Shown: piece by piece, positions 1 through 64,000 of the stretch | Layout of the letters: the number at the start of each line of letters is the position of its first letter | How positions within the stretch are numbered: position 1 is the stretch's first letter | Origin: Shewanella sp. MTB7 | Lineage (GTDB): Bacteria > Pseudomonadota > Gammaproteobacteria > Enterobacterales > Shewanellaceae | Assembly: GCF_027571385.1 (NCBI RefSeq) | Contig: NZ_CP085636.1 | Location: 3,472,001-3,536,000, forward strand | DNA length: 64,000 nt | Direction: 5' to 3' | Translations under genes and position numbers: made by a program | The notes under the pieces: generated by a model | The model's input: the letters and a program-made list of their open reading frames with translations, nothing else | The model's database searches: none | What the model was told of the DNA's origin: nothing

Positions 1-1
1 C

Positions 2-2125
2 AAGGAGAGTTACAATCAACTCGACGCTGTAGCGGCCCTCTCTCCAGATAAGAGTACCTGCTGTGATTGCTTGGCTGAAATGAACGATCCCACCAATCGC
101 CATTATCGCTACCCATTTGTTAACTGCACTAACTGCGGCCCAAGATACTCATTGATCAATGCCCTCCCCTATGACAGAAAATACACTTCAATGGCGCATT
201 TTTCCATGTGTCCTGACTGCGAGCGCAGTTATCAAGATCCCATGGACAGACGGTATCATGCTCAGCCTATTAGCTGTCCTCACTGCGGACCACAATTGCG
301 CTTCCAGTCCAATCAGGGAGTGGCATTATTTGATGAAAATCTGGCATTAGAGCATGCCGCAAAACGACTATTAAATGGCGATATTCTAGCCATTAAAGGC
401 TTGGGTGGATTTCATCTTGTTTGTGACGCCACCAATGACAACACAGTGCGTCGCTTGCGAGAGCGAAAAAAGCGTCCTAGTAAACCGCTAGCCGTGATGA
501 TGCCAGGCATAGAGATGGCAAAAATGTGGGTAACAGGTACGAAATTTGAGTGGACACAGTTAGCTAAAATAGAGCGTCCCATCGTCTTGATGAACAAAGC
601 TGACGATATCGACAGTTCCCAGACTCTTATATTGAGCTCCTCAATCGCACCGGACATAGACAAACTGGGGGTGTTTTTACCCTATACTCCCGTTCACCAG
701 CAACTCTTGGATTTGGTTAATCGTCCTCTGGTGGCCACCAGTGCCAACCGCTCAGGAGAGCCCATTATCTGTGATTTAGGTGAGATACAGGCACAGCTTT
801 CTGGTGTCTTCGATGGCATACTTGATCACAACCGCCCCATACTCAATGCCTGTGACGACAGTGTCATTCAGTGCATCGGCAACGAAGTGCAGATCCTGCG
901 TCTTGCACGAGGTTATGCTCCCTTTAGCATCTTATCTCCTTATACCTTACCATCCCATATGCTGGCGGTCGGCGCACAGCAAAAAAACAGCATCGCCTTA
1001 GCTTTTGCTAACCAACTTGTGCTTAGCCCACATATTGGCGATCTATTTTCGGTGGAAGCAGAGCAATACTTTACCCATACGTTAGCGACATTTGAACGCC
1101 TCTATCGCTTTAAACCTAGATTTATTTGTCGTGATCTCCATCTTGACTATGCGCCCTCTAAATGGACTCAAGCCTGCTGTGAGCAAGATGCTGGTTTAAC
1201 GCAAATACCAGTACAACATCACTATGCCCATATTTTAAGTGTGATGGCGACCAATCAATATACCGATAGAGTATTAGGTTTCAGCTTCGATGGTACAGGA
1301 CTCGGTACCGATGGAACTCTGTGGGGCGGTGAGGCCATGATTGCTGATATCAAAGGGTTTACCCGAGTTTGCCACCTTAAAACCTTCCGTTTAATTGGTG
1401 GTGAACAAGCCATTAAGGATCCTAAACGCATTCTGCTGGCGCTGTTATTCCAACAATATTCACTTAAGCAAGTGTTGGCTCTGCCACTAAACATCATAAA
1501 AAATTGTGATCCAAACTTAATTAACAACTTACACAAAATATGGTCAAGTGGCCGCTCCTCTATTGAGTGCTCCTCCATGGGACGTTTATTTGATGCCGTC
1601 GCCATCTTGCTTGATTTGATTGAAACCAATCAATATGAGGGGCAAGCGGGTATGTTACTTGAAGCTGCAGCGAATCGATTTGAAGATAAAGCAGATAGCT
1701 TACTTGAAAGCACAGCGAATCAAATTGAAGACTCACAGTTCAGCAAGCTTCATTTCACTCTGCCCATTATGGAAGGGATGTGGGATACGGATCACTTGCT
1801 TACACAACTCATCACCGCCACGACAGCAACAGAATTAACGGAACAGAGAATCGGGCTTATCGCAAAGGAATTTATGATCTGCATCAGCAATGCAGTCTGT
1901 GAATTAGCCCAAAGCTATCCCGAGAACCCCATCGTACTGAGCGGTGGCGTGTTTCAGAATCGATTTCTAAGTGAAGCATGTCATTCACAACTAGAAAAAC
2001 AGCAAAACATTCGATTAGACAGTCAAAAAGTGCCGCTTAATGACGGTGGAATCGCCCTTGGGCAGCTTTGGTTTGGGCTACATCAAACTGATGAAGGCTT
2101 AACTAAAACATCTCAATTAAATTGA
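2..2125 (+). CDS. hypF: Carbamoyltransferase HypF, 5'-truncated by the window edge
   Basis: HypF takes carbamoyl phosphate and makes the thiocarboxamide on HypE that becomes the CN ligands of the [NiFe]-hydrogenase iron. The frame is open from base 2 (707 codons), so the visible TTG at 71 is not the start; the N-terminal acylphosphatase domain, about 90 residues, lies outside the window. Seen in order: two zinc-finger pairs (C20/C23 with C42/C45, then CPDC and CPHC), a YrdC-like domain with KGLGGFHLVCDA, and the carbamoyltransferase domain with HHYAHILSVM, FDGTGLGTDGTLWGGE and SGGVFQNRF. A 45-bp imperfect tandem duplication (1655-1699 and from 1700) adds about 15 residues in the C-terminal domain. 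First visible gene of the hyp operon; hypB follows after 93 bases. Confidence 0.95.
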   Translation, partial: KESYNQLDAVAALSPDKSTCCDCLAEMNDPTNRHYRYPFVNCTNCGPRYSLINALPYDRKYTSMAHFSMCPDCERSYQDPMDRRYHAQPISCPHCGPQLRFQSNQGVALFDENLALEHAAKRLLNGDILAIKGLGGFHLVCDATNDNTVRRLRERKKRPSKPLAVMMPGIEMAKMWVTGTKFEWTQLAKIERPIVLMNKADDIDSSQTLILSSSIAPDIDKLGVFLPYTPVHQQLLDLVNRPLVATSANRSGEPIICDLGEIQAQLSGVFDGILDHNRPILNACDDSVIQCIGNEVQILRLARGYAPFSILSPYTLPSHMLAVGAQQKNSIALAFANQLVLSPHIGDLFSVEAEQYFTHTLATFERLYRFKPRFICRDLHLDYAPSKWTQACCEQDAGLTQIPVQHHYAHILSVMATNQYTDRVLGFSFDGTGLGTDGTLWGGEAMIADIKGFTRVCHLKTFRLIGGEQAIKDPKRILLALLFQQYSLKQVLALPLNIIKNCDPNLINNLHKIWSSGRSSIECSSMGRLFDAVAILLDLIETNQYEGQAGMLLEAAANRFEDKADSLLESTANQIEDSQFSKLHFTLPIMEGMWDTDHLLTQLITATTATELTEQRIGLIAKEFMICISNAVCELAQSYPENPIVLSGGVFQNRFLSEACHSQLEKQQNIRLDSQKVPLNDGGIALGQLWFGLHQTDEGLTKTSQLN

Positions 2126-2218
2126 CAATGAATACTGAGTTACCCTGATAAACATCAAAGAAACTTAATTAGAATTACACCATATTAAACAGATTAGATT
2201 GAATAATGGAGTACTACC

Positions 2219-2977
2219 ATGTGTAAAGATTGCGGTTGTTCATTGACTCGTCCCTCCCACAAAAATAGCGGACATGCCCATGAGCATAATACTCACAGCG
2301 AACTACATAGTAACCCGCAACTCAATGATAAAAAGACCTTGTCGGTGATCCATAAAATTTTAGATAAGAATGATGTCGAAGCGGGACATAATCGCGCGCA
2401 TTTTAATGCCCACGGAGTGACTGCATTTAATATGATGAGTAGTCCAGGCAGTGGCAAGACCACATTATTAGAGCACCTTCACGAATACACCGAACTGAAC
2501 TACGCGGTAATCGAAGGCGATCTTGAAACTTCACGGGATGCAGACAGGCTGAAAGCTAAAGGGATCGATGCTTATCAAATTCAAACGGGATCAGCCTGCC
2601 ACCTCGATGCATTTATGGTCCACGGCGCCCTACACCATATTAAGCTCGATAATCTGGACATCTGTTTTGTAGAAAATGTCGGTAACTTGGTCTGCCCCGC
2701 CTCCTATGACGTTGGCACTCATCTTAATATTGTGCTGGTCTCTATTCCTGAAGGCGATGACAAGGTTGAGAAATACCCGGTGATGTTTCGCAGGGCAGAT
2801 CTAATTTTGATCACCAAATGCGACCTGTTAGCTCACTTTGATTTCAGCATTGAAGAGGCGAAGACACAGATCAGCAAACTCAACCCCAATGTCGATGTCA
2901 TCGAGATTTCAGTTAAAGATCCAGATTCTATGTCGCAGCTTGCTAATTGGCTGAAAGCTCATCAAAGAGGAGTTTAA
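2219..2977 (+). CDS. hypB: Hydrogenase nickel incorporation GTPase HypB
   Basis: GTPase that delivers nickel, with HypA, to the hydrogenase large subunit. The 252-residue protein opens with the CxxCGC nickel site (MCKDCGC), followed by a modest His-rich linker (HAHEH, residues 19-23). The P-loop GSGKTT is at 77-82, the G-domain metal site has C127-H128 (SACHLD), the family signature ENVGNLVCP is at 152-160, and the base-specificity motif is TKCD at 199-202. The His stretch is short compared with nickel-storing HypB proteins, so a large storage role is unlikely. It is preceded by a weak GGAG at 2207-2210. The hypC ribosome binding site lies inside the end of this gene, so the two are probably translationally linked. 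Confidence 0.97.
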   Translation: MCKDCGCSLTRPSHKNSGHAHEHNTHSELHSNPQLNDKKTLSVIHKILDKNDVEAGHNRAHFNAHGVTAFNMMSSPGSGKTTLLEHLHEYTELNYAVIEGDLETSRDADRLKAKGIDAYQIQTGSACHLDAFMVHGALHHIKLDNLDICFVENVGNLVCPASYDVGTHLNIVLVSIPEGDDKVEKYPVMFRRADLILITKCDLLAHFDFSIEEAKTQISKLNPNVDVIEISVKDPDSMSQLANWLKAHQRGV

Positions 2978-2979
2978 GC

Positions 2980-3219
2980 ATGTGTCTCTCTATTCCCTCA
3001 GAAGTTGTTGAAGTTCATGAAGATGAACAAAGTGTGACCGTGGACACCATGGGAGTCAGACGAAAAGTCAGCGCTCATTTGATTCAAGAACCGCTTGAGA
3101 TTGGTGATTATGTACTCATCCATATCGGATTTGTTATGAATAAGATAGATAAGGAAGATGCACTAGACAGCATCAACCTCTATCGAGAGATAGTCGAGAA
3201 AATGGCGGCTTCGGAGTAA
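2980..3219 (+). CDS. hypC: Hydrogenase assembly chaperone HypC
   Basis: Small HypC/HupF chaperone of 79 residues that, with HypD, carries the Fe(CN)2CO unit to the hydrogenase large subunit. The start at 2980 gives MCLSIP, placing the essential cysteine at position 2. A longer frame open from 2947 would bury this cysteine and is rejected. AGAGGAG at 2966-2972, inside the end of hypB, is a good ribosome binding site for this ATG. The gene starts 2 bases after the hypB stop and ends 4 bases before hypD, so it sits tightly in the operon. Confidence 0.96.
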   Translation: MCLSIPSEVVEVHEDEQSVTVDTMGVRRKVSAHLIQEPLEIGDYVLIHIGFVMNKIDKEDALDSINLYREIVEKMAASE

Positions 3220-3223
3220 TAGG

Positions 3224-4342
3224 ATGCTAGCGTTAAAATCACTATATCAAGGATTCAGGGATCCTCAGACCTTAGCTAAATTAGCAAAACTGATTGCTGA
3301 TGAAGCCACACTCTGCTCTGAACCTATCAAGATAATGGAGGTCTGTGGCGGCCACACTCATACCATTATGAAATATGGATTAAATCAGTTACTACCTGAT
3401 AATATTGAATTTATTCATGGTCCTGGTTGTCCAGTTTGTATCATACCCAAGGAGCGCATCGATCATGCAGCGCTGCTTGCCAGCCAACCTAATGTCATAC
3501 TCGTTACCTTAGGGGATATGATCCGAGTTCCAGGCTCAAAAGGCAGTTTGGCTGAATTCCGATCTAAAGGCTACGACATTCGGCCTATCTACGATCCTCT
3601 CGATACACTCAAAATAGCTCTCGAGAATCCAGATAAGACCGTCATCTTCTTTGCCATAGGTTTTGAAACCTCGACACCTATGACAGCGGTGTTACTTGAG
3701 TTGGCCGAAATAAGAGGGTTTGCTAACCTATTATTCTACATCAATCATGTGCTGGTGCCCCCAGCTATAGATGCCGTAATGGCAGATCCAGATGTTCAGG
3801 TAAATGCCTTTATCGGACCAGCCCATGTCAGTGTCATAAGTGGTGCTAAGATCTATCGCCCCAGCGTCGAGAAATATCACACCCCCCTTGTGGTTTCAGG
3901 TTTTGAACCCGTGGATGTAATGGAGTCAATCTTAAGGATTGTCAAACAAAAAGCACAAGGCATTGCCGAGCTAGATGTGCAATACAGCCGGGCCGTGACT
4001 GAAGAGGGGAATCTGGCTGCACAAAGTAAAATCCAAGACGCGTTTGTGATCAGAGAGTCGTTTCGATGGCGTGGACTGGGCCCTATTGCTAACTCAGCAC
4101 TAAAACTAAGCGATAAATACAGCCACAGAGACGCAGAATTAATCTATCGCGATGTGTTACCAGACACAAAGATTGACGATCATAAAGCCTGCCAGTGTGG
4201 CGATGTATTACGGGGAATAACCAAACCTAAGGATTGCAAAGTCTTTGGCCGTGGCTGCACCCCACAATCTCCCTTAGGTAGCTGCATGGTCAGCTCTGAA
4301 GGGGCATGTAATGCCTATTATCGTTACAACGGAGTGTCCTGA
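3224..4342 (+). CDS. hypD: Hydrogenase Fe-S maturation protein HypD
   Basis: HypD is the [4Fe-4S] scaffold on which the iron receives its CN and CO ligands, working with HypC and HypE. The 372-residue product has the three family signatures: EVCGGHTHT with catalytic C41, HGPGCPVC with C69 and C72, and GFETSTP. The C-terminal cluster region holds CQCGDVLRG, a CKVFGRGCTPQSPLGSC segment and a final cysteine in EGACNAY, as in full-length HypD. Its TGA stop shares one base with the hypE ATG, which points to translational coupling. Confidence 0.97.
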   Translation: MLALKSLYQGFRDPQTLAKLAKLIADEATLCSEPIKIMEVCGGHTHTIMKYGLNQLLPDNIEFIHGPGCPVCIIPKERIDHAALLASQPNVILVTLGDMIRVPGSKGSLAEFRSKGYDIRPIYDPLDTLKIALENPDKTVIFFAIGFETSTPMTAVLLELAEIRGFANLLFYINHVLVPPAIDAVMADPDVQVNAFIGPAHVSVISGAKIYRPSVEKYHTPLVVSGFEPVDVMESILRIVKQKAQGIAELDVQYSRAVTEEGNLAAQSKIQDAFVIRESFRWRGLGPIANSALKLSDKYSHRDAELIYRDVLPDTKIDDHKACQCGDVLRGITKPKDCKVFGRGCTPQSPLGSCMVSSEGACNAYYRYNGVS

Positions 4343-5370
4343 TGTCTGCTCATAACACTGCTCACAACAATAAGAAAACCGTACAACTTAGCCATGGTGG
4401 TGGTGGCAAAGAGATGAATGAGCTAATTCAAAACATCTTTTTTAAAGCATTTCAAAATCCAATACTCAGCAGCGAAGAGGATGCAGCCCTGCTTCACCTT
4501 ACGGGAGAAACGGCCTTTACGACCGATTCATTTACCGTATCCCCTCTTTTTTTTGCAGGTGGAGATATAGGCAAGTTGGCCATCGCTGGTACGGTGAACG
4601 ATCTGGCCATGATGGGCGCTGAGCCCCAATATTTAAGTTGCAGTTTCATTATTGAAGAGGGGTTTGAGATTTCCGCCCTCAAACAGATTGTAGCCAGCAT
4701 GGCCACTGAACTTCATAAGAGTGGTACCCGTATTGTCTGCGGCGATACTAAGGTGGTACCGAAAGGTTGCGCCGATGGCTTGTTTATTAATACTTCGGGC
4801 GTTGGACGGGTCTTACGTAAAGGAATATCGGTAAAAAATATTCAAGCAGGCGATGCCATCATAGTCTCCAGAGACATCGGTCGACATGGCGCAGCCATTC
4901 TAATGGCAAGAGAGTCTTTGGCTCTGGAATCAGATCTCACCAGTGACTGCACTAACTTATGGCCGGTAATCGAGCAGTTAATCGCAGCGAATGTCGAGAT
5001 CCACGCCATGCGTGACGCAACCCGTGGCGGCTTAGCTGCGGTGTTAAATGAGTGGGCAACGGCGTCCAATGTGGGAATAGATATTCAGGAGAGTGATATT
5101 CCCATCAGTGATGAGGTCAAAGGCTTATGCGAGCTCTATGGCTTCGAAGCTCACGATCTTGCCAACGAAGGGACTTTCATCATTGCCCTCCCCCAAGCTC
5201 TTGCCGCTGGTGCAATAGAGATAATGCAACGCTACGGCCACTGTGAACAAGCCGCCATCATAGGTACTGTCACTCAAGCACACCAAGGCAAAGTTGTGAT
5301 GACCACCCCATGGGGAAGTCGCCGTTATCTGGATCTCCCTCAGGGTGAACTGTTGCCGAGGATCTGCTGA
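4342..5370 (+). CDS. hypE: Carbamoyl dehydratase HypE
   Basis: HypE dehydrates the thiocarboxamide placed by HypF on its C-terminal cysteine to thiocyanate and donates CN to the iron on HypCD. The 342-residue protein belongs to the PurM/ThiL-like ATP-binding fold: glycine-rich HGGGGKEMNEL near residue 18, then TDSFTVSP, AGTVNDLAMMGA and RDATRGGLA. It ends in the required PRIC, with Cys342 as the carrier residue, so the C-terminus is intact. It overlaps hypD by one base and is followed by hypA after 39 bases. Confidence 0.97.
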   Translation: MSAHNTAHNNKKTVQLSHGGGGKEMNELIQNIFFKAFQNPILSSEEDAALLHLTGETAFTTDSFTVSPLFFAGGDIGKLAIAGTVNDLAMMGAEPQYLSCSFIIEEGFEISALKQIVASMATELHKSGTRIVCGDTKVVPKGCADGLFINTSGVGRVLRKGISVKNIQAGDAIIVSRDIGRHGAAILMARESLALESDLTSDCTNLWPVIEQLIAANVEIHAMRDATRGGLAAVLNEWATASNVGIDIQESDIPISDEVKGLCELYGFEAHDLANEGTFIIALPQALAAGAIEIMQRYGHCEQAAIIGTVTQAHQGKVVMTTPWGSRRYLDLPQGELLPRIC

Positions 5371-5409
5371 TGACAATTTGCCATTGGAGAGCTAACAGGG
5401 GCAGAAGTG

Positions 5410-5757
5410 ATGCATGAATACTCCATTGTTTCTGCGTTAATAGAGCAGTGTGAGCAACTTGCCTTTGAGAATAAGGCAAACAAAATCACAAGAGTAGCAA
5501 TCAAGATAGGGGTGATGAGCGGTGTTGAACCTTCACTGCTAAGCACTGCTTTTGATACGTTTAAATTAGGTGGGATATGTCAGCATGCTGAACTTGAGAT
5601 GCAGATACAGCCGCTGGTGCTTCAATGCTATGACTGCGATGGCATCAATCAGCTTAATGAGCGGAATATTATTTGCCCCCAATGTAAGAGTAGCCATACC
5701 AAATTAATAGAGGGAGAGGAGATGCTGCTAATGCAGTTGGAACTTGAAACTGAATAA
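5410..5757 (+). CDS. hypA: Hydrogenase nickel chaperone HypA
   Basis: HypA binds nickel through the N-terminal Met-His and hands it to the hydrogenase with HypB. The ATG at 5410 gives MHEYS with nickel ligand His2. An in-frame GTG one codon earlier would displace it and is not used here. AGGGGC at 5397-5402 is the ribosome binding site. The 115-residue protein has the structural zinc site C73/C76 and C89/C92. Having hypA last, after hypE, rather than first as in E. coli, is a difference in operon order only. Confidence 0.96.
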
Positions 5758-5816
5758 ACGGAACAAAACAAAACAGAATTTATAAGCAATGTATATTTTA
5801 ATAAAATGGAGTTAAA

Positions 5817-5984
5817 ATGAGAAAGCTAACCTCTCTAATCGCACTGACTTTTATACCAAGTTTGGCTTGGGCGCACCCAGGACATGATGGCATAGGTTTG
5901 TTCCATCATATGTTTGATCTCTTACCTATTGTTGCCGTGATTATCTTAGTTGCTGGCGTCTATATCTGGAAAAGAAAACAGTAA
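5817..5984 (+). CDS. Small His-rich exported membrane peptide (55 aa), function unknown
   Basis: The frame begins MRKLTSLIAL after AATGGAG (5804-5810, spacer 6), a good ribosome binding site. Residues 1-19 look like a signal peptide ending SLAWA. The predicted mature chain starts HPGHDG, continues with a second His pair (FHH), has one hydrophobic segment (about residues 35-51) and ends in the basic tail WKRKQ. HupE/UreJ nickel permeases also begin, after their signal peptide, with HPGH and more histidines, but those have six or more membrane segments and this has one. It lies 59 bases after hypA and just before a strong terminator, so it is probably the last gene of the hyp operon. A role in nickel binding at the outer face of the membrane is inference. 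It could also be a remnant of a longer HupE. Confidence 0.75.
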   Translation: MRKLTSLIALTFIPSLAWAHPGHDGIGLFHHMFDLLPIVAVIILVAGVYIWKRKQ

Positions 5985-5985
5985 A

Positions 5986-6032
5986 AAAAGGCTGGCATCG
6001 TGTCATAAACAGGATGCCAGCCATTTTATTTT
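5986..6032. terminator. Hairpin terminator after the hyp operon
   Basis: Ten-base-pair stem GGCTGGCATC (5990-5999) with GATGCCAGCC (6013-6022), preceded by an A run and followed by ATTTTATTTT. The A/T runs on both sides suggest it can serve the hyp operon and the opposing gene. Confidence 0.85.
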
Positions 6033-6062
6033 AAAGGGTTAACAAGATAACTAACTATTTCA

Positions 6063-7112
6063 TTACTTATCTCGCCAGATCATCACTTGTGCCTCTTCAC
6101 CTTTCTTACGAGTCGCACGGTACATGCCTTCAGTATTGAAAGGTGTCGCGATATTGCCTCGTTGATCGATAGCAATCACACCACCGGTGCCACCAGCAGT
6201 AATAAGGCGTTGATTAATCACTTCATCAGCAGCCTGAATTATCGACTTCTGTTGATACTTCACCTTAGCGCAAATATCTCCGGCTACATGATAACGAATA
6301 AAATACTCGCCATGACCTGTCGCAGATACTGCGCACACACCATTTTCGGCATAGGTGCCTGCACCAATAACAGGAGAGTCTCCGATACGACCAAAACGCT
6401 TGGCGGTCATCCCACCTGTAGAAGTCCCTGCAGCCAGGTTGCCATTTTTATCTAATGCTACTGCGCCTACGGTGCCAAATTTGTAATCGAGTTCTAAATA
6501 ATCACGTCCCATTAAGTGGTTTGCCGCTTGATAGTCTTTCGCGGCCTCAGCTTTTTTTATCTTCTCTTTAGCATCGATAAGCTGCTCATAACGTTTATTG
6601 GTATCAAAATATGTGACTGGAACAAGCTCAAACCCTTGTGTCAAAGCAAACTCTTCGGCCCCTGCGCCTGATAACATAACATGAGGAGATTTTGTCATCA
6701 CCGCGTTGGCTAAATTGATTGGGTTTTTAATGTGTTTAACCCCAGCCACTGCGCCTGCGTTCATGGTATTACCATCCATAATTGACGCATCCATCTCATG
6801 CTGACCATCGAAGGTATAGACGGCCCCCACGCCAGCATTAAATAGCGGACTGTTCTCCATCACATTAATTGCCACTTGAATCGCAACAAGACTATTGCCT
6901 CCCTTCTCTAGTACTTGATACCCGGCGTTAATCGCCTGTGTCAATTTATCTCGGTAGGCTTGCTCCTGTTCTGCATTCAAGTTTGCCTTCGAAATGGTTC
7001 CTGCCCCGCCATGAATGGCAATAGAAAACGGTTTTTCATCAGCCCATGCACTCGATATATATGTGCTAAAAACAGCCAACAACAGGCTTGTTACTTTCGT
7101 TTTATTGAGCAT
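6063..7112 (-). CDS. Exported isoaspartyl peptidase / plant-type L-asparaginase
   Basis: Ntn-hydrolase of the Asn/isoAsp family: a precursor that cleaves itself before a threonine and then hydrolyses beta-aspartyl dipeptides or asparagine. The autoprocessing site is GTVGAVALD, with the nucleophile near residue 214, followed by AGTSTGGMT and GDSPVIGAGTYA. The early HGGAGTI and NAGVGAVYTFDG segments are also typical. Residues 1-24 (MLNKTK through SSAWA) form a signal peptide, so the enzyme should be periplasmic. The ATG at 7112 has AAGGGA upstream; a GTG nine codons earlier (7139) gives an unlikely charged extension. It points away from tamA. Confidence 0.9.
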   Translation of the reverse strand: MLNKTKVTSLLLAVFSTYISSAWADEKPFSIAIHGGAGTISKANLNAEQEQAYRDKLTQAINAGYQVLEKGGNSLVAIQVAINVMENSPLFNAGVGAVYTFDGQHEMDASIMDGNTMNAGAVAGVKHIKNPINLANAVMTKSPHVMLSGAGAEEFALTQGFELVPVTYFDTNKRYEQLIDAKEKIKKAEAAKDYQAANHLMGRDYLELDYKFGTVGAVALDKNGNLAAGTSTGGMTAKRFGRIGDSPVIGAGTYAENGVCAVSATGHGEYFIRYHVAGDICAKVKYQQKSIIQAADEVINQRLITAGGTGGVIAIDQRGNIATPFNTEGMYRATRKKGEEAQVMIWRDK

Positions 7113-7232
7113 TTGTACATCCCTTATTTTTATTTTCACTCTTTGTAACCATTTATGGACTTAATTACAATCATCAACTTGCCTGCATTCGATAATCTAG
7201 CGACAATGGTCATAGCATTCACTCGAACAAAC

Positions 7233-9086
7233 ATGAGCCAGTTCTTTTTGCAAATACGTACATTAGGTTTAAGCCTCATCCTTATCTTTAGCTTACAGTG
7301 CTCCCTTTCTGCGCAGGCCGATGACTGGCTAAAATTAAATATTAACGGCGTTTCCGGGGAGCTAAACAGAAACGTTCGGGCTCACTTAGGCCAACTTCCC
7401 AGTTCGAAAGTCCAACGCAGAGCTTATATTTTTAACGCAGAAGATAACATTTCAGCGGCACTGCACTCACTTGGTTATTATCACGGTCAGATTGAACGAG
7501 AGATCTTATCACCAGAGAAAGGCATCTGGACACTAAATCTAACCATCAAACCGGGGCCCCCAACCATCATCGAATGGGTAGATATCAACTTAGAGGGGCA
7601 AATTCTTAACGACGCCATCGTTATCAATTGGTTAAATCATCTCACTATTAAACCTGGGGATATTCTTAATGATGGTATCTATGAACAGATAAAGTCTCAG
7701 CTTGTCACGCTCGCATTAGCTCGAGGTTATTTTGACGGCAAATATATCAAGTCGATGATCACTGTCAATCGCGATTTGAACACGGCACGGATAACATTAC
7801 ATTACGATTCAGGTCAGCGCTACCGAATAGGCGAAGTCAGTTTTGAAGGGCAAACATTAAACAATGACTTGATGCAGTCCTTGATCCCCTTTCAGATAGA
7901 TAGTCCATATAGTACAGCAAATTTAGCTTCTTTGAATCGAGAGCTATTAGATACAGGGTACTTTTCAAATATAAAAGTACTGCCAATGGTCGACAAATCT
8001 GTTGATTTAGATGTGCCGATCAAAGTCGAACTCAGTCCTAAACCTAGCCACTCCATAGAATTCGGTCTGGGTGTAGACATAGGCAATACCACAGACAAAA
8101 GCATTGAACCTAGAGTCAGGCTTACTTGGCGAACCCCACAGATCAATCGTTTTGGGCAATCACAAGAAACCAGCTTAGAGTGGGCCCCCGACAAGCCTAA
8201 GTTTTTGACCACTTATACGATACCGTTAACTCATCCGCTTGATGATCAATTGAAAATCCGTGTCGGCATCTTAAGAGATAAATATGGTGTCACTCAAGTT
8301 TATGACCCTAAAGATAAGAGTTTCAAAAATACAGGAGAGTTGGACGCAAATAAACTTCTCATCGGGGTCATTCGCCAACAAAAGTTGGACAACCAATGGC
8401 TACTCAGCTACTCGCTCGAAGCAACTCGCGAGTATTACACTCAATCAGAGGTTGATTATGATCCCACATTTGTCCTTTTTGGTAGCAGCATATCCAAAAC
8501 AGTTCGAAGTGATAATAGTTTAGATCCCAAATCTGGATATTTTCAGCACTACAGTCTGCAATATGCCGATCCCGCTTTAGGCTCTTCAGTTCGCCTGACC
8601 CGACTTCAAACAAAATACAAATGGATAGATACGTTTTTTGAAAAGCACAGAATTGTCACCAGACTCGATTTAGGCATTAACTTAGCTGCAAATGAAGATT
8701 TAGCTTTTATCCCTCCTTCACTACGTTATTTTGCCGGAGGTGATCAGAGTATTCGAGGTTACAGTTACCATGAACTCGGTCCCTATTTAGACTATACCAG
8801 TGCGAGTGGTGAATTAACCCGACAAGTCGTCGGTGGCCGCTACCTTATGGTAGGTAGTTTCGAGTATCAATATTACTTAACCCCGCATTGGCGAGTGGCT
8901 GCTTTTGTCGATGCAGGAAATGCCTTTGATGTTAACCAAATAGAACCTATTGTATCTGTAGGTCCCGGCCTGCATTGGATCTCACCCATTGGGCCGATTA
9001 AATTAGATATTGGTATTGGATTAAAAGAAACTGATACCGTGGCTCGCCCTTGGCGTATTCACCTGACCATGGGTTCTGAATTATGA
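7233..9086 (+). CDS. tamA: Autotransporter assembly factor TamA (Omp85 family)
   Basis: Outer-membrane component of the TAM complex, which helps insert outer-membrane proteins and, with TamB, spans the periplasm. From 7233 the product has 617 residues: a signal peptide ending about AQA, three POTRA-like modules over roughly residues 30-240, and a BamA-like barrel with RYFAGGDQSIRGYSY and a C-terminal GPIKLDIGIGL. The frame is open further upstream (possible starts 7155 and 7206), but only MSQFF begins directly in front of the hydrophobic signal segment. No start has a strong ribosome binding site. Overlaps tamB by four bases (ATGA). Confidence 0.93.
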   Translation: MSQFFLQIRTLGLSLILIFSLQCSLSAQADDWLKLNINGVSGELNRNVRAHLGQLPSSKVQRRAYIFNAEDNISAALHSLGYYHGQIEREILSPEKGIWTLNLTIKPGPPTIIEWVDINLEGQILNDAIVINWLNHLTIKPGDILNDGIYEQIKSQLVTLALARGYFDGKYIKSMITVNRDLNTARITLHYDSGQRYRIGEVSFEGQTLNNDLMQSLIPFQIDSPYSTANLASLNRELLDTGYFSNIKVLPMVDKSVDLDVPIKVELSPKPSHSIEFGLGVDIGNTTDKSIEPRVRLTWRTPQINRFGQSQETSLEWAPDKPKFLTTYTIPLTHPLDDQLKIRVGILRDKYGVTQVYDPKDKSFKNTGELDANKLLIGVIRQQKLDNQWLLSYSLEATREYYTQSEVDYDPTFVLFGSSISKTVRSDNSLDPKSGYFQHYSLQYADPALGSSVRLTRLQTKYKWIDTFFEKHRIVTRLDLGINLAANEDLAFIPPSLRYFAGGDQSIRGYSYHELGPYLDYTSASGELTRQVVGGRYLMVGSFEYQYYLTPHWRVAAFVDAGNAFDVNQIEPIVSVGPGLHWISPIGPIKLDIGIGLKETDTVARPWRIHLTMGSEL

Positions 9087-12000
9087 GCCAGTCTCTCAAT
9101 CGAGAATCCAATACTGAACAAGAGAGTAAACCGTCAAACGGTACCATGATGCTGAAATATTGTTGGCGTCGTTTTAAAACGCTGTCTCGAATACTAATCT
9201 ATATCCCCCTTAGTTTGCTGATCATTATTGCCATCTTAATTGGCACCGATTTTGGCGGCCGAATCACCGTATTCTTGGCCAGTACTTTTGTACCTGATCT
9301 GGATATTACCTACGTCAGCGGAACAATAAACAGTCAGCTCGAAGTCAAAGATGCCCATTGGCAGATGGATGGGATAAGGGTTGATATCAAAGAGCTAAAA
9401 CTTCAATGGCTGCCAATGTGCCTATTAAAAAAGCAACTTTGCGTCGATAAACTTATCGCATCTAACATCTTAGTCGAAATAGACACTGATAAATTAGCTG
9501 AAGATGACACGCTTGAATCAAAGATAGCCCTTGAGCAATCTCCCTCTATCGCCATGGACAGTAAAGATGATGATTATCAGGAGATCCAACTCCCTTTTGG
9601 CATCGATCTACAACATGCCAATCTGGCTGGAGTTAAAGTCAGGGTTGATGATATGCACTTTAATGCCGATCGCTTGCAAACTCAGGCACAATGGCAACAA
9701 ACGGGGATTAGAGTCAGCTATCTTTATAGTCAAGGACTATTCGTTTCCATTCCTATAGACACAAAAACCAAAGCAAACTCCACGACTAAACACAAAGACG
9801 GCGAATGGGCTATGGCTCACCTTCCAGAAGTGTTTATACCTATTCCTGTTTTTGTCTCCGATGCTCAGTTAAGTGATAGCCTACTCAAACTCGGTAACCG
9901 GGAGGACACATTTAAACAAATTAACCTCCAAGCCAGCTACCATAGCTTTCTAATACATGTGGAAAAGCTGGAAGTCGAACACACTTATGGCAAGGTCGAC
10001 TTAGATGGGGAGATCTCGCTCAAAAACGACTATCCGATGGATTTTACAGCTGCTATAGATCTAAACCATGTTAAAGAGCTGCCTGAACTTAATCCCCAAA
10101 AAGTGAGTTTAAAAACTAAAGGCGGTTTTAAAAAGTTAGCCCTTAGCGCAACGGGTTCAGGACATATTAGCTTTTCGCTTGACGGTGATATCGGTCTAGC
10201 ATCCCCTGATCTTCCCTATCACCTTAAACTCAAAAGTAAACAATTGGCCTGGCCCTTAGATAACCCCGTGTATACAGGTGACTCTGTTGTGTTAGCAAGC
10301 CATGGGGACTTGAATCAGCAGTCAGTTGTATTCTCGGGACTTATCAATACACCTTACCAACCTCAATTGAATATCGACACAGCCTTTGAACACTCAGGTA
10401 GCGAAATAACGTTAAGTCATCTCAATGCCAATGGCGAAATTGGCAAACTCGTCGCTTCAGGCACAGCTAATTACGACAATAATATCACCTGGGATGCCGA
10501 TATTAGCCTGACAAAGTTTAAACTGGAGCAGCTGAAACTGGAGTTAGAAAATCCACTGCCAGCAAGTCTGATCACAGGCCAACTGCATACCCAAGGAGCA
10601 TTCAGGGATAATGAATGGCAAGTTGGGATCTCAAAATCAGATCTCAGTGGTGAGATCCAAGGCTATCCATTCCAACTATTAGGTGACATTTCAGTCAATA
10701 GTGAATTAAATCTCAGTGCCGATAACTTAACTCTCAATGCATTACAGTCCGTTTTAACCATCTCAGGTAAAGTAAAAAATATCTGGGCGGTGAATGCGCT
10801 GTTGGACGTACCAAACATTAACCTTTGGCATCCGGATGCCTCGGGGAGCATTAAGGCAAAAATCAAGGTCTCCGGAGACAGTGATCACCCTGAAATAGAT
10901 TTTACAGCCAGTGTGTTAGATATTAAATTCAAACAGATAGAGCTCGAACAAACCCAAATTAAAGGGTTTTATCAACCACGAGATGCACACCAGTTTGCCC
11001 TCTCACTCAAAGCCAATAATTTAAGTTGGGATAATATTGATATCGACTCGATTACTTTTGGTACCAAAGGTAACGAGAAAGAGCAAAAAATGAGCTTGCA
11101 AACTTTTGGTGAATTGCAGCTTAATACTAAAGTATTTTCAACATTCAATCCTGACACTGAAAAGTTAGCAGCACAAATCCATACTTTAAGTTTAAACTCC
11201 CAAATTGGCCCATGGGCCCTCAAAGCCCCTTTCGAGATCACTTGGGATAATAAGAGTCAATCTGGCGTTATCAATACTTTCTGTTGGCAACATAAAGATG
11301 GCAACTTATGCCTTGACGATGTGGCTGAACTTGGCCCTAAAGGTGATGTAACCGTGAGCTTTAATGGTGATATTGGCTCACTATTAACCCCTCTCCTACC
11401 TGAAAAACTTTCTTGGGTGGCTCCTGCAACACTTAACTCTCAATTTTCATGGCAACCTAACAATAAACCAACGGGGTTTTTAACACTAAACTTTGAACCC
11501 GGCCATATCAGTCTCAATAACAATAGTCGTAACTTGGATATAGGTTACAAGCTGCTTAATCTACAAGTTCAACTAGACGAAAAAATGTTATCGACTCAGA
11601 TAAAATTCGACTCCCATGATATAGCGACTTGGGAGGGACAATTAGATATCAAGGTCACTCCAGACAGAGTAATCTCAGGTTACACGAAACTGCACCAAAT
11701 AAACTTAGCAGCACTATCTGAATTTATGCCACAACTGGAACGTCTTGGGGGAAAAGTCTCCAGTGAACTAACAATATCAGGCACGTTAAACAAGCCTGAT
11801 ATCTCCGGTGAAGTATTGTTACAGCGCGGAGAGTTGCTTATTGCAGCAAACCCTACATTACTTGAGGATATCAACCTATCACTTAAGCTTTCAGGTCAAC
11901 GAGCTAAGGTTGATGGCCATTGGTTAATGGGGGAAGGCAAAGCAAATCTTAACGGTGTACTGAATTGGGGCGGTGAAGATTTTATGGGAGATATGGTATT

Positions 12001-12955
12001 TAACGGCAAAAATCTGGCCATTATTCAACCTCCTTTTGCACTGATTAATGTATCTCCGGATCTCAATATAAAGTTCAAGAAAGACAGCCTTAATATTCAA
12101 GGTACTCTTGATATTCCTTCTGGTAATATCAGGGTGGTTCAGCTCCCCGAAGGTGGTGTAGCCGTATCTTCCGATGTGGTATTTGAAGACAGTATCTCTT
12201 CAGGTGAAAAAGAGCTGACGCCACTAGCTTTTACGACCAACATTAAAATTAATGTTGCAGACAAACTCAAAATCAACGGAATGGGTTTAAGAGGAAGATT
12301 AACTGGAACATTAGATTTGATGAAAGAGGCACTCAACCCACCCCTTCTATATGGTGATATTCGAGTCATAGACGGTACTTATAAATTTTTGGGGCAAACT
12401 CTAGACATTAAAACCGGCGAAGTGCAGTTTATTGGTCCCTTATCTGTTCCAAATCTCAATATCGAAGCTGTTAGAAATATAAAAGATGGCGATGTGATTG
12501 CTGGAGTCAAGATCACTGGAACACCTCATAAGCCTATTGTCACTCTGTTCTCATCACCAGAAAAAGAACAAGCAGAGATCCTCTCCTACATCATAAAAGG
12601 TACGGGGTTTCGCAGTGACGATGCCGATGAAAATAGCAGCTTTATGATGGGTGCTGCATTAGCTTTAGGTAATCAACTCGACGGTGGTGTCGTTAATAAC
12701 ATAGGTAACTCAGCTACAGATCTTATCGAGAAAATAGGTTTTACAAATGTACAACTTGATGCCAATGACGATGGTCGAGTGGCCATCAGTGGTTTTATTG
12801 GTGAAGATTTAATGGTCAAATACGGTGTTGGGGTATTTAACCCCGGTTATGAGATAACAGTCAGGTATTATCTCTTATCTCAACTCTATCTTGAATCGGT
12901 ATCGGGTACCATCGAGCAGTCACTTGATATCTACTACAATTTTGATATTGACTAA
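9083..12955 (+). CDS. tamB: Translocation and assembly module subunit TamB
   Basis: Very long (1290 aa) AsmA/DUF490-type protein anchored in the inner membrane, with a repetitive beta-strand body that bridges to TamA; the family is also linked to phospholipid transport to the outer membrane. One N-terminal membrane helix lies around residues 33-55 (IYIPLSLLIIIAILIG). The rest is a chain of short beta-rich repeats with no catalytic motif. The conserved TamB domain closes the protein, with GRLTGTLDL, FLGQTLDIKTGEV and LSYIIKGTG. The length is close to E. coli TamB (1259 aa). The ATGA overlap with tamA indicates coupled expression. Confidence 0.95.
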   Translation: MSQSLNRESNTEQESKPSNGTMMLKYCWRRFKTLSRILIYIPLSLLIIIAILIGTDFGGRITVFLASTFVPDLDITYVSGTINSQLEVKDAHWQMDGIRVDIKELKLQWLPMCLLKKQLCVDKLIASNILVEIDTDKLAEDDTLESKIALEQSPSIAMDSKDDDYQEIQLPFGIDLQHANLAGVKVRVDDMHFNADRLQTQAQWQQTGIRVSYLYSQGLFVSIPIDTKTKANSTTKHKDGEWAMAHLPEVFIPIPVFVSDAQLSDSLLKLGNREDTFKQINLQASYHSFLIHVEKLEVEHTYGKVDLDGEISLKNDYPMDFTAAIDLNHVKELPELNPQKVSLKTKGGFKKLALSATGSGHISFSLDGDIGLASPDLPYHLKLKSKQLAWPLDNPVYTGDSVVLASHGDLNQQSVVFSGLINTPYQPQLNIDTAFEHSGSEITLSHLNANGEIGKLVASGTANYDNNITWDADISLTKFKLEQLKLELENPLPASLITGQLHTQGAFRDNEWQVGISKSDLSGEIQGYPFQLLGDISVNSELNLSADNLTLNALQSVLTISGKVKNIWAVNALLDVPNINLWHPDASGSIKAKIKVSGDSDHPEIDFTASVLDIKFKQIELEQTQIKGFYQPRDAHQFALSLKANNLSWDNIDIDSITFGTKGNEKEQKMSLQTFGELQLNTKVFSTFNPDTEKLAAQIHTLSLNSQIGPWALKAPFEITWDNKSQSGVINTFCWQHKDGNLCLDDVAELGPKGDVTVSFNGDIGSLLTPLLPEKLSWVAPATLNSQFSWQPNNKPTGFLTLNFEPGHISLNNNSRNLDIGYKLLNLQVQLDEKMLSTQIKFDSHDIATWEGQLDIKVTPDRVISGYTKLHQINLAALSEFMPQLERLGGKVSSELTISGTLNKPDISGEVLLQRGELLIAANPTLLEDINLSLKLSGQRAKVDGHWLMGEGKANLNGVLNWGGEDFMGDMVFNGKNLAIIQPPFALINVSPDLNIKFKKDSLNIQGTLDIPSGNIRVVQLPEGGVAVSSDVVFEDSISSGEKELTPLAFTTNIKINVADKLKINGMGLRGRLTGTLDLMKEALNPPLLYGDIRVIDGTYKFLGQTLDIKTGEVQFIGPLSVPNLNIEAVRNIKDGDVIAGVKITGTPHKPIVTLFSSPEKEQAEILSYIIKGTGFRSDDADENSSFMMGAALALGNQLDGGVVNNIGNSATDLIEKIGFTNVQLDANDDGRVAISGFIGEDLMVKYGVGVFNPGYEITVRYYLLSQLYLESVSGTIEQSLDIYYNFDID

Positions 12956-12979
12956 CTGTAGAACAATTGATTTCCCTTA

Positions 12980-13008
12980 TAAAAAAACCGCTATAATGCG
13001 GTTTTTTA
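12980..13008. terminator. Bidirectional terminator between tamB and fadR
   Basis: Stem AAAACCGC / GCGGTTTT around the loop TATAAT, with A and T runs on both flanks. It serves the convergent tamB and fadR genes. Confidence 0.85.
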
Positions 13009-13033
13009 TAACGTTAAAGAAAAGATAAATAAC

Positions 13034-13783
13034 CTATTCAGTCTCGGAAGGCTGACTGTTTTTAAATCTTTGCCACACTTTCCCGCTATTAATACCGTAA
13101 CTTCGCATGAGTGCTGGAATAGCATTATGATTTTTATCTTGCGCGAGCTGCTGTAGTGCTTCATAAAACTCAAAGGCTAACTCACGCGCCTTGTCAATGC
13201 CAAAGTAATCTTCACCAACTCGACTGTAGAGACCTTTAAAACCATTTAAAATCAGTACATAAAGTGGATTTCCAGAGTTGTATGCCAAGGTATGATGAAG
13301 CTGGTAATCAAACTGAACATAAGCTTTAGGATCATTATTTAGCGAACCGATCTCCGACAATGCTTCTAAAACTTTATCAGGGTTATGACGTACAGCTCCT
13401 TTAAAGTAAATAGCACTGATATTGGTTCGAGCCGAAAGTAACTGCTCAAGTAACACTGGCTCCCCTGCCGGATTCAAGTCTGCAATAGTTTCTAATACAT
13501 TTAAGCCAGAGCTTTCCCAGATATCATTTACTTTAGTTGGCTTACCATGTTGAATAGTTAACCAGCCATCTCTAGCTAAGCGCTGTAACACTTCACGCAG
13601 TGTCGTGCGCGTCACGCCTATCAGTTCTGATAATTCTCTTTCAGCAGGTAATATTGAACCAGGTGGAAATTTATCCTCCCAAATTGAACGGACAATATAT
13701 TTCTCAGCAAAACTCGCAGGTCCCTTGGCTTCGATAATGTCTTTGTTCTTTACCACGGACGGAGATTTTTGGACAATTGTCAT
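13034..13783 (-). CDS. fadR: Fatty acid metabolism regulator FadR
   Basis: GntR-family regulator that senses long-chain acyl-CoA, represses fad degradation genes and activates fab synthesis genes. The 249-residue protein has the winged-helix domain at about residues 20-90 (PPGSILPAERELSELIGVTR, TTLREVLQRLARDGW) and the all-helical FadR acyl-CoA domain after it. About ten residues precede the usual AKGPASFAEKYI start, so a shorter version is possible, but no better start codon with a ribosome binding site is visible. It is divergent from nhaB, the same neighbourhood as in E. coli. Confidence 0.95.
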   Translation of the reverse strand: MTIVQKSPSVVKNKDIIEAKGPASFAEKYIVRSIWEDKFPPGSILPAERELSELIGVTRTTLREVLQRLARDGWLTIQHGKPTKVNDIWESSGLNVLETIADLNPAGEPVLLEQLLSARTNISAIYFKGAVRHNPDKVLEALSEIGSLNNDPKAYVQFDYQLHHTLAYNSGNPLYVLILNGFKGLYSRVGEDYFGIDKARELAFEFYEALQQLAQDKNHNAIPALMRSYGINSGKVWQRFKNSQPSETE

Positions 13784-14093
13784 CAGGGTAGTTTTCCAAA
13801 TTCAATTCACATTATATTATCGACTGATCATACCAGAGAGAGGATAAATGGAAACCTTTCTAGCTCAAAACAAACTAAGATCAAAGTGTAGAGTCACAAA
13901 ACACGGAAAAATCTGACTTTATTCATTAATACGAGCGGTTTTTCTGTTGTAAGTCGACAATTTAAAATTTTTTTTAAGGTTTAGATGTCGATAGGCTATT
14001 AAAGACTAGTCTCTTTACGCTAGACTTGAGCGGTTAAAAAAATGGTGGTCAAAAATGACTAATCATAACATCTATCAATTTTGAGAGGGTGCC
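13784..14093. other. fadR-nhaB divergent intergenic region
   Basis: AT-rich 310-base spacer that must carry the promoters of both divergent genes. I see no open frame with a start and ribosome binding site other than nhaB's, and no convincing FadR-type operator. Confidence 0.5.
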
Positions 14094-15692
14094 ATGCCTG
14101 TGACTATGAGTCAGGCGTTTATTGATAACTTCTTAGGTAACTCACCTAAGTGGTTCAAAATCGCAATTTTATCATTTCTAATAATTAATCCGATTGTGTT
14201 TTATATAAATCCATTTATCGCTGGATGGTTATTAGTTATTGAATTTATTTTCACCTTAGCCATGGCATTAAAATGCTACCCACTGCAGCCAGGCGGATTG
14301 CTTGCCATCCAAGCGGTGGCAATAGGCATGACCTCCCCCAGTCAGGTTTTTCATGAGCTCGAGGCTAACCTAGAGGTTCTGCTGTTATTGGTCTTCATGG
14401 TGGCTGGCATCTATTTTATGAAGCAATTGCTACTGTTTGGCTTCACTAAGATGATCACTAAGGTTAAATCTAAAGTCGCCGTATCCATGATGTTCTGTAT
14501 TGCATCGGCATTTTTATCCGCCTTTCTTGATGCATTAACCGTTATCGCGGTCATTATCGCGGTCGCAGTAGGTTTTTACTCTATCTATCATAAAGTTGCA
14601 TCGGGTAAAAGTTTCACTGACGATCATGACCATACTGCCGACGGGCCGCAACAGTTATGTGAAGAGGAGTTAGAAGCCTTTCGTGGTTTCCTGCGAAACT
14701 TATTGATGCATGCTGGTGTTGGTACAGCACTTGGTGGCGTATGTACTATGGTCGGTGAGCCACAAAACCTGATCATTGCTGCTCAAGCAAACTGGCAATT
14801 TGCCGAGTTTGCAATACGCATGTCTCCGGTGACTATTCCAGTATTTTTTGCTGGCATCTTAACCTGTTTCTTAGTTGAGAAATTTAAAGTATTCGGCTAC
14901 GGACAAGAGTTACCTGAAGCCGTACATAAGATCCTATCCGATTATGAAGCTCATGAGGATGCAAAACGCACTAACCATGACAAGATGAAGCTTATTGTAC
15001 AAGCACTTATCGGCATTTGGTTGATTGTTGGATTAGCCCTTCACTTGGCCTCTGTGGGCCTTATCGGTCTATCTGTTATCATTCTAGCAACCGCATTCAA
15101 TGGCGTAACCAACGAACATGCATTGGGTAAAGCATTTGAAGAAGCGCTACCGTTCACTGCATTGTTAGCTGTTTTCTTCGCTATTGTAGCTGTGATAATC
15201 GACCAACAGCTCTTTGCGCCGGTTATTCAGTGGGCGTTAAGCTATGAAGGTAATACTCAGTTAGTTATCTTTTATATCGCCAACGGCCTGCTCTCTATGG
15301 TCAGTGATAACGTGTTTGTCGGTACGGTTTATATCAATGAAGTCAAGGCTGCACTCTTGTCTGGACAGATCACTCGAGACCAGTTTGATCTACTTGCTGT
15401 GGCGATTAATACGGGAACCAACTTACCTTCGGTGGCAACACCAAATGGTCAAGCTGCCTTCCTGTTCTTACTCACATCAGCAATAGCACCATTGGTTCGC
15501 TTATCATACGGCCGTATGGTGTGGATGGCACTGCCATATACCATCGTATTATCGGTTGTTGGCGTATTAGCTATTCACTTAGGTGGACTTGAACAGATGA
15601 CACAATACTTTTATGACACTCAAATAATTACTCATCATTCGATTAGAAATGCAGTTGAAGTAGCAACTGAAGTATCAGTGTCAGCACACTAA
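14094..15692 (+). CDS. nhaB: Na+/H+ antiporter NhaB
   Basis: Inner-membrane antiporter that expels sodium in exchange for protons. The 532-residue protein has the NhaB hallmark [17 protein letters not shown] near residue 60 and about a dozen hydrophobic segments, including a conserved AFLDALTV and the [11 protein letters not shown] and [18 protein letters not shown] stretches that hold the ion-binding residues in this transporter superfamily. The ATG has GAGAGGG (14083-14089) upstream. It is divergent from fadR and followed by dsbB beyond a terminator. Confidence 0.96.
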
Positions 15693-15745
15693 ATAGATGA
15701 ATATATTCAGTATAAACTGAACTTTATCAAATTAATAAAGTCTTA

Positions 15746-15772
15746 AAAGCGCCCCCACAGGGCGTTTTTTTA
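15746..15772 (+). terminator. Terminator after nhaB
   Basis: Stem CGCCC / GGGCG (15750-15754 and 15760-15764) with a five-base loop, then seven T. It separates nhaB from dsbB. Confidence 0.8.
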
Positions 15773-15796
15773 TTCATCTTAATGGAGAACTTAGTC

Positions 15797-16306
15797 TTGA
15801 ATCCAGTCACTCAATTTGCGCAATCACGTCTTTCCTGGCTCATATTGGCAGGAACAGCTCTGACTCTTGAACTCTGTGCTCTGTTCTTTCAGTATGTGAT
15901 GAATTTAGATCCTTGTGTAATGTGTATCTATCAACGTCTAGCCATATTCGGCATTCTAGCAGCTGGATTAATCGGCATTGCTGGCCATAAATATCGGTTA
16001 GTACGGCTTCTAGCGATTATAGGTTGGGCAACAAGTGCTGTATGGGGATTAAAGCTCGCGCTAGAACTGGTCGATATGCAAACTAATCCATCGCCCTTTT
16101 CAACTTGCTCTTTCCTGCCTGAATTTCCACACTGGATGCCGCTTCATGAATGGATCCCTTCTGTGTTTATGCCCACAGGCATGTGCTCAGATATTCCATG
16201 GGAGATGTTTGGTGTCACGATGGGGCAATGGATGATAGGCGCATTCTCGGCATACTTAATCGCATTGGCAGTGTTTGCGATACCCGCTTTAGATAAAACC
16301 CACTAA
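15797..16306 (+). CDS. dsbB: Disulfide bond formation protein DsbB
   Basis: Inner-membrane quinone reductase that reoxidises periplasmic DsbA. Four membrane segments and two cysteine pairs are visible: C40-V-M-C43 in the first loop and C104 with C130 in the second. I start at TTG 15797, because GGAG lies nine bases upstream and this numbering puts the second pair exactly at the E. coli positions 104 and 130. The ATG at 15782 would add five residues but follows a T-rich terminator tail and has no ribosome binding site. Typical DsbB length (169 aa). Confidence 0.93.
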
Positions 16307-16325
16307 TTTTCAATAACCCCAGTGA

Positions 16326-16351
16326 TAAAAACGCCCATTGGGGCGTTTTTA
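16326..16351. terminator. Terminator between dsbB and the Nif3-like gene
   Basis: AAAACGCCC, a short loop and GGGCGTTTTT. With A and T runs on both sides it fits the two convergent genes. Confidence 0.82.
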
Positions 16352-16372
16352 TTATCAAATAATCGGTAAAGC

Positions 16373-17125
16373 CTATACCGGATTATCAATATCAACAAAG
16401 TGATGCTTTAGATTAAACTCACGAGCTAGGTGCGCACCTAATGCCTGAATACCATAACGCTCTGTTGCATGGTGCCCCGCAGCAAAATAATGAATACCGA
16501 GTTCGATAGCACTATGATAAGTTCGCTCAGATACCTCGCCACTGATGAATGCATCGACACCTAGCTCAGCAGCTATATCGATATAATCCTGCGCTCCACC
16601 CGTACACCAAGCTAGCGTTTGTATTACCTCTTCTTCATTACCGATGTGAAGTGCACTGCGATGTAATACATGATTTAGTTTTGCTGAAAAGGCTTTGCCT
16701 GTCATCGGTTTATCAAGTCGCCCTTGCCAGATTAATCCTTGTGCAACGCTCTCTACCGCTTCTGCATCGGTAATTTCAAGCTTACGAGCTAATTCTGCAT
16801 TATTGCCTAACAAAGGGTGACCATCTAAAGGAAGGTGGTAACCGAATAGGTTTATATCGTTATTGAGCAAAGATTTTATTCTTCTCTGCTTCATGCCCGT
16901 GATCACTTGTGGCTCACCTTTCCAAAAGAATCCATGATGGACTAATATGGCATCGGCCTTTAATACTATAGCTCGATCAATTAAAGCCTGACACGCTGTG
17001 ACCCCAGTCACAATGGTCGAGATTTCAATCCGACCTTCAACTTGAAGCCCGTTTGGAGCGTAATCTTTGTACTTGGCTATCTGTAAAAAGTCAGCAAGAT
17101 ACTGACTTAACTCTGTACGTGTCAT
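16373..17125 (-). CDS. Nif3-like dinuclear metal protein (YbgI family)
   Basis: DUF34/Nif3 protein of 250 residues, similar to E. coli YbgI, which forms a ring with a dinuclear metal site in each subunit. Metal-ligand motifs are visible: ILVHHGFFW near residue 60, GYHLPLDGHP near 95, and the C-terminal AAGHHATERYG. Databases often call the family GTP cyclohydrolase 1 type 2 homolog, but its cellular reaction is not settled, so no symbol is given. It stands alone, convergent with dsbB. Confidence 0.9.
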   Translation of the reverse strand: MTRTELSQYLADFLQIAKYKDYAPNGLQVEGRIEISTIVTGVTACQALIDRAIVLKADAILVHHGFFWKGEPQVITGMKQRRIKSLLNNDINLFGYHLPLDGHPLLGNNAELARKLEITDAEAVESVAQGLIWQGRLDKPMTGKAFSAKLNHVLHRSALHIGNEEEVIQTLAWCTGGAQDYIDIAAELGVDAFISGEVSERTYHSAIELGIHYFAAGHHATERYGIQALGAHLAREFNLKHHFVDIDNPV

Positions 17126-17361
17126 GAAGCTACCCCTTGGTATTTAGTAGAAGTGTAACTCATCAACGCATAATTATTAACTATACTAAGTCGAGAATTA
17201 TGTGATCGTGCAACGGCATTGTGAATGTTAATTTGAACCTCAATATGTTAACTAAATAGATAAATACAGTAGATTTGCAGTGAGAATTGGACTTTTTACC
17301 AGTTTCACCGATAAAATCCCCTAAACCTTCAAGTAAACATTAAAAGAAATAGGTTATAACT

Positions 17362-17718
17362 ATGTCAAAACTGACTAAAGAAGAAGTGATCAGCACGTTG
17401 GAGTCAGCTCTTGCAACTAAACAAGGGAGCACTGTAACGATCGAGCAAAAAGGCAGCTGGTACAAAATCGATGGTGGTAAGTCACTCCGCTTTAGTGAAC
17501 TAGAAAGCATACTTGCCGAGCTCACTGGCGAAACTCTCGCCCCAAAAGCGACAACAAAAAAGAAAGTCGTCCCAGTTGCAAAAATGATGAAACCAAAAAC
17601 AATGACTAAAGCTGCGACAAAGAAACCAGCTTCTACTAACACTCATGATGGAAAAACGCCTAAAGAACTATGGCGCGAAAAACTGGCAGGCAAAGGCCAA
17701 CTACCTCGCGGCTTCTAA
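17362..17718 (+). CDS. Conserved basic protein of unknown function (118 aa)
   Basis: I do not recognise a named family. The N-terminal 65 residues look like a small folded domain (SKLTKEEVISTLESALATK, then GSWYKIDGGKSLRFSELESIL). After it comes a Lys/Thr/Ala-rich linker (about residues 68-92), and the protein closes with TPKELWREKLAGKGQLPRGF. The basic tail may bind nucleic acid, but that is inference. It has its own promoter region (236 bases upstream free of genes) and a strong terminator, so it is a single-gene unit. An opposing 100-residue frame on the other strand is a shadow. Confidence 0.8.
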   Translation: MSKLTKEEVISTLESALATKQGSTVTIEQKGSWYKIDGGKSLRFSELESILAELTGETLAPKATTKKKVVPVAKMMKPKTMTKAATKKPASTNTHDGKTPKELWREKLAGKGQLPRGF

Positions 17719-17739
17719 CTTTTTAGAAGTTAAGGCACT

Positions 17740-17766
17740 AAAAAGGAGCCTTCTGGCTCCTTTTTA
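17740..17766 (+). terminator. Terminator after the basic protein gene
   Basis: AAAAGGAGCC, loop TTCT, GGCTCCTTTTT. A second hairpin (CTTCTAA / TTAGAAG, 17712-17729) overlaps the stop codon just before it. Confidence 0.85.
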
Positions 17767-17799
17767 ACACCCATTATTCTTGGGCTACTAATCTCAATG

Positions 17800-18282
17800 C
17801 TACATCGCTATATCGACTCTAACACTACCAACTAGGTAGACTACTCTGACGTCATCCCCAGCATTAAAGACCATACCTGGGTCAAGATCCTGAATAATCA
17901 TCACCTGCTCACCATCCTCTTGCTTTATCATTAGCTCGACCAATGTTAACTCTTGATAATAACTGTTGTCTCCATAACGGTTACCGACACCAGCGCCAAT
18001 TAAGGCACCGAGAACGGTCGCCACATCTTGACCACTGCCCCCACCAAATTGATGGCCAACCACACCACCGACTAAAGCGCCACCAAACGTTTTCCAGCCT
18101 TGATTTCTATCCTCGACTAACTGCTTTTGCGTAATATTTCTCACTGAAATAATGTTGCCATATTGAACTTGCTCAACGGCTACTGCTTGATTTCGTTTAT
18201 ATCCGGCTTCCACAGGATTAAATACACTAAAAAATAGACAAACAAAGACTAAGGTTGTGATCCAAGGTTTCAACATAATCAT
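17800..18282 (-). CDS. Glycine-zipper 2TM domain envelope protein
   Basis: A 160-residue exported protein: signal peptide about residues 1-26 (ending NPVEA) with no lipobox cysteine, then a glycine-zipper block FGGALVGGVVGHQFGGGSG followed by VLGALIGAGVGNRYG. This pattern is that of the SlyB / rickettsial 17-kDa antigen 2TM domain. A beta-rich C-terminal tail follows (QVMIIQDLDPGMVFNAGDDV). Likely in the cell envelope; its job is unknown. It is divergent from aat. Confidence 0.82.
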   Translation of the reverse strand: MIMLKPWITTLVFVCLFFSVFNPVEAGYKRNQAVAVEQVQYGNIISVRNITQKQLVEDRNQGWKTFGGALVGGVVGHQFGGGSGQDVATVLGALIGAGVGNRYGDNSYYQELTLVELMIKQEDGEQVMIIQDLDPGMVFNAGDDVRVVYLVGSVRVDIAM

Positions 18283-18331
18283 TTTTCCGCTAACTTATAA
18301 TAATGTCTAATGAAGATAATATTACTCAATT

Positions 18332-19042
18332 GTGAACTCACTGTCTTATTTAAATCAAGAACTCGAGCAGTTCCCCTCTCCGGAATTTGCTCTAACCGAT
18401 CCTAACGGCTTATTAGCTGTCGGAGGTGATCTTAAGCCTAAACGGCTTCTCAGTGCCTACTATGAGGGTATTTTCCCTTGGTTTAATGCCGATGACCCCA
18501 TACTTTGGTGGTCACCGGATCCTCGTGCTGTCTTTGTTCCTGGCAATATGAAAACAAGCCGTTCCTTGCTTAAACACCTAAAAAAACAACCTTGGCGTTA
18601 CAGTATCAACCAGGCTTTTAGACAAGTTATTCAAGCTTGCGCTGCCCCCAGATCCTTACAAGACAGTACATGGATTAGTCAGGAGATCCAAGATGCTTAC
18701 ATAAAACTCCATGAACTCGGCCAAGCTCATTCTATCGAAGTCTGGCAAGATGATAAACTGATAGGGGGCCTATATGGCTTAGCCATTGGTCAGGTATTTT
18801 GTGGCGAGTCGATGTTCCATACTAAAACCAATGCGTCTAAAGCAGCCATGCTACTCCTGCATCAATACTCATTAAAACAAGGGTTCAAGCTTATTGATGC
18901 CCAAGTGATGAACCCACATTTAGCGACTCTTGGCGCAACGGCCTTGAAGAGAAAAGATTTTATTAACTTACTCAAACGTTTTAGAGATCTCAGTGTTGCA
19001 CCCAACACTTGGGTTGAATCAGAGGTATCACTTGAGCTTTAA
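18332..19042 (+). CDS. aat: Leucyl/phenylalanyl-tRNA-protein transferase Aat
   Basis: Adds Leu or Phe from tRNA to proteins beginning with Lys or Arg, creating an N-degron for ClpS-ClpAP. The 236-residue protein has [39 protein letters not shown] and the [15 protein letters not shown] motif of the family. The start is GTG at 18332; no ATG fits. The gene overlaps the start of bpt. clpA and clpS, the machinery that reads this tag, lie about 1.2 kb downstream on the other strand. Confidence 0.96.
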
Positions 19043-19742
19043 ATCACATCCTATCTCCGTTGGGGTAACACAAACCTTTCCTTGTAGTTACCTCGAAAAC
19101 CAGCTTGAACAATTATTAGTTCTACAAGATGATCCCATCGGTCTAGAATTGTTCGAAAGATTGTTGGCTTTAGGGTTCAGACGCAGTGGTGGAACAATCT
19201 ATAAACCTCAATGTCCCAATTGCAATGCTTGTTTACCAATCAGGATCCCAACTCAACAGTTTATCCCTTCAAGACGCCAGAAGCGCACTTTAAGGAACAA
19301 CAAAGACATTATTTGGAAGGTGGTCGACAAACAGCAAGAATATCATTACGACCTCTATGAGCGCTATATTAACGAACGACATCAAGATGGTCCCATGTAC
19401 CCCGCCTCAAAAGAGCAATATCAACACTTTATCAACTCAGGCTGGCTCGCCCCTCACTATATTGAACTGTGGAACGGTGATGCCTTAATCGCTGTTGCAG
19501 TGACTGATGTAATGCCAAATAGCTTATCTGCAATCTACAGTTTCTTCTGTCCTAATGAGCATAAACGTTCATTAGGATCATTACTCATTCTTCTCCAATG
19601 TCGTCTGGCAAAGTTAATGAATAAAGATTTTGTCTATCTCGGCTATCAAATCGATGAATCAAGAAAAATGAATTACAAACGAAGCTACTTACCTTATCAG
19701 ATATTAACGACCTGTGGATGGCAGCAAATATCTGATGAATAA
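19032..19742 (+). CDS. bpt: Bacterial aspartate/glutamate leucyltransferase Bpt (Ate-like)
   Basis: Bpt attaches Leu to N-terminal Asp or Glu, a second N-degron branch. The 236-residue product resembles the eukaryotic-type arginyltransferase fold: [15 protein letters not shown], then [13 protein letters not shown] with [12 protein letters not shown] (Cys pairs), and the C-terminal transferase part with RHQDGPMYP and AIYSFFCP. The start is chosen at TTG 19032, because AGAGG (19021-19025) lies six bases upstream and the protein then has the normal family length. An upstream TTG at 18993 adds 13 residues inside aat. It overlaps the aat stop by 11 bases, so the two are probably co-translated. Confidence 0.92.
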
Positions 19743-19876
19743 CTGTAATTTCAACTTATGCCTAATAATTACTCTAATATGAAATATCATTATCGCCTAT
19801 ACATTCTCTTTACAGCAAGGGGATTTTGCGTCATGATATGCCCGATTTAAAACTTGAAAGCTAACAGGATAACTGA

Positions 19877-20098
<222 letters not shown>

Positions 20099-20116
20099 GT
20101 TAGCTTAAACAGATTT

Positions 20117-20142
20117 TAAAAACCGGCGGTGCCGGTTTTTTA
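20117..20142 (+). terminator. Terminator after infA
   Basis: AAAACCGGC, loop GGT, GCCGGTTTTTT. Confidence 0.88.
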
Positions 20143-20164
20143 CTTTTTTGAAAAGTATCGAATT

Positions 20165-20192
20165 AAAAAAGGCTGCAACTGCAGCCTTTTTT
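20165..20192 (-). terminator. Terminator of the clpS-clpA unit
   Basis: Stem GGCTGC / GCAGCC with loop AACT, A run on the left and T run on the right. Its place 17 bases past the clpA stop suggests it ends the minus-strand transcript, though the flanks allow both directions. Confidence 0.8.
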
Positions 20193-20209
20193 CATGTCCC
20201 TAATTCAAG

Positions 20210-22468
20210 CTAATTATTGACTTTCTCAAGGGATTCGACTGAGATCGTGATCTCATCTTTCTTAATATCCACATTGGCCACACCACCCTTTTCAAGCTTT
20301 CCAAACAAGATCTCATCAGCTAATGGTCGTTTAATCAGTTCAGTGACCACCCTTGCCATAGGTCTCGCCCCCATCGCTTTGTCGTATCCTTTCTCAGCGA
20401 GTAAGGTTCTAGCCTCATCACTAACAAATAAGGTGACTCTTTTCTCGTCCAGTTGCGCCTGAAGCTCGACAAGGAACTTATCGACCACTTTGGCGATAAC
20501 AGTCAGATCAAGATGATTAAACCAAATAATCTCATCCAAGCGATTTCTGAACTCAGGTGAAAACACCTTATTAATTTCAGCGAGTGCATCTTGACTATGA
20601 TCTTGCTGCTTAAAGCCGATCGACTTTCTCACCGTCTCCTGCACGCCCGCATTTGTGGTCATCACAATGGTAACGTGTCTGAAGTCGGCTTTTCGACCAT
20701 TGTTATCAGTCAAAATACCATGGTCCATCACCTGTAAGAGCAAATTATAGACATCAGGATGTGCCTTTTCAATCTCATCAAACAGCACAACACAATGCGG
20801 ATTCTTAATCACTGCATCAGTTAATAAACCACCTTGATCGTAACCCACATAACCAGGGGGAGCGCCGATAAGACGTGAAACCGTATGACTTTCCATATAT
20901 TCAGACATATCGAAACGAACCAGGTTAAGGCCGAGACATTTAGCCAGTTGGCTGGTCACTTCTGTCTTCCCTACCCCTGTGGGGCCAGCGAATAAGAAAC
21001 TGCCAACAGGCTTATGCTCACCACTCAAACCACTTCGAGACAGTCTAATCGCGGCACTAAGGCTCTCAATCGCTTTGTCTTGACCAAACACCACCATCTT
21101 AAGGTTACGGTCTAGATTTTTAAGCATGTCTTTATCAGTAGCCGATACAGACTTCTCAGGGATGCGCGCCATTTTGGCTATAATAGCTTCAATCTCGCTC
21201 TGTCCTATGGTTTTCTTCCTACGACTCGCTGGTTGCATCGCCATGCGTGCTCCAGCTTCGTCGATAACATCTATCGCTTTGTCTGGAAGATAGCGATCAT
21301 TAATGTGCTTATCAGATAGACGCGCCGCAATACTCAAAGCTGCCATGGTATATCTCACCCCATGATGCTCTTCATACTTAGATTTCAGTCCTTGAAGGAT
21401 CTTAGTGGTTTCTGCAACAGAAGGTTCATTGATATCGACTTTTTGGAAGCGTCTTGCTAGCGCCCTATCTTTTTCAAAAATACTTTGGTATTCCTGAAAA
21501 GTGGTAGACCCCATACATCTTAGCTTTCCGCCTGATAATAAAGGCTTAAGCAAGTTTGATGCATCCATCACACCACCGGAAGCCGAGCCTGCACCAATAA
21601 TCGTGTGGATCTCATCAATAAATAAAATGGCATCTTCATCACTTTCAAGCTCTTTAAGCAAGCTTTTAAAGCGTTTTTCGAAATCCCCTCGGTATTTCGT
21701 TCCCGCTAACAAGGCACCAAGATCTAAAGAGTAGACCGTGGCTTTACTCATCACCTCTGGGACTTCTTCTTTTACAATTCGATACGCTAACCCTTCGGCA
21801 ATCGCGGTTTTACCCACACCAGCCTCACCGACTAATAACGGATTATTCTTTCTTCTGCGACAGAGGATTTGTATCGAACGTTCAATCTCATCACTGCGAC
21901 CAATTAATGGATCAATATTGCCCTGAATCGCCAATTCATTTAGATTCGAAGCAAACTGAGACAGCTTACTCTTCTCCTCGTCATTGTCACTCTGGTCCTC
22001 AATGCGTTCCTGCTGAGAGTTGTGTTCAATTTCATCTTTAGACACCCCGTGAGAGATAAAATTAACCACATCCAGGCGCGTTACCTCGCTATTACGTAGA
22101 AGATAAACAGCTTGTGACTCCTGTTCACTAAAGATAGCGACTAATACATTAGCCCCCGTCACTTCGTTACGACCAGAAGACTGAACATGAAATACCGCTC
22201 TTTGTAAAACTCTCTGAAAACCTAACGTCGGTTGAGTCTCTCTATCATCTTCGGGATCGGCGATAATAGGTGTCGTTTGCTGAATAAAATTAGACACATC
22301 CTCTCTTAACTTATCAAGATTAGCCCCACAGGCCACTAACGCTTCTTGTGCGGCGGGATTATCTATTAAAGCGAGCAGCAGGTGTTCCACCGTCATATAC
22401 TCATGACGGGCATCTCTGGCTTGCTGAAATGCCAGATTTAAGGTGACTTCAAGATCTTTATTTAGCAT
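20210..22468 (-). CDS. clpA: ClpA, ATPase subunit of the ClpAP protease
   Basis: Hexameric AAA+ unfoldase feeding ClpP. The 752-residue protein has the Clp N-domain (HEYMTVEHLLLALIDNPAA), a first AAA module with Walker A GEAGVGKT and Walker B LFIDEIHT, and a second with GPTGVGKT and VLFDEIEKAHPDV. The C-terminal ClpP-docking IGF loop is visible as SIGFKQQ. A GTG two codons earlier (22474) is possible, but ATG 22468 follows the purine-rich TAGGGGG and gives the usual MLNKDLEV start. It lies 36 bases after clpS in one transcription unit. Confidence 0.97.
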   Translation of the reverse strand: MLNKDLEVTLNLAFQQARDARHEYMTVEHLLLALIDNPAAQEALVACGANLDKLREDVSNFIQQTTPIIADPEDDRETQPTLGFQRVLQRAVFHVQSSGRNEVTGANVLVAIFSEQESQAVYLLRNSEVTRLDVVNFISHGVSKDEIEHNSQQERIEDQSDNDEEKSKLSQFASNLNELAIQGNIDPLIGRSDEIERSIQILCRRRKNNPLLVGEAGVGKTAIAEGLAYRIVKEEVPEVMSKATVYSLDLGALLAGTKYRGDFEKRFKSLLKELESDEDAILFIDEIHTIIGAGSASGGVMDASNLLKPLLSGGKLRCMGSTTFQEYQSIFEKDRALARRFQKVDINEPSVAETTKILQGLKSKYEEHHGVRYTMAALSIAARLSDKHINDRYLPDKAIDVIDEAGARMAMQPASRRKKTIGQSEIEAIIAKMARIPEKSVSATDKDMLKNLDRNLKMVVFGQDKAIESLSAAIRLSRSGLSGEHKPVGSFLFAGPTGVGKTEVTSQLAKCLGLNLVRFDMSEYMESHTVSRLIGAPPGYVGYDQGGLLTDAVIKNPHCVVLFDEIEKAHPDVYNLLLQVMDHGILTDNNGRKADFRHVTIVMTTNAGVQETVRKSIGFKQQDHSQDALAEINKVFSPEFRNRLDEIIWFNHLDLTVIAKVVDKFLVELQAQLDEKRVTLFVSDEARTLLAEKGYDKAMGARPMARVVTELIKRPLADEILFGKLEKGGVANVDIKKDEITISVESLEKVNN

Positions 22469-22504
22469 AAGCACCCCCTAAATTTACAACTAAAATAACC
22501 CAAT

Positions 22505-22813
22505 TCAGGCTTTCTCTAATGAACACAGTAACGGATGTTGGTTTTGTCTTGCAAATTGATTTACTTGAGCAACCTTAGTTTCTGCAATTCCAAAAGGAAA
22601 AACCCCACAAATTCCTTTTCCCTGATGATGTATTGCAAGCATGATATCTGTCGCTTGCTCTTCACTTTTTTTGAAAAAGACCTGTAATACCTCAATCACA
22701 AAATCCATTGGGGTATAGTCATCATTGTTTAAAATCACCTTGTACATTGAGGGTGACATTAATTCTGATTCTACACGTTCTTCAACGTGTTCAATATTTC
22801 CTGCTTTACCCAT
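22505..22813 (-). CDS. clpS: ClpS, N-degron adaptor for ClpAP
   Basis: ClpS binds proteins with N-terminal Leu, Phe, Tyr or Trp and delivers them to ClpA. The 102-residue protein has a flexible N-terminal tail followed by the core: [20 protein letters not shown] with the substrate pocket residues, then [16 protein letters not shown]. It is the first gene of clpS-clpA and is divergent from cspD, the arrangement known from enteric bacteria. Confidence 0.97.
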
Positions 22814-22842
22814 GGTTCAATATTAGCCTCTAGTCATCGCTT

Positions 22843-22890
22843 GTACCAATTAAATACCCAAGCTACTTCAAAATGCACATTTCAAGGTGT
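22843..22890. repeat. Possible short intergenic repeat with imperfect palindrome
   Basis: The stretch from ACCAATTAAATACCCAAGC onward contains an imperfect palindrome at 22866-22886 (CTTCAAAATG, then CATTTCAAG). From memory it resembles intergenic repeats scattered through marine gammaproteobacterial genomes. No second copy is visible in this window. Confidence 0.25.
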
Positions 22891-22998
22891 TTGAGTATAG
22901 AGATTATTCAATAAAAAGTTTTCTTCTACAATCTAATATCTGACTCATTAATTGAAACAGGTTACACACTTAAATGTTGCTCTTTTGTTAAAATAACC

Positions 22999-23027
22999 TT
23001 GACATACAAACTGACTGCTTTCATTCT
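22999..23027 (+). promoter_or_regulatory. Candidate cspD promoter
   Basis: A perfect -35 TTGACA at 22999-23004 is followed after 17 bases by CATTCT, a weak -10. A better -10-like TATACT at 23046-23051 lacks a good -35, so the exact promoter is uncertain. Confidence 0.35.
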
Positions 23028-23108
23028 GTTCAACAGGCGGTAATTTATACTCCGCTAATTTAGTTTTACTATCTTACTGGCAAGTAGACAACAGAAGGAA
23101 GTGGAAGT

Positions 23109-23315
23109 ATGGCAAACGGAACTGTTAAATGGTTCAACAACGCCAAAGGATTCGGGTTTATCTGCCCTGAAGCTGGTGGTGAAGACGTTTTTGCACACTA
23201 TTCTACCATTGAAATGGAAGGCTATCGAACGTTAAAAGCAGGCCAACCTGTCCAATTCGAAGTAGAAGCAGGGCCAAAAGGGATGCACGCGTCAGCTATT
23301 TCGCCAACAAATTAA
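23109..23315 (+). CDS. cspD: Cold-shock-domain protein CspD
   Basis: Small OB-fold protein (68 aa) with the nucleic-acid-binding motifs KGFGFI (RNP1) and VFAHY (RNP2). The E. coli namesake is a stationary-phase inhibitor of DNA replication. Assigned as CspD rather than another Csp because it is divergent from clpS-clpA, as in E. coli, and because of the PEAGGEDVFAHYS and YRTLKAGQPVQFEV segments. AGAAGGAAG (23093-23101) precedes the ATG. Confidence 0.9.
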   Translation: MANGTVKWFNNAKGFGFICPEAGGEDVFAHYSTIEMEGYRTLKAGQPVQFEVEAGPKGMHASAISPTN

Positions 23316-23333
23316 CGAAGGCGATGTAAAACA

Positions 23334-23363
23334 AAAAAGGCAGGGTTATCCCTGCCTTTTTAT
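23334..23363 (+). terminator. Terminator after cspD
   Basis: AAAAAAGGCAGGG, loop TTAT, CCCTGCCTTTTT. Symmetrical flanks could also end the opposing icd transcript. Confidence 0.88.
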
Positions 23364-23431
23364 TATCTGCAAAAAACAATACTAAATACTATCGCGAAGA
23401 AAATGCCATCTCTCCCGCAAATAGAATAAAT

Positions 23432-26049
<2,618 letters not shown>

Positions 26050-26763
26050 GTGAGTCACACTATTAAACATAAGTTCCACTCAAAAAAAATAACCGCAACA
26101 TCTGTTAAAGCGACACAAAACAGAGCAACTTGGGCTTCCAAAAATAAATCGGCATCTAACTCTAAATCATTGCACCGCAATTCAGTAAAAAACAAACCTA
26201 GAGTTAGCGATCCCATCATCGTTTTGTTCAACAAGCCTTTCGATGTGCTTTGCCAATTTACCGATGAACAGGGACGACAAACATTAAAAGATTTTATCCC
26301 CATTCCTGGCGTGTATGCAGCGGGAAGGCTAGATCGAGACAGTGAAGGGTTACTGCTACTCACCAATGACGGCAAACTTCAATCGACACTCACCGAACCC
26401 AAAAAACGCACCTATAAAACCTATTGGGCTCAGGTTGAAGGCGCGCCAAATGAAGCTCAATTAGATAAGTTACGTAACGGAGTAGAACTAAAAGACGGCA
26501 TGACTTTACCCGCTACTATTACTATCATGTCTCAACCTGAGATATGGACTCGTGTCCCTCCAATACGAGAGCGCAAAGCCATCCCAACGACTTGGATAGA
26601 GATCCAAATCTGCGAAGGCCGTAATCGTCAGGTCAGAAGAATGACCGCACACATAGGATTCCCTACTCTCAGACTCATTCGATATAAAATAGGCCAATGG
26701 TGTCTTGACGATCTCAAACCTGCTCAGTATTTAACTATCGATATGAAAAATAAGCCAATATAG
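26050..26763 (+). CDS. rluE: 23S rRNA pseudouridine(2457) synthase RluE
   Basis: RsuA/RluB/E-family enzyme that isomerises a uridine in 23S rRNA. The 237-residue protein has a basic N-terminal tail of about 55 residues, then ILFNKP-like [14 protein letters not shown], the catalytic-Asp motif [27 protein letters not shown] and the C-terminal [20 protein letters not shown]. The start is GTG 26050. RluE rather than RluB is favoured by the lack of an S4 domain and by its position ahead of nudJ-mnmA. Confidence 0.9.
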
Positions 26764-26804
26764 TATTTAACCTCAACTCAGCAATAGCATAGAAGGGAGA
26801 GATT

Positions 26805-27284
26805 ATGACTCAAAGATACAAACCCAATGCGACTGTGGCCTGTATTGTCCAATGCCAAGACAGGTATTTGATGGTTGAGGAGCACATCGATGGAATGACA
26901 CGATACAATCAACCTGCAGGTCATCTCGAGCAAGGCGAATCATTAACACAGGCATGTGAGCGTGAAGTTTTTGAGGAAACAGGTCTTAAGCTTGAGGCGC
27001 AAGCTTTGATTGGTATCTATCAATTTAGCGCAGATGAAAACCTAGCATTCGTAAGATTTACTTTCTTTACCAGCATTTCAAACCTCCTTGAAACGACACC
27101 GCAAGATGCTGATATACAAGCGGCCCACTGGTTAACCTATGATGAAATCCTTGCTCTGACTCCAGCATTAAGAAGCCCACTTGTGCTCTTGAGTCTAGAT
27201 GATGCTAGAAATAAAACACACTATCCGCTAGAACTACTCAATAGCCAGTATCTCAAGTTAGCCCCTAGCCATAATGCGTGTTAG
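26805..27284 (+). CDS. nudJ: Nudix phosphatase NudJ
   Basis: Hydrolase related to E. coli NudJ (YmfB), which acts on thiamin pyrophosphates and nucleotide phosphates. The 159-residue protein has a complete Nudix box from Gly at GHLEQGESL through CEREVFEETGL, all metal-binding glutamates present. AGAAGGGAGAG (26791-26801) precedes the ATG. It lies between rluE and mnmA as in E. coli. Confidence 0.92.
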   Translation: MTQRYKPNATVACIVQCQDRYLMVEEHIDGMTRYNQPAGHLEQGESLTQACEREVFEETGLKLEAQALIGIYQFSADENLAFVRFTFFTSISNLLETTPQDADIQAAHWLTYDEILALTPALRSPLVLLSLDDARNKTHYPLELLNSQYLKLAPSHNAC

Positions 27285-27420
27285 AATACGCCCCCGAAAA
27301 TGTAGCTTCTTTTTTAGATGATTCGAATCTCAATATCACTTGCTTTGGCACTCTGTGGTGGTCTGACAGTTCATCTTTAATCTCAAGCTATTAAAGGTAC
27401 ATTCAACGGTTTTAGGAACT

Positions 27421-28539
27421 ATGGCAATAATCGAAACAACTGCGACTAACAATAAAAAAGTCATTGTCGGCATGTCCGGCGGTGTTGACTCCTCAGTTTC
27501 GGCTTACCTGTTACTTAAACAGGGCTATCAAGTCGAAGGTCTTTTCATGAAAAACTGGGAAGAAGATGACACCGATGAATATTGTGCTGCAGCTGACGAT
27601 CTCAAAGATGCGCAAGCTGTGTGTGACAAGCTTGGCATTAAACTGCATACCGTCAATTTTGCCTCTGAGTATTGGGACAATGTATTCGAATACTTTCTTG
27701 CGGAATACAAGGCTGGCAGAACGCCAAATCCAGATATCATCTGCAATAAAGAGATTAAGTTTAAAGCTTTCCTTGAATTTGCTGATGATATCTTAGACGC
27801 TGATTACATCGCCATGGGGCATTATGTTCGTCGCTGTGACAAAAGTGGCCAGAGTCAGATGTTACGTGGCATCGATGGAAATAAAGATCAAAGCTACTTT
27901 CTCTATACATTAAGCCATGAGCAAATGTCTCGTTCACTGTTCCCTGTCGGTGAACTTGAAAAAAGTGAAGTAAGAGAGATAGCCAAAGAGATGGGACTCA
28001 TCACCCATGACAAAAAAGACAGCACTGGGATCTGTTTTATCGGTGAGCGAAAATTTACTGATTTCCTCAGTACCTTTTTACCTGCACAACCGGGCAATAT
28101 TGAGACCGCAGAAGGTCAAGTGATTGGCACCCATCAGGGTTTGATGTACCACACTCTAGGCCAACGTAAAGGTTTAGGGATCGGCGGGATGAAAAATAGC
28201 AATGATGATCCTTGGTATGTTGTCGATAAAGAGATGGACAGAAATGTACTGGTTGTCGGTCAAGGTGGTACTCACCCTCGTTTGATGTCAGTGGGTTTTT
28301 ATGCAGACCAACTGCACTGGGTTGACAGAAAGGGGCCTATCGACGGCGCTCAGATCACAGTGAAAACCCGTTACCGCCAACGCGATGTAGCCTGTACTTT
28401 GTCTTATGAAGACGAAGACAGAATTAAAGTCTTATTTGATGAGCCTGTCGCAGCGGTAACACCGGGACAATCTGCCGTTTTTTATAATGCCGATATTTGC
28501 TTAGGCGGCGCTATCATCGATTCATTAATCAGAGAATAA
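27421..28539 (+). CDS. mnmA: tRNA 2-thiouridylase MnmA
   Basis: Thiolates U34 of tRNA-Lys, tRNA-Glu and tRNA-Gln using sulfur passed along the Tus relay. The 372-residue protein has the ATP pyrophosphatase motif SGGVDSS at 19-25, catalytic Cys108 in [13 protein letters not shown] and Cys205 in [12 protein letters not shown]. First gene of a run with hflD three bases behind and purB 28 bases further. Its substrates include the tRNA-Lys(TTT) species amplified at 61-63 kb. Confidence 0.97.
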
Positions 28540-28542
28540 GAC

Positions 28543-30556
<2,014 letters not shown>

Positions 30557-30580
30557 TCAATTCTCTCATCTTGATTTGAA

Positions 30581-30614
30581 AGAAGCGGTAGGCTAACACT
30601 TACCGCTTTTTTGT
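30581..30614 (+). terminator. Terminator after purB
   Basis: AAGCGGTA (30583-30590) pairs with TACCGCTT (30601-30608), followed by T5. Confidence 0.82.
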
Positions 30615-30661
30615 TTTTAATAAACAATACACTCATCTATAACCAGTGAAACCGACTTCCT

Positions 30662-31789
30662 ATGTATAAAATAAATTTCAACACCAATGAGTTTTTATCT
30701 ACACATTGGCAACAAGCACCACTTGTCATTAAAGGGGCTTTCAACAATTTTATTGATCCGATTAATGCAGATGAACTTGCCGGTCTCGCATGTGAAGAAC
30801 AGATCGCTTCACGGGTTATCATCACAAAGGAAAATAACTGGGAAATCATTCAAGGCCCTATTGATGATTACGATGAGTTTGGGGAAAGTAATTGGCAGTT
30901 ACTGGTTCAGGCTGTCAATCATTGGTTCCCTGATTCAGCTCCGCTAATTCAAGCCTTCAGGTTTATTCCAGATTGGCGATTCGATGACCTAATGGTTTCT
31001 TTTGCCACACCAGGCGGCGGTGTTGGACCCCACATCGATAACTATGATGTATTCTTACTGCAAGGTGAAGGAAGTAGACGTTGGAAAGTGGGCCCTAAAG
31101 GAAACTATACACCAAGAGACGGCGATACCAATACCGCACTTATTGACGATTTTGAACCCATTATTGACGTCGTACTTGAATCCGGAGACATGCTATACAT
31201 ACCGCCAGGATACCCCCATTACGCCCAAACACTCACGACAGCCCTGAGTTACTCTATCGGTTTTAGAGCCCCAAGCCAGCAAGAACTGTTTAGCAGCATT
31301 GCCGATCATCTACTCGATACCAATACTGGACTGAAGCGTTTCACTTCAACCAGTGAGCCGACAGCAGCAAGCTTAATCTCGATTGAGCAGCAAGAAGGCA
31401 TGCTGAACTTACTAAATGAACTGCTCAAGCAGCCTGAGCATTACCAAACAATATTAGGACAGCTACTCAGTCAAAATCGTTTTGAGCTTGACCTATGTGA
31501 TCCTCAATCCCCTTATCTGCGAGACGATTTAGCCCATGCCCTATCAGAGGGAGCTGAGATACACAGAATAGGCGGTTTAAAGGTGATTCAGCTCCAAGGT
31601 GATGCTGAGCAAAGGTTATTTATTAATGGCGAGATAATTGATTGTAAGCAGCTGGAACCCGCTGAGATTGAACACTTAGCTAACGCATTTATTATTGATA
31701 ATCAGCAAGCCTTAGCCCTATGCAATTCGAACGCAATGAGTGAGATCTTTGTGATATTATTGAATAAAGGCTTCTACTATTTAGCGTAA
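30662..31789 (+). CDS. roxA: Ribosomal protein L16 arginine hydroxylase RoxA (YcfD), JmjC/cupin oxygenase
   Basis: 2-Oxoglutarate/Fe(II) oxygenase of the ROX family; E. coli RoxA hydroxylates an arginine of ribosomal protein L16. The 375-residue protein has the iron triad H124-x-D126 (VGPHIDNYDVF) and H186 (PPGYPHYA), the substrate-binding FRFIPDWRFDDLM and, further on, a winged-helix-like C-terminal domain. Located just behind purB, as ycfD is near purB in E. coli. Confidence 0.93.
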   Translation: MYKINFNTNEFLSTHWQQAPLVIKGAFNNFIDPINADELAGLACEEQIASRVIITKENNWEIIQGPIDDYDEFGESNWQLLVQAVNHWFPDSAPLIQAFRFIPDWRFDDLMVSFATPGGGVGPHIDNYDVFLLQGEGSRRWKVGPKGNYTPRDGDTNTALIDDFEPIIDVVLESGDMLYIPPGYPHYAQTLTTALSYSIGFRAPSQQELFSSIADHLLDTNTGLKRFTSTSEPTAASLISIEQQEGMLNLLNELLKQPEHYQTILGQLLSQNRFELDLCDPQSPYLRDDLAHALSEGAEIHRIGGLKVIQLQGDAEQRLFINGEIIDCKQLEPAEIEHLANAFIIDNQQALALCNSNAMSEIFVILLNKGFYYLA

Positions 31790-31816
31790 ATTCTTGTGTT
31801 ATTTGTAACACAAACT

Positions 31817-31844
31817 AAAAATGGCACCTTTCGGTGCCATTTTG
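31817..31844. terminator. Terminator between roxA and the DUF4826 gene
   Basis: ATGGCACC, loop TTTC, GGTGCCAT with A and T runs outside, fitting convergent genes. Confidence 0.83.
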
Positions 31845-31882
31845 ATTCGCTCACAGTTTAAAATAGCATTGAATTTATTTTA

Positions 31883-32326
31883 TTATCCCCAGAGTTTATC
31901 ATCACCTTGGATCTGATAAAGACTCTCTGCACGTGATACCAGAAGTTGAGCAAATTTTGCTTGCGTTGGATCTTTGGTTGCACCCGATTTGAACAAGTTT
32001 TCAGCCTGCATCTGCCACATCATAGAGAAATGACGTAGCGCTTCGCGTGCCGTGCCAGCCACTTTAACATCCACATAGTCGCTGGGTAAATCTCCAGACA
32101 TGACCCAAAAAGTTTGTTTGGTTGGTTGCTTAGATTCCATCTTCCAAACCGCAACATATGGCGCTAAGTAACGACTTTCATCAGCAATAACCTTGCTAGG
32201 GATCACGCCTTTTTCAGCTAGAAAACGATTTGCTTTCTGGAAATGTTCTTTGATCCATTGCTGCCTCAACGCTTCTTGCTGTTCAGGATCCATCGCTTCA
32301 GTTTGAGTCTCTACTTGTTCCGTCAT
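31883..32326 (-). CDS. DUF4826-like conserved protein (147 aa)
   Basis: A soluble 147-residue protein with an acidic Gln/Glu-rich N-terminus (about residues 1-20), then WIKEHFQKANRFLAEKGVIP, a WVMSGDLPSDYVD turn and helical REALRHFSMMWQMQAENL. I place it in the DUF4826 family from memory; function is unknown. Single gene, divergent from leucine dehydrogenase across a 256-base spacer. Confidence 0.75.
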   Translation of the reverse strand: MTEQVETQTEAMDPEQQEALRQQWIKEHFQKANRFLAEKGVIPSKVIADESRYLAPYVAVWKMESKQPTKQTFWVMSGDLPSDYVDVKVAGTAREALRHFSMMWQMQAENLFKSGATKDPTQAKFAQLLVSRAESLYQIQGDDKLWG

Positions 32327-32582
32327 ACATAATTCCTATCTTATTGTTATTTTGTAAATCCGTAACCGCTCTCTAAAAGTAACGTGAATCAAAGCACAAA
32401 TAAGACTCTGGTTGACGTTAACGTAAGGTGGAAAGCAAAATTGCCACACAGTTCACAATTAATCCGATTCTTTGCTTTGTTGAGAGTATCCCTAAATGCT
32501 ATCGTTCTGCAATAATTTTAATAAGGAATCGGTTAACTCTTTAATTGTTCCGGTGTTTAAATCCTAAGGGGAGAACTGCTAC

Positions 32583-33614
32583 GTGGCTGTATTCAATCAT
32601 ATCTCGTTTGACGAACATGAACAGGTCGTATTTTGTCAGGATAAAGAGAGCGGCTTAAAAGCTATTATTGCCATCCATAATACCAATTTAGGTCCCGCTG
32701 TTGGCGGCTGTAGAATGTGGAACTATGAATCTGACGACGAAGCATTAACTGACGTTTTACGGTTATCACGCGGCATGACCTATAAAAATGCTTTAGCAGG
32801 CCTTGAGATGGGCGGCGGCAAATCGGTCATTATCGCCAACCCAAACACAGAAAATAGAGAGGCTTTATTTCGCGCATTCGGTCGCTGTATTAACAGTTTA
32901 GGCGGTAAGTATTTCTCGGCAGAAGATGTGGGCGTAACAACAGCAGATATCATGATCGCACATCAAGAAACCCCTTTTATGGCGGGTCTTGAAGGAAAAA
33001 GTGGCGATCCGTCACCTTTTACTGCATTAGGCACATTCCTCGGTATCAAAGCTGCCGTTAAACACCAACGTGGTATTGATAGCCTGCAAGGTCTTAAAAT
33101 TTCAGTTCAAGGTGTCGGTCATGTCGGTTACTACCTTTGTCGCCATCTCCACGCAGAGGGAGCAAAACTAATCGTCACTGATATCAATCAGGCCTCATTA
33201 GACAGAGTTACAAATGAGTTTGATGCCACTGTTGTCGCTCCCCAAGATATTTACCATCAAGATGTCGATATCTACGCACCTTGTGCCTTAGGTGCGACAA
33301 TTAACGACACCACCATTCCACTTCTTAAAGCCACGATTGTGGCTGGCTGTGCAAACAATCAGCTGGCTGAAGCCAGACACGGTGAGAAACTTAAAGAGTT
33401 GAACATCTTGTATGCACCAGATTATGTGATCAACGCTGGTGGGATCATTAATGTGTCGTTTGAAAAAGATTACGATGTCACTCTAGCAACCAAGAAAGTC
33501 GAAGAGATTTACGACACTCTTATGCGTATTTTTGTTCTATCTGATGAACAAGATCGTACTACAGCATCTATTGCTGATGAACTTGCACGGGCAATTATCG
33601 AAGCAGCAAAATAA
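32583..33614 (+). CDS. ldh: Leucine dehydrogenase (Glu/Leu/Phe/Val dehydrogenase family)
   Basis: NAD-dependent deamination of leucine and other branched-chain amino acids, the entry to their breakdown. The 343-residue protein has the substrate lysine in RGMTYKNALAGLEMGGGK (K68) and catalytic K80 in GGGKSV, followed by a Rossmann domain with VQGVGHVGYYLC. The start is GTG 32583, with AAGGGGAGA (32565-32573) upstream. Length and the VGGCRMW segment fit leucine rather than glutamate dehydrogenase (about 450 aa). Confidence 0.92.
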   Translation: MAVFNHISFDEHEQVVFCQDKESGLKAIIAIHNTNLGPAVGGCRMWNYESDDEALTDVLRLSRGMTYKNALAGLEMGGGKSVIIANPNTENREALFRAFGRCINSLGGKYFSAEDVGVTTADIMIAHQETPFMAGLEGKSGDPSPFTALGTFLGIKAAVKHQRGIDSLQGLKISVQGVGHVGYYLCRHLHAEGAKLIVTDINQASLDRVTNEFDATVVAPQDIYHQDVDIYAPCALGATINDTTIPLLKATIVAGCANNQLAEARHGEKLKELNILYAPDYVINAGGIINVSFEKDYDVTLATKKVEEIYDTLMRIFVLSDEQDRTTASIADELARAIIEAAK

Positions 33615-33658
33615 GCACTTTAGTTTGTAACAAAGAAACAAAAAGATCGTAAAATAAC

Positions 33659-33693
33659 CAAGGGCCAAAATACTTATTTTGTCCCTTTTTTTA
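33659..33693 (+). terminator. Terminator after leucine dehydrogenase
   Basis: AAGGG-CAAAATA pairs with TATTTTG-CCCTT with one internal mismatch, then T-rich tail. Confidence 0.78.
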
Positions 33694-33824
33694 TACCAAA
33701 ATATATTTTACCAAGCTTGCCAAAGAGATAGTTAAATAGAACAGAAAATTAATCATATCAAACTGGATATTGTGATATTTGTCTGCTTGACTTAGAGGCT
33801 CGTTACCTTGCCTAGGAAAGCTGT

Positions 33825-34169
33825 ATGATTACTTTCAAGTATGATCTCAATCAAGATGTTGTTGAACTTCAGGCGAGCGATTGGTGTGGTCTCGAGCAAG
33901 TATATATCAATGGAAAAAGGGTTTCCAGAAAACTAAACTTTGGGCAAAACAGTGAACATAACATACAACTTGATGATGGTAATAACTGTAAATTTCAATT
34001 ACTTATAGATCCATCATCCGAGCAAATGGTATGTCGAATCTACAAAAGAAATAACTTAATAGCGAGTATCAAACAGGGAAAGAAGAACTTGCTGCAGAGT
34101 AGAAAATCATTACAAAACTGGACAATCTTTTTCACTTTATCTAGCTTATTGTTATTGCTATTGAATTAA
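33825..34169 (+). CDS. Small tail-anchored membrane protein of unknown function (114 aa)
   Basis: I do not recognise a family. Residues 1-75 are a soluble beta-rich part (MITFKYDLNQDVVELQASDW, VYINGKRVSRKLNFGQNSEH), followed by a basic stretch and a single C-terminal hydrophobic helix (about 100-113, FFTLSSLLLLLLN). With no signal peptide, the soluble part should stay in the cytoplasm and the tail anchor in the membrane. Its start overlaps TATG after a weak AAAG, so expression level is unclear. Confidence 0.7.
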   Translation: MITFKYDLNQDVVELQASDWCGLEQVYINGKRVSRKLNFGQNSEHNIQLDDGNNCKFQLLIDPSSEQMVCRIYKRNNLIASIKQGKKNLLQSRKSLQNWTIFFTLSSLLLLLLN

Positions 34170-34332
34170 TTATGTTGGCCCAATTGCCTTGTACAACCCT
34201 GCATAATCTAAGCCTGTTTCCATTAATTCTAAGGCCAATTAAAACTAGCCTTATGTTCAGGTTTCGCGAATGAACAGAAACAAAGAGTTAACCATAAAGT
34301 AAGAAGATTAAGTGGATAAATGCGCAAGAATA

Positions 34333-34752
34333 CTATTCAGGAAACCGATTTATTTTATTGAGCAAAGTCACAAAAGCAAAACGTTCTTCCATTGAGAGAT
34401 TCTCTAGAAAGTATTCATTGACACGTTCAGCTTCAACAATCAGGTCCTGCTCTAACGCTTTACCGGAGTTTGTTAGCAGTATCTTAAAAGCACGACGATT
34501 GTCAGCCTCTTGATGCCGAGTCACTAAGCCTTGGAGCTGAAGTTGATCTAATATGCGTGTCATGGTGTAGTTTGCCACATCACAGCGTTTAGAGAGTTCG
34601 GTCTGAGTGATCCCCTCCTCTTGCCATAAAGCAAAAAGAACTGGCCATAATTTAATATCCAACTGGTATCGTTTGAGTTTCTTATCCAGTGCATTTTGCA
34701 GATCAATATTTAGATGAGAGACAAGATAGCCTAAACTTTCCGACTGTTTCAA
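34333..34752 (-). CDS. MarR family transcriptional regulator
   Basis: Winged-helix regulator of 139 residues: LWPVLFALWQEEGITQTEL, then recognition helix region KRCDVANYTMTRILDQLQLQ and the wing RHQEADNRRAFKILLT with the conserved D-x-R. MarR proteins usually repress a neighbouring gene and release DNA on binding a small molecule. The ligand and targets cannot be told from here. An inverted repeat lies just upstream. Confidence 0.88.
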   Translation of the reverse strand: MKQSESLGYLVSHLNIDLQNALDKKLKRYQLDIKLWPVLFALWQEEGITQTELSKRCDVANYTMTRILDQLQLQGLVTRHQEADNRRAFKILLTNSGKALEQDLIVEAERVNEYFLENLSMEERFAFVTLLNKINRFPE

Positions 34753-34792
34753 TCAACACCTCCACACGTTGAGCACCTCATTTAATATTACC

Positions 34793-34815
34793 ACTTAGTT
34801 CTCAAGAAACTAGGT
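34793..34815. promoter_or_regulatory. Candidate operator upstream of the MarR gene
   Basis: Imperfect inverted repeat ACTTAGTT-ctcaag-AAACTAGGT, about 40 bases upstream of the start, followed by TAGTGACAACTA. The size and place suit autorepression, but only one copy is visible. Confidence 0.35.
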
Positions 34816-34869
34816 ATAGTGACAACTAATTATACATTATAAAAATAAATACTAATTATCAATAACTTA

Positions 34870-35310
34870 TTAGTCAGTGACTATAAACTGATTGATATAC
34901 CGATAGTAGCAAGCGCGGCCAAGTTTCGCCGTCAGGTTCCTTTCAGTTAACACTGTGATCCCTTCATCTGTCACGTTAAAGTCATCAATACTATCGACCA
35001 TATACTTAGTATCGAGTGATGTGATCACTTCGATACCTCCCATCTCCAAGAGATGGTAATCAACAATAATTAATGGGTGATCGACCACCTCAACTTTTAA
35101 CTTTTCAGCGGGTGTAATAAGAAAGTAATCACCTTCGATATGGTTAAGAATGGAGGAGAACAAGCGTGCAAACTTAGTCGGTAAACTTCCATCAAGATAA
35201 AACCAATCACCTTGGGCATCAATCTTGAATAATACAGCCTCAGAACAAAGCTTAGCCTCTTGAGTTACCTTTGTAAGGGCTAGTTCAACAGGATTACCTT
35301 TATCGTTCAT
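34870..35310 (-). CDS. DUF1285-like conserved protein (146 aa)
   Basis: The central part (FKIDAQGDWFYLDGSLP, then ARLFSSILNHIEGDYFLITP and AEKLKVEVVDHPLIIVD) follows the DUF1285 pattern: DGxWF near the start, LFSSIL and ITPxEKL. Function is unknown. It lies downstream of the ydiJ-like gene on the same strand, separated by 76 bases containing a strong hairpin. Confidence 0.78.
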   Translation of the reverse strand: MNDKGNPVELALTKVTQEAKLCSEAVLFKIDAQGDWFYLDGSLPTKFARLFSSILNHIEGDYFLITPAEKLKVEVVDHPLIIVDYHLLEMGGIEVITSLDTKYMVDSIDDFNVTDEGITVLTERNLTAKLGRACYYRYINQFIVTD

Positions 35311-35325
35311 AGCGTCTCCTAAATA

Positions 35326-35354
35326 GCTGTGGCTAGGGAAATCCTAGCCTCAGC
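35326..35354 (-). terminator. Hairpin between the ydiJ-like and DUF1285 genes
   Basis: GCTG-a-GGCTAGG pairs with CCTAGCC-a-CAGC around GAAAT. There is no good T run on the minus strand, so it may attenuate or protect RNA rather than terminate. Confidence 0.45.
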
Positions 35355-35386
35355 CCTCAAAAAAGAATTAAATCGTTTGGCATAAA

Positions 35387-38300
35387 CTAAATCAAACTCA
35401 ATAGCGCTTCCACGGGATGCTTTGGCTTAAATCCACCAAAACGCTTTACCTGACTACGACAAGAATAACCTGACACTAAGATCTGCTCTTGTGGCAACGC
35501 CTTTAATGCCTGCTCCCAAGACATACCAAAGAGGTCTCTCGATCGTTGTTGATTTTCTAACTCATGTCCATAGGTGCCAGCCATACCACAACAGCCCATA
35601 TTGGCAGTCTTCAAATTCGCACCGAAATGAGAGAAGATTTGTTGCCACTCCTTACCCGTATTAGGTTTAGTTGTCGACTCTGTACAGTGACTAAACCAGG
35701 TGAACTCTTGTTTTTCTTCACTGACTGTTGCATTGGAAGGATGAGTTTTTATCACCTCTAACAGCCATTCATTAACCAGTTTAACCTCAAAGTCACCACA
35801 CTCATCGCCTAACACTTCACGATACTCATCTCGATAACAAAGCACCATAGCAGGATCAACACCCACCATCGGGATATTAAGTTGGTGCACTTTAGTGAGA
35901 AAGTCAGCCGATGATTTCGCTGTTTTAGCAAACTTATCTAAAAAGCCTTTTATATGAATAGGCTTACCATTTGGCTTAAACGGCAACAAGACTGGTTTTA
36001 AGCCCACCTTTTCAATCAATTTAATAAAATGGTAAACCGTTCCCGCTTCGTAAAAGCTGTTAAACGGATCTTGTACCACCAAAACGTATTCAGCACGTTC
36101 ATTTTCAGGAATAGATTCTAATGCTGCAAGATCATAGCCTCGACACGCATGGCCATCGAGACGCTGTTTAAGCGTCGGAACCGACAATGCAGGCGCATCG
36201 ATATAACCTAGGGCCTTTTTGATCACCCATTGACTCAACGAATTCTGAGAAACTGCATTGGTCAACCGTGGCACTTTGGCCATCAAAGGTAACGCATCTT
36301 CGATACCAGCCACTAAATAATCTTTCGTCGGGCGCAAGTACCTTTGGTAATAAATATTAAAAAATTGAGCCCTGAACTTAGGTACATCCACCTTAACAGG
36401 ACATTGGGATGAGCAAGCCTTACATGCCAAGCACCCTTTGAGTGACTCCATCACCTCGTGAGAATAATCATATTCACGATCCATCTTTAACGTGTTTTGT
36501 GCTCTTTGTAATAAGCCTATAGGTTTAGCCTTGGACAAGACTTCGACATCAACGCCTTCAGCTTCCAGTAGTCTTAACCACTCACGCATCAAACCTGCAC
36601 GGCCTTTTGGCGATTGTACTCTGTCACCTGTAACCTTAAATGAGGGGCACATGGGAGAATAAGTACTGTAGTTGAAGCACATGCCATTGCCATTGCAGTT
36701 CATTACATCAGGAAATGCATCACGAGTATTGATCGGGATTTGCCGATCAAAACTGCCACGTTTAGCACTCTCTACATTATAGATAAGCACACCCGCCCCC
36801 TTCGGTGCCACTAGCTTACCTGGGTTAAGCTTATTATGAGGATCGAACAGTCCCTTAACCTCTTCAAGCAGTCCGTAAAGCTCATCTCCAAATACGGCCG
36901 GACCGTATTCTCCCCTCACCCCTTTACCGTGCTCTCCCCACATTAAACCACCATATTTAAGGGTCAAGGTAGCAACTTGATCTGAGACGGTTTTGAGGAG
37001 TTTTTCATCGTTGATATCACACATATCCAGCGCAGGTCTCACATGGAGCACACCTGCATCCACGTGGCCAAACATACCATATTGTAATTGATGGCTATCG
37101 AGTAATGCTCTGAACTCCATGATAAAATCAGCGAGCTTTTCAGGTGGCACGGCTGTATCTTCAGCAAAAGCTAGGGGTTTACGACGCCCTTTAGTGGCAC
37201 CTAATAACCCCACCGCTTTTTTACGCATTGCATAGATCATATTGATGCTGTTTTTATCACGAGTAACTTGGTAACCTAATAATCCACCAGCAGCATTTTC
37301 AACTTGACTATCCAATACTGATAACAGTGCAGCGACTTTGGTTTCAACCTGCTCTTTCTCACCTGCAAACTCAACCATGTTGAGCCCGTCAATCACTGCA
37401 CCAGGTACATCTTTAATAAATTCGGAAACAGAATGCCAAATAATATCCTGTTGAGCTAGATTGAGCACTTTTGAATCAACGGTTTCAACCACCGTTGCTT
37501 TGGCCTTGACCAAATCAGGAGCATGTCTTAATGCTGCCTCAAACGAGTCATACTTGATGTTAACCATCATGCGTACACTTGGCAGCGGTGTGATGTTAAG
37601 TTTTGCCTCAGTAATAACCGCAAGCGTGCCTTCAGAGCCCGTTAAAATCCGAGATAAATTAAATTCACTCAGATCGGGGTTCCACACATTTTTCAAATCG
37701 TAACCCGTTAAGAAACGGTTTAGTTTAGGAAAGCGCGCTTCAATCTGTGAACGATTTACCCTGCAAAGTGTGGCTATCTCTTGAGTGAGCTTCTGCCCAA
37801 GTAGATTGGGAGTAACGCTGTTTACATCTTTAAGCCTATCGAGAGACACGGTTTCGGTGTCGAGCACACTGCCGTCATAAAGCACGCTCGACAGAGCTAA
37901 AACATGGTCGGATGTTTTACCGTATACCAGTGATCCCGCACCTGATGCATCAGTATTAACCATGCCGCCAATAGTCGCACGGTTCGATGTAGAAAGATCG
38001 GGACTAAAAAAGAAGCCATGGGGCCTAAGTGCATCATTTAAGGCATCTTTAACCACACCAGCTTGAACCTTAACCCATTTTTGCTCAGGGTTTATCTCAA
38101 TCACTTGATTGAGATAACGAGACAGATCTAAAATAATGCCGTGGGTTAATGACTGACCATTGGTGCCAGTTCCACCGCCTCGAGCACTAAACACCACTTT
38201 ATCGAACTCTTTTCTTGCCGCTAATCTCAATGCTATGCACACATCTTGCTGACTTTTAGGGTAAAGAACGGCTTGGGGTAAAAACTGATAAACAGAATTA

Positions 38301-38446
38301 TCTGTCGCTTGCGCTAAACGAGCACTGTACCTTTTATCAATGTCACCGCAAAAGTCACCTTGCTCCAGCGCATCTAAAAAGAAGAGGTATACAGGCTCAA
38401 GGGTTTGTTCATGTGATAATTTAGGCAACTTAACATTAGGCAACAT
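35387..38446 (-). CDS. ydiJ: YdiJ-type FAD-linked / Fe-S dehydrogenase
   Basis: A 1019-residue fusion of three parts. The N-terminal VAO-type FAD domain holds FSARGGGTGTNGQSLTHG and ATIGGMVNTDASGAGS. The FAD-oxidase C domain follows, with GEHGKGVRGEYGP. The C-terminal ferredoxin part has GMCFNYSTYSPMCPS and CLACKACSSQCPVKV for two clusters, ending with a CCG domain (MGCCGMAGTYGHE). The length matches E. coli YdiJ, a D-2-hydroxyacid dehydrogenase reported to act on D-2-hydroxyglutarate. The substrate here is inferred only from that likeness. Confidence 0.92.
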   Translation of the reverse strand: MLPNVKLPKLSHEQTLEPVYLFFLDALEQGDFCGDIDKRYSARLAQATDNSVYQFLPQAVLYPKSQQDVCIALRLAARKEFDKVVFSARGGGTGTNGQSLTHGIILDLSRYLNQVIEINPEQKWVKVQAGVVKDALNDALRPHGFFFSPDLSTSNRATIGGMVNTDASGAGSLVYGKTSDHVLALSSVLYDGSVLDTETVSLDRLKDVNSVTPNLLGQKLTQEIATLCRVNRSQIEARFPKLNRFLTGYDLKNVWNPDLSEFNLSRILTGSEGTLAVITEAKLNITPLPSVRMMVNIKYDSFEAALRHAPDLVKAKATVVETVDSKVLNLAQQDIIWHSVSEFIKDVPGAVIDGLNMVEFAGEKEQVETKVAALLSVLDSQVENAAGGLLGYQVTRDKNSINMIYAMRKKAVGLLGATKGRRKPLAFAEDTAVPPEKLADFIMEFRALLDSHQLQYGMFGHVDAGVLHVRPALDMCDINDEKLLKTVSDQVATLTLKYGGLMWGEHGKGVRGEYGPAVFGDELYGLLEEVKGLFDPHNKLNPGKLVAPKGAGVLIYNVESAKRGSFDRQIPINTRDAFPDVMNCNGNGMCFNYSTYSPMCPSFKVTGDRVQSPKGRAGLMREWLRLLEAEGVDVEVLSKAKPIGLLQRAQNTLKMDREYDYSHEVMESLKGCLACKACSSQCPVKVDVPKFRAQFFNIYYQRYLRPTKDYLVAGIEDALPLMAKVPRLTNAVSQNSLSQWVIKKALGYIDAPALSVPTLKQRLDGHACRGYDLAALESIPENERAEYVLVVQDPFNSFYEAGTVYHFIKLIEKVGLKPVLLPFKPNGKPIHIKGFLDKFAKTAKSSADFLTKVHQLNIPMVGVDPAMVLCYRDEYREVLGDECGDFEVKLVNEWLLEVIKTHPSNATVSEEKQEFTWFSHCTESTTKPNTGKEWQQIFSHFGANLKTANMGCCGMAGTYGHELENQQRSRDLFGMSWEQALKALPQEQILVSGYSCRSQVKRFGGFKPKHPVEALLSLI

Positions 38447-38492
38447 ATCAGTTCTTTCTATTTATTATTAGTGTAGGCCAAACAGTATAAAC

Positions 38493-38521
38493 AAAAAAAA
38501 AGCCGCTAAGTAGCGGCTTTT
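38493..38521 (-). terminator. Terminator of ppsA (minus strand)
   Basis: AGCCGC / GCGGCT stem; read on the minus strand it is followed by nine T. It ends ppsA before ydiJ. Confidence 0.85.
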
Positions 38522-38550
38522 GAGATTAGCTTATTCTATTTAAAGATAAA

Positions 38551-40920
38551 TTAAGCGTCTTGTTTACCTAGGTACAACCAAGTATCAATAACGGTATCCG
38601 GATTTAGCGATACGCTATCAATGCCCTGTTCTACTAACCAGGCTGCAAAATCTGGATGATCTGATGGCCCTTGACCACAAATACCCACATAGGCACCTTT
38701 AGCTTTAGCCGCTTTAATGGCCATGGCCAATAGCGCCTTGACTGCGTCATTGCGTTCATCAAACAAGTGACTGATGATGCCAGAATCGCGATCTAGACCT
38801 AATGTCAGCTGAGTTAAATCGTTTGAACCGATAGAGAAACCATCGAAATGTTCAAGGAACTGTTCAGCAAGCAGTGCGTTCGAAGGAAGTTCACACATCA
38901 TAATGACGCGTAGACCATCTTTACCACGTTCTAAACCTTGCTCTTTTAGCAGCTCAATGACTTGTTTCGCTTCATCAACCGTACGTACGAATGGGATCAT
39001 CACTTCAACATTCGTTAACCCCATATCATTACGAACGCGCTTAATCGCTTCACACTCAAGAGCGAAACAATCACGGAACGATTCAGAGATATAACGGCTT
39101 GCACCACGGAAACCCAACATAGGGTTCTCTTCTTCTGGTTCGTACTTATCACCACCGACCAAGTTGGCGTATTCGTTTGACTTAAAGTCAGACATACGAA
39201 TAATCACTTTCTTTGGGTGGAAGGCTGAAGCGATTGTCGCCATACCTTCAACCAGACGAGCGACATAGAACTCAACTGGAGAGTCGTAACCGGCGATCAT
39301 CTCATGTATTTCAGCCTGAAGCGCAGCATCTTGCTTATCAAATTCAAGTAACGCTTTAGGGTGAATACCGATCATACGGTTAATGATGAACTCAAGACGC
39401 GCTAGACCAACCCCTTCATTAGGAAGGCGAGCAAAATCGAATGCTCTGTCAGGGTTACCGACGTTCATCATGATCTTCATCGACAATTCAGGCATTGAAT
39501 CGACGCGAGAACGAAGCACATCAAAGCCTTGAATACCTTCGTAGATGAAACCCGTATCACCTTCGGCACAAGAAACCGTCACTTGTTGACCATTCTTGAT
39601 ACGCTCAGTCACATCACCACAACCAACTACCGCTGGAACACCGAGTTCACGTGCGATAATTGCCGCATGACAGGTACGTCCACCTCGGTTAGTCACAATC
39701 GCGCTGGCGCGCTTCATGATAGGCTCCCAGTCAGGATCGGTCATGTCGGTAACAAGCACATCACCTTCTTTGATTTGATCCATGTCTGCAATTGACGATA
39801 ACACTTTAGCTACACCACTACCGATTTTGTGGCCGATGGCACGGCCTTCACAGATAACGTCGCTCTTACTCTTAAGGTGGTAGCGTTCAATCAACTGCAC
39901 ATCTTCGCGAGAACGAACTGTCTCAGGGCGCGCCTGTACGATATAAAGCTTGCCATCATTACCATCTTTAGCCCACTCGATATCCATAGGACGACCGTAG
40001 TGCTTCTCGATGATCATCGCTTGCTTAGCGAGCTCCATCACTTCATCGTCATTGATTGAAAACTGACGACGTAGAGCGGCGGGAACATCTTCAATTTTAA
40101 CCTGTTTACCATGTTCAAGATCGCTTGAATAAACCATCTGAATCAACTTACTGCCAATATTACGGCGAACAACCGCTTTATAGCCAGCCGTTAAACTAGG
40201 CTTATGAACATAAAATTCATCAGGGTTAACAGCACCTTGAACAACCATTTCACCCAAACCGAATGAAGAGGTAATAAATACCACATCATTGTTGCCAGAT
40301 TCAGTATCCATGGTGAACATCACGCCAGAAGCTGCAGTGTCAGAGCGAACCATGCGCTGAACTCCGGCAGATAAGGCGACACCTTTATGATCATATCCTT
40401 GGTGAACACGGTAAGAGATAGCTCTATCATTAAACAAAGAAGCAAAAACATGCTTAATCGCAACCAAAACAGATTCATAACCTTTCACGTTCAGGAATGT
40501 TTCTTGTTGGCCAGCGAATGATGCGTCGGGCATATCTTCAGCAGTCGCAGATGAACGAACCGCAAATGAGGCATCTTTAGTTTCTGAGGAGAGCTTATCG
40601 TATGAGTCACGAACAACTTGCTCAAACTCATTATGGAACGGGGTATCGATAACCCATTGTCTGATCTGTGCACCGGCTGTAGCGAGTGCTTTCACGTCAT
40701 CTACGTCTAACACATCTAGCGTGTCGTATATCTTCTGGTTAAGTCCACTTTGTTCAAGAAATTCATTGAACGCGTAAGAGGTGGTTGCAAAACCGCCAGG
40801 CACTTGAACACCTGCGTTAGATAAGTTGCTAATCATCTCTCCAAGAGAAGCGTTTTTACCGCCGACCTTGTTGACGTCACCCATGCTTAATTCTTGATAC
40901 CAGAGTACATATTGTTGCAC
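38551..40920 (-). CDS. ppsA: Phosphoenolpyruvate synthase
   Basis: Gluconeogenic enzyme converting pyruvate and ATP to PEP, AMP and phosphate. The 789-residue protein has the ATP-grasp N-terminal half ([31 protein letters not shown]), the phospho-histidine domain [15 protein letters not shown] near residue 420, and the PEP/TIM-barrel C-terminal part with [19 protein letters not shown]. It is divergent from ppsR, which controls it by phosphorylating a threonine in the histidine domain. Confidence 0.97.
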
Positions 40921-41046
40921 AGTTCTATCTCCGCAAGTTTATTTCAGTGTGGCCCCTTCACAGGAGGGCTGCGGCATTTTACACTCCAGCACAACACACG
41001 TAAATCTATAATTTTATTTGTAATTTTATTACTACAAGAGGTCAAA

Positions 41047-41859
41047 ATGTTACGTAAAGTTTTCTATATTTCTGATGGGACAGCAATCACAGCAGAGGTG
41101 TTTGGGCATGCTGTTCTCTCTCAGTTTCCCGTTGAGTTTGAGTCACTTACTATTCCATTTGTGGAAACAGAAGCTAAAGCAAATGAAGTTAAGACTCAAA
41201 TCAATGATTGTTTTATTACAACAGGTGAGCGCCCTTTAGTCTTCCACTCCATCGTAAAAGCGGAGATCCGAAACATAATCTACAGCAGTGAAGGCTTGGA
41301 TTACGATTTTCTGAACACATTTGTCGCGCCATTAGAGCAACAATTGGGAATAAAGGCCTCTCCAGTGGTTCATCGTACCCACGGCAACATGAATGAGAGT
41401 TATGAAGCTCGTATCAATGCCATAAATTACACCATGGATAATGATGACGGTCAGACATTAAAGAATATAGATAAGGCTGATTTGGTCTTATTAGGCGTTT
41501 CCCGATGTGGCAAGACCCCTAGTAGTCTCTACCTTTCGATGCAGTTCGGTATAAAAGCGGCAAACTATCCCTTTGTCGAAGATGACATGGATAACCTAAA
41601 ACTGCCCGATGAACTAAAACGTAATAAGAGCAAACTATTTGGTCTAACTATCGATCCTGTGCGTCTGCACGAAATACGCCAGAGTAGAATGGAGAACAGT
41701 CGTTACTCATCATTAAGACAATGCCGTATCGAGGTTAAAGAGGTCGAGATGATGTATAAGCGTGAAAGGATACCGTATGTGAACACGACGAATCACTCGG
41801 TTGAGGAGATAGCCACCAAAATATTGGCCATGACAGGACTTGAACGTCACATGTTCTAA
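41047..41859 (+). CDS. ppsR: PEP synthase regulatory protein PpsR (kinase/pyrophosphorylase)
   Basis: DUF299 protein that inactivates PpsA by ADP-dependent phosphorylation and reactivates it by phosphorolysis. The 270-residue product starts [17 protein letters not shown] and has the P-loop [11 protein letters not shown]. The frame is open back to 40894, into the ppsA start, but AGAGG (41037-41041) five bases before ATG 41047 and normal family length set the start. Divergent from ppsA. Confidence 0.95.
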
Positions 41860-42071
41860 ATTAGCTCTCTATATACAGCGTTAATGCTTAAGCACGATCC
41901 ACTCAGCCATAAGACTTATATCGTAAAAAAACCTCCGATTTGGCAATTTATCTGCACGGTGACCTATAAATACTCTAATTTTTCCCGAGTTAGGCGCTGT
42001 GCATCTTGTCATGATTGGTTATAATCCGATGCAATCAGGCGAAATGCCCATACGAACGCTCGGTATAATGA

Positions 42072-43136
42072 ATGACCATTAAAACAGATGAACTACGCAC
42101 CACTTTATTATGTAAAGCTATCTCACCTGCTAAGTTAGCTTCTGAATTCCCATTAACTCAAGATGCTGCCAGCTACTTAGTGCAGCAACGACGTGAAGTG
42201 GAAGCCATTTTAACTGGCGATGATCAGCGACTATTAGTGATCATTGGCCCTTGCTCTATCCATGACACGAGTGCAGCGATCGATTATGCAAAGCGTTTGT
42301 CTGTTCTGCATCAAGAATTAAAAGACGATCTATGTATATTAATGCGCGTCTACTTTGAGAAACCAAGAACGACGGTGGGTTGGAAAGGATTAATTTCAGA
42401 TCCCGATCTCGATGGTAGCTTTAATGCAAATAAAGGCCTGCGTTTAGCCCGTCAGTTGCTACAAGAGATCACTGAGCTTAAACTGCCTATTGCCACTGAG
42501 TTCCTCGATATGGTGAACGGTCAATATATTGCAGATTTGATCACTTGGGGCGCTGTAGGAGCTCGCACAACAGAAAGCCAAATTCATCGTGAAATGGCAT
42601 CAGCTCTATCTTGCCCGGTAGGCTTTAAAAATGGCACTGACGGTAATATCAATATCGCGATTGATGCAGTGCGCGCTGCGAAATCTCCTCATATCTTCTA
42701 CTCTCCGGATAAAGACGGCGCCATGGCCGTTTACCGTACCAGCGGTAATCCCTATGGGCACATTATTCTACGCGGTGGTAAACAGCCTAATTACCATGCT
42801 GATGATATCAATGCCGCAGCGCAGCAGTTAAACGATGTCGGCGTATCACACCGCATGGTGGTTGATTTCAGTCACGGTAATAGCCAAAAGAAACATGAAC
42901 AGCAGATTGCAGTTGCTGACAGTATCATGGAGCAGATGCGTCAAGGCTCTACTGCCATCGCAGGCATTATGGCTGAAAGCTTCATTGAAGAAGGTACCCA
43001 GAAAGTGGTTCCAGGCGAAACACTTGTTTATGGTAAAAGTATCACTGATGCTTGCCTGCACTGGGAAGATTCTGAAATACTGATCCGTGCTCTTGCAAAG
43101 GCGTCAAGGGACAGAATTAACTTGTTAAACACATAA
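42072..43136 (+). CDS. 3-deoxy-7-phosphoheptulonate (DAHP) synthase, AroFGH type I
   Basis: First step of the shikimate pathway: PEP plus erythrose 4-phosphate to DAHP. The 354-residue class I-alpha enzyme has the metal/PEP motifs IGPCSIHD, MRVYFEKPRTTVGWKG, GVSHRMVVDFSHGNS and AGIMAESFIEEG. Its place just behind ppsR matches E. coli aroH, the tryptophan-sensitive isozyme, but I could not identify a TrpR operator upstream, so the feedback type and symbol are left open. Confidence 0.93.
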   Translation: MTIKTDELRTTLLCKAISPAKLASEFPLTQDAASYLVQQRREVEAILTGDDQRLLVIIGPCSIHDTSAAIDYAKRLSVLHQELKDDLCILMRVYFEKPRTTVGWKGLISDPDLDGSFNANKGLRLARQLLQEITELKLPIATEFLDMVNGQYIADLITWGAVGARTTESQIHREMASALSCPVGFKNGTDGNINIAIDAVRAAKSPHIFYSPDKDGAMAVYRTSGNPYGHIILRGGKQPNYHADDINAAAQQLNDVGVSHRMVVDFSHGNSQKKHEQQIAVADSIMEQMRQGSTAIAGIMAESFIEEGTQKVVPGETLVYGKSITDACLHWEDSEILIRALAKASRDRINLLNT

Positions 43137-43145
43137 ATTTGCATC

Positions 43146-43181
43146 TAAAAAAGCTTCACTGTTTAACAGTGAAGCTTTTTT
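43146..43181 (+). terminator. Terminator after the DAHP synthase gene
   Basis: Long stem AAGCTTCACTGTT / AACAGTGAAGCTT (43151-43177) flanked by A and T runs; could also end the opposing LPMO gene. Confidence 0.88.
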
Positions 43182-43199
43182 ACGTCAGTTACATATCAA

Positions 43200-44399
43200 T
43201 TATTGGCTGCAAGGCCCCAAGTCCTTCCAAACGCCCCACTCTCCAGATCCCGAGGGAACATCATTTTTAGTCCACCACTGTGCTTGGTAGCGAACCGAAT
43301 TATAAGCGACCTCATCACCACTGTCGTAAACAACACTATCAGTCCAGAGTGTTAAGTCACAACCACTTGGTGGCTCAGTCGGTGTCTTTACATCAAGTCT
43401 AAACGTAAACCCTAACTGCTTAGTCCATACTTTATTCAGAGCTAAGTCTTCTGAATAAGCAATGTCACCCGTGGCCTCCTTAATACCAACTTGAACCAGC
43501 TCAGCATGTAGTTGCACGACCGACTCAGCTAACTGACGAGCCCATAAGTCCGTCATTATATTGGTCGAATCAATCGCTAGCTTTTCAAATACACGCTCTT
43601 CTCCTTGTGCACTAAACAGACGGAACCAGACTTCATCCCCTTCATTAGCGGTTAAACCATTCGCGATGTATTGCTCAAGCTCTGTCCACTCAAGCGGCTC
43701 GGTATCGTTAACGATGTTAATGTCACTGCAGTTGTAAAAGCCTTCACCAGCAGCATCTTCACGCTGCCATCGGGTATATAACGTCGCAGGCCCACTTCTA
43801 TCCAGTGGGAAAGGAATGGCAATTTGATACACTTTTTTGCCATTAACCTCGCTCACTGCAATGTTAGCCACTTGGGCAATAAGGGTAAGCTTTTCCCAAC
43901 TCAACACTTCGCTGGCCACATCAAAAGTCTCATCGGATAGATAAAACTCCCAAAAGCTTGGGTTATGAGGCGTGTGAGCATCAAAAATAACGGTGATCTC
44001 TCCATCCGCATCCGGCGTCATATCACTTCGCTGCCAAAACATAGAAGGGTTATCCATGCCGGATTTTTCGACATCGCCACCAGCACAAAGTTGGCCATTG
44101 GGTATCGCTGACTGCACCGCTGTAGTGCTATTGTAATTCATCACATTTTTAGAAAACTCATTGTTTTGAACCAGCTGTTTAGTCCCTGTTGTTAAAAGCG
44201 CTGCACGGCAGGCCAAATTGGGGATCGCTGAGCCATCATCAGGCCACCAATATCCACCATCATCGACACAAAACTGTTGACGCGCTTTTGGGCTATCCAT
44301 ATAACCATGTGCATTCACACTGGACACTGACATCGCATTTGCGAGCAGTATTGTGCCCAATGTCATTGAGTATGCTTTAAAATTAAGTTTCATAATCAT
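43200..44399 (-). CDS. Chitin-active lytic polysaccharide monooxygenase (AA10) with C-terminal CBM5/12
   Basis: Secreted copper enzyme that cleaves crystalline chitin oxidatively. Signal peptide residues 1-30 end VSSVNA, so the mature chain begins at His31 (HGYMDSPKARQQFC), the first copper ligand. The second histidine is in AHTPHNPSFWEFYLS. The AA10 domain runs to about residue 220, followed by a middle segment with no clear fold and a chitin-binding CBM5/12 module (RYQAQWWTKNDVPSGSGEWG) at the C-terminus. It resembles GbpA-type colonisation/chitin proteins. An ATG two codons downstream is an alternative start. Downstream of the chitinase on the same strand. Confidence 0.92.
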   Translation of the reverse strand: MIMKLNFKAYSMTLGTILLANAMSVSSVNAHGYMDSPKARQQFCVDDGGYWWPDDGSAIPNLACRAALLTTGTKQLVQNNEFSKNVMNYNSTTAVQSAIPNGQLCAGGDVEKSGMDNPSMFWQRSDMTPDADGEITVIFDAHTPHNPSFWEFYLSDETFDVASEVLSWEKLTLIAQVANIAVSEVNGKKVYQIAIPFPLDRSGPATLYTRWQREDAAGEGFYNCSDINIVNDTEPLEWTELEQYIANGLTANEGDEVWFRLFSAQGEERVFEKLAIDSTNIMTDLWARQLAESVVQLHAELVQVGIKEATGDIAYSEDLALNKVWTKQLGFTFRLDVKTPTEPPSGCDLTLWTDSVVYDSGDEVAYNSVRYQAQWWTKNDVPSGSGEWGVWKDLGPCSQ

Positions 44400-44489
44400 C
44401 TCAAATTAGGCAGGTATATCGTAATCACCTCCCGTAATGTTGGAGTAATGCCACTTTTCTCAGAGGCATTGAGGATTGTACTTATCAAA

Positions 44490-44530
44490 ATGAGGGCTTT
44501 GATTAAGGTATTGTCCTTAATCAAGCCCTT
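44490..44530 (-). terminator. Hairpin between the chitinase and LPMO genes
   Basis: GGGCTTTGATTAAGG (44494-44508) pairs with CCTTAATCAAGCCC (44515-44528), one bulge. The minus strand then reads CATTTTGAT, a weak T tract, so partial read-through into the LPMO gene is possible. Confidence 0.65.
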
Positions 44531-44535
44531 TCTGC

Positions 44536-47500
44536 TTAGTCGATATTACAAACAAAGCCCCAATCCGTGCTGGATGAGCTTGGCTTAGCATTTGTCCACC
44601 AAAGTGCACTAAACACAGCCGTTTCATCCTTCATCTTATCGCCGCCAGCAGCATGACTAGGGTTACCTTGCCAATCTGTTTGCGGGAAATTAGGGTATGC
44701 AGACACAGTGCTGGCATCAATACCAGCATCGCTGCATAAGTCAGAACTTGGCGGAGTGGTATCCCCACAGCCAGAGCCGGTTGGATCGAGTTCACACTCA
44801 TCAGGCAGCGTGTCACCAGATTGACCGAAGTCATAAGTCACACCATCAAAAGTCACAGTGAAATTTGATGGCATAGACACAGGTAGGTAATACTTAATGG
44901 TGCCGCCGAAATCTGCGCCGGGAGCGATAGACTTGTAACTAGGCAGTGTAAAACGCACACGGTGGAAATCGTTTTCAAGTCCTCCGACGTTACCAGAAGC
45001 AACATTTGAACCATCAGTGATCACCGTTAAGTTCATCCCTGATTGGTCGCTAATTTGAGCAGAGGTTGACGTTGAGATATCAAACTCAAACACAGCACCG
45101 CCCGGAATCGTACTTTGGCTGTTATTTCTGATCGTCAGCGTAGGCGTAATTGGGTAATTACTATCACCGACCTTATATCCTGATAAACTTGCGCTCAATG
45201 TTAAGGTGTTTGCCAAAGCAGGAGAATTACTCACACTGTTACCATAAGGCGCAGCTGCAGCAAATTTATCGTAGGCAATTGTCGTCATCGTCTCACCGAT
45301 AAAGTACTCACCTTGGCCACTGTTTCGTTCTGGATACCAGTCAAAATCACCCGCAAGTTCCCAGAACATCACCCCACCAATGCCCTGATCGACAACATAC
45401 TGGACTTTAGTGTTCATCGCTTGTTCATCTTCAGTCGACAAATACACTTGCTTAGTTGGGTTCCATAACCATGATGACTGAGCCACATTATCGTAGTGAC
45501 GCTCATAGGTGCCGGTAAGCTTATCAGCCGGATCATTAACAGGATCTAAACCGTAACTAGCCAAATAACTTCCGTTAATTCCTTGCTCTAAGTTTTTCGC
45601 ATGCCACATAGGGTTAGAGCCTGCAAACATCTCATTGCCCTCTTTATCTAGATCATGCCAAAGGTTATCTATTCCCTGTGCGCCATAGCCACAGTTATTA
45701 TCTCCTTCACCCGTCCCAACAGGGCAACTTGCTTGATCTGGCAATGCTGCTTTGCCCCACAGACCATTGGTTCCACCGGTTACGCCCTGCCAACCGCGAG
45801 TATAGTAAGGCAGGCCTATATTGATACGGCCCGCTGGCATAGCACCACGGAAATAATGGTAAGCCCAATCAGTATTGAGATATCCTATTCCGCCGTATTG
45901 CGCGGTTGAATATACATCCCAAAATGCAAGTTCTGCATCTTCACCCGTATCATAAAGCGCAGCATTGTGACCAACGAAGTCATTCCATGCCCCATGCAGG
46001 TCATAGCTCATGATGTTGACGTAGTCGAGGAAGCGCGACATCTGATAGGCTTCCATACCACGAAGCAGATAACCTGAAGCAGGTGCTGCAACCGTTAGCA
46101 TGTAATGCTTACCGTCTTGCTTACTGGCAGTATCGAGTTTTTCACGCAATGTTTTCATCAACAGATCATATTGAGCAAACAAGGTCGCTCTTAAGGGATC
46201 TGCCACAGCAAAGTCATCAGGGTTACCTGACTTTGCCATAGAAGTTGCATACTCATAGTCGATATCTGCACCATCGAAACCATAAGTGCGAAGAAAAGCC
46301 ACCACAGAGTCGGCGAAGGTATTAATCCCAGTTTGTGTCTTGGTCATTTCATAGAAACCACCACTGGCGACACGAACACCGTTATCATCAAAATAACCGC
46401 CCGTTTCTGCCCAGCCACCAATTGAGATTAAGGTTTTAACTTGTGGATGTTGCTTCTTAAACTTATTAAGCAGGTTAAAATGTCCCTGATAGTTATATTC
46501 AGAATCCATTTCAGCACCAATGACACCGTCCCATGTCATACCCGTAGCCGGGTTTTCTACATTATTCGGATCACCGACAGACACCTTATTGTCACCATCT
46601 ACATGGGCAAAGGCATAGTTAATATGGGTGATTTTGTCCCAAGGAATATCATTGACTAAATAGCTAGGTTGTCCATTTGTGCCATTGCGCCAAGAAGTAA
46701 AATAACCGATGACGCGACGTGCATGATCTGCGCCCATCTTCTCACGTCCAGTTTCATCATAAATATCACAATAAACCGAATCACCTTCTAATCCATCAGG
46801 TCGACACACTTCATGGCTAGTCGGTCTGTCACCGACATAACCTACAATTGCACTTGAAAGCACGCTTGCCCCTAAGTTGTCTGTCACCTCAACAGTGATT
46901 GAAAGGGAGCCTGCTTCCAGAGCCGTATACAGCATCGAATACGGTGCTAAAGTATCGGTTTCAACCAGTAAACCATTAACATAGAAACTGACACTGGTCA
47001 CATCACCATCACTGTCTTGTGCCGTAGCACTCACGGTTAACTCACCATTTACTGGCAGGGTAAAATTAGCAATTGGTGCAGTGAGCTGCACACTTGGTAA
47101 TTGATTCGCCGCAATGACACTCACATTGACAATCTCCGAGACAGCGCTGTCATTTTGAATGTCATATGCACGTGACTGGAGTGTATGATTGCCTACTGCT
47201 AATGCAGTCCAACTAAACTCATAGGGAGAGCTTAGATCTGTCTGAGCCACAACCCCGTCAACAAGCAATTCAACCTTAGAGATACTATCTCCAAGGTCAG
47301 GATCTGAAGCACTTGTAGTAACAGTTAAAACATCATCCTCAATGACAACGCTGTCATTTTCGGGTGAAATAATTAAGGCTACTGGTATTTGATTTTGACT
47401 ATTGGTAACGACAAGGGTAACGCTCTTTTCAGTAGAAGCGCCTTTGTTATCCGTGGCTGTTGCCTTAATGACTACGCTGCCTAGTTGATCGGCAATCCAT

Positions 47501-47688
47501 GGGCTTGTGACGACAAGAGCGTTCGCTGTCCATATCAAGCTTTCAACAGTTCCGTCTATATCAGCAGCTTCAGCATTAAGCACAACTGCATCATTAAGGT
47601 TAATAGCACTGCCAGTTTGAGGCGAAATGATATTGACTGTTGGCAATTGATTAGAACCGCCATCACATTGACCTAACCCTTCCCACAC
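44536..47688 (-). CDS. Multidomain GH18 chitinase, main part (reading frame broken near the 5' end)
   Basis: Secreted chitinase body of about 1050 residues. In order: the end of an N-terminal CBM5/12 (VWEGLGQCDGG), three Ig/cadherin-like modules each starting NQ(L/I)P (about residues 18-290), the GH18 barrel with VIGYFTSWRNG and catalytic DGADIDYEY (Glu codon 46252-46254), the substrate-site NIMSYDLHGAWNDF and GVMFWELAGDFDW, then a beta-rich C-terminal module and a terminal chitin-binding-like module (ALWWTNAKPSSSSTDWG). The given start is a non-ATG codon in mid-domain. The true N-terminus, with the signal peptide, lies in the overlapping -1 frame at 47673-47921. As read, the gene is interrupted: pseudogene, sequencing error or recoding. 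Confidence 0.88.
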   Translation of the reverse strand: MWEGLGQCDGGSNQLPTVNIISPQTGSAINLNDAVVLNAEAADIDGTVESLIWTANALVVTSPWIADQLGSVVIKATATDNKGASTEKSVTLVVTNSQNQIPVALIISPENDSVVIEDDVLTVTTSASDPDLGDSISKVELLVDGVVAQTDLSSPYEFSWTALAVGNHTLQSRAYDIQNDSAVSEIVNVSVIAANQLPSVQLTAPIANFTLPVNGELTVSATAQDSDGDVTSVSFYVNGLLVETDTLAPYSMLYTALEAGSLSITVEVTDNLGASVLSSAIVGYVGDRPTSHEVCRPDGLEGDSVYCDIYDETGREKMGADHARRVIGYFTSWRNGTNGQPSYLVNDIPWDKITHINYAFAHVDGDNKVSVGDPNNVENPATGMTWDGVIGAEMDSEYNYQGHFNLLNKFKKQHPQVKTLISIGGWAETGGYFDDNGVRVASGGFYEMTKTQTGINTFADSVVAFLRTYGFDGADIDYEYATSMAKSGNPDDFAVADPLRATLFAQYDLLMKTLREKLDTASKQDGKHYMLTVAAPASGYLLRGMEAYQMSRFLDYVNIMSYDLHGAWNDFVGHNAALYDTGEDAELAFWDVYSTAQYGGIGYLNTDWAYHYFRGAMPAGRINIGLPYYTRGWQGVTGGTNGLWGKAALPDQASCPVGTGEGDNNCGYGAQGIDNLWHDLDKEGNEMFAGSNPMWHAKNLEQGINGSYLASYGLDPVNDPADKLTGTYERHYDNVAQSSWLWNPTKQVYLSTEDEQAMNTKVQYVVDQGIGGVMFWELAGDFDWYPERNSGQGEYFIGETMTTIAYDKFAAAAPYGNSVSNSPALANTLTLSASLSGYKVGDSNYPITPTLTIRNNSQSTIPGGAVFEFDISTSTSAQISDQSGMNLTVITDGSNVASGNVGGLENDFHRVRFTLPSYKSIAPGADFGGTIKYYLPVSMPSNFTVTFDGVTYDFGQSGDTLPDECELDPTGSGCGDTTPPSSDLCSDAGIDASTVSAYPNFPQTDWQGNPSHAAGGDKMKDETAVFSALWWTNAKPSSSSTDWGFVCNID

Positions 47689-47921
47689 TCCCCACTCTTC
47701 AGCACTTGCTGGGGACTCATTGGTCGTCCACCACTTTGATACAAGCTATTACTTTGGGTGACTTGGGTAGTATTGGCATAAACCATATCGGCTGACCAAG
47801 GTGCGACCCCTTGGCAATCGACTGCGTAGGCTTGGCTCATCATCCCTTGGCTTATCAAGGTTGAACTAATGATTAAAGCAAGGCGTTGTCGCCTGCTAAA
47901 ATATGCAATTTTATTACTCAT
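47673..47921 (-). pseudogene. 5' fragment of the GH18 chitinase (signal peptide plus half a CBM5/12)
   Basis: The 82-residue frame starts with a signal peptide (LALIISSTLISQG, ending SQAYA) and the opening of a CBM5/12 (CQGVAPWSADMVYANTTQV, SNSLYQ). It then reads out of frame to a stop. From 47737 downward, the neighbouring frame instead gives KWWTTNESPASAEEWGVWEG, the exact continuation of the module. The switch falls at an AAA run (plus-strand TTT 47735-47737) and needs one extra base, or a -1 slip. Together the parts would give a complete secreted chitinase of about 1125 residues. Confidence 0.85.
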
Positions 47922-48331
47922 GGCATTATTCCTATTATTATTTAGTTATACCGAATAACCTAAATATAGAGACCACTAACTCACAACATAACCACAAAGG
48001 AAAAAACATCGGTCTTATTAATCTACACATAAAACATAGGCTTGGTTATTATTTTATTATATTAATACTGAACAGACTTATAACTTGAATAATTTTATTC
48101 ATATAAATCAATTGGTAACAAAGTACAAAACAGTCTAGATTATTTATTCATATTTATTAGATTAACAAGCAAAAAGCTTTTTTCATTCTGTTATTTATTA
48201 AAAATAATACATCTTGACTAACCCATTGTTTATTAATGTTCTGGGGATATAAGCCTATACATCTTGTTTCTTTACCCCTGTAAAATGATATAATTCATGC
48301 TGTTTAAAATCGCATAACCTTAGGTTACCGT
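47922..48331. other. AT-rich intergenic region upstream of the chitinase
   Basis: A 410-base, very AT-rich spacer between the divergent chitinase and thioesterase genes. It should hold both promoters. Short frames here have no ribosome binding site or protein-like composition. I see no repeat or RNA gene. Confidence 0.5.
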
Positions 48332-48757
48332 ATGCCACTAGCTCACTCGCCAAATACTCGCTCAGATACTATGAACGCACGAATTAAAAATTCTGAAGCC
48401 AGAGTTATCAAAGCTATCTTTCCCTCCATTACTAACCACCACAACACGCTATTTGGCGGTGAAGCATTAGCCTGGATGGATGAAACTGCATTTATCGCGG
48501 CAACACGTTTCTGTCGTAAGCCTTTAGTCACTGTCAGCTCAGATAGAATCGACTTCAAAAAAGCGATCCCAGCAGGCAGTTTAGCCGAAATAATTGCCAA
48601 TGTGATACATGTGGGTAACACCTCACTTAAAGTTGAGGTCAATATCTATGTCGAAGATATGTATCAAGATTTACGTGAGCATGCGATCAGAGGAGTATTT
48701 ACCTTCGTTGCCGTAGACGAAAATAGGCAAGCAACAAAAGTTTGGACTCAGGAATAG
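48332..48757 (+). CDS. Acyl-CoA thioesterase, hotdog fold (YciA/BFIT-like)
   Basis: Hydrolyses acyl-CoA to free acid and CoA. The 141-residue protein has the hotdog signature NTLFGGEALAWMDETAFIAA with catalytic Asp, then VSSDRIDFKKAIPAGSLAEI and HVGNTSLKVEVNIYVE. Starts at 48332 or 13 codons later (48371) are both possible; neither has a clear ribosome binding site. The substrate range is not readable. A long hairpin follows the stop. Confidence 0.87.
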   Translation: MPLAHSPNTRSDTMNARIKNSEARVIKAIFPSITNHHNTLFGGEALAWMDETAFIAATRFCRKPLVTVSSDRIDFKKAIPAGSLAEIIANVIHVGNTSLKVEVNIYVEDMYQDLREHAIRGVFTFVAVDENRQATKVWTQE

Positions 48758-48766
48758 CCAATAAAA

Positions 48767-48810
48767 AGCTAAGTAGTGGTTGCTTGATGTAACTGCTATT
48801 TAGCTCTCAT
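48767..48810 (+). terminator. Hairpin terminator after the thioesterase gene
   Basis: AGCTAAGTAG and CTATTTAGCT (with G-U pairs) form a long stem within 48767-48805, followed by CTCATTTT. Confidence 0.55.
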
Positions 48811-48994
48811 TTTCCTTGCTCAGCCCATTATTTCTTAATTTTAATATCGTCAGTCAAAATCATTAGACTTAAGTCTAACAAAGCGAATTTAAACACAAAA
48901 ATTTGCCAACAAATGATAAAGCGATAGGATAAATTACCTTTTTTCTGTTACATTGGCTTAATCTTCACGCGCAACGAACATAATTATAAAAGCC

Positions 48995-49654
48995 ATGAAG
49001 CTAGAAAATTTAAATATAATCATCGCCGATGATCACCCACTATTTCGCAATGCACTTCGTCAGGCATTAAGTAAAGCTTTTGTTGATACCCAATGGTTTG
49101 AAGCAGATAGCGCCGATGCTCTCCAACGTCTACTTGAAAAAGCAGATATTGAATATGACTTGGTCATGTTAGATCTACAGATGCCCGGATCCCACGGCTA
49201 TTCGACTTTGATCCATCTTCGTACTCATTATCCAGAGCTCCCCGTCGTCGTTATCTCAGCCCACGAGGACAATATCACCATTAGTCGCGCTGTACATTAC
49301 GGTAGTGCAGGATTTATCCCTAAATCGTCATCAATGGAGACCCTTGAAGCCGCATTAACCTCGGTACTATATGGTGATATTTGGTTACCTGCCGACGTCG
49401 AGATACAAGAGATTGAAGAGGATGCTACGGCGCTTATCGCCAGCAAGCTTTCAGATCTGACCCCGCAGCAATACAAAGTTCTGCAGATGTTTGCCGAGGG
49501 GCTTTTGAATAAGCAGATCGCCTATGATTTAGGCGTATCTGAAGCAACCATTAAAGCTCACGCTACTGCCATATTTCGCAAACTGGGTGTACGTAATCGC
49601 ACCCAAGCGGTGATATCACTGCAACAATTAGAGATGGAAAAAGTAGAGCTTTAA
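48995..49654 (+). CDS. crbR: LuxR-family response regulator, CrbR-like
   Basis: NarL/FixJ-type regulator of 219 residues: receiver domain with ADDHPLFRNA, phospho-acceptor Asp60 (VMLDLQMPG), Lys in FIPKSSS, and a LuxR helix-turn-helix at about 150-210 (LTPQQYKVLQMFAEGLLNKQ, EATIKAHATAIFRKLGV). In Vibrio and Pseudomonas the CrbS sensor and a regulator of this type turn on acs. The matching CrbS-like sensor and acs lie 2-7 kb away here, so the pairing is inferred from content and place, not shown. Confidence 0.85.
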   Translation: MKLENLNIIIADDHPLFRNALRQALSKAFVDTQWFEADSADALQRLLEKADIEYDLVMLDLQMPGSHGYSTLIHLRTHYPELPVVVISAHEDNITISRAVHYGSAGFIPKSSSMETLEAALTSVLYGDIWLPADVEIQEIEEDATALIASKLSDLTPQQYKVLQMFAEGLLNKQIAYDLGVSEATIKAHATAIFRKLGVRNRTQAVISLQQLEMEKVEL

Positions 49655-49675
49655 CTTCAATACTGTTTTTATATT

Positions 49676-49710
49676 AAATAAGCCAATCATATGAGCGGCT
49701 TATTGTTTAT
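49676..49710 (+). terminator. Likely terminator after the response regulator
   Basis: AATAAGCC (49677-49684) pairs with GGCTTATT (49697-49704), then GTTTAT. The loop is 12 bases and the T tract short. Confidence 0.55.
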
Positions 49711-49734
49711 CAAACATATCAACATCGACGTAAA

Positions 49735-51024
49735 CTAACGGAAATTCTCCATCATGCGATAATACATCATTCCCATGGCCATCCCTTGATTACCAAGCCA
49801 CTCTCCGACTGGCAAGCGAATATGTTTCATGTCGGCAAATAACTCAAACTCTGTCAGGCTACCAATAATAGCATTTGCCATGATCTCTCCCATTATATGA
49901 GATGTTGCCACTCCATGACCCGAGTATCCCTGACAATAAAATACATTGGGTGACACTTTACCCAACTGTGGAATTCTATTAACTACGATGCCAGCCATTC
50001 CGGTCCATTCAAACTCAATTTCTATTCCCTTCAAACGCGGAAAAGTGCGTTCGATACCCGGGCGTAACTCCTTGGCAAGATCTTTTGAGTTTCGACCAGA
50101 ATAGTTAGTTCCACCGCCAAACATCAATCGATGATCAGCCGTCATCCTAAAGTAATCCAGCACGAAACGACTGTCATATACAGCAACATCATGAGGATTG
50201 AGCACATTAACCACTTCTGGTGTCAGCTTAACCGTCGCACAGTTCCCCAAAGAGGCAGGAAACAACATACCGCTTAGCTTATTTCTTGCTAGCTTATGGT
50301 AGGCATTTCCAGCCAACAAAATGCTGTTAGCCGTAATCGATCCATGAGCAGTTTTGACCGTAGGTAACACACCATCTGTAATATCTAAAACAGGCGAATT
50401 CTCAAAAATAACTGCACCGAGGCTCTCAGCTGCCCTCACCTCACCAAGACACAAATTCACCGAATGTAAATGCATATTTCGCTTATTCAGCAAACCACCA
50501 TGATAAAGTGGTGTTTCCAGATATTCAGGAATGTCCTTTTTAGTGATCAAAGAGACTTTATCACCCATGCCACGTTCAACAGCTTCATCAAACGTTGCTT
50601 TCATCTCATTCATATGTGTAGGTTTATAAGCAGTATGAAGATGACCAAACTTTAAATCACAATCAATTTTATACTTGCTGACACGAGACTTAATGATCTC
50701 ATGGCCTCGCCAACGAAGATCCCAAACAAACTTTTCAGCTTCTATGCCTAACTTGTTAATCAACTGCTTGGTCATGGCTTTGTCGCCAGATAAGCTGCCT
50801 GTTACTTGGCCACCATTTCGTCCTGTCGCCCCCCAACCTATTTTATTTGCCTCTACAATCGCGACCTTAAAGCCTTTTTCAGCCAGCTCCACTGCTGTTG
50901 CCACCCCAGTGAAACCTCCACCCACGATCACCACATCGACTCGATATTCGCCCTCCAATCTTGGATATTGAGTTTCATTATTAATCGTTGCGTTATAGTA
51001 GGAATTACACCTTGGTTCTGGCAT
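49735..51024 (-). CDS. FAD-dependent amine oxidoreductase (DAO / PuuB-like)
   Basis: A 429-residue flavoprotein of the D-amino-acid oxidase superfamily. The dinucleotide-binding motif VVIVGGGFTGVATA lies near residue 31, then GWGATGRNGGQVTG, and the C-terminal FYCQGYSGHGVATSHIMGE. The RNGGQ segment and length are like gamma-glutamylputrescine oxidase PuuB and related glycine/sarcosine-type oxidases; the substrate is not certain. It stands alone on the minus strand, with no puu neighbours in view. Confidence 0.87.
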   Translation of the reverse strand: MPEPRCNSYYNATINNETQYPRLEGEYRVDVVIVGGGFTGVATAVELAEKGFKVAIVEANKIGWGATGRNGGQVTGSLSGDKAMTKQLINKLGIEAEKFVWDLRWRGHEIIKSRVSKYKIDCDLKFGHLHTAYKPTHMNEMKATFDEAVERGMGDKVSLITKKDIPEYLETPLYHGGLLNKRNMHLHSVNLCLGEVRAAESLGAVIFENSPVLDITDGVLPTVKTAHGSITANSILLAGNAYHKLARNKLSGMLFPASLGNCATVKLTPEVVNVLNPHDVAVYDSRFVLDYFRMTADHRLMFGGGTNYSGRNSKDLAKELRPGIERTFPRLKGIEIEFEWTGMAGIVVNRIPQLGKVSPNVFYCQGYSGHGVATSHIMGEIMANAIIGSLTEFELFADMKHIRLPVGEWLGNQGMAMGMMYYRMMENFR

Positions 51025-51300
51025 CTACTGTCTCCGTTTGCATGTAAACAACAAATCTAATGTTTTATATTTTTTACACATCAGATTGTTGAGTATATAG
51101 ACTGATAATTAGACGTCAATTGTAAAATAGTAGTTATTTAAACAGTTTCTAATGATTACATTTTAGAATAGACCGAGAAACATAGATAATAGCTAGAGGG
51201 ACTGGTACATGTGGTAATTTATATTTTACACTCTAAAAGAAAGAGCCTTAACGAATCTTCCGCTTTAGTCAAGCTCCAAGTCTCCTAGGAGCTCTCCTAT

Positions 51301-51933
51301 TTAGCTCGCCTTCCAATGCGCCTTAATGAGTTGAGTTTTTCCATCGAAGAGTGTCACCTCAAACAGATCATCAAGGTTAACCACACCAACCCCCTTTGGC
51401 GTGCCAGTCATGACTATATCCCCATCTTGTAGACTCATAAAAGTGGTTATCTCCGTTAAGATCAGCTCAGGAGAGTTCATCATCAAACCGATATGACCCA
51501 CCTGAACTTGAACGCCATTGATAGACAGCTCAAAATTCAGTTCATCACTAATCTTGTCGATTTCCACAAAATCACTAAACACGGCTGAGCCGTCAAATGC
51601 TTTAGCTCTCTCCCAGGGTAAACTTTTGGCTTTGAGCTCACTTTGCAGCGTTCGTTTAGTCAAATCAAGCCCAATACCTACAGCCACAAATTGACCTTGT
51701 TCGAACAAAAAACAGAGCTCAGTTTCATAATGAATAGTCTCATGATGAAAACTGATTAGGTTTGTTGAAATGGCTGAGTTTGGTTTAATAAACAAAAGCA
51801 TATCTTCAGGTATTTCATTACCAAGCTCCTTAATGTGCTCCACATAATTGCGTCCAACACAAACCAGTTTAAAAGGAGTCACGGTTCGTTGACTAACCGT
51901 CAAGGTATTAATTTTCATAGCGTTACTTGCCAT
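51301..51933 (-). CDS. Fumarylacetoacetate hydrolase family protein
   Basis: FAH-fold metal enzyme of 210 residues, the short form seen in FAHD1/YcgM (acylpyruvate hydrolase or oxaloacetate decarboxylase activity in relatives). Motifs: CVGRNYVEHIKELGNE, LFIKPNSAIS, metal ligands in HYETELCFLFE, and IVMTGTPKGVGVV. It starts four bases after the crbS stop, so it is co-transcribed with the sensor kinase. That link to carboxylate sensing is unusual. ATG 51918 is an alternative start. Confidence 0.9.
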   Translation of the reverse strand: MASNAMKINTLTVSQRTVTPFKLVCVGRNYVEHIKELGNEIPEDMLLFIKPNSAISTNLISFHHETIHYETELCFLFEQGQFVAVGIGLDLTKRTLQSELKAKSLPWERAKAFDGSAVFSDFVEIDKISDELNFELSINGVQVQVGHIGLMMNSPELILTEITTFMSLQDGDIVMTGTPKGVGVVNLDDLFEVTLFDGKTQLIKAHWKAS

Positions 51934-51937
51934 CGTA

Positions 51938-54900
51938 TTACTTAATCAAGCTCGAAATAAGCGCCCTTAATGCCGCGGGCTTAACCATCTTGGCCATGTA
52001 ATGATAGCCCTGACGGTTAACATCATCGACCAGCGTTTTATTGGTATTTGCGGTGATCAAAATACCGGGTAAATGACTGCCGTATAAGCCTCTAATGGCA
52101 TTCATGGCGTCCATTCCATTTTGGCCATCATCAAGATGATAGTCTGCAAGTACAATATCAGGCGCCACCCCTTTAAGCCCTAGTTTAATTCTCGCATCGG
52201 CCAGATCTTTAGCGCAGATAACCTCACACTGCCAGCGACTCAATAAGCTCTCCAATCCGGCTAAAATAGCCTCTTCATTGTCAATACACAGCACCTTCAC
52301 CCCAGCTAAAGGTTGTAATAAACTGGGCGTTTTTTTCGGCAGTGGTTCATTTAATGCTTTACCTAAAGGTACACGGATGGAGAAGACTGAACCATGACCC
52401 AGTATGGATGTCACATAGATTTTATGATCCAATACTCGGCTTATGCGATCTGCAATGGCTAAACCTAAACCTAAACCACTAACGCTATTGCTGGCTGGAT
52501 TATCAAGTCGTTTAAACTCCTTAAAGATCTCTTTAGTTTCGGCTTCATCGATACCGCAGCCAGTGTCGAGCACTTGGATCTCCAGCTCATCACCTCTGTG
52601 TCTACAACCAAATAACACTCGATTCCCTCTGGCATAGCGGTAAGCATTAGTTAAGAAGTTTTGCAAAATACGTCTCAATAAACTGAGATCCGAATAAACA
52701 CTGGCACTACAAGGCACTATGCTAAAATCAATCTGACTGTCTTTAGCCATCGCCGTAAACTCAACACCTAAGCCATCAATCAAATCAGATACAGAGAAAT
52801 CCCGACGATTAACCTCAATCATGCCAGAGTCCAATTTTGATATGTCAAGCAGATCTGTGAGCAACTCTCCTGCGATTTTAAGTGAGCTATTAACATGAGA
52901 AAGTGTTGTTTTTCCCTCTTGATCCAAATTCGGATATTGGGATAAGGAAGCCGTAAACAAACGCGCAGCATTTAAAGGTTGCATTAAATCATGCCCTACG
53001 GCGGCTAAAAACCTACTTTTGGAAGCATTCGCCATCTCCTCTTGCGCTTTAGACTCGAGTAATTGACTGTTGAGCATGGCCAGCTCATAGGTACGCTCTT
53101 TTACTCTCGCCTCAAGCGTATCATTCATCTCTTGCAAGGCTTTTGCATGCTCACGGTACTGGGTTATATCGGTAAAGGTCATCACAAAACCACCACCAGG
53201 CATAGGATTACCTTGTATTTTTATCACTTTACCATCTTTGCGTTGTCGCTCAGACACATGGGCCGTACCATCTCGCATATGCTGTACTCGGGTATTCACC
53301 TTTTCTTCAATATCCCCCTCACCACAAAAGCCACGACTGGCATTAAAACGAACGACATCACTGATAGGCATTCCTTCTTGTAAAAAAGAGACAGGATATT
53401 GATATAACTCAGCGTACTTATAATTCCAGGCCACCAGATTAAGCTCTTTATCCACCACGCTCATCCCTTCATAGGCATGCTCAATTGCGCCTCTAAGCAT
53501 ATCTTGACTCAGGATAATTTTGGACGATGCCTCATCAACTAAGCTAAACACCTCATCAAGCGCCAGATCTCGACCCTGTTGTACTGAATCCATCACCAAT
53601 GATGCACTGGAAGCGCCAAGTACTCCGGCTAACATATGTTCGGTATGAGCCACCAACTCAGGCGGTGCAGATTTATGCCAACTATCGCTTTTTACCGCCT
53701 CTTCAGAAAAACGTGAAAAGCTTTCATAAGCGCGAGTTGGACTGACGAATCGACTTGCCAAGATCAATAGATCTTGTTGAGACACTGCCGCAGACTTACG
53801 AGTGTTGTTACTTTTTAAATTTCCAGGAGAAACAAATTCACTGGCTTGAATTCGCTCAACTACGCCAGCTCTGAACCAGATAGAGCCCAACATATAGCAA
53901 GCACAATTGGCCAGCAACGCCGTTAAAATATCACGGACATTGGGGTTTATTGATTCAAGCAGGGCAAAATCATTATTAAAAACACCAGCGGTATCACTCG
54001 CGCCTTTTAATAGAATGTAACACCAGAGGCCGAAGCCGACTGCCAATCCCATTAACACGCCAGAACGATTACCATGCTTCCAATACATGCCACCAATTAA
54101 CGCAGGTGCGAGCTGTGCAAAGGCGCCAAATGACAACATCCCCAGACCAGAAAGTGAATCACTGTCGATAAATGACAAGTAACTGAAATAACCTAACCCT
54201 AAGATAATAATAATGGAGAGCCGACGAGTGTTAAGCAGAAATTGAGAAAACTGGCTAAAATTCTTTTGTTTTATCTTACCTGTTCGCAGCATCACAGGTA
54301 CCAACCACTCGTTACTAACCATGACACTAATGGTCACTACCGCAACGATAACCATGCCCGTCGCTGCAGACAAAGTGCCCAGTAGAGCGATAACCGCAAC
54401 GATGGGTTGATCTAACGCTAAGGGGAGATTGATCACATAGGTATCTGCTGCAACACTATCACCTAAGATTATTTTTCCAGCTAACGCCAATGGCGCCACA
54501 AACAGTCCGAACAGGATCAAATAGATCGGAAATAACCAACGCGCTTTGAGCAAGGTTTTCTCGTCACTACATTCCACCATCATGACGTGAAATTGCCTTG
54601 GCATACACAGGAATGCAGCCATCCCAACTAACAGCTGTGGCATCAAGGACCCAATATTTAATTCAGGTGCACTGATTAAATCCCGTGCAGCGGCTTGCTG
54701 CCAAATATCATCAAACCCATCGAAGTAACCGAAGCTTATCACCACACCAATAATCAAAAATGCTGCCAGCTTAACGAGAGATTCAAAAGCGATAGCCAAC
54801 ATCATTCCCGGATTATGCTCGGTCGCGTCCAATTTACGCGTACCAAATAAAATCGCAAACATGGCCAAAATAGCAGTAATAATGAGCGACACCTTCGCGC

Positions 54901-55360
54901 CGTCGAAAGATGAACCTTCAGGTTGAAACAGATTAAGACTAAACACCATGGCTTTAAGCTGCAAAGCAATATAAGGCATGATGCCAAACAGAGCAATTAA
55001 GGTCACTATTGCCGCCAAGAGCTGAGATTTTCCATACCTGGCGGCAATAAAGTCGGCAACAGAGGTAATATTATGGGTTTTAGAAACCAACGCCATTTTT
55101 CTCAGCAGACCAAAGCCAAAAGTGAAGATAAGTATGGGTCCCACAAAAATAGGCAGAAAAGACCAGAGATCTTGAGCTGACTGCCCCACTGTGCCGAGAA
55201 AGCTCCAAGATGAGCAATAAACAGCCAAGCTTAATCCATACACCCAAACCTGAATTTTCTTGGTAAATTTACTGAACCAGCGCTCAGCTCCCCACGCTAG
55301 AAAAAACAGCAGAAATACATAGAGGACGGCAATAACGCCAACTAAAATGGTTAAGTTCAT
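51938..55360 (-). CDS. crbS: CrbS-like hybrid: sodium/solute symporter fused to histidine kinase and receiver
   Basis: Sensor of 1140 residues. Residues 1 to about 500 are an SSS-family transporter with roughly 13 membrane helices (VADFIAARYGKSQLLAA, GMAAFLCMPRQFHVMMVE). A linker/STAC-like region and a PAS domain (about 640-760) follow, then the kinase with phospho-acceptor His790 (VGHDLMQPLNAARLF), N box NFLTNAYRYA and GLGLGLAIADR, and a receiver with Asp1073 (VLADYHLDDG). CrbS sensors of this layout control the acetate switch. The divergent acs 178 bases away supports that role. The transporter part may sense or carry acetate; this is inference. Confidence 0.9.
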   Translation of the reverse strand: MNLTILVGVIAVLYVFLLFFLAWGAERWFSKFTKKIQVWVYGLSLAVYCSSWSFLGTVGQSAQDLWSFLPIFVGPILIFTFGFGLLRKMALVSKTHNITSVADFIAARYGKSQLLAAIVTLIALFGIMPYIALQLKAMVFSLNLFQPEGSSFDGAKVSLIITAILAMFAILFGTRKLDATEHNPGMMLAIAFESLVKLAAFLIIGVVISFGYFDGFDDIWQQAAARDLISAPELNIGSLMPQLLVGMAAFLCMPRQFHVMMVECSDEKTLLKARWLFPIYLILFGLFVAPLALAGKIILGDSVAADTYVINLPLALDQPIVAVIALLGTLSAATGMVIVAVVTISVMVSNEWLVPVMLRTGKIKQKNFSQFSQFLLNTRRLSIIIILGLGYFSYLSFIDSDSLSGLGMLSFGAFAQLAPALIGGMYWKHGNRSGVLMGLAVGFGLWCYILLKGASDTAGVFNNDFALLESINPNVRDILTALLANCACYMLGSIWFRAGVVERIQASEFVSPGNLKSNNTRKSAAVSQQDLLILASRFVSPTRAYESFSRFSEEAVKSDSWHKSAPPELVAHTEHMLAGVLGASSASLVMDSVQQGRDLALDEVFSLVDEASSKIILSQDMLRGAIEHAYEGMSVVDKELNLVAWNYKYAELYQYPVSFLQEGMPISDVVRFNASRGFCGEGDIEEKVNTRVQHMRDGTAHVSERQRKDGKVIKIQGNPMPGGGFVMTFTDITQYREHAKALQEMNDTLEARVKERTYELAMLNSQLLESKAQEEMANASKSRFLAAVGHDLMQPLNAARLFTASLSQYPNLDQEGKTTLSHVNSSLKIAGELLTDLLDISKLDSGMIEVNRRDFSVSDLIDGLGVEFTAMAKDSQIDFSIVPCSASVYSDLSLLRRILQNFLTNAYRYARGNRVLFGCRHRGDELEIQVLDTGCGIDEAETKEIFKEFKRLDNPASNSVSGLGLGLAIADRISRVLDHKIYVTSILGHGSVFSIRVPLGKALNEPLPKKTPSLLQPLAGVKVLCIDNEEAILAGLESLLSRWQCEVICAKDLADARIKLGLKGVAPDIVLADYHLDDGQNGMDAMNAIRGLYGSHLPGILITANTNKTLVDDVNRQGYHYMAKMVKPAALRALISSLIK

Positions 55361-55456
55361 ACAGCTCTCATTTTTTTCACTCTATTGTGCGTTAATTCTC
55401 AAATTAAATCTAGCTTAAGGAGACTGTTCAACACACTAAAAACAAAGGAGTTTATG

Positions 55457-55481
55457 GCACTAGACCAAGGTCTAATAGTGC
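55457..55481. promoter_or_regulatory. Inverted repeat between crbS and acs, candidate operator
   Basis: GCACTAGACC and GGTCTAATAGTGC form an almost perfect inverted repeat separated by AA, 58 bases before the acs ATG. Between divergent sensor and target genes it is a natural operator candidate for the LuxR-type regulator. It could instead act as an mRNA hairpin in the acs leader. Confidence 0.5.
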
Positions 55482-55538
55482 TTAAAGGTGATATGACTCC
55501 ATACTTGAGCCACGCATTATTAGATTAAGGGAAGCCCA

Positions 55539-57491
55539 ATGAGCACGCAGTCTCTCTACAAAGTTCCAAGCGACATCGCTGAAAACGCACATGTAAATGA
55601 AGAACAGTACAAAAAGATGTACCAAGAGTCGATTGTGAATCCTGAAGGTTTCTGGAGAGAGCACGGTCAACGTATCGATTGGATTAAACCCTATACCAAA
55701 ATTAAAAAAACCTCTTTCGATGATCATAATCTATCAATAAATTGGTTTTATGACGGCACACTCAATGCTTCTGCTAACTGCCTTGATCGTCATCTTGAAC
55801 ATAAAGCCGATAAAGTTGCCATTATCTGGGAAGGCGACGATGCCAAAGATCAACGCACGATCACTTATGGTGAACTGCATAAAGATGTGTGCAAGTTTGC
55901 TAACGCACTGCGTAGCCAAGGCGTAAGACGCGGAGATATTGTTACCGTATATATGCCAATGGTACCTGAAGCGGCCGTAGTGATGCTGGCTTGTGCCCGC
56001 ATTGGTGCTGTTCATTCTGTTGTATTTGGTGGCTTCTCACCCGACTCCATTGCATCGCGTGTTATTGATGGCAAATCAAAAGTCATTGTCACCGCCGATG
56101 AAGGTCTGCGTGCAGGTCGTACCATCCCTCTTAAAGCCAACATAGATGAAGCCCTGTCTCACCCTGATGTAACTTGTGTCGAAAAGGTCATAGTCTATGA
56201 ACGTACTGGTAGCGACATCAACTGGGTAAAGGGTCGTGACATCAAGTGGAATACTTTGATGGAAACCGCTTCTGAACACTGTGAGCCAGAAGAGATGGGC
56301 GCCGAAGATCCGTTGTTCTTACTTTATACTTCGGGATCTACAGGTAATCCAAAAGGTGTGCTACATACCACTGGCGGTTACATGGTTTACGCGGCCATGA
56401 CCCATGAATATGTATTCGACTATAAAGACGGTGAAGTTTACTGGTGTACCGCTGATGTTGGCTGGATCACTGGTCACTCTTACATGGTGTACGGTCCATT
56501 GGCTAATGGTGCCACGGTTCTTATTCATGAAGGTGTGCCTAACTACCCGACTCCCTCTCGTCTTGGAGAGATTGTCGATCGTCACAAGGTTAATATCCTC
56601 TATACCGCGCCAACGCTTATTCGTGCCCTTATGGCCGAAGGTAAAGAACAGTTTGCTGACTTCGATGGAAGTTCATTGCGCATCATGGGGTCAGTGGGTG
56701 AACCTATTAACCCCGAAGCATGGCGCTGGTACAATGAAGTCATCGGTCATGAGCAGTGCCCTATTGTCGATACTTGGTGGCAAACCGAAACCGGTGGCAT
56801 ATTGATCAGCCCATTACCTGGTGCAACAGACACTAAACCAGGCTCAGCTACTCGCCCATTTTTCGGTGTGCAACCTGCACTGGTAGATAACATAGGCAAC
56901 ATTGTTGAGGGTGCCGCCGAAGGTAACTTAGTGATCTTAGACTCTTGGCCGGGGCAGATGCGCACCGTATTTGGTGACCATGATAGATTTGCACTCACCT
57001 ACTTCAAAACATTCCGCGGCATGTACTTTACTGGTGATGGCGCAAAGCGAGATGAAGATGGTTACTACTGGATCACGGGTCGAGTTGATGATGTGATTAA
57101 CGTATCAGGCCATAGACTCGGTACCGCAGAAGTTGAGAGTGCCTTAGTGTCGCACCCAAATGTGGCAGAGGCTGCCGTGGTTGGTTACCCTCATGATATC
57201 AAGGGACAGGGTATTTATGCTTATGTCACCTTAACCAAGGGAACAACCGAAACTGAGGAGCTACGTCAAGAGCTTCGAAAGTGGGTACGTAAAGAGATTG
57301 GCGCACTGGCCACGCCCGATCTCATACAATGGGCAGGAGGCTTGCCGAAGACTCGTTCGGGTAAAATTATGCGCCGATTCTTACGCAAGATTGCGGCCAA
57401 CGAAGTGACCAATTTAGGTGATTCATCGACACTGGCAGATCCAGCTGTTATCGATACCTTAATCGAGTCTCGCTTAAACCGTAGCGAGTAA
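55539..57491 (+). CDS. acs: Acetyl-CoA synthetase
   Basis: Converts acetate, ATP and CoA to acetyl-CoA through acetyl-AMP. The 650-residue ANL-family enzyme has the P-loop [11 protein letters not shown], the [10 protein letters not shown] core motif, [14 protein letters not shown], and the C-terminal [11 protein letters not shown] carrying the lysine that is acetylated in well-studied Acs enzymes. AAGGGAAG (55527-55534) precedes the ATG. Divergent from crbS. Confidence 0.97.
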
Positions 57492-57513
57492 ATTAAGATC
57501 CGTCATTAAACCT

Positions 57514-57540
57514 CTAGCCCCTCCAATGAGGGGCTTTTTA
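57514..57540 (+). terminator. Terminator after acs
   Basis: AGCCCCTC, loop CAAT, GAGGGGCT, T5. Confidence 0.87.
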
Positions 57541-57622
57541 TTACATATTTTTCAGACCCAGTTCCCCCGACTCCTTGTCACTGTTATCCTTTACTTCAAG
57601 ACCTCATTCTAATTAGATTTTT

Positions 57623-59365
57623 GTGCAGTTAAGAGACTATCAACAACAAGCCGTAGACGCTGCGGTAACACATTTTAAATCCAGCAGTGATACCGCTGTA
57701 TTAGTCCTTCCTACGGGAGCAGGCAAGAGCATCGTCATTGCTGAGCTTGCTCGCATCGCCAATGGCCGCGTACTCGTGCTGACTCACGTAAAAGAACTGG
57801 TTGCCCAAAATGCAGAAAAAATTGGCATACTGACCACCGCAGCGAGTATCTATTCGGCGGGTCTTAAACAAAAGTCGACAGAAAATAAAACTGTTGTGGC
57901 CAGCATTCAATCTGCAGTCCGATCACCAGAACAATTTAATGAACCTTTCTCCTTAGTTATCATAGATGAATGCCACAGAGTCAGCCCTGATAAGACAAGC
58001 CAATACCAGAAGCTCTTGACACACCTTAAGCAGAAAAGCCCCAAAATAAAGCTTCTAGGCCTCACAGCAACGCCCTATCGATTAGACTTGGGCTGGATCT
58101 ATCATCACCACTACCATGGCAAGATGGGCAACCCTGATAAACCCGTGTTCCAACAGTGTATCTTCGAACTGCCAATGCGACCTTTAATCAAACGCGGATA
58201 CTTAAGTGCACCAAAATTGTTTGATGGCCTATCAGTACAGTATGACTTTAGCACTTTGCAAGCCTCCTCTAACGGCGAATATCAAGAAAAAGAGGTTAAT
58301 GACCTTCTTAGCCATTGCGGGCGAGCAACCACTGCAATTATCAAGCAGCTCACCGAGATTGGAGCAAATAGACAGGGAGTCATTATCTTTGCTGCAACAG
58401 TCCGCCATGCTGAGGAGATAATGAAGCGATTAAGTGAGCAAAGCGCAGCGCTTATCACAGCTAAAACCAGCTCCGCAGATAGAGATAACATCATCTCCTC
58501 TTTCAAAGCTAGGCAGATCAAATACCTGGTCAACGTGGCCGTACTGACGACGGGTTTTGATGCACCCCATGTGGATCTTATTGCCATATTAAGGCCAACC
58601 GCTTCTGTGAGCTTATTCCAACAGATGGTTGGCAGAGGACTTAGGATCTGTGAAGGAAAAGATGAATGTTTGATTATCGACTATGCGGCAAATGGTTTTG
58701 ATCTTTATTTTCCTGAAGTTGGCCAAAGTAAACCCAATAGCAAAAGTGTTCCAGTACAAGTTCACTGCCCTGTTTGCAATTTTGCCAATATCTTCTGGGG
58801 ACTCGTCGACGATGATGGTGACATCATCGAACACTTCGGCAGGCGCTGTCAGGCATTGGTTGAAAATGATGGTAATAAAGCACAATGCGACTTTCGGTTT
58901 CGGTCTAAATCATGCCCTTATTGCGGTGAAGAGAATGATATTGCAGCCAAAATTTGTCATCAATGTGATGCGCTGCTAATCGACCCAGATAAACGTCTTA
59001 AAGAGGTGTTACAACAGAAACATCATCACTTGTTCAAATGCCAGTCCATGCTTTTTGTAAAAGATACTGATCGCTTAAAAATTCAATATATCGATCTCGA
59101 TGGCAACGACTTTTGTCGCTATTTTCATTTTAAAACTGAGGGACAGCGAAAAGCCTTTTACGCCATATTTGTAATAACTCATACTCGGACTCCTGGATTT
59201 AAACATCAACAATATAAACAAGTTGAACAGGTGATCTCAGCGAGAGAAAGCTTTAGAATGCCTGATTTACTCTTGCTGAAAAAAGGCAAGAAAGGATGGG
59301 ATCTCGTCGAGACCTTTTTTGATTATCGTGGCCGCTATCAAATTGAGAATAAGTTTATTCAATAG
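57623..59365 (+). CDS. radD: Superfamily 2 helicase-like repair protein RadD (YejH)
   Basis: A 580-residue helicase-family protein; E. coli RadD takes part in DNA repair and recombination. Walker A is PTGAGKS (about 30-36), the DEAH-type box is IIDECHRV, motif III LGLTATP, and the second RecA fold has TTGFDAPHVD and QQMVGRGLRI. The C-terminal zinc site CPYCGE...CHQCD, a RadD hallmark, is present, as is an earlier CPVC pair. The start is GTG 57623. Length matches E. coli RadD (586 aa). Confidence 0.9.
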   Translation: MQLRDYQQQAVDAAVTHFKSSSDTAVLVLPTGAGKSIVIAELARIANGRVLVLTHVKELVAQNAEKIGILTTAASIYSAGLKQKSTENKTVVASIQSAVRSPEQFNEPFSLVIIDECHRVSPDKTSQYQKLLTHLKQKSPKIKLLGLTATPYRLDLGWIYHHHYHGKMGNPDKPVFQQCIFELPMRPLIKRGYLSAPKLFDGLSVQYDFSTLQASSNGEYQEKEVNDLLSHCGRATTAIIKQLTEIGANRQGVIIFAATVRHAEEIMKRLSEQSAALITAKTSSADRDNIISSFKARQIKYLVNVAVLTTGFDAPHVDLIAILRPTASVSLFQQMVGRGLRICEGKDECLIIDYAANGFDLYFPEVGQSKPNSKSVPVQVHCPVCNFANIFWGLVDDDGDIIEHFGRRCQALVENDGNKAQCDFRFRSKSCPYCGEENDIAAKICHQCDALLIDPDKRLKEVLQQKHHHLFKCQSMLFVKDTDRLKIQYIDLDGNDFCRYFHFKTEGQRKAFYAIFVITHTRTPGFKHQQYKQVEQVISARESFRMPDLLLLKKGKKGWDLVETFFDYRGRYQIENKFIQ

Positions 59366-59427
59366 GGAATATGCAAGATTGATCCTCTTGTGGTATAAAG
59401 TATTGAATCAATTTTTCAGGAGTCACT

Positions 59428-59697
59428 ATGTTCGTTGTAATTTTTGGCCGTCCCGGTTGTCCGTACTGTGTTAGAGCTGTTCAACTCTCTGAGCAACTTG
59501 TTGAAGCGCGCAGTGATTTTAAGTTCAAATATGTAGATATTCATGCGGAAGGGATCTCCAAGGCTGACCTTGAAAAAACAGTTGGTAAGCCCGTTGAAAC
59601 GGTACCTCAGATCTTTGTTGATAAAGAACACGTTGGTGGCTGTACCGAGTTTGAACAATACGTAAGAGATAACAAACTTTTGTCACAACCAGCTTAA
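59428..59697 (+). CDS. grxA: Glutaredoxin 1 (GrxA)
   Basis: Glutathione-dependent disulfide reductase, 89 residues, with active site C11-P-Y-C14, cis-proline motif TVPQIFVD and GGCTEFEQYV. The opening MFVVIFGRPGCPYC and the length fit the GrxA subgroup that serves ribonucleotide reductase. CAGGAG (59417-59422) precedes the ATG. Confidence 0.93.
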   Translation: MFVVIFGRPGCPYCVRAVQLSEQLVEARSDFKFKYVDIHAEGISKADLEKTVGKPVETVPQIFVDKEHVGGCTEFEQYVRDNKLLSQPA

Positions 59698-59739
59698 GTC
59701 GATACGCCTATAAACACTGAGAAGTGTGTTCTCATATAT

Positions 59740-59768
59740 TAAAAAGGAGGCCAAAGGCCTCCTTTTTA
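59740..59768. terminator. Terminator between grxA and the porin
   Basis: AAAAAGGAGGCC, loop AAA, GGCCTCCTTTTT; symmetrical, serves convergent genes. Confidence 0.88.
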
Positions 59769-59785
59769 ATTACTGCTCAACGTCA

Positions 59786-60925
59786 TTAAAGTACGTATTT
59801 AACCGAGAAGATCACCCGGTCAAGTTCTCCTTTATCGCCGCCTTGTTTGGTATTTTTCGCATGCATATATTCAACTCCGACTGTCATCGGCTTTATTGGT
59901 GAGTAAAGTAGGTTTATATAACCTGAATAAGACTCTTTATTTACTCCTTCTCCAGTTAATGCTTCATTGTTATCAGCCTTAAACCCAGAAAGTGTGACAC
60001 TTGAACGCCACTTGTCATTCCACCAATGACGGTAAGCAGCGAAGCCACCATATGAGCTTATCGTTTCAATATCGCCGTTATTATCAAGCACACCAGCATT
60101 AACATAATTCAATGCCATATAACGTCCCATACCATCACCCGCAGTAGCAGAAAACTTTATATCATCGCTACCAACTGGAATAACCCCTGTAAAGCTCACA
60201 CCATAGCCCATGGTTTGTGAATCTAAACCTGTTTTTTCAATATTCAGCTGCCTTGCCAAACCTGCGACGGTATATTTAGCACCGCCCTCTGTTTTAAAGT
60301 TATAGCGAGCAACAAAATCTGGCACCATACCACTACCACTAGTGATTCGTCCACCACCGCCATTAGGTGTTAACGTTGTTTCAGGATTTTCAATTGCAAA
60401 CTGGAACCCACCATTGGTGTATCGCACCATGCCTTGACGTACAAAAGGCGTACCCTCTGCTGCACCAACAAAATCTAAATTTTCAGGAAGTGCACCAGGA
60501 TTTTGAAATGTTGTCCATGTCTGACCAACTAACCAATTATCATAACTAACAAAAGCTTGTCGAATACGTGGAGAATAACTATTTGAAACTCGTTCATTGC
60601 CATCTGTATGAGTCATAAAATCAAGTTCAATGAAACCACTTAATTTATGACCACCAAGATCCGTACTCGTTTTAAAGTTAAATCGTGACTCACGCGCTTG
60701 AAAGTCGACAACTTGATCGCCATTACCAGGAACACCGTATATTGTTCCTGGTACATAAAACTGTCTAGATAAACTCCCTGAATCTGGTGCACCGTTACTG
60801 TAATCACTAAACATTACATCAGCTTTTACATAACCACCAAACTTAAACTCTGTATCACCAGCCACGGCAGAACCTGCAGTCAACATCGTTGCCATTGCAA
60901 TAAAACTTAACTTTGCTTGTTTCAT
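59786..60925 (-). CDS. DcaP-like outer-membrane porin
   Basis: A 379-residue beta-barrel: signal peptide MKQAKLSFIAMATMLTAGS ending AVA, then FKFGGYVKADVMFSDY, SRFNFKTSTDLGGHKLSGF, WLVGQTWTTFQNPGALPENLDF and a terminal beta strand IFSVKYVL. The GQTWTTF and DFVGAAEGTPFVRQG segments are typical of DcaP-type porins, which pass dicarboxylates and other small anions in relatives. GGGAGAGTGAG directly before ATG 60925 sets the start, ten codons inside a longer frame. Solute unknown. Confidence 0.87.
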   Translation of the reverse strand: MKQAKLSFIAMATMLTAGSAVAGDTEFKFGGYVKADVMFSDYSNGAPDSGSLSRQFYVPGTIYGVPGNGDQVVDFQARESRFNFKTSTDLGGHKLSGFIELDFMTHTDGNERVSNSYSPRIRQAFVSYDNWLVGQTWTTFQNPGALPENLDFVGAAEGTPFVRQGMVRYTNGGFQFAIENPETTLTPNGGGGRITSGSGMVPDFVARYNFKTEGGAKYTVAGLARQLNIEKTGLDSQTMGYGVSFTGVIPVGSDDIKFSATAGDGMGRYMALNYVNAGVLDNNGDIETISSYGGFAAYRHWWNDKWRSSVTLSGFKADNNEALTGEGVNKESYSGYINLLYSPIKPMTVGVEYMHAKNTKQGGDKGELDRVIFSVKYVL

Positions 60926-61169
60926 CTCACTCTCCCAAGTATTTATTTTTATCATTAATAAATATGAAGTAGTTAAGGTTCAAACAATATTAGCAATACG
61001 TCTATCATACAAAAGTATAACAAGTGTATCTAATTAAGAGCTTCGACATTTAATAGCGTTATTAGAAATGATGTTCTACATGTAACAGATAGATTAAAAC
61101 GGCTGACTGTACTAAGAGTTTTCTTTACTAAAGAAGGAAATAGAAATGAATAATAAATTATAGAGAAAG

Positions 61170-61274
61170 TGGTGGGCCGTGAAGGATTCGAACCTTCGAC
61201 CAATGTGGTAGTTAAAAGTAAAGCCAACTGTGCTCTGATTAAAAAGCAGCGACTGAGCAATTCCTTATCTACCC
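61170..61274 (-). pseudogene. Degenerate tRNA-Lys-like copy d1
   Basis: 105 nt. The 3' part (T arm GGTTCGAATCC and ACGGCCCACCA) equals the intact genes. The 5' acceptor strand is replaced by GGGTAGATAAGG, about 13 nt extend the D loop and about 7 nt the anticodon arm, so the anticodon stem cannot form. Last copy of the transcript; no clear terminator follows. Confidence 0.75.
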
Positions 61275-61300
61275 TCCGTTATTTAGCCACTCAGAGAAAG

Positions 61301-61405
61301 TGGTGGGCCGTGAAGGATTCGAACCTTCGACCAATGTGGTAGTTAAGAGTAAAGCCAACTGTGCTCTGATTAAAAAGCAGCGACTGAGCAATTCCTTATC
61401 TACCC
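61301..61405 (-). pseudogene. Degenerate tRNA-Lys-like copy d2
   Basis: 105 nt, differs from d1 by one base in the extended anticodon arm (AAGAGT instead of AAAAGT on the plus strand). T arm and CCA end unchanged from intact genes. Confidence 0.75.
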
Positions 61406-61431
61406 TCCGTTATTTAGCCACTCAGAGAAAG

Positions 61432-61507
61432 TGGTGGGCTGTGAAGGATTCGAACCTTCGACCAATTGGTTAAAAGCCAACTGCTCTACCGACTGAGCTA
61501 ACAGCCC
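61432..61507 (-). tRNA. tRNA-Lys(TTT)
   Basis: 76 nt, complete cloverleaf: acceptor GGGCTGT/ACAGCCC, D stem GCTC/GAGC, anticodon loop CTTTTAA, T loop TTCGAAT, encoded CCA. T-class acceptor. Confidence 0.95.
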
Positions 61508-61565
61508 TTCTGGTACTTAGCTTCTGAATTCATCTACTGTAGAAGTAAATCCACTGTCAGAAAAG

Positions 61566-61670
61566 TGGTGGGCCGTGAAGGATTCGAACCTTCGACCAAT
61601 GTGATAGTTAAGAGTAAAGCCAACTGTGCTCTGATTAAAAAGCAGCAACTGAGCAATTCCTTATCTACCC
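61566..61670 (-). pseudogene. Degenerate tRNA-Lys-like copy d3
   Basis: 105 nt with the same insertions as d1/d2 and an intact T arm; changes include GTGATAG for GTGGTAG and AGCAACT for AGCGACT (plus strand). Confidence 0.75.
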
Positions 61671-61696
61671 TCCGTTATTTAGCCACTCAGAGAAAG

Positions 61697-61772
61697 TGGT
61701 GGGCTGTGAAGGATTCGAACCTTCGACCAATTGGTTAAAAGCCAACTGCTCTACCGACTGAGCTAACAGCCC
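61697..61772 (-). tRNA. tRNA-Lys(TTT)
   Basis: 76 nt, identical to the copy at 61432-61507, T-class acceptor GGGCTGT/ACAGCCC, encoded CCA. Adjoins the next intact gene with no degenerate copy between. Confidence 0.95.
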
Positions 61773-61829
61773 TTCTGGTACTTAGCTTCTGAATTCATCT
61801 ACTTGAAAGTAGATCCACTGTCAGAAAAG

Positions 61830-61905
61830 TGGTGGGCCGTGAAGGATTCGAACCTTCGACCAATTGGTTAAAAGCCAACTGCTCTACCGACTGAGCTAAC
61901 GGCCC
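61830..61905 (-). tRNA. tRNA-Lys(TTT)
   Basis: 76 nt, C-class acceptor GGGCCGT/ACGGCCC, anticodon loop CTTTTAA, encoded CCA. Confidence 0.95.
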
Positions 61906-61963
61906 ATCTAGTATTACATCTCTGAATTCATCTACTGTAGAAGCAAATCCACTGTCAGAAAAG

Positions 61964-62068
61964 TGGTCGACCGTGAAGGATTTGAACCTTCGAGCAATGT
62001 GGTCGTTAAGAGTAAAGCCAACTGTGCTCTGATTAAAAAGCAGCGACTGAGCAATTCCTTATCTACCC
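61964..62068 (-). pseudogene. Degenerate tRNA-Lys-like copy d4
   Basis: 105 nt; besides the shared insertions the acceptor 3' strand is altered (ACGGTCGACCA end) and the T loop reads TTCAAAT, so even the conserved T arm has drifted. Confidence 0.75.
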
Positions 62069-62094
62069 TCTGTTATTTAGCCACTCAGAGAAAG

Positions 62095-62170
62095 TGGTGG
62101 GCCGTGAAGGATTCGAACCTTCGACCAATTGGTTAAAAGCCAACTGCTCTACCGACTGAGCTAACGGCCC
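62095..62170 (-). tRNA. tRNA-Lys(TTT)
   Basis: 76 nt, C-class acceptor, full cloverleaf and encoded CCA. Confidence 0.95.
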
Positions 62171-62228
62171 ATCTAGTATTACATCTCTGAATTCATCTAC
62201 TGTAGAAGTAAATCCACTGTCAGAAAAG

Positions 62229-62333
62229 TGGTCGGCCGTGAAGGATTTGAACCTTCGACCAATGTGGTCGTTAAGAGTAAAGTCAACTGTGCTCTGATTA
62301 AAAAGCAGCGACTGAGCAATTCCTTATCTACCC
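62229..62333 (-). pseudogene. Degenerate tRNA-Lys-like copy d5
   Basis: 105 nt; acceptor end ACGGCCGACCA, T loop TTCAAAT, and GTTGACTTT replacing GTTGGCTTT in the anticodon arm. Confidence 0.75.
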
Positions 62334-62359
62334 TCCGTTATTTAGCCACTCAGAGAAAG

Positions 62360-62435
62360 TGGTGGGCTGTGAAGGATTCGAACCTTCGACCAATTGGTTA
62401 AAAGCCAACTGCTCTACCGACTGAGCTAACAGCCC
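62360..62435 (-). tRNA. tRNA-Lys(TTT)
   Basis: 76 nt, T-class acceptor GGGCTGT/ACAGCCC with the matching T-class spacer; full cloverleaf, encoded CCA. Confidence 0.95.
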
Positions 62436-62493
62436 TTCTGGTACTTAGCTTCTGAATTCATCTACTGTAGAAGTAAATCCACTGTCAGAAAAG

Positions 62494-62569
62494 TGGTGGG
62501 CCGTGAAGGATTCGAACCTTCGACCAATTGGTTAAAAGCCAACTGCTCTACCGACTGAGCTAACGGCCC
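62494..62569 (-). tRNA. tRNA-Lys(TTT)
   Basis: 76 nt, C-class acceptor; adjoins the previous intact gene (134-bp spacing) without a degenerate copy. Confidence 0.95.
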
Positions 62570-62627
62570 ATCTAGTATTACATCTCTGAATTCATCTACT
62601 GTAGAAGTAAATCCACTCTCAGAAAAG

Positions 62628-62732
62628 TGGTCGGCCATGAAAGTTTCGAGCCTTCGACCAATGTGATAGTTAAGAGTAAAGCCAACTGTGCTCTAATTAA
62701 AAAGCAGCGATTGAGCAATTCCTTATCTACCC
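62628..62732 (-). pseudogene. Degenerate tRNA-Lys-like copy d6
   Basis: 105 nt; T arm broken (GGCTCGAAACTTTCATGG), plus changes in the D-loop insertion (TTAATTAGAGC) and a CTCAATCG D arm. Confidence 0.75.
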
Positions 62733-62758
62733 TCCGTTATTTAGCCACTCAGAGAAAG

Positions 62759-62834
62759 TGGTGGGCCGTGAAGGATTCGAACCTTCGACCAATTGGTTAA
62801 AAGCCAACTGCTCTACCGACTGAGCTAACGGCCC
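62759..62834 (-). tRNA. tRNA-Lys(TTT)
   Basis: 76 nt, C-class acceptor, full cloverleaf and encoded CCA. Confidence 0.95.
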
Positions 62835-62892
62835 ATCTAGTATTACATCTCTGAATTCATCTACTGTAGAAGTAAATCCACTGTCAGAAAAG

Positions 62893-62997
62893 TGGTCGGC
62901 CATGAAAGTTTCGAGCCTTCGACCAATGTGATAGTTAAGAGTAAAGCCAACTGTGCTCTGATTAAAAAGCAGCGACTGAGCAATTCCTTATCTACCC
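62893..62997 (-). pseudogene. Degenerate tRNA-Lys-like copy d7
   Basis: 105 nt; shares the broken T arm of d6, so these two copies arose by duplication after that mutation. Confidence 0.75.
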
Positions 62998-63023
62998 TCT
63001 GTTATTTAGCCACTCAGAGAAAG

Positions 63024-63099
63024 TGGTGGGCCGTGAAGGATTCGAACCTTCGACCAATTGGTTAAAAGCCAACTGCTCTACCGACTGAGCTAACGGCCC
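63024..63099 (-). tRNA. tRNA-Lys(TTT)
   Basis: 76 nt, C-class acceptor, full cloverleaf and encoded CCA. Confidence 0.95.
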
Positions 63100-63157
63100 A
63101 TCTAGTATTACATCTCTGAATTCATCTACTGTAGAAGTAAATCCACTGTCAGAAAAG

Positions 63158-63262
63158 TGGTTGGCCGTGAAGAATTTGAACCTTCGACCAATGTGGTAGT
63201 TAAGAGTAAAGCCAACTGTGCTCTGATTAAAAAGCAGCGACTGAGCAATTCCTTATCTACCC
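63158..63262 (-). pseudogene. Degenerate tRNA-Lys-like copy d8
   Basis: 105 nt; acceptor end ACGGCCAACCA and T arm GGTTCAAATTC, with the same insertions as the other copies. First degenerate copy in the transcript. Confidence 0.75.
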
Positions 63263-63288
63263 TCTGTTATTTAGCCACTCAGAGAAAG

Positions 63289-63364
63289 TGGTGGGCCGTG
63301 AAGGATTCGAACCTTCGACCAATTGGTTAAAAGCCAACTGCTCTACCGACTGAGCTAACGGCCC
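63289..63364 (-). tRNA. tRNA-Lys(TTT), first of the array
   Basis: 76 nt, C-class acceptor. Its 5' flank is unique (hairpin TTGTTC/GAACAA at 63369-63384) and carries the promoter, so this is the promoter-proximal gene. Confidence 0.95.
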
Positions 63365-63445
63365 ATCTTTGTTCCTAAGAACAAGTCACTAGTTACATCC
63401 TAAAGAACACTAACTTAGCGCCTCAAGCGACTCTGCCGCTCTAAG

Positions 63446-63480
63446 GGCGCCTATAATACCTTTTTCATCTTCGCATGCAA
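63446..63480 (-). promoter_or_regulatory. Stable-RNA promoter of the tRNA-Lys array
   Basis: On the minus strand: -35 TTGCAT (63475-63480), 16-base spacer, -10 TATTAT (63453-63458), then the GC-rich discriminator AGGCGCCC. Such a discriminator is typical of promoters under stringent (ppGpp/DksA) control. It lies about 85 bases before the first tRNA. Confidence 0.75.
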
Positions 63481-63551
63481 GTGCATTTTATCTATTTCTT
63501 GCCGTTTGAATGAAAAACAGACTAGTAGTATGTTTTTCGTTTCAAATCAGA

Positions 63552-64000
63552 TTAAAGAGCATTCAACTGCTGCTGAGCTATCCTTGCCGCTGCGCTGTTC
63601 GCGTACTCTTTTAGCACTCTTTGATAATAAATTTTCGCAGAACCAGGATTACCGGTCTTTTCAGCAATCATTCCCAACTTAACTAGACTATCACTGCGCT
63701 TATTCGATTCTTTAAAATTTTCAACCACAGTGTTAAACGCTTCTTTGGCTGAACCAAACTCGCCTTTATTATATAAAAGCTGGCCTAGCCAATAATTCGC
63801 ATTGGCTGAATATGTTGAATTAGGATAATTTTTAGTAAATGCACTAAAAGCAGGAATCGCCTCATCATATTTCTTTTGCTTGAGCACTAAGTTAAGTGCA
63901 TGCTCATAACTACCTGTTTCACTCAATGTTAGAGACGAACCTGAAGACGGTGTTGAAGAGCTAACAACTTGGGCGGGTTTTACTGATAGGTTAGCTATAT
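63552..64000 (-). CDS. cpoB: Cell division coordinator CpoB (YbgF), C-terminal part, cut by the window edge
   Basis: Periplasmic protein that links the Tol-Pal system with peptidoglycan synthesis. The frame is open to base 64000, so the gene begins outside the window; the TTG at 63926 is internal. Visible are a Ser/Thr-rich linker (QVVSSSTPSSGSS) and then TPR repeats: YEHALNLVLKQKKYDEAIPA, YSANANYWLGQLLYNKGEF, DSLVKLGMIAEKTGNPGSAK, ending RIAQQQLNAL. tRNA-Lys genes downstream of cpoB recall the E. coli pal-cpoB-lysT order. Confidence 0.93.
   Translation of the reverse strand, partial: IANLSVKPAQVVSSSTPSSGSSLTLSETGSYEHALNLVLKQKKYDEAIPAFSAFTKNYPNSTYSANANYWLGQLLYNKGEFGSAKEAFNTVVENFKESNKRSDSLVKLGMIAEKTGNPGSAKIYYQRVLKEYANSAAARIAQQQLNAL

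Follow-up and report, generated by a model that had tools for sequence, protein, structure and literature searches.

In Escherichia coli, the lysT tRNA operon lies downstream of tol-pal-ybgF/cpoB, and the tyrT repeats (rttR) and their RNA product rtT, for which Rfam has the family RtT, reportedly share only a short 3′ piece with tRNA. Ordinary tRNA pseudogenes also exist in bacteria. The array described here resembles each of these in part. As in the lysT operon, a tRNA-Lys cluster follows tolB-pal-cpoB, although the present array is Lys only and tandem, with degenerate copies between its genes. As in tyrT/rttR, repeats inside a tRNA operon end with the 3′ part of a tRNA; however, the copies in our window (the whole 64,000-nt stretch of Shewanella sp. 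MTB7 analysed) keep most of the tRNA, have expanded loops, alternate with the genes and occur with several isotypes. No Rfam match to RtT was obtained over the window copies at E ≤ 1. Like ordinary pseudogenes, the copies are tRNA-derived and unrecognised by ARAGORN, but they differ in their expanded loops, their interleaving and a conserved insert. A limited literature search, at the level of titles and the openings of abstracts, gave no description of such copies.

The tRNA-Lys array and its surroundings

The array occupies positions 61170–63364 on the minus strand of the window, in a genome assembled as one 6.37-Mb contig. ARAGORN, RF00005 and our own script together identified nine intact tRNA-Lys(TTT) genes and eight degenerate copies, reproducing exactly the numbers, the 105-nt copy length and the 265-bp and 133/134-bp spacings of the original prediction. 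ARAGORN called the nine genes between 61432 and 63364, and the RF00005 matches were the identical nine, at 78 bits each. According to the script, every degenerate copy (n = 8) is exactly 105 nt and spans GGGTAGATAAGG to CCA. The features are as follows, in the sense of the transcript; intact genes are from ARAGORN and RF00005, copies from the script, and the promoter from the conservation of TATTATAGGCGCCC.

63453..63480, minus strand: probable promoter, TTGCAT, 16 nt, TATTAT, then a GC-rich discriminator AGGCGCCC
63289..63364, minus strand: intact tRNA-Lys(TTT) 1
63158..63262, minus strand: degenerate copy D1-1
63024..63099, minus strand: intact tRNA-Lys(TTT) 2
62893..62997, minus strand: degenerate copy D1-2
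62759..62834, minus strand: intact tRNA-Lys(TTT) 3
62628..62732, minus strand: degenerate copy D1-3
62494..62569, minus strand: intact tRNA-Lys(TTT) 4
62360..62435, minus strand: intact tRNA-Lys(TTT) 5, one acceptor pair a T-A variant
62229..62333, minus strand: degenerate copy D1-4
62095..62170, minus strand: intact tRNA-Lys(TTT) 6
61964..62068, minus strand: degenerate copy D1-5
61830..61905, minus strand: intact tRNA-Lys(TTT) 7
61697..61772, minus strand: intact tRNA-Lys(TTT) 8, one acceptor pair a T-A variant
61566..61670, minus strand: degenerate copy D1-6
61432..61507, minus strand: intact tRNA-Lys(TTT) 9, one acceptor pair a T-A variant
61301..61405, minus strand: degenerate copy D1-7; anticodon-loop insert region CTTTACTCTTAACTACCACA at 61335–61354
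61170..61274, minus strand: degenerate copy D1-8, 3′ end of the array, tandem with D1-7

With I for an intact gene and D for a degenerate copy, the order of units is I-D-I-D-I-D-I-I-D-I-D-I-I-D-I-D-D. The starts of consecutive intact genes are 265 bp apart where a copy lies between them (six cases) and 133 or 134 bp apart where none does (two cases). The predicted regular alternation is real but imperfect, since the final two copies (61170–61405, at the end of the transcript) form a direct tandem, 131 bp apart. The layout, together with alternation in other Shewanella arrays, supports the proposal that a composite unit of intact gene plus degenerate copy was amplified.

The sequence TATTATAGGCGCCC is found upstream of the first intact gene, between cpoB and the tRNA, in 10 of 11 Shewanella species, which favours one promoter for the whole array, and transcription probably starts there. 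This promoter is absent from the list of our consensus scan because its −35 element is weak. The genes upstream encode the Pfam domains TolB_N, OmpA and TolA_bind_tri plus TPR, and we take them to be tolB-pal-cpoB; the array sits downstream of them, and cpoB is present in the locus in all seven genomes taken. The downstream neighbour of the array encodes a DcaP-type outer membrane protein.

Build and conservation of the degenerate copies

Gapped alignment of the eight copies to intact tRNAs gave scores of 61–91, whereas the best score of a reversed-sequence control over 33 tRNA loci was 30; their likeness to tRNA is therefore not due to chance. Compared with the intact gene, a copy of this family (D1) has lost the 5′ acceptor strand and has a replaced 5′ end, with GCTCAGTCG retained. 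It keeps the 5′ strand of the D arm, the 5′ side of the anticodon arm, the T arm, the 3′ acceptor strand and CCA, and in alignment to the intact gene its D-loop is longer by about 11 nt and its anticodon loop by 5 nt, with a further 2–4 nt gained at two more places. The anticodon-loop insert can be written as the 16-nt TACTCTTAACTACCAC. None of the eight window copies was called by ARAGORN or matched RF00005 or any other Rfam family at E ≤ 1, and the degenerate copies cannot be normal tRNAs. In relatives, three loop-expanded Lys copies still pass RF00005 (one in locus L032 at 39.8 bits and two in locus L048 at 31.2 bits).

Among themselves, the window copies differ pairwise at 1–11 sites. Sixteen of the 105 sites are variable, and 8 of these 16 fall within positions 83–105, making the T-arm/acceptor part the most variable; it appears relaxed. 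A coding ORF across the copies was rejected by eye, because the length of the D-loop insert shifts by single bases between copies.

The anticodon-loop insert behaves differently. We compared parts of the copy with fourfold-degenerate sites of cpoB in species pairs (genomes G000, G003, G010, G011, G012 and G027). In 12 pairs whose cpoB sites were saturated (identity 0.35–0.49), the anticodon-loop insert was 0.86–1.00 identical, against 0.53–0.89 for the D-loop insert and 0.29–0.68 for the 5′ segment. In three closer pairs (cpoB 0.78–0.88), its identity was 0.91–1.00, and in six pairs against the G033 clade it was just 0.68–0.72. Intact genes lack this insert, so gene conversion with them cannot maintain it, and since the 5′ segment is not conserved, transfer of the whole element is not easily the source of the identity. 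Further genomes have an identical insert behind unrelated 5′ parts, in a search whose pattern itself demanded part of the insert. Hence it does not hold for the D1 copies that no part is conserved beyond neutral sites: the insert is, while the 5′ segment, like the window T arm, looks relaxed.

Single-strand folding of the copies of six species predicted a long hairpin, formed by the new 5′ segment and the anticodon-loop insert, plus a T-arm hairpin. Relative to shuffled sequences, the folding z was −1.08, −2.19, −2.64, −3.14 and −2.78 in five species, while the copy of the window species folds no better than its shuffles (−0.37). Although the 5′ segment has drifted, it is still complementary to the insert by predicted pairing. 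In a swap test, a 5′ segment with its own insert gave −7.2 kcal/mol versus −6.2 kcal/mol with a swapped one, and 0 of 2000 permutations was as good. This test covered 19 of 21 genomes (S. benthica and G072 lay outside the pattern), with relatedness uncontrolled, and 2 of the 19 species in the set pair worse than shuffles (positive z). With an automatic 22-row alignment, RNAalifold left the long helix undetected and gave 0 pairs changed on both sides. The conserved insert and the preserved, predicted helix lend weight to the earlier suggestion that the copies may have a job.

Degenerate copies across Shewanella and among isotypes

The window array is not unique but belongs to a class found throughout Shewanella, and one part of the copies shows signs of constraint. 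At E ≤ 0.01, a sequence-only model of family D1 (R1) had matches in 78 of the 129 genomes searched in the genus, 24 of which reached at least 50 bits. Of 247 genomes sampled across the order, 19 matched, 12 of the genus and 7 outside it, the latter with one weak match each (best E 9.8e-4). A mobile or viral element was rejected on the basis of a 23-nt exact pattern, for which viral_contigs gave 0 matches.

When any degenerate tRNA-Lys copy near intact ones was counted, such copies were present at 21 of 28 Shewanella Lys loci versus 2 of 13 outgroup loci; the refuting condition set by the original prediction, relatives lacking degenerate copies, is thus decided in favour of the finding. The count of 21 excludes locus L024, whose sole match is an intact gene truncated where a contig stops, and retains L008, where the first match is a contig-end piece and two others are real; the sample held one further locus without an intact Lys gene, and several of the remaining loci are cut by contig ends. 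Rescanning the outgroup Lys arrays with any isotype, in 11 of 12 genomes, found copies at 2 of 12 loci, one each, and one of these is a plain 3′ half without inserts. Overall, outgroup degenerate copies occur singly, in 2 of 12 genomes. In the nearest outgroup genome, which belongs to the same family, the locus comprises 11 intact Lys genes and no degenerate copy.

Alternation in the genus also involves several other copy families and other periods. Moreover, 33 tRNA loci scanned in this genome gave 30 rows above a cut-off of 33 (the reversed-sequence control reached 30), or 27 after removal of two repeats of an overlapping locus and one locus-edge piece, and they involve Lys, Glu, Gly, initiator Met, Thr, Pro, Asp, Leu and Ser. 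Genomes G020 and G150, scanned with a cut-off of 36, gave 20 and 46 rows, respectively; for their control, no score of 30 or more was counted, and the top is given as 33. Part of the 20 in G020 are matches to a 93-nt loop-expanded Lys copy of that genome, which ARAGORN calls tRNA-Asp(atc). Non-Lys isotypes thus carry degenerate copies in all three Shewanella genomes scanned. Since many Shewanella arrays alternate and other isotypes of this genome have copies, a special status for this array is not supported. The earlier suggestion that the array may serve a strong need for tRNA-Lys is not supported either. There are also arrays without such copies, namely Asn and Arg/Ser in G000 and five intact Lys genes in G017 (L018), so the degenerate copies are not obligatory.

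Possible roles of the copies

With moderate confidence, and from sequence comparison, we favour the reading that D1 copies are working, co-transcribed RNA elements derived from tRNA-Lys but no longer tRNAs, constrained in an expanded loop. The copies lie between intact genes, oriented as the transcript is read, and each multiplies jointly with an intact gene as one 265-bp composite unit. The element would thus be part of the tRNA-Lys transcript and would spread within arrays via unequal recombination and conversion. It would fold into the long hairpin of 5′ segment and anticodon insert, followed by the T-arm hairpin and CCA, and its conserved loop may be recognised in cis while the long untranslated precursor is transcribed or processed. 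Within this favoured reading, the element could alternatively be a processing or folding spacer.

It is also quite conceivable, if somewhat improbable in our judgement, that the copies are neutral hitchhikers, dead tRNA copies that arise at the edges of arrays and persist because it is the number of intact genes that is under selection; unequal crossing-over builds composite units and would give regular alternation by itself. Array ends across the genus fit such an origin, as the last unit is degenerate at 30 of 42 loci and the first intact at 28 of 39 (a few genomes are counted twice), and so do the many dissimilar copy families and periods, the T-arm variation among the window copies and the lack of a significant fold in the window species. 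However, neutral carriage does not predict an anticodon-loop insert far more conserved than neutral sites and the neighbouring segment, pairing retained despite sequence turnover, inserts concentrated in two loops, or the restriction of outgroup copies to single ones in 2 of 12 genomes.

Where the inserts fall bears also on a purely mutational origin of the copies, in which short sequences enter tRNA genes at their loops, for example by repair of breaks at cruciform loops, and no function is involved. Among 59 insert events left after repeat removal in class I tRNAs of three genomes (Leu, Ser and Tyr copies and matches to the 93-nt copy being omitted), 29 lie in the D- and anticodon loops, borders included, where about 13 are expected (p = 7.5e-6). 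In 155 distinct tRNA-Lys copies (46 loci, 44 genomes), inserts of at least 4 nt are absent from the T and acceptor stems and occur three times in the T loop, as counted by a local alignment that is blind to inserts close to the tRNA ends. This bias to loops, and a mean folding z of −1.08 over 10 dissimilar families of D-arm inserts, would suit a mutational origin. Yet over all loops, borders included, the bias is modest (40 of 59 events versus 41 of 75 sites, p = 0.028), acceptor-end inserts are invisible to local alignment, and the later conservation of one insert is left unexplained, so we regard this explanation as unlikely. With 40 of 59 events, the strict claim that every insertion lies in a loop was dropped.

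A trans-acting small RNA or tRNA decoy freed from the precursor, such as a sponge for an RNA-binding protein or a tRNA-cutting enzyme, is in our view distinctly improbable. The element is separable, with a CCA end and predicted hairpins of its own, and E. coli tyrT reportedly releases a comparable RNA, rtT. Nevertheless, no Rfam family lies over the copies at E ≤ 1, and the 20-nt insert region lacks good matches outside the copies: with up to 3 mismatches, it matched genome-wide the eight copies and 2 other places, the same number as the reversed control gave (2). Tandem repeats are generally difficult to assemble, but an assembly artefact is scarcely credible here: individual differences show that the window copies are not one copy duplicated during assembly, and alternating arrays homologous to this one are present in many separate assemblies.

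Should the copies prove functional, tRNA genes would have a route to new RNA functions in which the fold is partly kept and the loops are rebuilt. Regulatory spacers would then be an integral part of tRNA arrays, overlooked in annotation because tRNA finders mostly detect intact genes only. The way in which long untranslated tRNA transcripts escape early termination would also become testable. Even if the copies are hitchhikers and nothing more, the arrays clearly document tandem tRNA copy gain, loss and homogenisation.

Antitermination is the most concrete candidate role for the insert and a plausible one, in which a boxA-like site, through Nus-factor binding, would keep RNA polymerase moving through the array. 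In two rrn operons of this genome, read by eye, the leader has the site CGCTCTTTAAC (also CGCTCTTTAACAATTTATC and CUCUUUAAC) and the spacer CGCTCTTTAAAAATTTGG. The core CTCTT.AAC of this rRNA antitermination site has a boxA-like counterpart in the Lys insert (CUCUU-AAC); on the transcribed strand, the insert CTCTTAAC is one T shorter than the boxA core CUCUUUAA, has A in place of G and, unlike rRNA boxA, is predicted to be paired. The predicted D1 helix would cover the boxA-like site, which would fit a switch better than a simple boxA. An exact search for TGCTCTTTAACA, the E. coli-type boxA, matched the genome at 2 sites, both outside the tRNA arrays examined. A broader proposal, that many isotypes across Shewanella have tRNA-derived cis elements whose expanded D- and anticodon loops regularly show a boxA-like loop and recruit Nus factors against termination, is tentative and we consider it doubtful; if true, a retooled tRNA would serve as an antitermination element.

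The likeness was first noticed in G000, and a predefined motif (CTCTTT or CTCTTAA) was later counted in G150 and G020. Forward and reverse counts in degenerate copies were 17 and 6 in G150, 3 and 2 in G020, and 15 and 2 in the discovery genome G000. The spacers gave 21 and 6, 0 and 0, and 24 and 0 in the same order, and the flanks 44 and 73, 18 and 25, and 64 and 101. With the three genomes pooled, CTCTTT tops 15 hexamers of the same composition in arrays, with 28 distinct contexts forward (the next has 17) and 11 reverse. By genome, it is enriched in the arrays of G000 (12 contexts) and G150 (12, next 7) but not in those of G020, where it has 4 and is not the top (two others have 5). CTCTTT is again the commonest of the 15 in the flanks, at 98 versus 89 for the next; by simple division into rates per kb, its excess in arrays is about twofold versus about onefold for the other hexamers.

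Acceptor forms and hairpins of the array

The nine intact tRNA-Lys(TTT) genes of the window array have two acceptor forms that differ by one compensated pair, GGGCTGT/ACAGCCC being carried by three genes (62360, 61697 and 61432) and GGGCCGT/ACGGCCC by the other six. The T-A form is accompanied by its own upstream spacer, ...AAGCTAAGTACCAGAA. Array units in the window are followed by a hairpin of which the CCA end forms part:

61551-63160, minus strand: hairpin CCACTTTTCTGACAGTGG, eight sites

Hairpins of this type account for eight entries with weak T tails in the terminator scan of the window, and one copy of the set is a variant, GAGAGTGG.

The boxA-like end of cpoB

The final codons of cpoB, TGCTCTTTAATC, resemble the core of boxA, the rRNA antitermination site, and lie upstream of the predicted array promoter (locus L031). 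This cpoB end was present in the window genome (G000) and in the compared genomes G010, G011 and G150, and was absent from the cpoB 3′ ends of G019 and G033. Because it is coding and located before the promoter, the resemblance is probably a coincidence.

Degenerate copies of other isotypes and in other genomes

Degenerate copies with expanded loops also occur inside or adjoining the arrays of their own isotypes in the window genome:

L051, L053, L057-L061, L071, L079 and L088: loop-expanded copies of tRNA-Glu, initiator Met, Gly, Thr, Pro and Asp

ARAGORN named the 93-nt loop-expanded tRNA-Lys copy of genome G020 (L043/L151) 'tRNA-Asp(atc)', a call that may be a mis-annotation in genomes with such copies. 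In G150, ten degenerate copies of the tRNA-Leu(taa) 3′ part adjoin tRNA-Leu(taa) (L168 and L169), several of them with a short CTACT-type insert.
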